DNA of 32,322 nucleotides, taken from positions 1 to 32,322 of the IMG/VR virus record IMGVR_UViG_3300023116_000194; one strand, given 5' to 3'. Positions within the stretch are counted from its first letter, which is position 1. Each line of letters begins with the position of its first letter. The notes below the pieces were generated by a model that searched no databases, was not told where the DNA came from, and was given only the letters and a program-made list of their open reading frames with translations. Of the stretch, positions 1-32,322 are shown in pieces. This stretch comes from a virus. The translations under genes were made by a program, and so were the position numbers.

Positions 1-1467
1 TCTTATGCATTCACAGTCGATCTAGGAACATCTGGTACACCGATTACCTTCTCTTCGCTCGTAGCAGATGATAATACCAGCACAAACGGATGGGGATTGT
101 TTGCATCTGGTCCGGGTGCTTCATACACAGTTTATGCATCAACAGAGTTTGGTTCTAGCAGTGCAGATTCTTATTTCTTATCGTCCAACGAGCAGATATT
201 CTTAGATGGTACTGGTATGGGATCAGGCAATTGGATTTTTCGAGTATTTGGAAATGGAACAAGCACAAACTCTTTCACATTAGATAACTCCGTAATAGCA
301 TCTCCGGGTGAAGGCGCAATCTGGGACATGACAGATACGAATATCGATGTTTTAGATATTCAAAACTGCACCTTCTTGGACATGGGTACAATGAATTTCC
401 CTGTATCTGGCGGTACGACAAGACAAGTTACTGATACAACTTTTATTGGTTGTGACCAATTAGATTTTGCCACGATCACCGCGAGCAACATCTCAATATC
501 AGGATCAACAGCTTCAGCACTTGGTGCAATATTACTTGATACGGATGGACAAACATCTAGTCAAACAGACTTTACCTTTACAGGCAGTGGCGTTCCTGGT
601 TCAGGTCACGCTGTTTATATTACAGCGACTGGTGATTACGACTTTACTAATTGGACTTTTTCTGGTTATTCAACTACCAGTCCCGGAACTAATAATACAC
701 CAGCGAGTGGTAGCACAGATGCAATGGTGTATAACAACTCTGGTGGTGTGGTCAGAATCAGCGTTGATGGAGGTACTAACGTAACTGTTCGTAACGGTTC
801 AGGTGCAACAACAGAAGTTATAGCAAACGTTACCGTTAGTATTCCTGGAGTGCTAGGTAACTCTGAAATTAAAGTATTACCGACTGCGGGATCACCATTC
901 TCGGGCAATTCTCTTTCAGATTTTTCAACTCCAATTGCTACTGAAACAGTTAGTGCAGACACAAACACTGGTGACGGTGGCTCTAATTACATTGGATATA
1001 CGAATAATGGTGGTTTTGTTCAAATCAATGCAAATGGAACAAACACCTTTACTAACTTTCCTGGTGTGCTTCAAGACACGAACTCTTCAATTCCAAGAAA
1101 TTTGGCAGCAGGCGACAAGGTGCGAGTTACTATTAGAGACGATACTGACAATTCATCATTACAATTGTACGATGAGTTTGAGGTTTCGGGTACGCCAAGT
1201 GCATCAACTATATTGACAACGACTTCATTTAGTGGATTTACTTCAGTGTTTGGTACAACATTAAATAGTGCGAACAGTAAAACGGTCACTGTCGAAAAAG
1301 TTGATGCTAGATTTCGATTTACGGTTGCTGCTGGTACGGCTATCGATTTTACTGCATATCGAGTTGGTAGTAATCCAATATTAATTGTTAATCAAAGTAT
1401 AGCAAACGATAACAATTCGTTTCCTATATCACAGGTTGGTGACAGAAACTATAGGAACCCAGCGTAA
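1..1467 (+). CDS. Virion structural protein, beta-rich (5'-truncated by window edge)
   Basis: The reading frame is open from base 1, so the true start lies upstream and the TTG near 97 is not a start. At least 488 residues are visible. The protein is rich in Thr, Ser, Asn and Gly, with short alternating strand-and-turn units around visible residues 80-190 (repeated patterns such as FTLDNS, LDIQNC, VTDTTFIGC, FATITASNISIS). That is typical of parallel beta-helix or fibre proteins of phage tails. No enzyme motif and no Cys-rich or membrane segment is seen. It precedes a late promoter and two further structural-type genes, so a tail fibre, adhesin or capsid-decoration role is inferred. The exact function is unknown. 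Confidence 0.6.
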   Translation, partial: SYAFTVDLGTSGTPITFSSLVADDNTSTNGWGLFASGPGASYTVYASTEFGSSSADSYFLSSNEQIFLDGTGMGSGNWIFRVFGNGTSTNSFTLDNSVIASPGEGAIWDMTDTNIDVLDIQNCTFLDMGTMNFPVSGGTTRQVTDTTFIGCDQLDFATITASNISISGSTASALGAILLDTDGQTSSQTDFTFTGSGVPGSGHAVYITATGDYDFTNWTFSGYSTTSPGTNNTPASGSTDAMVYNNSGGVVRISVDGGTNVTVRNGSGATTEVIANVTVSIPGVLGNSEIKVLPTAGSPFSGNSLSDFSTPIATETVSADTNTGDGGSNYIGYTNNGGFVQINANGTNTFTNFPGVLQDTNSSIPRNLAAGDKVRVTIRDDTDNSSLQLYDEFEVSGTPSASTILTTTSFSGFTSVFGTTLNSANSKTVTVEKVDARFRFTVAAGTAIDFTAYRVGSNPILIVNQSIANDNNSFPISQVGDRNYRNPA

Positions 1468-1473
1468 AAAACT

Positions 1474-1481
1474 TATAAATA
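1474..1481 (+). promoter_or_regulatory. T4-type late promoter (TATAAATA)
   Basis: An exact match to the T4 late promoter box TATAAATA lies in the short gap after the first gene. In T4 this box is read by RNA polymerase carrying gp55 with the gp45 clamp, and transcription starts about 6 nt after the box. That predicts a leader of roughly 29 nt before the ATG at 1516, with an SD-like CGGAG (about 1507-1511) just upstream of the start. It probably drives the two structural genes that follow and perhaps the head genes. Confidence 0.85.
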
Positions 1482-1515
1482 AAGAGTATTAACGCAAGAA
1501 TTTTTCGGAGCAACA

Positions 1516-3567
1516 ATGGCAGGCGAACGCAGATTTACACAGATACCACCTCGTAGTACGGGTGACCGGATCTATCAGGTTCACACCGCTGAAATTGAAT
1601 TCACGAACGGTGGTATTGGCGGGACTAGCCCTCACACTTTTATAACGGGCGCTCGTTATGATATCCAAGGGTTCCCCGGCGGTGACTGTCACGTTCATGG
1701 AGTTTATGATCGTGGAGATGGAACTGGTATTCTTGCTGTACATTATAATAAAACTGCCAAGTACGAAAACAATGTTCCTACTGTAGGGAACAAAATATAC
1801 ATTAAAGGTACGACTACTGAGGTAGGTACCATTTCCGATGCATACGATATTTTCGTCCCTACGGCCAACATCATGGGATATGATAACCCAGAGTACGGTC
1901 TTGATGTTGATATCACGGGTTCTGCTAACATTCGTTTCGCTGAAGGTTTGCCACAGGTAGATGCTTGGGGTAAATTACGTGTAACTGGTGGAACTCACAT
2001 CGGTAGTTACGTATTCGGGCAAAAAGAAAAATATACTGACAACTTCTCAACAACTGCCGTTAATGGTGGGTTTGGTAGATATTCAGACAATCGTAACTCT
2101 ATTCAGGTTGGTGTTGTAGGGTCGGGCGATCCAGACTACGTAGCAAACGAAGGATTCGCTGCTTCATCTAGTAACACATACCACCACTACATTCCCGGTA
2201 GTTCTCACCTTTATATGGCGGCAGTTCGCTCCAGTTCTGCTATTGGCATAACAACGGGTACAATTAAACGTTGGGGTATTTTTGATGCCAACAACGGATT
2301 CTTTTTTCAAATTGCTGCTGATGGCACGTTCAGCGTAGTCATTCGTAGTTCTATTGCCGAAGCACCACAAAAAGATCTTGTCATTCCACAATCAGACTGG
2401 AACGGCGATAAGGTAGATGGCACCGGAGACTCACAACAAACGTTGGATGTGACAAAGGATAACATCTGGTGGATTGATGTTCAGTGGCACGGTGCTGGGC
2501 GTGTTCGTTTTGGAACATACCTTGACGGGCAGCGTGTTGTGATGCACTCTTATTTTCACGCGAATAACTATGACTATGCAATGTCACAGACTGCTTCGCT
2601 ACCTACGTGTTTTGCGGTTGCGGCAGTATCTGGACCTTCTTCAGAACAATATCTTGAAGCGTGGTCTGCTAGTATGTGGACTGAAACAGACATTGACTTG
2701 AACGAAAAAGGTAATCCTAAAACGTGGGCATCTAATCACAATCTTGTAACAAAGGGTAAAGGGTTTGCTGATACTGGATGGCAGTATCTTTTCTCTCTTT
2801 CACCTGTTCCTGCACTAAGCAACACCGAAACCAATCATTCATTATATCAACCAACATCAATTTCAGCATACGCTTTTGATTCTGATGCCACAAATGGTAT
2901 TGATGCGGTGATGGATATCAAAGGTGAAATTAACTGTGTTCATTCTGGGCACGATTTCTCAACTATCACTGGCACTACAGTAGATGTTTCAACTGCTGGC
3001 ACCAGTTATGAATTTGGTGCGATTCGTTTAGAAGAAATGTTTGCCGGTAGATACGAAGCAGAACTCACTGACACATACAACAACTTTCAGTATGGTGCAT
3101 TGAAAAACTTTGCCGATGACGGGGGTACTTTTGAAAATAATGTCGGTTCTATTACTCAAGCAAATCCTGCTGTTGTCACAGTTAAACTTGGAGAGCGTTT
3201 AGAAGCAAGAGAACCAGAATCACAAGGCGATGTAACTTTCCCTATCAACACTAACGAATACAATGGGCGGTTTGAATTCTATGATATGCCTGCTGGTTGG
3301 ACTTCACTTGAAGGCAACTATTACTATTTGAAACCTATTGCATATAACCAAGCAGAAATATATTCGGGTTACGATGACGTTACTAAAACATTTAACACGC
3401 CACTAGACACGTCTGCATTTGCCGCATTCACTTCAAACACTGGTTACTTCAAAGGGTTTAGGGGTTCTCGCGTGATCTGGTCTTTCTTTGGTAAATCTCG
3501 TAAGTCGTTACATCCAAATGGTGCTCGTCTTATGATTACAATTAACTGGAAAGAAATTGTCCAGTAA
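1516..3567 (+). CDS. Large virion structural protein, function unknown
   Basis: A 683-residue protein with no membrane segment and no catalytic motif that I recognise. It is rich in aromatic residues, Gly and Thr with many predicted beta strands, as in tail-fibre, baseplate-appendage or capsid-decoration proteins. The middle section (about residues 150-400) has a lectin-like or jelly-roll texture, and the C-terminus (about 640-683) ends in a compact strand-rich segment. The ATG at 1516 follows an exact late promoter and an SD-like CGGAG. The stop codon overlaps the next start (TAATG), suggesting the two proteins are co-translated and may act together. It sits just before the head genes where I would have expected portal gp20, so its structural role is inferred from context only. 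Confidence 0.6.
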   Translation: MAGERRFTQIPPRSTGDRIYQVHTAEIEFTNGGIGGTSPHTFITGARYDIQGFPGGDCHVHGVYDRGDGTGILAVHYNKTAKYENNVPTVGNKIYIKGTTTEVGTISDAYDIFVPTANIMGYDNPEYGLDVDITGSANIRFAEGLPQVDAWGKLRVTGGTHIGSYVFGQKEKYTDNFSTTAVNGGFGRYSDNRNSIQVGVVGSGDPDYVANEGFAASSSNTYHHYIPGSSHLYMAAVRSSSAIGITTGTIKRWGIFDANNGFFFQIAADGTFSVVIRSSIAEAPQKDLVIPQSDWNGDKVDGTGDSQQTLDVTKDNIWWIDVQWHGAGRVRFGTYLDGQRVVMHSYFHANNYDYAMSQTASLPTCFAVAAVSGPSSEQYLEAWSASMWTETDIDLNEKGNPKTWASNHNLVTKGKGFADTGWQYLFSLSPVPALSNTETNHSLYQPTSISAYAFDSDATNGIDAVMDIKGEINCVHSGHDFSTITGTTVDVSTAGTSYEFGAIRLEEMFAGRYEAELTDTYNNFQYGALKNFADDGGTFENNVGSITQANPAVVTVKLGERLEAREPESQGDVTFPINTNEYNGRFEFYDMPAGWTSLEGNYYYLKPIAYNQAEIYSGYDDVTKTFNTPLDTSAFAAFTSNTGYFKGFRGSRVIWSFFGKSRKSLHPNGARLMITINWKEIVQ

Positions 3568-4244
3568 TGAATTTTACAACTTTAAACTATGGCTCATGGG
3601 AATTTTGGGAAGCTTACGATCCTGCTAATAATTACTTTGGTGCTCAAAAAGTAACCTTTGATGGTTACAATAAATTGATATTAGTTAATGAAGGTATAAC
3701 AGAACTAGATGCAAAAGCGGACATATATTCGGCATGGAAAGAATGGGTTTCTGTAGTTAAATTTGCGAAAAATGGATCATCAGCGCCGTTTCCTCAAGCA
3801 AACGATGCACAAAATTCAAAATGGCCGTTTGCAATTACAGCTGTTGGTGGTGAATCTATTTCTGATACTGAATTTTTGGGGAGTTCTTTTTTCTTAGAGA
3901 ACGGATGGAGAATAAAACCTTGGGTATCTTCCGCCGGATATGTTTTAACAATAACAGGAAATTTATTTACACGTGAATCTGGTGAAAATCCAGTGGTACC
4001 AGAATCAAACGTAACAGTTAACTTATTTAGATCTTCTATTGTTTTGGCAACCGCTTCTGTAGCTTCGTTAAGCGCAGAAGATCTAACTAATATAGCTGAT
4101 GGAGTTTGGACTAAATCTTCTGCAGGATCTGTTACTGGATCCTATGGTAGATTAGTTAATAATATTGATAGTGATCTATCGATTGTGAAAACAGAAATAG
4201 ATAAGACCTTGAAGAAAGGTGAATATCTTGCATTTCAAAAATAA
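3567..4244 (+). CDS. Putative virion structural protein
   Basis: 225 residues; the start overlaps the upstream stop by one base (TAATG). The N-terminal half has strands and aromatic residues (GSWEFW, NNYFGAQKVTFDG) followed by a segment about how residues are arranged on a virion surface (DIYSAWKEWV near 50). The C-terminal third (about 165-225) is more helical (LTNIADGVWTK, then a charged helix ending in lysines), a pattern seen in trimeric fibre or baseplate-associated proteins. No family can be named with confidence. Tight coupling to the preceding large structural gene and the late promoter at 1474 point to a shared structure, such as a fibre with its connector or chaperone. That is inference. 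Confidence 0.5.
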   Translation: MNFTTLNYGSWEFWEAYDPANNYFGAQKVTFDGYNKLILVNEGITELDAKADIYSAWKEWVSVVKFAKNGSSAPFPQANDAQNSKWPFAITAVGGESISDTEFLGSSFFLENGWRIKPWVSSAGYVLTITGNLFTRESGENPVVPESNVTVNLFRSSIVLATASVASLSAEDLTNIADGVWTKSSAGSVTGSYGRLVNNIDSDLSIVKTEIDKTLKKGEYLAFQK

Positions 4245-4254
4245 GGAGTAAATT

Positions 4255-4581
4255 ATGAGCGAAGTTGATAACAATCCAGAAATTGAAGAAGTTGATATGG
4301 GTGAGACCGGCGAAATTGCTACTTTAGTTCCCGGAGATGACGTAGATGCTGCTTCAACAAGCATTGGTGATTTTATTGATGCTATTCAAGCAAAAAAATA
4401 TACCGACGCTGAGAATCAATTCAAAGATTTAGTAGGAGATCGTCTGCAAGATGCGTTAGATCAAGCTCGCGTAAAGATTGCGAGTCAAATTTATAATGAT
4501 CAGGAAGTAGAAGAACCTGCTGAAGTAGAAGAACCCGTTGAAGTCGAGCTTGAAGACGAAGAAGAAACGGTTGAAAATTAA
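4255..4581 (+). CDS. 67: Prohead core protein, gp67-like
   Basis: A 108-residue very acidic protein that I identify as the counterpart of T4 gp67, an internal scaffold-core protein cut by gp21 protease during head maturation. A segment at residues 37-80 (GDFIDAIQAKKYTDAENQF and following, then a helix containing ARVKIASQI) resembles the T4 gp67 core pattern of a short AI-K--D---A---F helix followed by a basic helix. The tail after residue 82 is almost entirely Glu, Asp, Val and Pro. The N-terminal 36-residue acidic extension makes it longer than T4 gp67 (about 80 residues). A clear SD (AAGGAG at 4243-4248) precedes the ATG. It sits immediately before the small protein and gp21, as in T4. Confidence 0.75.
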   Translation: MSEVDNNPEIEEVDMGETGEIATLVPGDDVDAASTSIGDFIDAIQAKKYTDAENQFKDLVGDRLQDALDQARVKIASQIYNDQEVEEPAEVEEPVEVELEDEEETVEN

Positions 4582-4586
4582 TTTTT

Positions 4587-4594
4587 TATAAATA
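4587..4594 (+). promoter_or_regulatory. T4-type late promoter (TATAAATA), leaderless geometry
   Basis: An exact TATAAATA box lies just after the gp67-like gene. With transcription starting about 6 nt downstream, the first transcribed base falls at or next to the A of the ATG at 4600, so the first gene would be read from a leaderless mRNA. There is no SD between box and start. It probably drives the small gene, gp21, gp22 and gp23, the last three having ordinary internal ribosome sites or tight coupling. Confidence 0.8.
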
Positions 4595-4599
4595 ATTTG

Positions 4600-4803
4600 A
4601 TGAAAACGTTTACGCAAATACGTGAAGAAAAAAAGATGCCTTCTGGTGATCATGTATCATCTAAGAAAATTAATAAGCATCAAGTTATGATTCACAAAGA
4701 TAAAAAAGGTTTCACCGTATATATTGACGGTGACAAATTAGACACCTATCGTTCTCAAAAAGAAGCTGAGAAGATGGGTGCCACATTTGCAAAGGAAATG
4801 TAA
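4600..4803 (+). CDS. Small basic protein in the gp68 position
   Basis: 67 residues from the ATG at 4600. A TTG one codon upstream is in frame but less likely. The protein is Lys-rich, with a strand-type core (about residues 27-50: HQVMIHKDKKGFTVYIDGD) and a C-terminal helix (SQKEAEKMGATFAKEM). I recognise this as a type of small protein found beside gp21 in marine T4-like phages. T4 has gp68, a longer core protein, at this position, but I see no real sequence similarity to it, so I do not use that name. The stop codon abuts the gp21 start with no gap. A role in prohead assembly is inferred from position only. Confidence 0.65.
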   Translation: MKTFTQIREEKKMPSGDHVSSKKINKHQVMIHKDKKGFTVYIDGDKLDTYRSQKEAEKMGATFAKEM

Positions 4804-5472
4804 ATGAAACTTATTGCAGAGTATATCGATCAACAAATCGAAACGACGATTACCGAAGCTGCAGATGGCAAAGGTAAATCTTTTGTCATCGAAGGTGTAT
4901 TTGCTCAAGCGGAACAAAAGAATAGAAACGGACGTATCTACCCTAAAGCTATTATGGAAAAGGCTGTAGGTAAATACATTACGGAACAGGTTAATCAAAA
5001 AAGATCGGTAGGTGAGTTGAATCACCCCGAAGGTCCTACGGTTAATCTAGACAAAGTTTCTCACCTTATCACTGCTCTTGAATGGAAGGGTAATGATGTG
5101 GTAGGAAAGGCACAAATTTTGGATACTCCTATGGGGCAGATCGTTAAGGGTCTACTTGAAGGTGGTGTTCAACTAGGTGTGTCAACTCGTGGTATGGGTA
5201 GTCTTGAGGAACGTGGCGGTACGATGTATGTTAGAGATGATTTTCTTCTTAACACCATCGACATTGTTCAAGACCCATCAGCCCCCGGTGCGTTTGTTAA
5301 CGGCATCATGGAAGGCGTAGATTGGGTTTGGAACAATGGTGTCATTCAACCTCAAGCAATTGAACAGATGGAGACTGAAATTAAAACCGCTCCGAAAAAG
5401 CATCTTTACGAGACGCAGGTTCGTGAGTTTAAAAATTTCCTCTCTTTGCTCAAATCAAATTATAAGGAGTAA
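4804..5472 (+). CDS. 21: Prohead core protease gp21
   Basis: 222 residues, close to T4 gp21 (212). This serine protease of the herpesvirus-assemblin type cleaves scaffold and capsid proteins during head maturation. The block GELNHP contains the presumed catalytic His74, GVSTRG contains the presumed nucleophile Ser127, and there are the conserved stretches NRNGRIYPK (about 40-48) and WKGNDVVGKA (94-103). The ATG follows the upstream stop directly. No SD is obvious, so it may depend on translation of the preceding gene. It sits between core proteins and the gp22 scaffold, its substrates, exactly as in T4. Confidence 0.96.
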   Translation: MKLIAEYIDQQIETTITEAADGKGKSFVIEGVFAQAEQKNRNGRIYPKAIMEKAVGKYITEQVNQKRSVGELNHPEGPTVNLDKVSHLITALEWKGNDVVGKAQILDTPMGQIVKGLLEGGVQLGVSTRGMGSLEERGGTMYVRDDFLLNTIDIVQDPSAPGAFVNGIMEGVDWVWNNGVIQPQAIEQMETEIKTAPKKHLYETQVREFKNFLSLLKSNYKE

Positions 5473-5475
5473 AAC

Positions 5476-6510
5476 ATGTCAGAAGATATGAATGTTGAAC
5501 TTCACGATGAGGAAAGCCAAGTCGAGGAAGGTCACGACATGAAGAATGCTGAAGCACAATCAGTTGCTTCTGTCTCGAAAGCCGAAGATGGTGTAAAAAA
5601 AGCTCCCAAGCGTAAAGGCGACAAAACTAATCAAGAGCCTTCACACTTGAAGTCTAAAGCAGCTATGGTTAACGCAGGCTACAAAGCTTTGTCCGGTATG
5701 GCTAAGGAAGATCTTGCTGATCTTTTGGACGCTCTGGGCGTAGAAGAAATCTCTGAGGAAGAAGAAGTTGAAGTTTCTGAAGCTTCTTATGACTTCTCAG
5801 AAGATCTCAATGCTTTGGTAGAAAGCGAAGCCACTTTGTCAGATGAGTTTAAAGCGAAAACTGCAATCATTTTCGAAACTGCTATTAAGTCCAAAGTCTC
5901 TGCTGTTGTAGAGCAATTGGAAGATGAATATCAATCTCGCCTTGAGGAAGAGTTGTCAGCAACTCGCGAAGACCTCATTGAGAAGGTTGATTCATACCTC
6001 AACTACGTAGTTGAACAGTGGATGGAAGAGAACCAACTCGCTGTGGAGCAAGGTCTCCGCACTGAGATCGCTGAAGGTTTCATGAACCAGTTGAAAGACT
6101 TGTTCGTTGAATCTTACATCGATGTTCCTGAGTCTAAGGTTGACTTAGTTGATGAACTCGCATCTACGGTTGAAGAACTCGAAGAAAAACTCAACGAGCA
6201 GACCGAAGGTGTTATGGAAATGTCTAAGAAGTTGGAGTCATACCAGCGCGAAGCTATCATTCGTGAATCTTCACGCGATTTGGCCGAAACTGAAGTAGAA
6301 AAGCTCAATTCACTCGTAGAATCTCTTGATTTCGAAGACGAAGAAACTTTCGCTAACAAAGTAAAGACCGTTAAAGAGTCATATTTTAAGAAAGAAGTTT
6401 CTCAAGAAATCGTAGAAGAAGCAACGGATGATTGGACTGATGAAGAAGCAGAATTTTCTTCTGCAATGTCATCATACCTTAACGCTATTAAGCAAACTAA
6501 CAAGAAATAA
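5476..6510 (+). CDS. 22: Prohead scaffold core protein gp22
   Basis: 344 residues, very rich in Glu, with long helical and coiled-coil stretches (about 105-300). It forms the internal scaffold of the prohead and is degraded by gp21. The diagnostic segment near residues 165-215 (VDSYLNYVVEQWMEEN followed by GLRTEIAEGF) is strongly T4-gp22-like. It is longer than T4 gp22 (269), mainly through an N-terminal charged extension (residues 1-60, with a basic patch KKAPKRKGDK). A strong SD (AAGGAG at 5464-5469) precedes the ATG. Several L/I-x-E tripeptides are candidate gp21 cleavage sites. It lies directly before the capsid gene as in T4. Confidence 0.95.
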   Translation: MSEDMNVELHDEESQVEEGHDMKNAEAQSVASVSKAEDGVKKAPKRKGDKTNQEPSHLKSKAAMVNAGYKALSGMAKEDLADLLDALGVEEISEEEEVEVSEASYDFSEDLNALVESEATLSDEFKAKTAIIFETAIKSKVSAVVEQLEDEYQSRLEEELSATREDLIEKVDSYLNYVVEQWMEENQLAVEQGLRTEIAEGFMNQLKDLFVESYIDVPESKVDLVDELASTVEELEEKLNEQTEGVMEMSKKLESYQREAIIRESSRDLAETEVEKLNSLVESLDFEDEETFANKVKTVKESYFKKEVSQEIVEEATDDWTDEEAEFSSAMSSYLNAIKQTNKK

Positions 6511-6524
6511 ATTAGGAGAATCTC

Positions 6525-7937
6525 ATGCAATCTTACGATAGACTTATTGAGAAATGGTCTCCTGTACTCAACGAATCTGCTGCCGGTGAGATCCAAGATC
6601 ATCATCGTCGCGCAGTAACTGCTGCTGTACTTGAGAACCAAGAAATCGCTTTCCGTGAAAGCGCTGCAATTAACGAAGTAGCTGCTAACGCAGCTGGCGA
6701 CGGTGTTTCTACCCAGAATGGTGGTACCGGCGCTGTCTCTAACTGGAACCCTGTTCTGATCGCACTTGTACGTCGCGCTATGCCTAACCTCATGGCTTAT
6801 GACGTTTGTGGTGTTCAGCCGATGTCTGGTCCTACTGGCCTGATTTTCGCAATGCGTTCTAAGTACAAGACCACTCTTGCAAGTGGCTTTCCTACTGCTG
6901 ATCAAGAAGCATTGTTCAACGAAGCAATCACTGCTTACTCTGGCGACTCTACCGCTGGAGGCGTAAGCACTGATCCTGCTCTTGACGGTCCTTCAGGTCT
7001 TGCTCGAACCGCCGACACTGACAATGACTCAAGCATCATTGACTCTGCTGGTTCTGTTGCAGAAGGCAACACTACTGGCGCTAACCTCCCCGTAATTGGG
7101 GGCGGTATGTCAACTGCTACTGCTGAATCACTTGGCACGTTTAGTGGTGCTGGCCCTGATTTCGCTGAAATGGGTTTCACCATTGAGAAAGCTACGGTTA
7201 CTGCTCAGAGCCGTGCTTTGAAAGCAGAATACACGCTTGAACTCGCACAAGACCTCAAGGCTATTCACGGTCTTGACGCTGAGACAGAGCTTGCTAACAT
7301 TCTGTCTACGGAAATTCTTGCGGAAATTAACCGTGAAGTTATTCGTACGATCAATGCTCAAGCTAAGATCGGATGCCGTCAAGCTGGTCTTCAGACCTTG
7401 GGTATTTTTGACTTGGCTACGGACGCTGATGGCCGTTGGTCAGTTGAAAAGTTCAAGGGTATGCTCGTACAATTAGAGCGTGAAGCTAACGTAATCGCTA
7501 AAGAAACTCGTCGCGGTAAGGGTAACATCCTCATCTGTTCTTCAGATGTTGCTACTGCTCTTTCTGCTTCAGGTATGCTCGACTACGCTCCTGCTCTTTC
7601 TACTTCTCTGCAAGTAGATGACACGGGCAACACGTTTGCTGGTGTTCTTAATGGCCGTATGCGCGTTTACATCGACCCATATGCGGTTGGTGACTACGCT
7701 GTAGTTGGCTACAAGGGTAGCAACCCTTACGATTCTGGTGTGTTCTACTGCCCATACGTCCCTCTCCAAATGGTACGTGCGGTTGGTGAGAATGACTTCC
7801 AGCCTCGCATCGGGTTTAAGACTCGTTATGGCATGGTATCCAACCCTTATGTTGGTGATCTCGCTGCTAACGGTCTTGCTGCTGCTCGTCAGAACCAGTA
7901 CTACCGTATCTTCCGCGTGGATAACATCCTCGCCTAA
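6525..7937 (+). CDS. 23: Major capsid protein gp23
   Basis: 470 residues (T4 gp23 is 521); forms the hexamers of the capsid shell. T4-type signatures are clear: LVRRAMPNLMAYDVCGVQPM (about 84-103), EMGFTIEKATV followed by SRALKAEYTLELAQDLKAIHG, then GMRVYID and the C-terminal FQPRIGFKTRYGM. The N-terminal arm contains INE ending at Glu51, which fits the I/L-x-E gp21 cleavage rule, so a mature protein starting at Val52 is inferred. Codons here are richer in C-ending choices (AAC, GCT, CGC) than in neighbouring genes, as expected of the most highly expressed gene. SD TAGGAG precedes the ATG. A strong terminator follows. Confidence 0.97.
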   Translation: MQSYDRLIEKWSPVLNESAAGEIQDHHRRAVTAAVLENQEIAFRESAAINEVAANAAGDGVSTQNGGTGAVSNWNPVLIALVRRAMPNLMAYDVCGVQPMSGPTGLIFAMRSKYKTTLASGFPTADQEALFNEAITAYSGDSTAGGVSTDPALDGPSGLARTADTDNDSSIIDSAGSVAEGNTTGANLPVIGGGMSTATAESLGTFSGAGPDFAEMGFTIEKATVTAQSRALKAEYTLELAQDLKAIHGLDAETELANILSTEILAEINREVIRTINAQAKIGCRQAGLQTLGIFDLATDADGRWSVEKFKGMLVQLEREANVIAKETRRGKGNILICSSDVATALSASGMLDYAPALSTSLQVDDTGNTFAGVLNGRMRVYIDPYAVGDYAVVGYKGSNPYDSGVFYCPYVPLQMVRAVGENDFQPRIGFKTRYGMVSNPYVGDLAANGLAAARQNQYYRIFRVDNILA

Positions 7938-7964
7938 GAATAAGAAAAATAGTTATTATTTTTT

Positions 7965-7989
7965 GGGGCACTTCGGTGCCCCTTTTTTT
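7965..7989 (+). terminator. Rho-independent terminator after gp23
   Basis: A perfect 7-bp stem, GGGGCAC (7965-7971) with GTGCCCC (7976-7982), closed by a stable UUCG tetraloop (7972-7975) and followed by seven T residues. It lies 27 nt after the gp23 stop and 3 nt before the next late promoter, so it separates capsid transcription from the following unit. It is the only textbook terminator I see in the window. Confidence 0.95.
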
Positions 7990-7992
7990 ACG

Positions 7993-8000
7993 TATAAATA
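7993..8000 (+). promoter_or_regulatory. T4-type late promoter (TATAAATA), leaderless geometry
   Basis: An exact TATAAATA box placed directly after the gp23 terminator. Only 5 nt separate it from the ATG at 8006, so transcription starting about 6 nt downstream would begin on the start codon itself. No SD is available. It would drive the tail-tube-fold gene as its own late unit. Confidence 0.85.
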
Positions 8001-8005
8001 ATCAT

Positions 8006-8512
8006 ATGAACGATTACTGTCAAACAAATTTTTTACAGCCTTCCGGTTTTCGAGTAACCATCTCGAAAGACAGAACGCCGTACCTTGCGTTTATGGCTCA
8101 GTCCATACAACATCCTGCCATGGAAGTACCTCCGGTTGAGGTTCCTTTTCGACACGCACGTCAGGTTCCATTCACCGGCGAGTCCGTTGAGTTTGGTGTA
8201 GTTACTATGGAGGTTATTCTCGATGAGAATATGAATGTGTATGGAGAGATATACAATTGGCTTGAGAATGCCATTGAGACGCCACACAAGCTCACACAAG
8301 GCGTTTCATATAAAACTAACAGTTCTCAGTTGAGTGATTATCAAGACATCGGTGTGCAGATTTTAAATAGCGCTAATAATAAAACAAGGTCGTTTGCATA
8401 TCGAAACGCTTTTCCTGTAACGCTGGGTGATATAAGTTTAGCCGCCACTAATGAAGAAACTTTTATTACCTGCCCCATTTCATTTAGGTTTGACTACTTT
8501 GAATTTTTATGA
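8006..8512 (+). CDS. Tail-tube-fold virion protein (gp19-like; gp3 possible by position)
   Basis: 168 residues from the ATG at 8006. An in-frame GTG at 7976 falls inside the terminator stem and is rejected. The protein has the pattern of the T4 gp19 / tail-tube fold: an N-terminal NFLQPSGFRVTI strand, a VPFTGE--EFG---MEVILDENMNVY core, EIYNWLENAI helix (about 79-88), a DIGVQILNSANNK strand pair, and a FPVTLGDISL ending followed by a final strand FRFDYFEF. Related proteins build the tail tube or baseplate/tube joints. In several marine T4-like phages the gene between gp23 and uvsY is annotated as tail completion protein gp3, so the exact role (tube, initiator or terminator) is unsettled. Its 3' end contains the -35 and most of the -10 of the uvsY promoter. 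Confidence 0.7.
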   Translation: MNDYCQTNFLQPSGFRVTISKDRTPYLAFMAQSIQHPAMEVPPVEVPFRHARQVPFTGESVEFGVVTMEVILDENMNVYGEIYNWLENAIETPHKLTQGVSYKTNSSQLSDYQDIGVQILNSANNKTRSFAYRNAFPVTLGDISLAATNEETFITCPISFRFDYFEFL

Positions 8513-8518
8513 TATAAT
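8490..8518 (+). promoter_or_regulatory. Sigma70-type early promoter for uvsY/uvsW
   Basis: TTGACT (8490-8495), a 17-nt spacer and TATAAT (8513-8518), with TG at 8510-8511 giving an extended -10 (TGaTATAAT). It begins inside the end of the upstream gene. Predicted transcription starts near 8525, leaving a leader of about 22 nt that is almost all A/T and has no SD. This marks the change from late (TATAAATA) to host-polymerase type control. Confidence 0.85.
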
Positions 8519-8546
8519 GTGACGTATTTTAATTTATTTTTTTATT

Positions 8547-8990
8547 ATGAATCTAGAAGATATTCTTAAAGAATGGCAACAAGATTGCCGCATAGACCCT
8601 ACTAACATTGACGAAGCTTCTCGTTTAACTCCAGAGTTACACGCAAAATATTTGTCTATGTTATCACAATCAAAGTTAAAACTCAAGCAAGCAGAGTTTA
8701 AACAGAAAGAACTCATGAAACTTAAGTGGTTGTGGTACAACGGGAAAATGTCACAAGAAGAAATTGAAGAGTTAGGTTGGGATCCCGATCCGTTTGATGG
8801 TTTGAAAATATTAAAGGGTGAGATGGAACACTATATTGAGGCAGACCCTGAGTTAGTTCAAAGCGAAGCTAAAATCCAGCTTATTAAAACGACTATAGAT
8901 ACTCTTAAAGAAATCGTCGAAAATATAAAGTGGAGGCATCAAACTATTAGCAACATTATACGTTGGAAGCAGTTTGAAGCAGGATTTTAA
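8547..8990 (+). CDS. uvsY: Recombination mediator UvsY
   Basis: 147 residues (T4 UvsY is 137). UvsY loads the UvsX recombinase onto gp32-coated single-stranded DNA. The N-terminus MNLEDILKEWQQDCRID matches the T4 start MRLEDLQEELKKDVFID in pattern. Next come a Lys-rich helical region (about 42-60) and a C-terminal helix ending in RWKQFEAGF, comparable with the T4 RAFEAGK end. The protein is highly helical and charged with no catalytic motif, as expected. It follows a sigma70-type promoter and overlaps uvsW by one base (TAATG), so the two are co-translated. Confidence 0.93.
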   Translation: MNLEDILKEWQQDCRIDPTNIDEASRLTPELHAKYLSMLSQSKLKLKQAEFKQKELMKLKWLWYNGKMSQEEIEELGWDPDPFDGLKILKGEMEHYIEADPELVQSEAKIQLIKTTIDTLKEIVENIKWRHQTISNIIRWKQFEAGF

Positions 8991-10465
8991 TGAATGAAAT
9001 AACGCTCAAAATGAAAGATCATTCTTTTCTTCGGTTGCTCGAATGTGAAAATCACATCGCAACTGAATTGAGCGAACACTTTACTTTTGAAGTTCCTGGC
9101 GCTAAGTATATGCCAGCCGTTAAAAACAGAGTTTGGGACGGCAAAATTCGTATGCTCAATCGTACGAACGGCGAGATTAACGTCGGTCTCTTTCCAGAAA
9201 TTAATCGGTTTGCCCTGTCCAAAGGGTATCGTGTTGTAGTTGAAGATGGACATTTTGGTTTGCCGTTTGAGCAGAACAAAATTGAACACATCAAAACACT
9301 CGACTGGATTAAAACGTTAAACCTTCCCTTTGAGATTCGCGATTATCAGTACGATGCTTTTTGTCACGCAGTGCAACACAAACGATGTGTGTTATTATCT
9401 CCAACTGGCAGTGGAAAGTCGCTTATAATCTACACGCTGATGCGTTGGTACTTAGAGAATCGCAAAGAAAAAATTCTTTTAATTGTTCCCACAACCTCTC
9501 TTGTCGAGCAGATGTATAAAGACTTTCAAGAATATGGTTTTGATGTTGAAACTAATTGCCATCGAATATACAGCGGAAAAGATAAAGACTCCGACAAACC
9601 AGTGATCATCACCACGTGGCAATCCATATACAAACTTGGTCCTAAATGGTTTGAAAAGTTTGGATGCATTTTTGGTGATGAGGTTCATGGATTTAAATCT
9701 AAATCTTTATCTTCTATTATGAACAAGTCGATTTATGCAGAGTATCGTTTCGGAACTACGGGAACTCTAGACGGAACACAAGTAAATAAAATGGTGTTGG
9801 AGGGTTTGTTTGGTCCAGTGCATCGAGTAACAACGACGGCTAAGCTGCAAGAAAAAGCAGAATTAGCTAAGCTAAATATAGACATCATCCAATTAAAATA
9901 CGATGAGGAAACTTGTGCTCAGTTATCTAACATTCATTATCAAGGAGAAATTGATTTCCTTGTGGGACACGCTCCCCGGAACCGTTTCATTCGTAATTTG
10001 TCTTGCAGTCTTGATGGCAATACACTTGTTCTTTTTAACTTAGTAGAAAAACATGGAAAAGTTTTGCGTGATTTAATTGAGGAAAAAATTGAAAATGGAC
10101 GAAGACTCTTTTACGTGTCAGGAGAAACAAAAACTACAGACAGAGAAGCTATCAGAAAAATTGTGGAACAACAGTCTAATGCTATTGTCCTTGCTTCTCT
10201 TGGTACTTTTTCCACTGGGATTAACATTCGTAATATCCACAATATCGTCTTCGCATCCCCTAGTAAATCCCAAATACGAGTACTCCAATCAATCGGACGT
10301 GGGTTGCGCCTATCGGATGATGGTCGCACAACAAAATTATACGACATCGCAGATGACTTGCGATACAAAGGGAAACCAAACTTCACCCTAAAACATAGCG
10401 CCGAGAGAATTAAAATTTATGAGTCCGAACATTTTCAATTTAAAATATCGGCAATAGACATATGA
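8990..10465 (+). CDS. uvsW: DNA/RNA helicase UvsW
   Basis: 491 residues (T4 UvsW is 503). This superfamily 2 helicase remodels branched DNA and R-loops and helps switch from origin to recombination-dependent replication. Walker A is SPTGSGKS (137-144), the Walker B box is DEVH (230-233), a motif III-like FGTTGTL lies near 255, and the motif VI pattern QSIGRGLRLS is near 435. The N-terminal ~100 residues correspond to the T4 UvsW substrate-binding domain. A GGA-type SD lies before the ATG. The stop overlaps the start of a glycosyltransferase (ATGA), so an accessory gene has been joined to the end of this core operon. Confidence 0.96.
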   Translation: MNEITLKMKDHSFLRLLECENHIATELSEHFTFEVPGAKYMPAVKNRVWDGKIRMLNRTNGEINVGLFPEINRFALSKGYRVVVEDGHFGLPFEQNKIEHIKTLDWIKTLNLPFEIRDYQYDAFCHAVQHKRCVLLSPTGSGKSLIIYTLMRWYLENRKEKILLIVPTTSLVEQMYKDFQEYGFDVETNCHRIYSGKDKDSDKPVIITTWQSIYKLGPKWFEKFGCIFGDEVHGFKSKSLSSIMNKSIYAEYRFGTTGTLDGTQVNKMVLEGLFGPVHRVTTTAKLQEKAELAKLNIDIIQLKYDEETCAQLSNIHYQGEIDFLVGHAPRNRFIRNLSCSLDGNTLVLFNLVEKHGKVLRDLIEEKIENGRRLFYVSGETKTTDREAIRKIVEQQSNAIVLASLGTFSTGINIRNIHNIVFASPSKSQIRVLQSIGRGLRLSDDGRTTKLYDIADDLRYKGKPNFTLKHSAERIKIYESEHFQFKISAIDI

Positions 10466-11211
10466 GAGTTTTAGCTTCTTGCGACTCTAAATATTTTTTG
10501 GCTTTCGGTAGAACGTTTTATACTTCTGCTAAAATGAATGGTTATTCTCCTATAATTAATGTAATTAACCCTACGGAGGAGGCCAAACAATTAGCGAATG
10601 GAATAAAAAATATTTTTTTTACCGAAGAAAAAAATACTAGATATGAATTTTATGCTTCACATAGATTTATTATAGCTCCAAAATACATTAAGAATGGTTT
10701 ATTGATTGTAGATATAGATTCAATTTTTGTAAATTCGATGCAAGAAGATTTTATAGATTACCCCGTTGGTATTTTTAAAAGAACTGGCGGAGTGCCAGCT
10801 GCAGGGCTTGTCTGGTTTAATGGGTCCGAAAATTCTTTATCGTTTGCTAAACGGTTATCGAACAGTTTAAAAACTAAACTAAAAAATCCGCAAGAGTGGG
10901 GCATAGATCAAACTATTTTGAATAGAGTGTTTCAAGAATACAGAAATGAAATTGAAATATATTCTTTCGATGAGAAACATTTTGATCCGTTTAAGTTTAG
11001 TTCTTTGGACACACCTATATGGTCTGGAAAAGGTAAAAGAAAATATATCGATAAAAAATATTTAAATTTATTTAACGAAATTAAAAATAACGCAGAGGAG
11101 TTGTTTGGACCTATAACAAAAACGGAAGAAGACAGCATTGAAGCGACTAAGGATGCTATTAATTGGCATTCACCAAACGCATGGTTGCCTAGGCATATGG
11201 TAAAAAAATGA
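10462..11211 (+). CDS. Putative GT-A-fold glycosyltransferase
   Basis: 249 residues. LIVDIDSIFV (about 81-90) looks like the DxD metal/nucleotide-sugar site (Asp84, Asp86) of GT-A glycosyltransferases. GGVPAAGLVWFN (about 109-120) and WGIDQTILNRVF (about 146-157) fit the acceptor-side and (N/G)xDQ patterns common in such enzymes. No membrane segment or signal peptide is seen, so it would act in the cytoplasm. Codon use is visibly more A/T-rich than uvsW. It overlaps both neighbours by 4 nt and forms a pair with the next glycosyltransferase. The sugar and acceptor (host surface glycan, virion protein or DNA) cannot be told from sequence. Confidence 0.7.
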   Translation: MRVLASCDSKYFLAFGRTFYTSAKMNGYSPIINVINPTEEAKQLANGIKNIFFTEEKNTRYEFYASHRFIIAPKYIKNGLLIVDIDSIFVNSMQEDFIDYPVGIFKRTGGVPAAGLVWFNGSENSLSFAKRLSNSLKTKLKNPQEWGIDQTILNRVFQEYRNEIEIYSFDEKHFDPFKFSSLDTPIWSGKGKRKYIDKKYLNLFNEIKNNAEELFGPITKTEEDSIEATKDAINWHSPNAWLPRHMVKK

Positions 11212-11969
11212 ATTTAGTTTATCAATATTACATTACTGATGAACCTTATCCTTTGTCACTAGAATATTCCTGTCAGTTTGCTGCCGAATACGCAGAAAAA
11301 AATGAAGCCGAATATTTATTTCAAGAAAAATCTTTTTTGCCTGATGAGACTGAAAAATATTGGAAAGATGGATTAGTCTATCATGATATTTGTCGGCTTT
11401 GGAAAGATCCTTTATTTGATAACTATGATTATATTTTATATCTTGATTGTGATGTTATCGCTTTACCCAACGCCTCTAATATTTTTAATTTAAATCCAAA
11501 ACATGTTGCTGGTTGGACAGAAAGAAAACCTAAAAATTCAATCATAACAGGTTTTCATCCATTTGGGTCTGATCATTATAGAGATATTAAAAAATCTTTT
11601 GCTGAGTTTAATGCTCCGTTAATTCAGTCTAAATATAAAGAAGTGTCTACTAGAATATTAAATAGTGGCGTGTTGCTTTGGAGTAAAGAAGCTAGATTAA
11701 TAGCAAGAGAAAAATTTGAAAATTGGAAAAAATGGTATGATCGTCCAGAGTATGAATTTTGGGTAGTTCTAGATCAAATATACCTTAGCGCAATGTTCAA
11801 TAAATATGAATTGGATGTTATGGAACTAGATGATGAATGGAACATAACTCCTTCGTTTTTTGAAACTGGCATTGCTCCGGAATATTCTAATTTTTTACAC
11901 TTTAGTAAACCAGACAATGAAGATTTAGTTCGTTACGTTAAAAAAAATGTTTTAAAAGGTAAAAAATGA
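11208..11969 (+). CDS. Putative glycosyltransferase, GT8-like
   Basis: 253 residues. DYILYLDCDVIALPN (about 74-88) is a good DxD motif (Asp80, Asp82) in the style of GT8 enzymes (glycogenin/LgtC type). NSGVLLWSKEAR (about 149-160) and VLDQIYLSAMF (about 184-194) match the NxG-L and DQ-L--- patterns of that family. No membrane segment is seen. It starts inside the stop of the preceding glycosyltransferase and ends inside the next start (ATGA at both ends), so three accessory genes form one tight cassette between uvsW and gp55. Codon use is A/T-rich like its partner. Substrates are unknown. Confidence 0.75.
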   Translation: MNLVYQYYITDEPYPLSLEYSCQFAAEYAEKNEAEYLFQEKSFLPDETEKYWKDGLVYHDICRLWKDPLFDNYDYILYLDCDVIALPNASNIFNLNPKHVAGWTERKPKNSIITGFHPFGSDHYRDIKKSFAEFNAPLIQSKYKEVSTRILNSGVLLWSKEARLIAREKFENWKKWYDRPEYEFWVVLDQIYLSAMFNKYELDVMELDDEWNITPSFFETGIAPEYSNFLHFSKPDNEDLVRYVKKNVLKGKK

Positions 11970-12433
11970 TGGAACCTAACAAAGACATAATACAGTTCAA
12001 ATTATCTTCTGGTGCCGAAATAGTTTGTGAAGTATTAGAATGGAACGATCAAGAAGATCCTAGTAGTGTTTTGATTGTAAAAAATGCTATGGCAATTATA
12101 TATTGGGATCATTCTAACGGTGAAAGATCATATGTTTTTAGACCTTGGATTTCTTTTCCGGACGAAAAAACTGATTTTGTTATTTTAAATCCGGATCACA
12201 TTTGTTCCATGAATAGACCTGGAAATTACCTTTCTCAACAATACCATGGTACTGTTGAAGAAGTCTTAGAAAACAATCGAAGAAGAGATGAAACATTAAA
12301 AGAAGAACATATAGAAAGTTTAAAAAAGTTTCATAAAATTTTGAAAGGTATAGCTGGAATTGATAATGAAGAAAAGGAAACCCCAAAAAAATCAAACGTA
12401 ATTCAATTTCCAGACCCAGACAAAATTCATTAA
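11966..12433 (+). CDS. Sm-like (LSm-type) phage protein candidate
   Basis: 155 residues. The N-terminal part (about residues 8-40: IIQFKLSSGAEIVCEVLEW, then LIVKNAMAII) has the Sm1 look of a bent five-stranded barrel: a L-x-x-G-x-E-h-x-x-x-h pattern followed by h-h-x-N-A. FVILNPDHICSMNRP (about 71-85) could be the Sm2 strand pair. A charged helix (about 97-127) and an acidic/basic tail follow. Sm-like proteins bind RNA, so a riboregulator role is possible, but this is a fold guess, not a firm family match. It closes the glycosyltransferase cassette, with a 4-nt overlap, and lies upstream of the gp55 promoter. Confidence 0.5.
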   Translation: MMEPNKDIIQFKLSSGAEIVCEVLEWNDQEDPSSVLIVKNAMAIIYWDHSNGERSYVFRPWISFPDEKTDFVILNPDHICSMNRPGNYLSQQYHGTVEEVLENNRRRDETLKEEHIESLKKFHKILKGIAGIDNEEKETPKKSNVIQFPDPDKIH

Positions 12434-12479
12434 TACTATTTCCCCTTACGCGTTAAGCTTTATTTTATAGAAAAGTTTT

Positions 12480-12503
12480 ACTCTTGTCAACCTTGACAGG
12501 AGT
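12480..12503 (+). repeat. 24-bp near-perfect palindrome over the gp55 promoter -35 (operator candidate)
   Basis: Two 11-nt arms, ACTCTTGTCAA (12480-12490) and TTGACAGGAGT (12493-12503), are separated by CC and are reverse complements at 10 of 11 positions. The right arm contains the whole -35 hexamer TTGACA of the gp55 promoter. A dimeric repressor binding here would block polymerase. In RNA read from upstream it could also fold as a 9-bp hairpin with loop AACCUU, but there is no good T-tract after it, so a terminator is less likely. Confidence 0.6.
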
Positions 12504-12520
12504 TTAAATTTCAGTATAAT
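12493..12520 (+). promoter_or_regulatory. Consensus sigma70 promoter for gp55
   Basis: TTGACA (12493-12498) and TATAAT (12515-12520), both exact consensus, are separated by 16 nt. Predicted transcription starts near 12527, giving an 18-nt leader to the ATG at 12545 with no SD. Being an exact consensus, it should be used by host RNA polymerase early in infection unless repressed through the overlapping palindrome. Confidence 0.88.
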
Positions 12521-12544
12521 ATTTTTTATTTTATGGTGTACATT

Positions 12545-13135
12545 ATGTCCGAGATTGCAAAAGCAAAACCACACTACGTCAACAATGCCGACTTCTCATC
12601 TGCTGTTGTAGAATATGTTTCTAAAGCACAAACTGCTAAATCTAATAAAGAATCCAAACCCATGATTCCTAACTACATTGCTGAATGTTTCCTAAAAATT
12701 GCAGAAGGACTTTCGCATAAAGCAAACTTTGTACGCTACACATACAGAGAAGAAATGGTTATGGATGCTGTTGAAAATTGTTTAAAGGCGATTGAAAATT
12801 ATAATCTTGAAGCTGCCACGAGAACAGGCAAACCAAATGCATTTGCATATTTCACACAGATCGCTTGGTATGCTTTCCTTAGACGTATCGAAAAAGAAAA
12901 GAAGCAGCAGGACATCAAGCTTAAGTATCTCAGCGAGTCCGGTATCGAATTACTCGTGGCTGAAGAGATCGACAACAATGAAGCGAGCCGAGAAACTCAA
13001 GCCTTCGTTGAAAGTTTGCGAGAACGTATTGACTTAGTCAAAGAAAATGATAGACTAATTAAAGAGTATTCAAAAACCGAAAGAAAAAAGCGTTCAAGAA
13101 ATGCTGACTCTGATTTATCTAACTTTATGGAATAG
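12545..13135 (+). CDS. 55: Late transcription sigma factor gp55
   Basis: 196 residues from the ATG at 12545; an in-frame ATG at 12533 would add four residues (MVYI). I prefer 12545 because MSEIAKAKPHYVNN lines up with the T4 start MSETKPKYNYVNN. Gp55 is a small divergent sigma70-family factor that directs polymerase to TATAAATA late promoters with clamp gp45. The T4-like core is visible: AECFLKIAEGLSHKANFVRYTYREEM, then DAVENCLKAIENYN and PNAFAYFTQIAWYAFLRRI, the region-2-like helices that bind core and -10 DNA. A charged helical tail follows. No SD is seen. It has its own consensus promoter and palindrome. Confidence 0.95.
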   Translation: MSEIAKAKPHYVNNADFSSAVVEYVSKAQTAKSNKESKPMIPNYIAECFLKIAEGLSHKANFVRYTYREEMVMDAVENCLKAIENYNLEAATRTGKPNAFAYFTQIAWYAFLRRIEKEKKQQDIKLKYLSESGIELLVAEEIDNNEASRETQAFVESLRERIDLVKENDRLIKEYSKTERKKRSRNADSDLSNFME

Positions 13136-13137
13136 CT

Positions 13138-13296
13138 TTGAAACTCTGGACTATTTGGAAATACGCGCTGGGTGGATTCTCAGACGATAAAACTGAACCT
13201 TACGATGACTATGTGGCATTGCTACGTACAGTAATCGTCGGTGTAAATTTTCTAACTTGTTTTTTTATTATGGCTAACGTGGTGCATAACTGGTGA
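13138..13296 (+). CDS. Small one-pass membrane protein between gp55 and gp47
   Basis: 52 residues starting at TTG (13138), 2 nt after the gp55 stop. No in-frame ATG lies upstream, and the first internal Met is near the C-terminus. Translation gives MKLWTIWKYALGGFSDDKTE, then PYDDYVALLR and a hydrophobic helix VIVGVNFLTCFFIMANVV (about 32-49). I recall a similar small protein at the same place in cyanophage genomes, which supports it being real; that recollection is not a search result. It probably sits in the inner membrane. Its conserved place between the late sigma factor and the recombination nuclease has no known explanation. Confidence 0.8.
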   Translation: MKLWTIWKYALGGFSDDKTEPYDDYVALLRTVIVGVNFLTCFFIMANVVHNW

Positions 13297-13300
13297 ACAA

Positions 13301-14365
13301 ATGCAAATAGCAATACTAAATGATACCCATTGTGGTATACGGAACTCTTCTGATATTTTTATGGACTATCAGGAAAGATTTTATCGTGATGTTTTTTTTC
13401 CTTACTTAAAAGATAACGGTATAAAGAAAATCTTGCACCTTGGAGATTATTATGAAAACCGTACTTCGATTAATTTTAGAGCGCTTAATCATAATCGCAG
13501 AATATTTCTTGACGTTCTGCGGGATAATGATATTCATATGGATATTATTCCGGGTAATCATGATGTTTACTACAAAAACACTAACGACTTAAATTCTCTC
13601 AAAGAATTACTTGGACACTATATGTCTGAGGTTAGAATCATTGAGAAGCCAGAAGTGGTAGATTATGACGGCTGTAAAATTGCGCTGATCCCTTGGATTA
13701 ACCCAGAGAATGAAGACAAAACTCGTTATTTTATTAACACCTGTAAAGCGGATATCTGTGGTGCGCATTTAGAATTGCAGGGGTTTGAGATGCAACGTGG
13801 TATTGAGTGTACAGAAGGACAGGACCCGGCTTGGTTCCGTAAATTTGATATGGTTTTCTCTGGTCATTTCCATACCAAAAGTCAACGAGATAATATTCAT
13901 TATTTAGGTAGTCAGATGGAATTCTTCTGGTCAGATTGTCAGGACCGAAAATACTTTCATGTATTTGATACAGATACTCGCGAGTTAACTGCTGTTGAGA
14001 ATCCAATCAAAATTTTTGAGAAAATATATTACGACGATACCCAGAAGAATTCATATGCTGTTCAGAATCTTCAATACCTTGACAACAAATTTGTTAAGTT
14101 AATCGTCGTTAATAAATCTAAACCTATTGAGTTTGAAAAATTTATTGATCGTATCAATCAAAGATCTGTATATGGTTTACAAATAGCAGAAACTTTTCAA
14201 GATTTTGCCGGTGCACAAGTGGATGACGAAAACTTGGCCCTTGACAGCACAGACGATTTACTTTATACTTATATCGATGCTGTGGACACCGATCTTAATA
14301 AAGAACGAATCAAATCAAAGGTTCGTGAACTCATGGTTGAAGCTCAGAATTTAGAAATTTTATGA
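13301..14365 (+). CDS. 47: Recombination endonuclease subunit gp47 (Mre11-like)
   Basis: 354 residues (T4 gp47 is 339). With gp46 it forms the Mre11/Rad50-type nuclease that resects DNA ends and degrades host DNA. Metallophosphoesterase motifs are complete: DTH (Asp8, His10), GD (48-49), GNHD (85-88), His156 in GAHLEL and GHFH (188-191). The C-terminal third (about 240-354) would be the capping and gp46-binding part. No SD is visible before the ATG (GTGAACAA precedes it). It overlaps gp46 by 4 nt (ATGA), as expected for two subunits made in balanced amounts. Confidence 0.97.
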   Translation: MQIAILNDTHCGIRNSSDIFMDYQERFYRDVFFPYLKDNGIKKILHLGDYYENRTSINFRALNHNRRIFLDVLRDNDIHMDIIPGNHDVYYKNTNDLNSLKELLGHYMSEVRIIEKPEVVDYDGCKIALIPWINPENEDKTRYFINTCKADICGAHLELQGFEMQRGIECTEGQDPAWFRKFDMVFSGHFHTKSQRDNIHYLGSQMEFFWSDCQDRKYFHVFDTDTRELTAVENPIKIFEKIYYDDTQKNSYAVQNLQYLDNKFVKLIVVNKSKPIEFEKFIDRINQRSVYGLQIAETFQDFAGAQVDDENLALDSTDDLLYTYIDAVDTDLNKERIKSKVRELMVEAQNLEIL

Positions 14366-16083
14366 TAAAATTTAAACACCTTCGTTATAAAAATTTCCTA
14401 AGCACTGGCGATCATTGGACCGACATTGCTTTGGACGAAACTCCGACTACTTTGATTGTGGGTCAAAATGGTTCTGGCAAATCTACAATGCTTGATGCTT
14501 TGTCGTTCGCGCTTTTTGGTAAAGCACATCGCAGTGTTAATAAACCGCAACTGGTGAACTCAATCAACAACAAAGATTGTCTTGTTGAAGTCTACTTTGA
14601 GGTCGGCGCACAAGCTTACACTATTCGTCGCGGTATCAAACCTACTGTGTTTGAGATATGGTATGGTATGCCAAACACAGGCAGGCTGTTTAATCAGGAC
14701 TCGCATAATAAAGAGTATCAAAAAATACTTGAGCAAAATATTCTTAAGCTCAATCACAAGTCGTTTCATCAGGTCGTTGTGCTGGGGAGTAGCAGTTTTA
14801 TTCCTTTTATGCAACTCCCCGCACAACATCGCCGTGAAGTCATTGAGGACCTATTAGATATTAATGTGTTCTCAAAAATGAACAACCTTCTAAAAGAGAA
14901 GGTATCTTTGCTGAAAGAAACTATCAAGGAGAATGAATACGAACTTGAACTTGTTAAAACTAAGATAGATGCTCAGGAAGAACATATATCTGAATTAGAA
15001 AAAATCTCTGAAACTGCTAAAGATAAACTAGAGTCTGAACTCAAAGAGCAGCAAGCAGAGTTGGCCCGTCTGGAGAAACTCGTTGAAGAGTATACCGATA
15101 CTGGACTTCGAGAAGTAGAGAAGTTGTTGTTTGAAACAAAAAGAAAGATTGACGAACTTGAGAAATATGATTTTCAGTTTGATCAGAAGATTAAAAAGTT
15201 TGACAAGGATGTGAAATTCTATGAGGATAACGACACATGTCCCACCTGTGATCAAGAGATCGCCGCTGATATCAAAAGTAAAAAGTTCAGAGAAACTTTC
15301 GACGCGAAAGGAGAGATCGAAGACGCCAAGCTCACACTCTCCTTCAAAATAGCAAAACACTATGATGAGATGACGTGGAATGAAAACATTTTGTCCGAAG
15401 AAACATCTAAGCTCCAAGATGTCGAAATGCACAGGCGTGACATTAAAAGACTCAAGCGGCAAATACAAGGTTTATGTGATGAATTATCCGCAGGGGGGCA
15501 GGACTTGGATAGTTTGCAAACCGCAAAATCTACGCTTGAGGATCTACGAAGATCTCGTGAGGAGGTCGTGTCGAGGAAACTGGAACTCGCGGAAGAACGG
15601 GAATATAATAACGTTATTACAGAGTTGCTCAAAGACTCCGGAATCAAAACCAAAATCATCAAACAATACTTGCCCGTTATTAACAAACTCACGAATCAAT
15701 ACCTTCAAGTACTCGACTTTTATGTCCACTTCGATTTGGACGAAGGATTCAATGAAACAATCCGATCTCGTCATCGAGATGCCTTCTCCTATTCGTCGTT
15801 CAGCGAAGGCGAGAAGCAACGCATAGACCTCGCCTTGTTATTCACATGGCGTCAGGTTGCGCGAATGAAGAATAGCATTGCAACCAATCTTCTAATTCTA
15901 GATGAAACTTTCGATAGCAGCTTAGATGCTGATGGTATTGATAACCTCACTAAAATTCTAGAGACGCTTGACAAAGATACAAATGTCTTTATAATATCAC
16001 ACAAAGGTGAGGTTCTAGAGAACAAGTTTGATCGTAAACTAGAATTTGTAAAAACTAAAAACTTTTCAAAAATAGCAGCGTAA
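14362..16083 (+). CDS. 46: Recombination endonuclease subunit gp46 (Rad50-like)
   Basis: 573 residues (T4 gp46 is 560). SMC/Rad50-type ATPase partner of gp47. Walker A is GQNGSGKST (34-42), long coiled coils flank a zinc-hook CPTC (Cys293, Cys296), the ABC signature is FSEGEKQR (480-487), and Walker B is LLILDETFDSS with Asp514 and Glu515. A conserved His in IISHKGE follows near 548. All key residues are present, so the enzyme should be active. Ribosomes probably reach it by coupling from gp47 (ATGA overlap). It is followed after 7 nt by the clamp gene. Confidence 0.97.
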   Translation: MIKFKHLRYKNFLSTGDHWTDIALDETPTTLIVGQNGSGKSTMLDALSFALFGKAHRSVNKPQLVNSINNKDCLVEVYFEVGAQAYTIRRGIKPTVFEIWYGMPNTGRLFNQDSHNKEYQKILEQNILKLNHKSFHQVVVLGSSSFIPFMQLPAQHRREVIEDLLDINVFSKMNNLLKEKVSLLKETIKENEYELELVKTKIDAQEEHISELEKISETAKDKLESELKEQQAELARLEKLVEEYTDTGLREVEKLLFETKRKIDELEKYDFQFDQKIKKFDKDVKFYEDNDTCPTCDQEIAADIKSKKFRETFDAKGEIEDAKLTLSFKIAKHYDEMTWNENILSEETSKLQDVEMHRRDIKRLKRQIQGLCDELSAGGQDLDSLQTAKSTLEDLRRSREEVVSRKLELAEEREYNNVITELLKDSGIKTKIIKQYLPVINKLTNQYLQVLDFYVHFDLDEGFNETIRSRHRDAFSYSSFSEGEKQRIDLALLFTWRQVARMKNSIATNLLILDETFDSSLDADGIDNLTKILETLDKDTNVFIISHKGEVLENKFDRKLEFVKTKNFSKIAA

Positions 16084-16090
16084 GGATTAT

Positions 16091-16768
16091 ATGATGGAAC
16101 TATCTGAAAAAACTTTAGAGGTGTTGAAAAACTATGCTTCTATCAACTCTAATATTGTTATCGAAGCGGGTAACACTGTTAAGACGGTTGCCGAAGCTAA
16201 AAATGTTTTATCATCTTCAATATTGGAAGATGAATTCCCACGCACTTTTGGGGTCTATGATCTAAACGAATTTCTCAGAACGTTGGGGCTTGTTGATTCG
16301 CCTCGTGTTTTCTTTGAAGATAATTTTGTATCAATCTCTGATAGTACAGGTAGAAGCAGAATCAAGTATCACTACAGCGATCCTGAGAATTTGACGAAGC
16401 CTAATAAGGCTATCATTATGCCAGAGCCAGAAGTCAAGTTTACTCTTGATCGTGACACTCTCGCCAAGATCAAACGCGCTGCCTCAGTGTTAGGTCATTC
16501 TGAAATGACTATCTCTGTGGAAAATAATGTGATCGTTCTGAGCGTTATAGATACTAACGACAAAACATCCAATGCATTTTCAATTGATGTCAATGGAACT
16601 TTTGTTGATTCTAATTTCAATTTTGTAATTAACATTTCTAATCTTAAAATGATTGACGGTGATTACGAGGTTGCGATTTCGTCAAAATTAATTTCACACT
16701 TTGTGAATAAAGAATCCAATATTGAATATTGGGTAGCACTTGAAAAAACCAGTACGTACGGAGGTTAA
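16091..16768 (+). CDS. 45: Sliding clamp gp45
   Basis: 225 residues (T4 gp45 is 228). It forms the trimeric ring that tethers DNA polymerase and, in T4, also activates late promoters with gp55. The N-terminus (LSEKTLEVLKNYASINSNIV) and the block FPRTFGVYDLNEFLRTLGL (about 50-68) are T4-clamp-like, and so is the strand-rich remainder. SD AAGGAT precedes a double ATG. Either Met could start; the second is equally well placed. It lies downstream of gp46 and upstream of the clamp-loader genes. Confidence 0.96.
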   Translation: MMELSEKTLEVLKNYASINSNIVIEAGNTVKTVAEAKNVLSSSILEDEFPRTFGVYDLNEFLRTLGLVDSPRVFFEDNFVSISDSTGRSRIKYHYSDPENLTKPNKAIIMPEPEVKFTLDRDTLAKIKRAASVLGHSEMTISVENNVIVLSVIDTNDKTSNAFSIDVNGTFVDSNFNFVINISNLKMIDGDYEVAISSKLISHFVNKESNIEYWVALEKTSTYGG

Positions 16769-16769
16769 A

Positions 16770-16976
16770 ATGGAAATGACTGAAGAGATTCTAGATCTCA
16801 CTAATCGCGTAACGCGAAGCACTGTGGCGGTTATCGATACGATTGCAGGCCGTGGCGGGTTTCGTGGCGAAGAGTTAGCGACTATCGGTCAGCTGCGAGA
16901 TCAGTCTATTGCTTTGATTCAAATGCTTGAGTCAGCACAGTCGGATGCAGGTAAAGAAGCACCCGCTGAAGAGTAA
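16770..16976 (+). CDS. Unknown small acidic helical protein between clamp and clamp loader
   Basis: 68 residues from the ATG at 16770, chosen because a full SD (GGAGG at 16760-16764) sits 5 nt upstream. A longer in-frame reading would run back into gp45. It is almost all helix: residues 1-30 EEILDLTNRVTRSTVAVIDT, a Gly-rich turn GRGGFRGEE (about 28-36), a second helix (LATIGQLRDQSIALIQMLES) and a Glu-rich tail. The helix-turn-helix hairpin shape suggests a dimer or four-helix bundle. T4 has rpbA near gp45, but I see no similarity to it. Being between gp45 and gp44 suggests a link to the clamp or loader. I do not recognise the family. Confidence 0.75.
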   Translation: MEMTEEILDLTNRVTRSTVAVIDTIAGRGGFRGEELATIGQLRDQSIALIQMLESAQSDAGKEAPAEE

Positions 16977-17003
16977 TTTAAATTTATATTATGAGTAAAG
17001 TGA

Positions 17004-17936
17004 ATGAGAGAAGAATTTCTCTGGGTCGAAAAATATCGGCCACAAACTATTTCAGATTGTATTCTACCGAACACTCTGAAATCTACCTTCCAGAAAATCG
17101 TTGATGGTGGTGAAGTTCCAAACATGCTGTTCACCGGAACAGCTGGTCTGGGAAAAACCACAGTAGCTCGTGCTATCTGTGACTCTCTCGATCTGGATTA
17201 CATCGTTGTTAACGGTTCAGAAGAAGGTAACATCGATACTTTGCGTGGCAAAATTAAAAGATTTGCTTCGACAGTATCTCTTGGTGGCGATGTAAAAGTT
17301 GTCATCCTTGATGAGGCAGATTATCTGAATCCTCAATCGACGCAACCCGCATTGCGTGGTTTCATTGAAGAGTTTTCAGATAACTGCCGATTCATTCTAA
17401 CTTGCAATTTCAAGAACCGCATCATTGAACCTCTACACTCTCGTTGTGGTGTGTATGAATTCAATACATCTAAAAAAGATCTGCCTAGCCTTTGCGAACA
17501 GTTTATGAAACGGATTCGTTTTATTCTGACGCAAGAAGGTCACACAGATTTTGCTACAGAAGATCTGGTAGAATTGATTATGAGACACGCTCCTGATTGG
17601 AGACGAGTAATCAATGAGCTTCAACGTGGAGCGATCTCTGGGATGCCTTTACATACCGTCAAGGCGAGCGGAAATTATGAAATTTTATTCAAAGCTTTGG
17701 CGGAGAAGGATTTCAAAAAGATGCGCAATTGGGTTGCAAATAACGTTGACCTTGATCCTTCAGCAATCTTTAGGCAGCTGTATGATGATATGTACGAGAA
17801 GGTAGATACCTCTTCGATACCTCAGCTAGTCCTTATCCTTGCTGATTATCAGTATAAGAACGCCTTTGTTGCTGATCATGAACTCAACGTAGTTGCGTGT
17901 ATGACTGAAATTATGGCAAACGTGGAGTTTAAATGA
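17004..17936 (+). CDS. 44: Clamp loader large subunit gp44
   Basis: 310 residues (T4 gp44 is 319). This AAA+ ATPase with gp62 opens and loads the gp45 ring. Motifs: the N-terminal WVEKYRP box (7-13), Walker A GTAGLGKTT (45-53), Walker B DEAD (103-106), sensor-1 TCN (133-135) and the arginine-finger SRC motif (146-148). The C-terminal collar part runs from about 230 to 310. The ATG at 17004 overlaps the end of a very short out-of-frame open stretch beginning at 16991. It overlaps gp62 by 4 nt. Confidence 0.97.
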   Translation: MREEFLWVEKYRPQTISDCILPNTLKSTFQKIVDGGEVPNMLFTGTAGLGKTTVARAICDSLDLDYIVVNGSEEGNIDTLRGKIKRFASTVSLGGDVKVVILDEADYLNPQSTQPALRGFIEEFSDNCRFILTCNFKNRIIEPLHSRCGVYEFNTSKKDLPSLCEQFMKRIRFILTQEGHTDFATEDLVELIMRHAPDWRRVINELQRGAISGMPLHTVKASGNYEILFKALAEKDFKKMRNWVANNVDLDPSAIFRQLYDDMYEKVDTSSIPQLVLILADYQYKNAFVADHELNVVACMTEIMANVEFK

Positions 17937-18310
17937 ACCCATTTAGCTTTGTAACTGCCATTAATTACAGTAAAGAAGATTTGATGGTGGACGATTTGAC
18001 AGAAGATCTTTATGATTCTTTTCTGACAAATCGTTCGCTGTCTTATTTTCGAGACACTGCTATAGCAGCAAATGTTATGAATCAATATCACCTCATTGAT
18101 AACAAGCTCCAATATCATTTTCTTATAAATATTATCAGAAAGCGTAAACGTTTCAGTAAATGGATTAAGCCAGAAACGATTAGCGATTTGGAAGCGGTAA
18201 AAGAGTATTATGGATACAGCAATGAAAAGGCTAAACAAATCCTACATCTACTCTCCACCGACAACATCAATGAAATAAAGAGAAGGATTCATAAAGGTGG
18301 AAGAATATAA
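17933..18310 (+). CDS. 62: Clamp loader small subunit gp62 (short form)
   Basis: 125 residues, clearly shorter than T4 gp62 (187). Pattern MNPFSFVTAINYSKEDLM, then YHLIDNKLQYHFLINIIRKRKRFSKW is typical of the short gp62 of marine T4-like phages: a helical protein that completes the gp44 pentamer. The short size is therefore a lineage trait, not a truncation. It overlaps gp44 at its start (ATGA) and regA at its end (14 nt), keeping the T4 order 44-62-regA. A TATAAATA string at 18124 lies inside the gene and is considered chance. Confidence 0.9.
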   Translation: MNPFSFVTAINYSKEDLMVDDLTEDLYDSFLTNRSLSYFRDTAIAANVMNQYHLIDNKLQYHFLINIIRKRKRFSKWIKPETISDLEAVKEYYGYSNEKAKQILHLLSTDNINEIKRRIHKGGRI

Positions 18311-18701
18311 ATTATGGTCCCCCGCAGATATGCTTGAGGTGACTTTAAATGAGCCAGACGATTTTCTTAAAGTTCGAGAAACTTTAACAAGAATCGGTGT
18401 AGCTTCACGTAAAGAAAAAAAATTATTTCAATCTTGCCACATATTACATAAACAAGGGCGATATTTTATTGTACATTTTAAAGAATTGTTTTTACTTGAT
18501 GGTAAAAAATCTAATCTAGAAGAGAATGATTTGCTTCGTAGGAATACTATTGCTACTCTGCTTTCTGATTGGGGGTTGATTCATGTAGTAAAACAATCTG
18601 ATGTAGCTGAGTGTGCGCCTTTGCGCCAAATTAAAATTATTTCTCACAAAGAAAAGGATGAATGGGATCTGTGTCCCAAATATAATATTGGAAATAAATG
18701 A
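18297..18701 (+). CDS. regA: Translational repressor RegA
   Basis: 134 residues from the GTG at 18297. RegA binds the start regions of early mRNAs (in T4 including gp44, gp45 and regA itself) and shuts off their translation. The match to T4 RegA is strong: EPDDFLKVRETLTRIGVAS, then QSCHILHKQGRYFIVHFKEL, and the C-terminal WDLCPKYNIGN. I chose the GTG because AGAAGGA (18281-18287) sits 9 nt upstream. The in-frame ATG at 18330 corresponds to the T4 start (MLEVTLNEP against MIEITLKKP) but has no SD, so an 11-residue N-terminal extension is possible but not certain. It overlaps gp62 and the next gene (ATGA). Confidence 0.93.
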   Translation: MEEYKLWSPADMLEVTLNEPDDFLKVRETLTRIGVASRKEKKLFQSCHILHKQGRYFIVHFKELFLLDGKKSNLEENDLLRRNTIATLLSDWGLIHVVKQSDVAECAPLRQIKIISHKEKDEWDLCPKYNIGNK

Positions 18702-19213
18702 AACTTGACCTTGAAAAAATTCAAAATAAAGTTCCTTACTTCGGCAGCACAAAATTAGATCCTATACCAAACTGGGATGAAGAATTAAATTATTTGGATA
18801 AACATCCTGTTAGTAATTCTAATTCAAAAGCTGAAAAGATTAGAATATATCTCACACATTGTTTGTGGGTTGAAAAAAATAAACTCCCTAAATGGGCTGA
18901 AGAAGTTGCTTTAGATATGGCAGAAGTTTTTAGAAAAAACCCCATATCTTTGATAAAATTTTATGGATTCGGTCAAGAATCTGACAGCTATCCATACCAT
19001 AAAGATAGTATGGATGTTCTGTTAGTTCAAGCTATAGGCACCGTAAAATTAAAAGTTGAAGGAACTAATTACGAAGACAAACCTCGATTATTTCGTCCCG
19101 GTCATTCAGTCTGGATTCCTAGAGGCACTCATCATCAAGTTATAGCTTCGTCTTCTAGATTAACATATTCGTACGGCGTAGAAGGTGAACCGGATCCGGC
19201 AAAATATATCTAA
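18698..19213 (+). CDS. Cupin / JmjC-like Fe(II) oxygenase candidate
   Basis: 171 residues. HKD (His101, Asp103) gives the first metal pair of a cupin HxD motif. About 42 residues later RPGHSVWIPRGTHHQV (133-148) has the GD-h-YIPRG-HH-V look of JmjC/cupin-4 proteins, with His145/146 as the distal metal ligand. Such proteins hydroxylate protein or small-molecule substrates using iron and 2-oxoglutarate, but a non-enzymatic cupin is also possible. A 2-oxoglutarate-binding Lys/Arg is not certain; Lys102 or Lys117 are candidates. It has no membrane segment. It is joined to regA by an ATGA overlap and is A/T-rich like the glycosyltransferases. The next promoter follows 4 nt after its stop. Confidence 0.6.
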   Translation: MKLDLEKIQNKVPYFGSTKLDPIPNWDEELNYLDKHPVSNSNSKAEKIRIYLTHCLWVEKNKLPKWAEEVALDMAEVFRKNPISLIKFYGFGQESDSYPYHKDSMDVLLVQAIGTVKLKVEGTNYEDKPRLFRPGHSVWIPRGTHHQVIASSSRLTYSYGVEGEPDPAKYI

Positions 19214-19217
19214 AAAC

Positions 19218-19246
19218 TTGACAGTTAAAAACAAAAAGTGTATATA
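19218..19246 (+). promoter_or_regulatory. Sigma70-type promoter for hsp20 unit
   Basis: TTGACA (19218-19223), a 17-nt spacer and TATATA (19241-19246); an overlapping TATAAT at 19245-19250 would give a 21-nt spacer, so the first pairing is preferred. Transcription would start near 19253, just before a hairpin, leaving a leader of about 60 nt with a strong SD. It should drive hsp20 and the small genes after it. Confidence 0.75.
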
Positions 19247-19253
19247 TAATATC

Positions 19254-19278
19254 GACTTCGCGGAATGGTCCGGAAGTT
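19254..19278 (+). promoter_or_regulatory. 5'-end hairpin in the hsp20 leader
   Basis: ACTTC (19255-19259) pairs with GAAGT (19273-19277) and CGG (19261-19263) with CCG (19270-19272), with one bulged G at 19260 and loop AATGGT. A G-T pair can extend the base. The stem sits at the predicted 5' end of the mRNA and does not cover the SD (AGGAGG at 19303-19308), so it looks more like an mRNA-stabilising 5' hairpin than a thermosensor. Confidence 0.5.
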
Positions 19279-19313
19279 AGACAACAACCTTGCTAAAATA
19301 TTAGGAGGCAAAT

Positions 19314-19763
19314 ATGGTTACTACACGTACTAAAATGTTTACGTTCCCACATTCTCGTTTCATTGGTTTTGACCACGTATGGGATGAGATAGAAAAACTA
19401 ACTGCCATCGGCGCAAACGAGAAAGGTTTTCCTCGTCATAATATTGTAAAATATAATGATGAAGAATACGCTATGGAATTTGCACTAGGCGGTTATCAAA
19501 AGAAAGATATTGAGATTGAACATAAACCCGGTGTGCTGATTATTAAGGGAACTCCCTCAGATCACACTCAAGATGGTCAATATGACAATCGTCAATATCT
19601 TCACAAAGGGATTACCACGAAGAAATTTGTGGAAACTTTTAGACTCGCTGACCACGTTGTCGTTGATGGAGCCGAATTCGTCAACGGTTTACTCGTGATC
19701 AAACTCAGAGTTGAACTGCCCGAAGAACAGCGTCCGAGAAAGATAGAAATCAAATCTCACTAA
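19314..19763 (+). CDS. hsp20: Small heat shock protein Hsp20
   Basis: 149 residues with an alpha-crystallin domain (about 40-140). Key strands are YAMEFALGGYQKKDIEIEHK and GVLIIKGTP, then the long loop ending in KFVETFRLADHVVVDGAEF, and the late strand GLLVIKLRVELP with a basic end RPRKIEIK. This holdase keeps unfolded proteins soluble and is a hallmark accessory gene of marine T4-like phages, thought to help capsid or host protein folding. SD AGGAGG is excellent. It has its own sigma70-type promoter and hairpin leader. Confidence 0.93.
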   Translation: MVTTRTKMFTFPHSRFIGFDHVWDEIEKLTAIGANEKGFPRHNIVKYNDEEYAMEFALGGYQKKDIEIEHKPGVLIIKGTPSDHTQDGQYDNRQYLHKGITTKKFVETFRLADHVVVDGAEFVNGLLVIKLRVELPEEQRPRKIEIKSH

Positions 19764-19773
19764 GGACACTTAA

Positions 19774-20007
19774 ATGAAAAAAGAACTATTTGCCGCATGT
19801 AGCGGTGTTATTTTCGCAGCATCACTTGTTGCTCAACCTGTAACTGCAGACGAACAAGACTATGTTGCCAAAGCAACCGAAGATGGTAAGTTTTGTGCAC
19901 GTATCGAAGTTCGTGGACCTGCTGGTCTTACTGTTAAAAAAATGAAGTGTCGAACCATTGAACAATGGGAAGCCGCTGGTTACAAGGTATCTGCAAAGGA
20001 GGAGTAA
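19774..20007 (+). CDS. Small exported protein
   Basis: 77 residues. The N-terminus MKKELFAACSGVIFAASLVA is a typical Sec signal peptide with a probable cleavage at VTA-DE (about 26/27). The mature part is a short, charged domain of about 50 residues with two cysteines (Cys38 and Cys59, perhaps a disulphide in the periplasm) around FCARIEVRGPAGL and KKMKCRTIEQW. SD AAGGA precedes the ATG. It overlaps the next tiny gene (TAATG). It is of the type encoded near hsp20 in marine T4-like phages. Role unknown; periplasmic action in a Gram-negative host is inferred. Confidence 0.75.
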   Translation: MKKELFAACSGVIFAASLVAQPVTADEQDYVAKATEDGKFCARIEVRGPAGLTVKKMKCRTIEQWEAAGYKVSAKEE

Positions 20008-20105
20008 TGAAAATTTTGTGTAGCGAAGAAGCGCAAGCAGTTTATATGCTTGCTGCTGCATTATTAGTAGCGCCCGTAATGATTGCATTAGTGGTGATGT
20101 CATGA
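20007..20105 (+). CDS. Tiny one-pass membrane protein (32 aa)
   Basis: Start overlaps the upstream stop (TAATG) and a near-perfect SD (AAGGAGGAG, 19996-20004) lies just before. The sequence is MKILCSEEAQ, then a hydrophobic helix AVYMLAAALLVAPVMIALVV filling the rest, ending in MS. The stop overlaps the next start (ATGA). The size, strong SD and coupling on both sides argue for a real gene. It could be a membrane-associated accessory peptide or holin-like helper, but nothing in sequence decides. Confidence 0.7.
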   Translation: MKILCSEEAQAVYMLAAALLVAPVMIALVVMS

Positions 20106-20248
20106 TTGTAAAGATCAGGAATTACACACTCGGCGTTGTTATGGTAGGATTATGTTTGATGGGTCTTATTGGTCCATTACTGTATCCTGAATTAATGGTT
20201 CAGACTCAAATGGAAGCAGGCATGGTTCTGATTCCACAGGGTCTATAA
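20102..20248 (+). CDS. Small membrane protein (48 aa)
   Basis: Starts inside the preceding stop (ATGA). Sequence begins MIVKIRNYTLGVVMVGLCLM with a hydrophobic helix (about 8-28), then a short polar part (YPELMVQTQMEAGMVLIPQGL). It is one of a set of three tiny coupled genes after hsp20. No family recognised; probably a single-pass inner-membrane protein. Confidence 0.65.
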   Translation: MIVKIRNYTLGVVMVGLCLMGLIGPLLYPELMVQTQMEAGMVLIPQGL

Positions 20249-20258
20249 GGAGCACATT

Positions 20259-20405
20259 ATGCAAATGGCACTAGTATTAGCAGCGGTATTTTTTCTCGCA
20301 TCAAGCGGGGATCGTGCCGAAAGAAAAAGAGTTTGCCAACTCGAAGTTGAGCAAGAAAAGTTTGAAACCATGAAAGACTGTTATAAGTACTACTTGGAAG
20401 ATTAA
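20259..20405 (+). CDS. Small protein with N-terminal membrane anchor (48 aa)
   Basis: SD AAGGAG (20247-20252) lies 6 nt before the ATG. A short hydrophobic segment MALVLAAVFFLASS (3-16) is followed by a charged helix DRAERKRVCQLEVEQEKFET and two cysteines (27, 41). It looks like a small membrane-anchored helix, topologically similar to Rz1- or spanin-like helpers, but it lacks a lipobox and I do not assign it. It ends just before a structured intergenic stretch. Confidence 0.65.
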   Translation: MQMALVLAAVFFLASSGDRAERKRVCQLEVEQEKFETMKDCYKYYLED

Positions 20406-20409
20406 CTTA

Positions 20410-20463
20410 CCTCTTGAGGTTTAGTGGCGTTCCTCTCAAAAACGTCACACCATTTAAAGGTGT
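20410..20463 (+). promoter_or_regulatory. Cluster of RNA hairpins before the GT25-like gene
   Basis: Three inverted repeats in 54 nt: CCTC/GAGG (20410-20413 with 20416-20419; very short loop), GTGGCGTT (20424-20431) with AACGTCAC (20441-20448; 8 bp with one G-T), and ACACC (20447-20451) with GGTGT (20459-20463). The last two share 2 nt, so they cannot fully form together. The third ends 3 nt before the ATG at 20467 and its 3' arm AAAGGTG contains the only SD-like bases. A translational switch or attenuator is possible; there is no T-tract for a terminator. Confidence 0.45.
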
Positions 20464-20466
20464 TGT

Positions 20467-21207
20467 ATGATTAAAGCTTATATGCAGGTTGATTTTAATA
20501 ATGATCTCGCTATGAGATACAACGAAATCGCTTTGAAATCGTTTGAACGAGTGTCTGACATATTTGAAATCGAAGTCATACAATGCATCACTCCAGACAA
20601 TTTATTAGAAGAACTCAAAGATACCCCATATTGGCACACTAATAAAAGAATTACTCCCGGAGAATTGGGGTCTTATCATTCTAATTATAGAATGATGAAA
20701 AAATTAGCGACAGGGAAGAAAAAATTTTGGGTAATGGAACACGATGCTTATTTAATTCCTGAACAAGAAGATACGTTCAGAAAGTTTACTTCAAAATATA
20801 AAGAAATGGAAGTTATGCTTTTAGGAACTGCAACTGAGATATGGACGGCTAGTGCTGGTGTCGCTAAACAACATTGCGAGATAGTAGAAAAAGGAACTCG
20901 TAAAGGCACAATGTCCGTTATGCATCAGGCTGTGGACGCGCATTGTCGAAACATAAATTTAAAATTTAATAGAGTTTATTGGCCTCTTAACAGATATAGT
21001 GATCCTCGTTGGGTAAATAAAACTGGTATAGGTACAAGCGCTACGCAAGCACATCGCAGACCTTTAGGTATAGAACACGCTCCTTGTACTCAATTAATAG
21101 ATTCAAAATATGGATCGTCTATTAAGGGTAGAGATGCTCTTGCCACTAAAATAGGAGATCACGTTAAAAAAAATCATAACGATTTACACTTTGTGAATCT
21201 TGACTAA
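20467..21207 (+). CDS. Putative glycosyltransferase, GT25-like
   Basis: 246 residues. TPGELGSYHSNYRMMKKL (63-80) matches the T-x-GE-G---S+---W--- block of GT25 (LPS glycosyltransferase, LgtB type) proteins. FWVMEHDAYL (87-96) stands where GT25 enzymes have h-h-h-h-EDDh, so the usual EDD reads EHD. LGTATEIWT and a His-rich C-terminal half follow. No membrane segment. The candidate would transfer a sugar, often galactose in this family, to a surface glycan, but substrate is not decidable. It lies alone between hairpins and the gp43 promoter, which overlaps its stop. Confidence 0.65.
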   Translation: MIKAYMQVDFNNDLAMRYNEIALKSFERVSDIFEIEVIQCITPDNLLEELKDTPYWHTNKRITPGELGSYHSNYRMMKKLATGKKKFWVMEHDAYLIPEQEDTFRKFTSKYKEMEVMLLGTATEIWTASAGVAKQHCEIVEKGTRKGTMSVMHQAVDAHCRNINLKFNRVYWPLNRYSDPRWVNKTGIGTSATQAHRRPLGIEHAPCTQLIDSKYGSSIKGRDALATKIGDHVKKNHNDLHFVNLD

Positions 21208-21228
21208 CATTAATATATTTGCTATTAT
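21200..21228 (+). promoter_or_regulatory. Sigma70-type promoter for gp43, leaderless geometry
   Basis: TTGACT (21200-21205), a 17-nt spacer and TATTAT (21223-21228). The -35 overlaps the stop of the preceding gene. The -10 ends 6 nt before the gp43 ATG, so a typical start 7 nt downstream would place the first mRNA base on the A of the start codon. There is no SD between them. Confidence 0.78.
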
Positions 21229-21234
21229 ACCTGA

Positions 21235-23673
21235 ATGAAATTTTACACAAACGTTGTTAAATACGGTAACACTCTTCTCTATCGTGGTTATGAAAACGGT
21301 GAGCGAGTGTCAGAAAGAATACCATATTCTCCCACGCTTTTTGTTCCGATTAACAGAACGAGCTTAGAGAAGTCTAAGTACCGTACTTTGTACGGCAATG
21401 CCGTAGCTCCCATTGCATTCCACACCATGAAGGATGCTAATGATTTTATCGAGCAGTACAGACACGTACCTAATTTTACTGTCAGCGGAATGTCTAATTA
21501 TGTTCTGCAATGTATCGGTGATCGTTTTCCTAACGAGATAAAGTTTGACCGCGAGCGCATCAACGTAACAACCATAGACATCGAGGTTGCTTCTGATGAG
21601 GGGTTTCCCTTTCCTGAAGAGGCACATCATCCAGTAATCTCAATTACCTGTAAAAATAATATCGACAACGTCTATTACGTTTGGGGTTTGTACGATTACA
21701 ATCCTGAACTCAACGATCATAATATTACCTATTTCCGCTGTGATACTGAGGCAGATCTACTTCGAAGTTTCCTAGGCTGGTGGTCTTCAAAGCCGAACGT
21801 GCCCGACATTCTTACGGGCTGGAACACACAGATGTTCGACGTACCTTATCTCGTCAATAGAATTAGTCTGGTTTTGGACGAGAATCATGCCAAAGATTTG
21901 TCTCCTTGGAAAATTCTGAAGAAACGCAGTATTATAAACAAGATGGGACAAGAAGCTCAAGTTTATGATGTCTTTGGAATCTCTCAGCTAGACTATTACG
22001 ATCTGTTTCAAAAGTTTGGCAAGCTTACATATGGCGAGCAAGAGTCCTACAAGTTAGATCATATCGCGTACGTTGTTCTAGGTGAGAACAAATTGTCGTA
22101 TGAAGAGTACGGCTCTCTACACTCGCTGTACAAACATGACTTTCAGAAGTTCATCGATTACAACATCAAAGACGTTGAGTTAGTGGATCGTCTCGAAGAG
22201 AAGATGGCACTGATCACTCTTGCTTTGACTATGGCGTACAAAGCCAAGACTAATTACATCGACACGCTAGGTACTACAAACATATGGGACTCTGTTATTT
22301 ACAACGCATTGCGTCCTGAGAACATTGTAGTGCCGCCCAAGGTTGATAAAATGAAGTCTACCATCGTAGGAGGCTACGTTAAAGATCCTGTCGTAGGATC
22401 CCACGATTGGGTTTGCTCCTTCGATTTGAACTCACTGTACCCTAACATCATTGTTCAGTATAATATGTCTCCGGAAACTCTAACTGAGGGTGAAGGTGCT
22501 GAAGCCGCCAATGGGACTAGGTACCGCACGGATGTTCAAGGTATCATCCCGCGAGTGATCAAGCAGTTTTATACTGATCGAGTTACCGCTAAGGATGCGA
22601 TGCTAAAAGCCAAGCAAGACTACGAAAAGACTCCGACTAAGAAACTTGCAAATGACATCACAATTTTCAACAACCAGCAGATGGCAGTTAAGATTCTGAT
22701 GAACTCTCTCTACGGTGCGATGGCTAACCAGTACTTCCGATACTTCGATCTAAGGATTGCAGAGGCGGTAACAACCTCCGGCCAGCGAGCAATTAGGTGT
22801 GCGGAGAAAGCAGTCAATGATGAGATGCAGGAATTGATGGGGACTAAAGACGATTATGTAATCGCAATCGATACCGACTCTGTTTATATTAATTTTTCTC
22901 AGATGGTGCGTATGCATCAACCCGTTAATCCCGTAAACTTTCTTGATAAAGTATGTGAACATTTTGAAAACAAAATTGCCGACGCTTATCAACAACTAGC
23001 TGATGCTACTAACGCATATGAAAATCGTATGGTGATGAAACGTGAGGTCATTGCAGACCGTGGAATTTGGATGGCTAAGAAGCGGTATATTCTCAACGTC
23101 CATGACAGCGAAGGTGTGCGGTTCGCGGAACCTCAGCTTAAGATGATGGGCATTGAAGCTATCAAGTCTTCAACCCCTGAAGTTATAAGAAAAAAAATGC
23201 GCGAGATCTTTCGAGTCATCATAGAAAGTACCGAATCAGATACACAACGATTCATTTCTGACTTTAAGTCCCAATTTAAACTCCTTACACCAGAACAGAT
23301 CGCTTTCCCCAGAGGAATAACAAACATCGATAAGTTTGCAGATCGCGACAACATTTATAGCAAGGGAACTCCAATACACGCACGAGGCGCGTTGTTATAT
23401 AATCACCACCTTAAGAAGCAAGGGTTGGAGGAGAAATATGAGAAGATTCAAAACGGCGAAAAAATTAAGTTTGTATATTTGAAAGAACCAAATCGGATAA
23501 AGGAAAACGTTATTGCTTTTCCGAACAACTTGCCGAAAGAATTTGGCTTGACACCTGCAATAGATTTTGATACCATGTTTTCTAAATCATTTGTAGATCC
23601 TCTGACACCTATCCTTGATGCTGTTGGTTGGTCCGCAGAACCTAAAGCCACCTTGGAAGATTTCTTTGTATGA
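21235..23673 (+). CDS. 43: DNA polymerase gp43 (family B)
   Basis: 812 residues in one piece (T4 gp43 is 898; no intein, split or frameshift). Replicative polymerase with proofreading. The 3'-5' exonuclease has Exo I TIDIEV (Asp115, Glu117), Exo [15 protein letters not shown] and Exo [16 protein letters not shown]. Polymerase motif A is SFDLNSLYP (Asp397), motif B is [20 protein letters not shown], and motif C is IDTDSVY (Asp546, Asp548). The C-terminus LEDFFV fits a clamp-binding tail as in T4-type polymerases. The start agrees with the family N-terminus ([12 protein letters not shown]). It has its own promoter but no SD, and it overlaps the next gene by 4 nt (ATGA). Confidence 0.98.
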
Positions 23674-24605
23674 AATATGAAGTCACAATGTTTTCCAGCA
23701 CTTTCGATAATAAAACACATCGAACGGTAGAGTTTGGCGCATGGTCTGGTCTTGTTAAATGGTTGGAAAAATGTTCAAAACTAAAAGGTAAGAAAGGTGG
23801 AACTAATTCTTCTCCTCTCATTAGCCCTGCTGTGTATATCAAAGACAGTACGCGCTCTAATAAAAATGTTATGTATTGGGCTGGGTGGTGTGCTATTGAT
23901 GTTGACGATTTTAGCATACACACCGGAGACGTTGATCATAACTTACAAAGGATATGCGGAAAGTATTCTTATGTCTGTTACTCAACTGCTTCAAGCACTG
24001 CAATACAGCCTAAGTTTAGACTAGTATTTCCGTTATCGAAAACATTAGATAAAAAAGACATACCACACTTCTGGTATGCACTTAACAAACAATTTGAAGA
24101 TATAGGAGACAAACAAACCAAAGACTTATCGCGAATGTATTATGTACCTGCACAATATCCAGACGCGTTTAACTTTTTTTATGTGAATGAGGGAGAGCAT
24201 TTAGATCCCGACTATATAATGTCACAGTGGAGTTATCAATCAAAAACGAATGGTAACTTTATTGATAGACTGCCACCAAAAATTGCGGAAGCGGTAATTG
24301 CGTATAGAAAAGAACAGATGCAAGCTAAAGATGTTGTCTGGTCTTCTTACAAAAATTGTCCGTTCTTCCCCAAACACTTGGCGGCAGAATATGAAATGAT
24401 ATCAGATACTGGATGGTATCATAAAATGTATCAGATAATGGTTGCGACAGCAGCTAATGCTATCAAAAATGATTATCCGATTACAGCAAAGGAAATCGCT
24501 GATTTATGCAGAGAGCTTGACATGGAGACTGGTAGTTGGTATACTAATAGACCATTAGACCTCGAAGCTGATCGCGCTGTAGAGTATGCATATCGAAATG
24601 TATAG
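23670..24605 (+). CDS. Primase-like protein (AEP / prim-pol type candidate)
   Basis: 311 residues. WCAIDVDDF (73-81) looks like motif I (h-h-D-h-D) of archaeo-eukaryotic primases. [22 protein letters not shown] (101-122) is the h-h-ST-S-----P+-R-h-h-h-L block these proteins share, and [14 protein letters not shown] (151-164) the following D-SR-----P pattern. The C-terminal half (about 195-311) is helical. The His usual in AEP motif II is not clear (it reads STASS). It overlaps gp43 by 4 nt, so it is made together with the polymerase. No gp61-type primase appears in the window, so it could serve as a primase or primer-related factor, but this is a motif-based guess. Confidence 0.5.
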
Positions 24606-24613
24606 GAGTTAAA

Positions 24614-25525
24614 ATGACTGAAGAACAAAACATTGTCCCGCCACAACCCGAAATTGTTGATGCAGATTGGGATCCCACAGAAGGCACTGGCGTAACTGAC
24701 GCGGGATTGCCTAGAGAAAAACTTCGCATTGCTATTACTGGCAACAATCATCTCGCTGTTGCGACAGAGGCTGCTTTTGATTTGAAAGTTGCTGAAGTAA
24801 TGCGTTTTGGTCCTAAAGATGACATTCAACTATTTGAATATCGCCCAGCTGTAGTTTTTATTTGTGACGATATTCCTATGTTAAAGAACGATTCTCTAGA
24901 TGATGCTGCTTTGATTGCAACCATTCAGAAGATTGCTCAGAACACGCAAGCTGGTATCTGTTTAAAAACAACCATCAATACAGAAACTTTAGATCGTATT
25001 ATCAATGTCGTTGGTATTGATTGGGTGACCGGCAAAATGATTTACTCACCAGAGTTTAGTGAAGATCCAGAAGAAATTTTGGTATCTGATTTAAATTACG
25101 TTGGTGGTGGCCCCAAAGCACTTGATGCTTTCTTAAACATCATTAAACATTGCACTTACACTTCAACTAAAGAAGTTGTTAAAGGCACTTTGCACGAAGT
25201 TATTTACGCAAAGCTTGGAGTAGCTGGATTTCGTGCAGTCAAGCAAGCTTTCTTTAATCAGTTTCATCAGGTCATTCTAGATCTTGGTGCAGCGAACCCA
25301 ACAATTGTTCGAAGAATGATTGAACGACATCCCGCTTTACAAGATTCGCGTGTGATGCTTCCTTCGTTTATTAAAGCGAAAACTGATTCATCTATCACTG
25401 TGAAGAAAGCTCGTTCTTATGGCGGCGAGTATGCTGACAGGGATGTAAAGATGCTGGTTGGTCAATCTGATCGAATCACTCTGCTGGAAGAAGCAGTAAA
25501 CCTTCGTAACCTAAAGGAAGACTAA
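24614..25525 (+). CDS. UDP-glucose dehydrogenase-like protein with lost catalytic Cys
   Basis: 303 residues. The pattern of nucleotide-sugar dehydrogenases is visible: a Rossmann start LRIAITGNNHLAVATEAAF (37-55; unlike the usual GxGxxG), VFICDDIPM (81-89), CLKTTINTETL (116-126), MIYSPEF (142-148), TYTSTKEVVKG (181-191), KLGVAGFRAVKQAFFNQF (200-217) and YGGEYADRDVKMLV (269-282). In active enzymes this last block is GFGGxCxPKD with a catalytic Cys; here the Cys position is Tyr273 and the Lys is Arg276. The Lys near 200 is kept while the usual Asn four residues later is Ala. The C-terminal UDP-binding domain is missing. It probably is not a working dehydrogenase. SD TAGGAG precedes it and uvsX follows 1 nt later. 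Confidence 0.6.
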   Translation: MTEEQNIVPPQPEIVDADWDPTEGTGVTDAGLPREKLRIAITGNNHLAVATEAAFDLKVAEVMRFGPKDDIQLFEYRPAVVFICDDIPMLKNDSLDDAALIATIQKIAQNTQAGICLKTTINTETLDRIINVVGIDWVTGKMIYSPEFSEDPEEILVSDLNYVGGGPKALDAFLNIIKHCTYTSTKEVVKGTLHEVIYAKLGVAGFRAVKQAFFNQFHQVILDLGAANPTIVRRMIERHPALQDSRVMLPSFIKAKTDSSITVKKARSYGGEYADRDVKMLVGQSDRITLLEEAVNLRNLKED

Positions 25526-25526
25526 T

Positions 25527-26555
25527 ATGTCATTGATGGCTAAGCTTATGAAAAACTCTAAGGTCAAGTTCACTGAAAGACTTGACCACTCAGAGTTCTT
25601 CAAAGAAAAAGATTATGTAGATACCGGAGTTCCCATGATGAATGTGGCTCTTTCCGGAAAATTGGATGGCGGTTTGTCAAACGGTCTAACTGTTCTGGCT
25701 GGGCCATCAAAACATTTTAAAACTTCTTTTGCTTTAAAAATGGCGGCAGCTTATATGGAAGCTAAGCCAGATTCCGTGTTGCTATTCTACGACTCAGAGT
25801 TTGGCTCACCACAATCATACTTCGAGGGATTTGGTATTGATACTACTCGTGTTCTACACACGCCAGTATCGGATGCCGAAGAGTTGAAGTTTGATTTGGT
25901 GAGTCAACTCGACAACATGGACAAAGAAGATGATGTGATTATTATCATAGACTCAATCGGCAACCTCGCATCTAAGAAAGAACTCGAAGATGCGATGAAC
26001 GAAAAGTCCGTCGCTGATATGTCCCGTGCTAAAGCCCTCAAAGGTTTGTTTCGTATGGTAACTCCATACCTCTCTATGAAAGACATTCCTTTGCTTGCTA
26101 TTAACCACACCTACAAAGAGATTGGTTTATATCCAAAAGATGTTGTTGGAGGTGGTACTGGCATTTACTACAGTGCCAACAACATTTGGATCATTGGCCG
26201 TAGGCAAAACAAATCGGGAACTGAAGTCGAAGGTTATGATTTTGTAATCAAGGTTGAGAAGTCTCGTTTTGTTAAAGAACAATCTAAGATTCCCATTACG
26301 GTTTCTTGGGAAGGCGGCATCGACAAATACAGTGGGCTTCTTGATGTTGCACTAGCTTCTGGTCATGTGATCAAACCTTCTAACGGCTGGTATGCGAAAG
26401 CAGACGAACCTGATCACAAGTATCGACAGAGTCAGCTTAACTGTGATTTTTGGGGACCTCTCTTACGCGACGAAGCCTTCTGTGAATATGTTTCCAAAGC
26501 ATATTCTATGGGATCCGGATTAAGTAGCGAGTTAGATTTCTCAGTCGAAGAATGA
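25527..26555 (+). CDS. uvsX: RecA-like recombinase UvsX
   Basis: 342 residues (T4 UvsX is about 390). Strand-exchange recombinase for recombination-dependent replication and repair. Walker A is GPSKHFKTS (59-67), the T4-like variant; VLLFYDSEFGSPQSYFEGFG (about 93-112) and VIIIIDSIGNLASKKELEDA (about 131-150) carry the Glu and Walker B Asp. The DNA-binding loops are recognised by LFRMVTPYL and VVGGGTGIYYSANNIWIIGRRQ. The shorter C-terminus lacks most of the T4 acidic tail. It overlaps the GT17-type gene by 4 nt, so an accessory enzyme follows the recombinase directly. Confidence 0.97.
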   Translation: MSLMAKLMKNSKVKFTERLDHSEFFKEKDYVDTGVPMMNVALSGKLDGGLSNGLTVLAGPSKHFKTSFALKMAAAYMEAKPDSVLLFYDSEFGSPQSYFEGFGIDTTRVLHTPVSDAEELKFDLVSQLDNMDKEDDVIIIIDSIGNLASKKELEDAMNEKSVADMSRAKALKGLFRMVTPYLSMKDIPLLAINHTYKEIGLYPKDVVGGGTGIYYSANNIWIIGRRQNKSGTEVEGYDFVIKVEKSRFVKEQSKIPITVSWEGGIDKYSGLLDVALASGHVIKPSNGWYAKADEPDHKYRQSQLNCDFWGPLLRDEAFCEYVSKAYSMGSGLSSELDFSVEE

Positions 26556-27400
26556 TTATAGACGCCTTCCAATTTAATGATGAGCTAGAAATGCTTTCCT
26601 TTAGGCTCAAAGAATTAAATGATTACGTCGGCAAATTTGTTTTATCTGAATCGGAGCATACGTGGCTTGGCGATCCCAAGCCACTATACTTCCAGGAAAA
26701 TAAACATTTATTTAAAGACTACTTGCACAAAATTGATCACCGTATTTACAGTGTTAAACGCTTGGATATTGATCGATCTTCAAAAGATAAAGAGAAACGT
26801 CATCGCGATTTCGAAAGCGCTATTCTCAATGAAAAAGAATCTAGAATGGAATCATTTTCTTACCTAGCAGAAATTGTACAAGAAGATGATGTTGTAATAA
26901 CTTGTGATGTAGATGAGATTTGGAATGCTGACAAAGTATTAAAGCTAGGATGTCCACCAAAGCCGGTTCGTTTAGAGATGGATTGGTTTATCTATGATTT
27001 GAATCATATCTTGTGGGATAATTCAAAAAATGAACAGTATTCTACTAAATCAATAGCTTTAGGTTCCGGACGTTGGTTACGTAAAAACACAAAAATATGG
27101 CGAAGAATAAGAAGTAATAATACTTTAAAATGTATACCAAAAGCAGGCTGGCATTTATCATGGTTTTTTTGTGATGAAGAACGTTTCATTAATAAAATTT
27201 ATACTAGTTCTAGTAAAGATTTTTACCGAATGAACAGTAAACATATAAGATCATTAAATAAAGTTTTAGAAATTTTTGAAACAAAAAAAATTCCGAATAC
27301 TTTAACAGACAACGAAGCTCTCGATCTAAAAATTGTTAATATCCCCGTAGAAAATCAAACTAATTTACCCAAAAAATACAGGTTGTTGCTCGATGAATGA
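26552..27400 (+). CDS. Putative glycosyltransferase, GT17 family
   Basis: 282 residues. The GT17 pattern (N-acetylglucosaminyltransferase III type) is clear: IDAFQFNDELEMLSFRL (3-19), KFVLSESEHTWLGDPKPLYF (28-47), then DDVVITCDVDEIW (112-124) with the DxD-type metal site Asp119-Val-Asp121-Glu122. LEMDWFIYDLNHILW is the expected acceptor-side block, and GWHLSWFF (about 206-213) the late conserved GWHxS motif. This is the best-supported glycosyltransferase of the window. It begins inside the uvsX stop (ATGA) and its codons, especially after position 27000, are much more A/T-rich than uvsX. Sugar and target unknown. Confidence 0.82.
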   Translation: MIIDAFQFNDELEMLSFRLKELNDYVGKFVLSESEHTWLGDPKPLYFQENKHLFKDYLHKIDHRIYSVKRLDIDRSSKDKEKRHRDFESAILNEKESRMESFSYLAEIVQEDDVVITCDVDEIWNADKVLKLGCPPKPVRLEMDWFIYDLNHILWDNSKNEQYSTKSIALGSGRWLRKNTKIWRRIRSNNTLKCIPKAGWHLSWFFCDEERFINKIYTSSSKDFYRMNSKHIRSLNKVLEIFETKKIPNTLTDNEALDLKIVNIPVENQTNLPKKYRLLLDE

Positions 27401-27722
27401 AATAGAAAATAAAATATCAGAAGGTGTTCATTACGAACTAACCCCATCAGATGAAACTAACACTCAGTCTTGGGCAGTGCGTCTTTTAGAAGGACCGCAT
27501 CCGGAAACTGTAATTAAATTTGGCAACATTGGTTTTGAGGGTGAAGACGAAAATGCTTTCCTTAAGTTCAATTTTGTGATAGAATCTACTCCTAACTCAG
27601 AACTAACAACTGACGATGAAGAGCTTCAGTTGTTCGTTGCGGATGTGCTGGAAGACATTCTTATTGTTGCAGCATCTGATGGTTCATTAGCTTATGGAGA
27701 CGCAGAAGAAAGTGAAGATTGA
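27393..27722 (+). CDS. Acidic protein of unknown function between GT17 and gp41
   Basis: 109 residues, strongly acidic. It has a strand-rich middle (HYELTPS, WAVRLLEGPHPETVIKFGNIGF, FLKFNFVIESTP) followed by a helix (DEELQLFVADVLEDILIVAAS) and an acidic end. I recall similar proteins next to gp41 in marine T4-like phages but no function. It overlaps the glycosyltransferase gene by 8 nt and the gp41 start by up to 29 nt, showing tight coupling to helicase expression. Confidence 0.65.
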   Translation: MNEIENKISEGVHYELTPSDETNTQSWAVRLLEGPHPETVIKFGNIGFEGEDENAFLKFNFVIESTPNSELTTDDEELQLFVADVLEDILIVAASDGSLAYGDAEESED

Positions 27723-29088
27723 TCTTGAGCAGACGATACTTAGAAACATTCTCACCAATGAAAATTATATGCGCAAGGTTATTCCTTTCATCAAGAAGGA
27801 ATATTTCGAGGGTGTTTATGCAATTCTTTTTACCGAAGTAACAAAGTACGTACAGAAATACAACCGTCTTCCTTCGATGGAAGCCTTTAAAATTGAGATC
27901 GATGATTGCACTGCGCTAACTGAGCAGACTTATGTACACGCTCTAGATATCCTGCCTTCTATCTTTGAGTATCAAGAAGAGAACGAGCAGTGGCTTCTTG
28001 AGAAGACTGAGAAGTGGTGTCAAGATCGTGCTGTGTATTTGGCTATCATGGAGTCGATTCAGGTTATCGATGGGAAGCACACTCAATATACCAAGGATGC
28101 CCTGCCTGATATTTTGCAGAAAGCTTTGGCAGTATGTTTTGATAACAATGTTGGTCACGATTATTTAGAAAATATTGATCAGCGATATGATTTCTATCAC
28201 GCACAAGAAGAACGCATTCCATTTGACCTTGAGTATTTCAATACGATCACCAAGGGCGGACTGCCGAACAAGACACTGAACATTGCCCTTGCTGGTACAG
28301 GTGTCGGTAAGTCTTTGTTTATGTGTCACGTTGCAGCTAACGCTTTATCTCAGGGGCGCAACGTTCTGTATATCACCATGGAAATGGCTGAAGAACGTAT
28401 CGCAGAAAGGATAGATGCCAATCTGATGAACGTTGCTATAGATCAACTCGATCATATGTCCAAACCTATGTTTACGGATCGCATTAAAAAGATTGCAGAT
28501 GCCACAAACGGAAAACTCATAATAAAAGAGTATCCAACTGGACAGGCACACACCGGGCATTTTCGTGCTCTGCTAAATGAATTGCGTTTGAAAAAAAGAT
28601 TTGTTCCGGAAATCATCTTTATTGATTACCTAAATATATGTGCAAGCGCAAGAATGAAGAGTATGGGTGGCGCTATTAACTCATACACATATATTAAAGC
28701 GATTGCCGAAGAGATCAGGGGTCTGGCTGTAGAGTTTGATGTGCCGATTGTATCCGCTACTCAAACCACACGATCCGGATATGCAAATTCTGATCCTGGT
28801 CTCGAAGACACTTCTGAATCGTTCGGACTTCCGGCGACTGCGGATCTGATGTTTGCACTAGTTTCTAACGAAGAGCTTACACGTTTGAATCAAATTATGG
28901 TTAAGCAATTGAAGAATCGGTATAACGATCCAAACGTCAACAAGCGTTTCGTTATTGGGGTTGACAGAAGCAAAATGAAACTGTATGATGTAGATCAAAG
29001 TGAGCAAGAAGATTTAGTGGATGACGATATCCCCGTGTTCGATAGAACTACTGCAGGAAATAAACTAAGTGGTATTAAATTTAATTAG
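27694..29088 (+). CDS. 41: Replicative DNA helicase gp41
   Basis: 464 residues from the ATG at 27694 (T4 gp41 is 475). DnaB-type hexameric helicase that unwinds DNA at the fork and partners with the primase. Walker A is GTGVGKS (201-207), Walker B is IIFIDYLN (about 308-315), and T4-like blocks include EMAEERIAERIDANLM and ESFGLPATADLMFAL. A GTG at 27712 (MKIDLEQTIL) agrees better with the T4 N-terminus and would cut overlap with the upstream gene from 29 to 11 nt; neither start has a clear SD, so the start is open. The C-terminus is shorter than in T4. Confidence 0.95.
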   Translation: METQKKVKIDLEQTILRNILTNENYMRKVIPFIKKEYFEGVYAILFTEVTKYVQKYNRLPSMEAFKIEIDDCTALTEQTYVHALDILPSIFEYQEENEQWLLEKTEKWCQDRAVYLAIMESIQVIDGKHTQYTKDALPDILQKALAVCFDNNVGHDYLENIDQRYDFYHAQEERIPFDLEYFNTITKGGLPNKTLNIALAGTGVGKSLFMCHVAANALSQGRNVLYITMEMAEERIAERIDANLMNVAIDQLDHMSKPMFTDRIKKIADATNGKLIIKEYPTGQAHTGHFRALLNELRLKKRFVPEIIFIDYLNICASARMKSMGGAINSYTYIKAIAEEIRGLAVEFDVPIVSATQTTRSGYANSDPGLEDTSESFGLPATADLMFALVSNEELTRLNQIMVKQLKNRYNDPNVNKRFVIGVDRSKMKLYDVDQSEQEDLVDDDIPVFDRTTAGNKLSGIKFN

Positions 29089-29096
29089 GAGGTTCT

Positions 29097-29300
29097 ATGG
29101 ACCCAGTACTGCACACTATCATTGCTACGGGATTAATGTTTTGCTCTTACTCTGCTGGACATTGGTTTGGATTTAAAAGAGGCGAGTTCGATGGGCTTTT
29201 TCGTTTATGCATGGCTATAGACGCAATTGGCATTGAAATTGATGAAGATGAAGGCACCGTAACTATCGAAAGAAAAGACGGCACCAGAACTGAACTTTGA
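29097..29300 (+). CDS. Small membrane-anchored protein after gp41
   Basis: 67 residues. A hydrophobic N-terminal helix (LHTIIATGLMFCSYSAGHWFG, about 5-25, quoted in part) precedes a charged domain with strands (GIEIDEDEGTVTIERKDG, about 45-62). SD TAGGAGG (29085-29091) is strong. Placed 8 nt after gp41. I recall small proteins of this form at this place in cyanophages. Function unknown; a single-pass membrane protein with cytoplasmic tail is likely. Confidence 0.7.
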   Translation: MDPVLHTIIATGLMFCSYSAGHWFGFKRGEFDGLFRLCMAIDAIGIEIDEDEGTVTIERKDGTRTEL

Positions 29301-29311
29301 GGAGTCAAGTT
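29293..29311 (+). promoter_or_regulatory. Hairpin presenting the SD of the DUF3310-like gene
   Basis: AACTTTGA (29293-29300) pairs with TCAAGTT (29305-29311) apart from one bulged T, leaving the tetraloop GGAG (29301-29304), which is the core of the SD for the GTG at 29313. The stem includes the stop codon of the preceding gene, so ribosomes finishing that gene would melt it. A translation-coupling or accessibility control is suggested. Confidence 0.45.
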
Positions 29312-29312
29312 A

Positions 29313-29693
29313 GTGAATTATAAGTTTCGTGAAGATGAATTGATTGAGGAGTTTAAAAAATATGTCGATGGAACCTACGACCAACATTACGCGACGAATA
29401 AGTATCAGGCTACTGACGTTATCATTGACTCTGGGCATGGTACTGGCTTTTGCTTGGGCAATGTCATCAAGTATGCAAAACGATACGGGCGAAAAGGTAA
29501 CGCTGCCGATGGGCGTAAGGATGTGATGAAAATCCTGCATTACGCTTTGATTCAGCTGTACATCCACGACGAAGAAAACAAAACAGTGTTTGCTCCTGCT
29601 GCAGGACATCACTCGATTGATACAGTTTCTCCTCGTGAGTGGGATGAAGCGTTTGCAAAACCAAAACCATATGCTACAGGTAGAGGCGCGTGA
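29313..29693 (+). CDS. DUF3310-like protein
   Basis: 126 residues from the GTG at 29313, chosen for its SD (GAGGAG at 29299-29304); no ATG fits. The core FCLGNVIKYAKRYGRKGNAADGRKDVMKILHYALI (about 50-84; quoted in separate pieces: FCLGNVIKYAKRYGRKG, then DVMKILHYALI) has the F-LGNhhKY--R-G+K-----DL-K---Yh pattern of DUF3310, a small nucleotide-related domain common in phages. An N-terminal DELIEEFKKYVDG helix and a Pro/Gly-rich tail flank it. Its biochemical role is not established. It overlaps the next gene by 1 nt (TGATG). Confidence 0.75.
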   Translation: MNYKFREDELIEEFKKYVDGTYDQHYATNKYQATDVIIDSGHGTGFCLGNVIKYAKRYGRKGNAADGRKDVMKILHYALIQLYIHDEENKTVFAPAAGHHSIDTVSPREWDEAFAKPKPYATGRGA

Positions 29694-29851
29694 TGGGTGA
29701 AGTAGTTGATTTCATGAAATACAAACAGGCTCGTGATGAAGTAATTGAAGAATTTATGAGGGAAGATATTATTAGTTTTTTACTCAATGCCGATTCATAC
29801 GAACCGGGAACTTTCACTTACACACTTACTGTGGAGGATAACGATGACTGA
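29693..29851 (+). CDS. Small protein (52 aa), unknown
   Basis: Starts at the upstream stop (TGATG) and ends over the next start (8-nt overlap). MGEVVDFMKYKQARDEVIEE and FMREDIISFLL form two helices, followed by a strand-type tail (FTYTLTVEDNDD). No membrane segment. Coupling on both sides and an SD for the following gene within its end argue that it is real. No family recognised. Confidence 0.6.
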   Translation: MGEVVDFMKYKQARDEVIEEFMREDIISFLLNADSYEPGTFTYTLTVEDNDD

Positions 29852-30101
29852 TGACATCTTTGATTTTGGCTTTACGGCTGTAACCGAAGAGGAACTAGAA
29901 GTTGTTACAGAACTAAAAGAACGAGCCAACACTGCTCTATCATACCACGATAGACTAGAAGGTTTGTTTAATGCAATTCAACCTTTGTTAAACAATCTTA
30001 AAGCAAACCCAGAAAAAGATTACATCTACTGGCCAAATCGTTTGGATAAAGTAGAACAATTCGAAGATCATCTTCAAAACATTTACTTAGGAAAGAGTTG
30101 A
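29844..30101 (+). CDS. Small conserved helical protein (85 aa), unknown
   Basis: The ATG at 29844 is chosen because GGAGG (29833-29837) sits 6 nt upstream and the N-terminus MTDDIFDFGFTAVTEEELE looks like a complete acidic start; a longer in-frame reading from 29787 would overlap the previous gene by 65 nt without an SD. Two helices follow: ELEVVTELKERANTALSYHD and LEGLFNAIQPLLNNLKA, then YIYWPNRLDKVEQFEDHL. The YIYWPNR motif is the type found in small T4-like phage proteins. Function unknown; cytoplasmic. Confidence 0.7.
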   Translation: MTDDIFDFGFTAVTEEELEVVTELKERANTALSYHDRLEGLFNAIQPLLNNLKANPEKDYIYWPNRLDKVEQFEDHLQNIYLGKS

Positions 30102-30106
30102 CATCT

Positions 30107-30385
30107 ATGAAAAATTTGCTAAAATGTTTACTTGTCTTGGCAATCTTCTTTGCTCCCGGCATTGAAGTACTTGCCGCTGAAACTGAAGAGACTGAATGTA
30201 ACTACGAAGTCGTTCAAGTCTGGAAAGATGGTGTGCTTGTGTCAGAGACCAAAACTCGCCGCTGTAAAGAGGAGAGTAAGAACTCTACCAAGTTCGATCC
30301 AGAGAATGACTTTGGAGATTACGTAAAAAAAAAGGCTGTGGATATTATACCAATCGCCATCATAATTGGATTAGCAAAGGACTAA
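30107..30385 (+). CDS. Signal-peptide protein with C-terminal membrane segment
   Basis: 92 residues from the ATG at 30107; a TTG at 30098 is in frame but less likely. MKNLLKCLLVLAIFFAPGIE is a Sec signal peptide with probable cleavage after VLAA (about 25). The mature part has two cysteines (Cys33 and Cys53, perhaps a disulphide) in ECNYEVVQVWKDG and TKTRRCKEE, and ends with a hydrophobic stretch IIPIAIIIGLAKD (80-92). A GGAAAGAG stretch lies upstream but widely spaced. Likely anchored in the envelope facing the periplasm. It forms an envelope-protein pair with the lipoprotein that follows. Role unknown. Confidence 0.7.
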   Translation: MKNLLKCLLVLAIFFAPGIEVLAAETEETECNYEVVQVWKDGVLVSETKTRRCKEESKNSTKFDPENDFGDYVKKKAVDIIPIAIIIGLAKD

Positions 30386-30388
30386 ACA

Positions 30389-30952
30389 ATGAAAATTTTG
30401 GTTATGATTTTTGTACTACTTGCTGTAGGTTGCAACTCGAACTACCAAGTTAAGCAGGAAGCAACCGAGAATTCTATTCTCACGCAGATCCCTGAGTGGT
30501 ACATTGATAGTGAAGAACAACGAGGATTGCTTGACCGCAAGAACAAGCACAAGTATATCTACGGTGTGGGCACAGCAGTATCTTCTAATCTGCAACTGGC
30601 CATCGAGAAGGCTACGATCATCGCTAAGGCTGATCTAGCTGATCAGATTGCTGGACAGATCAACAAAGATACTTCCTACACTGTTGTTGAAGAAGGCAGT
30701 GAGTCGAGTGATCAGGTAGCCATGGCTACTGACTCCGTAGTAAAGAACAGTGTGCGAAAAGTCGCTCCCGTTGGATACGAAGAGTGGAACAAAGCTGTTT
30801 TAATTACTGCGACAAACCAATATCGTGTGTACATTGGTCTCAAATGGACACGTGGTAGTAAGAATCATCTAAACGATTTGATATCCTCAGATCTTTATGG
30901 TGGTGTATCTGTGGTACCAGAAATTATCGAAGTGGAGAACTTAAATGATTAA
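30389..30952 (+). CDS. LPP20-like lipoprotein
   Basis: 187 residues. MKILVMIFVLLAVGC is a lipoprotein signal with lipobox AVGC, so Cys15 should be lipidated. PEWYIDS (35-41), then YIYGVGTAVSSNLQLAIEKA and IAKADLADQIAGQI match the LPP20 family pattern (W-------YGvG-a--------A---A---Ar--la--i). A late strand VYIGLKW closes the domain. LPP20-type proteins are outer-membrane lipoproteins of Gram-negative bacteria, so a phage copy suggests envelope remodelling or a block to other phages, which is inference. AAGGA (30376-30380) serves as SD. It overlaps the next gene by 8 nt. Confidence 0.75.
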   Translation: MKILVMIFVLLAVGCNSNYQVKQEATENSILTQIPEWYIDSEEQRGLLDRKNKHKYIYGVGTAVSSNLQLAIEKATIIAKADLADQIAGQINKDTSYTVVEEGSESSDQVAMATDSVVKNSVRKVAPVGYEEWNKAVLITATNQYRVYIGLKWTRGSKNHLNDLISSDLYGGVSVVPEIIEVENLND

Positions 30953-31202
30953 GGGTTTTATTGATGCTGCAAAAAAAGGTGTGGTGACAGTTGAATTCAA
31001 CAAGATCGACACCGGCGAGCTTAGAGTTATGCCTTGCACTTTAAACACTGAGTTGTCTAACCATAATGTTCAAGAAGTATTGGAACAGCGTGAAGACAAT
31101 GAACACCTAGTTGTGTGGTGTATAGATAAAGACGCTTGGAGATCTTTTCGCGTTGATACAGTAGTCAGATGGTACGAGGGGTATCCCGATGCAGCAAACT
31201 GA
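30945..31202 (+). CDS. SH3-barrel-like small phage protein
   Basis: 85 residues. GVVTVEFNKIDTGELRVMPC (12-31) and LVVWCIDKDAWRSFRVDTV (about 55-73) match a small phage family described as SH3-barrel or DUF2693-like: a modification-type strand pair, then a W-D-K--WRSFR-D-V block. Such proteins are thought to bind other proteins or nucleic acid, but no role is proven. It overlaps its upstream neighbour by 8 nt and the following small open frame by 14 nt. Confidence 0.75.
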   Translation: MIKGFIDAAKKGVVTVEFNKIDTGELRVMPCTLNTELSNHNVQEVLEQREDNEHLVVWCIDKDAWRSFRVDTVVRWYEGYPDAAN

Positions 31203-31320
31203 GTTAGAAATGGATGCTAAATTAGATCCGCCATATAGCGGATTATTTTTCTGCTTCATCCGACAAGGACTGTTTAGATGGCCAGAATTTATTTCGTTTT
31301 ATAGAAGGAAAAGATTATGA
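31189..31320 (+). CDS. Possible small protein (43 aa) before peroxiredoxin
   Basis: ATG at 31189 with a good SD (GAGGGG at 31176-31181) and an ATGA overlap with the next start support a gene. It reads MQQTELEMDAKLDPPYSGLF, then FCFIRQGLFRWPEF and a basic end YRRKRL. No family recognised; a basic amphipathic C-terminus could bind nucleic acid or membrane. Against it, a terminator-like hairpin lies inside it. Alternatively this is a non-coding gap of 114 nt. Confidence 0.45.
   Translation: MQQTELEMDAKLDPPYSGLFFCFIRQGLFRWPEFISFYRRKRL
31225..31250 (+). terminator. Weak terminator-like hairpin before peroxiredoxin
   Basis: ATCCGC (31226-31231) and GCGGAT (31238-31243) form a perfect 6-bp stem with loop CATATA, extendable by a G-T pair, followed by a T-rich tail (TTATTTTT to 31250). 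It resembles a weak Rho-independent terminator or a processing hairpin and would reduce read-through into the peroxiredoxin gene. No clear promoter follows it. Confidence 0.5.
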
Positions 31321-31868
31321 TTAGAAAAGGCGATACACTACCAGAATGTAACTTTCGAACACGTGTGCGGGATGAGTCGATTGAGGGTCCTAACCCCTAT
31401 CGCTGGGAAGATAAGACCACGGAAGATTATTTTAAAGGCAAGCGAGTAGTCCTGTTTGCTCTTCCGGGCGCTTTCACCCCAACGTGTTCAACCTATCAAC
31501 TACCCGGTTACGAGCAAAAGTTTGATGCGTTTGTTAATACCGGTATCGATGCGATCTACTGTATGTCAGTTAATGATGCGTTCGTAATGAATGCTTGGGC
31601 TAAAGACCAGCAACTACAAAACGTGCAGGTTATTCCTGATGGCAGTGGCACCTTCACAAAGAAGATCGGTATGCTAGTAGATAAAGACAATCTTGGATTT
31701 GGGTTTCGTTCATGGCGTTACGCTATGATAGTTGATGATGGTGTAGTAGAAGCATTGTTTCCCGAAGCTTCAATGTCTGACAATCATCCCGAAGATCCTT
31801 ATGAGATTTCATCACCAGAAAATGTTTTGGGATATTGTCTCGCACATCCTAAGAGAGAGGCTGCATAA
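31317..31868 (+). CDS. Peroxiredoxin (Prx5-type)
   Basis: 183 residues. PGAFTPTCS (50-58) is the Prx5-type active-site block with peroxidatic Cys57; Thr54 and Arg134 (in FRSWRYAMIV) complete the usual catalytic set. IDAIYCMSVNDAFVMNAWAK (77-96) is also typical of this family. It reduces peroxides with thiol donors; whether a resolving Cys exists (Cys82 or Cys174) is unclear. A redox-protection role during infection is likely, and such genes are known in some marine phages. SD AGAAGGA sits 9 nt upstream. Confidence 0.92.
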   Translation: MIRKGDTLPECNFRTRVRDESIEGPNPYRWEDKTTEDYFKGKRVVLFALPGAFTPTCSTYQLPGYEQKFDAFVNTGIDAIYCMSVNDAFVMNAWAKDQQLQNVQVIPDGSGTFTKKIGMLVDKDNLGFGFRSWRYAMIVDDGVVEALFPEASMSDNHPEDPYEISSPENVLGYCLAHPKREAA

Positions 31869-32104
31869 TGAAAGGTTTCGTTCAGATGAATTTTCATATC
31901 GAGCCAGAGCTTAAAAAAGAACTGAAACGATATTGCATTGAGCGAGACCTAACTATGCACAATGTTCTCAATGAAGCAATTCGTCAGATCGTAAAACACG
32001 GGAAAACGGATTTTATGACCCGCGAACAAGAGCAACTCGAAATGCAACGACGAGAAGAGAAAGTTGTTAAACGGATCGAAAGTAGTTGGGAGTCCTCATA
32101 CTGA
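31868..32104 (+). CDS. Ribbon-helix-helix type regulator candidate
   Basis: 78 residues. A short N-terminal strand (GFVQMNFHI, 3-11) is followed by two helices (PELKKELKRYCIERDLTMHN and VLNEAIRQIVKHG). This is the ribbon-helix-helix layout of MetJ/Arc/ParG-type DNA-binding dimers, with polar strand residues (Gln6, Asn8, His10) in the DNA-reading positions. A charged helix (TREQEQLEMQRREEKVVKR) extends it. It is the only clear small DNA-binding regulator candidate in the window and so a possible binder of palindromes such as the one at gp55. That link is speculation. It overlaps both neighbours (TAATG and TGATG). Confidence 0.65.
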   Translation: MKGFVQMNFHIEPELKKELKRYCIERDLTMHNVLNEAIRQIVKHGKTDFMTREQEQLEMQRREEKVVKRIESSWESSY

Positions 32105-32322
32105 TGAATGATAAGTGGAACGGAGAAGCAAGAGGGTGCGGTGACGTAATGGTGACTCGCATCCGAAATCTACTCCGAAAAAAAGGAATACCCGGCAAGA
32201 TCGTATCTGATTCTCCATATGCTTACAATGAAGAACAGTTAGATAGTGATGTTCAGGTTATTATAGCAACGCTCGAACAAAACAACCTAGAATTGACAGA
32301 TGTACTCGAACGAGTGTATTTA
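32104..32322 (+). CDS. Hypothetical protein (3'-truncated by window edge)
   Basis: The frame is open from the ATG at 32104, which overlaps the preceding stop (TGATG), to the last base: 73 residues, end not in the window. It starts MNDKWNGEARGCGDVMVTRI, contains a basic helix RNLLRKKGIPGKIVSD and an acidic C-terminal stretch (EEQLDSDVQ, then LEQNNLELTDVLERVYL). No motif is recognised from the part seen. Confidence 0.65.
   Translation, partial: MNDKWNGEARGCGDVMVTRIRNLLRKKGIPGKIVSDSPYAYNEEQLDSDVQVIIATLEQNNLELTDVLERVYL

Follow-up and report, generated by a model that had tools for sequence, protein, structure and literature searches.

A palindrome upstream of the late sigma factor gene of a marine T4-like phage marks the meeting point of two predicted outward-facing promoters

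Introduction

What does a near-perfect palindrome do over the promoter of a late sigma factor gene? In T4-like phages, gp55 governs the switch to late genes. In Syn9, host-like promoters were reportedly assigned to middle genes by the transcriptome study of Doron and colleagues in 2016. The palindrome considered here was noticed in a first-pass annotation of a marine phage sequence, which read it as the site of a repressor that would time the late programme. We analyzed the window, by which we mean the whole stretch of DNA under study (32,322 nt, positions 1-32,322 of the IMG/VR record IMGVR_UViG_3300023116_000194), together with the regions upstream of gp55 in its relatives.

Results

In the window the palindrome reads ACTCTTGTCAA-CC-TTGACAGGAGT (12480-12503), with 10 of 11 arm positions paired and a perfect inner part, TGTCAA-CC-TTGACA. 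The first-pass annotation was right that a near-perfect 24-bp palindrome lies upstream of gp55, that an exact TTGACA-16-TATAAT promoter stands before this gene (12/12 match at 12493-12520), and that the window has no second copy, the inner palindrome being single in the 32 kb record. The gene is identified as gp55 by its match to PHROG 234, the family of the late sigma factor (E 9e-51). Overlooked was a leftward promoter on the opposite strand, TTGACA-17-TAAAAT (12490-12462), here called P_L; the palindrome is common to P_L and the rightward gp55 promoter, P_R. The remaining, left half of the palindrome is the minus-strand -35, and therefore the core at 12485-12498 consists of two back-to-back -35 boxes. 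Judged from its sequence, the palindrome brings together, at their -35 boxes, two promoters of the sigma70, or host, type that face outward: complete -35/-10 sets are found on opposite strands and point apart, with matches of 12/12 and 11/12. Promoters matching 12/12 at a spacing of 15-19 bp number two in the window, against 0.06 expected. The start of gp55 is more likely the ATG at 12545 than position 12533, because the latter implies a leader of only ~6 nt (Table 1).

Table 1. Features of the gp55 promoter region and neighboring genes, in window coordinates
Feature	Position	Strand	Remarks
UvsW helicase gene	8990-10465	+	Pfam UvsW_N, E 2.6e-16; farther along the predicted antisense path of P_L
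ORF155, cyanophage gp143-like	11966-12433	+	PHROG 527/471; same position in isolates
GGGG in the predicted leftward leader	12442-12445	-	part of the clade A G-rich block
Stem-loop CTTA-ACGCG-TAAG near the P_L start	12445-12457	-	weak and displaced compared with relatives
P_L, predicted leftward promoter	12462-12490	-	-35 12485-12490, -10 12462-12467, 11/12; expected start ~12455
Palindrome of the first-pass annotation	12480-12503		outer arms 12480-12484 and 12499-12503 unconserved
Palindrome core, two abutting -35 boxes	12485-12498		gap 2 bp, centre-to-centre 8 bp, one-turn class
P_R, predicted rightward gp55 promoter	12493-12520	+	-35 12493-12498, -10 12515-12520, 12/12; expected start ~12527
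gp55, late sigma factor	12533-13135	+	PHROG 234
gp47 and gp46 genes, downstream of gp55	13301-16083	+	gp47 by PHROG; gp46 by position and isolate synteny

The genes of the isolates are ordered uvsY-uvsW-ORF('gp143')-promoter pair-gp55-gp47-gp46, at times with extra small genes, and the window is arranged likewise. P_L faces the 3' end of ORF155, which cyanophage records name 'methylamine utilization'. In relatives, the -10 box of P_L mostly lies 25-39 bp past the stop codon of the upstream plus-strand gene. P_L has the placement of a cis-antisense promoter, just 3' of a gene and pointing at it; since it sits just past the upstream stop, leftward transcription in the window would be antisense to ORF155, then to two glycosyltransferase-like ORFs, uvsW and uvsY.

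The two glycosyltransferase-like ORFs, the second of which matches Glyco_transf_8, occupy 10462-11969 between uvsW and ORF155, and are absent between these genes in the isolates examined. The protein preceding the pair (its end is encoded at 12419-12433 in the window) has a C-terminal His in 81 of 120 cases in clade A and 52 of 53 in clade C, the ending often being T-x-His. Farther upstream, a 470-aa ORF whose position makes it the likely gene of the major capsid protein is followed by a strong rightward intrinsic terminator (7965-7982, GGGGCAC-TTCG-GTGCCCC and then TTTTTTT).

Six gp55 protein scans of IMG/VR, supplemented by isolates, gave a total of 441 loci with at least 300 nt of upstream sequence, of which 267 were left after dereplication at 85% identity of the upstream region. 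By query they form three groups: window-like (A, n=153), cyanophage-like (B, n=57) and similar to the Pelagibacter phage Mosig (C, n=57). P_L was scored under strict criteria (at most 200 nt upstream, at least 10/12 matches, at least 5/6 in the -10 box, spacer of 16-18), with dinucleotide shuffles as controls. It was detected in 97/153, 40/57 and 39/57 loci of groups A, B and C, compared with 10.6, 2.0 and 3.8 in the shuffles, which amounts to 176 of the 267 dereplicated relatives versus ~16. The corresponding figures for P_R at 10/12 or better are 118/153, 45/57 and 52/57 versus 12, 2 and 5. Both promoters occur together in 76, 29 and 38 loci versus 1.2, 0.2 and 0.4, or in 143 of the 267 relatives versus ~2 under the strict definition. 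With a looser, gene-anchored definition P_L is found in 230 of 267 relatives, the shuffle control having been run for the strict definition only. The isolates with P_L include C48C1, Mosig, S-RIM44, S-RIM8, Syn9, P-SSM2, S-RSM4 and P-SSM7; in the inspected sequences of P-TIM40 and Cr30 neither the pair nor P_L is apparent before gp55. In Syn9 (NC_008296.2) the predicted starts lie at about 123,698 on the minus strand for P_L and close to 123,752 for gp55. Scanning 148 of the 156 kb of C48C1 showed the gp55 pair to be the sole outward pair in which both promoters match at least 10/12 and the gap is at most 70 bp. The predicted promoter pair occurs throughout Kyanoviridae.

Two further arrangements were seen. 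The Sinorhizobium phages phiM7 (L479) and phiN3 (L474), which do not belong to Kyanoviridae, have a 12/12 leftward promoter upstream of gp55 and a perfect stem-loop, CAGGA-ATG-TCCTG, right behind its -10 box. In L090, from the same record as L055, a second, interlocked pair follows directly after gp55 (12396-12429; P+ 12/12, P- 11/12).

The two -35 boxes are mostly separated by one to six full turns of the helix. In 148 best pairs, the gaps between the boxes cluster at 4, 13.5, 24.5, 35, 45 and 55 bp with near-empty troughs, corresponding to centre-to-centre distances of one to six multiples of ~10.3 bp (period 10.29 bp, bootstrap 95% interval 10.15-10.45). A zero-turn class is represented by three loci at -1 when the gene-anchored leftward promoter is held fixed; among isolates, where the centres were determined by hand from the sequence, the distance is about -10 in Syn9 and P-SSM7 and -1 in P-SSM2. 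The phasing is strongest between the -35 boxes (R = 0.735, compared with 0.683 between the -10 boxes), and no periodicity is seen in the distance from the plus-strand -35 to gp55 (R 0.17), from the stop codon to the minus-strand -35 (R 0.15) or in the length of the whole intergenic region (R 0.10).

The raw Rayleigh p of 1e-33 ignores the relatedness of the loci and is therefore unfit for use. A protein tree of gp55 with 147 rows requires no fewer than 53 changes of turn class. Of 73 independent sister pairs, 40 differ in spacing by 4 bp or more, with differences concentrated around 10 and 20 bp (V-test p 3e-6). Coarse thinning by protein clusters leaves 15 values, still with R 0.79 (p 8e-5). 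The comparison of many independent indels shows that the two predicted -35 boxes are spaced by whole turns, on the same face of the helix. This phasing persists in the zero- and one-turn classes, where the promoters overlap or abut, so that two simultaneously bound polymerases do not explain it. In the four-turn class, A-rich (A/T) tracts lie upstream of both -35 boxes, each on its own coding strand; this fits the use of upstream (UP) elements by both promoters, and is suggestive only.

P_L is also retained where its partner has been displaced. In 28 dereplicated lineages, at least one gene is inserted just to the right of TGTCAAg and P_L is kept, nearly always at full consensus; as only P_L scoring at least 12 was taken (a 17-bp spacer adds 0.5), these lineages represent retained strong cases and not a rate. 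The inserted genes start soon after TGTCAAg and almost always lack their own promoter beside P_L. The survival of P_L without an adjoining partner indicates that it is not a by-product of a symmetric -35. Differing genes have been inserted at this one point (e.g. L049, L178, L183 and L429), in a manner resembling an insertion hot spot.

These comparisons bear on the proposal that the palindrome is an operator. The outer arms (ACTC/GAGT), which pair at 4 of 5 positions in the window, pair on average at 1.74 of 5 positions in 27 one-turn relatives, versus 1.65 for flanks paired across loci. Outer-arm pairing in the one-turn relatives is thus at chance, and the operator reading fails the test that the first-pass annotation had itself set, namely that the arms should not be poorly conserved while the promoter is kept. 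The inner arms are conserved because each is a -35 box, and as these boxes lie 10-55 bp apart in most relatives, the palindrome is gone there. No extended operator is conserved around the -35 boxes beyond what sigma70 needs of a -35. The earlier view of the locus survives in part: a conserved element for the control of gp55 is supported, and a palindromic operator is not.

In a modified form of the repressor idea, a regulator encoded by the phage or the host contacts the two -35 regions from the same side of the DNA, as two half-sites of one operator, and thereby represses or switches gp55 together with P_L. Such a regulator would account for inverted half-sites that lie whole turns apart, even at zero and one turn, where there is no room for two polymerases at once, and helical phasing is typical of proteins that loop DNA or bind cooperatively, GalR among them (PMC4693257). 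However, the conserved bases are limited to the needs of sigma70 at the -35 box, with the outer arms at chance; the -35 itself drifts among relatives (TTGACA, TTTACA, TGTACA), seemingly along with the other promoters of each phage; and P_L stays at consensus when it has no partner. We consider joint control by such a protein unlikely. The protein that the first-pass annotation called a ribbon-helix-helix (RHH) protein (window 31868-32104) matches ribbon-helix-helix models solely below the Pfam cut-offs.

The start region of P_L has a second conserved feature. Directly behind its -10 box, stem-loops with a stem of 4-6 bp and a loop of 3-6 are enriched over shuffles (z 12.8, 13.3 and 9.6 in A, B and C). 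P_R has no such enrichment over shuffles in A (z -0.5) or B (z 0.8), and in clade C it has a weaker signal (z 4.0) without a preferred start. The centre of the P_L stem-loop lies 7.6-8.5 nt from the -10 box (sd 2-3.6), and its distance from the stop codon varies more widely (sd 7-9); being fixed to the former and loose with respect to the latter, it is tied to the promoter. The arms vary and yet pair (AACGG/CCGTT, GGTCT/AGACC, GACT/AGTC, AACAGT/GCTGTT, AGAAG/CTTCT and others), making up 104 distinct stems. A stem-loop with co-varying arms, centred on the expected start, is a conserved feature of the predicted P_L. Mismatches in the minus-strand stems are more often G.T than A.C (19/10, 40/1 and 8/0 in the three groups, those in B deriving partly from one inherited pair), and this preference points to a minus-sense single strand. 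The expected P_L start lies within the loop, so that the 5' arm would be missing from RNA initiated there. As guesses at its form, the displaced non-template strand may fold into a hairpin, or the 5' end of the RNA may pair with that strand. The start-site stem-loop is a strongly conserved part of this sigma70-type promoter, and to our knowledge no role has been assigned to it.

One conceivable role lies in replication, with P_L making the primer RNA of an R-loop origin comparable to T4 oriF and oriG; the stem-loop and a G-rich leader would stabilize the R-loop, and the neighboring UvsW would end it late. In T4, origins require a promoter and an unwinding element, and UvsW unwinds R-loops (PMC3016281). 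The G-rich block behind the P_L start in clade A, the tying of the stem-loop to the start and the preference for G.T over A.C mismatches on the minus-sense strand would all agree with such an origin. On the other hand, the G block is strong in clade A alone, and neither C48C1, Mosig nor the window shows a switch of GC skew there, skew being a weak proxy that recombination-driven replication may erase. We regard an R-loop origin as quite improbable.

The content of the predicted leftward RNA gives no direct sign of its job, as neither an ORF, a terminator, an Rfam family nor synonymous constraint marks it. Specifically, it contains no conserved ORF, the reading frames from the clade A start codon being scattered in length (1-72 codons); intrinsic terminators are not enriched along the 1.5 kb searched; it has no match to an Rfam family; synonymous conservation of the sense gene is not raised opposite to it; and the leader of the window folds ordinarily. 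This fits, without proving, a situation in which the act of transcription or simple complementarity is what matters. That P_L instead drives a short gene in the leftward direction, or a separate small RNA, is highly unlikely in our view. The clade A leaders do contain a Shine-Dalgarno-like block followed by ATG or GTG over the sense stop codon, and the annotation of phiM7 has a 50-aa minus-strand ORF below the leftward promoter, but the ORF of phiN3 is shortened to 18 codons, and the scatter of ORF lengths and the missing terminator, Rfam and synonymous-site signals stand against it. We give almost no credence to the palindrome being a rightward transcription terminator of the upstream genes: a simple scan marks 12480-12503 as terminator-like (10 pairs, 4 of them G-C), but the tail TTTAAATTTC is a poor U run, and the arms lie 10-55 bp apart in most relatives, leaving no conserved terminator hairpin, so that this candidate is contradicted by the comparison of relatives and was rejected.

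Discussion

The comparison of relatives shows two predicted promoters conserved across the family, a P_L that is retained without its partner, -35 boxes that share one side of the DNA, and a stem-loop around the P_L start whose arms co-vary. The best explanation overall, and in our judgment a probable one, is a pair of outward promoters of which P_R serves gp55-47-46 and P_L is antisense to the late-side uvsY-uvsW-ORF155 module at its end.

The following course of events can be proposed. P_R would transcribe gp55-47-46, with P_L running in the opposite direction, antisense to the end of the uvsY-uvsW-ORF155 module. Before gp55 builds up, the host RNA polymerase would fire both leftward and rightward. 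The leftward polymerases and the antisense RNA may curb both the read-through of ORF155, uvsW and the preceding genes and their early expression, and may shield P_R from rightward read-through. Once the polymerase is reprogrammed to late promoters, P_L would shut down along with the rest of the sigma70 promoters, and its block would end. We infer such an antisense brake on the late-side genes until the late switch with some reserve, as plausible but short of probable. In E. coli, an antisense promoter at the end of a gene has a repressive effect proportional to the strength of that promoter (PMC4731013). In T4 a late promoter supplies UvsW, which unwinds the R-loops of origins (PMC3016281), and so an early brake on uvsW would make sense. 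Antisense RNA is known in cyanomyoviruses (CfrI; PMC2984593), and Kyanoviridae are said to show antisense transcription (PMC10976474).

The same-face spacing might couple the two promoters, through a protein or parts of RNA polymerase that touch both -35 boxes, or through shared A/T tracts; this is a tentative idea, and we hold it to be possible rather than probable.

Divergent and antisense promoters as such are already known. The bidirectional promoters described by Warman, Grainger and co-workers (PMC12825309, PMC10268837) likewise direct transcription both ways from sigma70 elements in a short region. In that class, however, the -10 is shared and the starts lie 7-25 bp apart, whereas the gp55 pair consists of two complete predicted promoters back to back at their -35 sides, with starts expected ~72 bp apart in the window and farther apart in relatives, and obeys a helical rule. 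The shared -10 class is distinct from the gp55 pair; as an account of the locus it was rejected on the separate -10 boxes (12462-12467 and 12515-12520) and the distance between the predicted starts.

The synthetic terminator-promoter parts (PMC4731013) similarly place a promoter past the stop codon, facing the gene, and P_L would act as they do, by collision and antisense RNA. Unlike these parts, P_L is natural, conserved across a phage family and linked to the promoter of the gene that follows, and a unidirectional terminator was not seen. CfrI of cyanophage S-PM2 (PMC2984593) is also an antisense RNA of a T4-like cyanophage, as is predicted here, but it lies at psbA, is ~225 nt long and has no tie to gp55. 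T4 oriF and oriG (PMC3016281) share with this locus a promoter beside AT-rich DNA near the uvsY/uvsW genes; the present locus differs in having no skew switch and in its consensus -35, whereas in T4 middle promoters the -30 region contains a MotA site. Phased looping sites such as the GalR operators (PMC4693257) also need to lie on one face of the helix to function, but the phased elements here are two -35 boxes for which no binding protein is known. A literature search of partial coverage, and hence weak evidence of absence, found no description of the gp55 pair, its phasing or its stem-loop.

Taken together, the phased pair and the newly described P_L stem-loop may form a conserved two-way switch that opposes the late-side genes and turns on the late sigma factor in the abundant marine T4-like phages, a proposal we make tentatively and with more doubt than confidence. 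For the timing of the late switch in marine T4-like phages, a predicted antisense promoter found family-wide at gp55 is a concrete place to look, with start sites predicted in several isolates, Syn9 and P-SSM2 among them. Spacing by whole turns amounts to a natural experiment: it bears on the question of whether two promoters, or a protein that lies between them, have to be on one face of the DNA.
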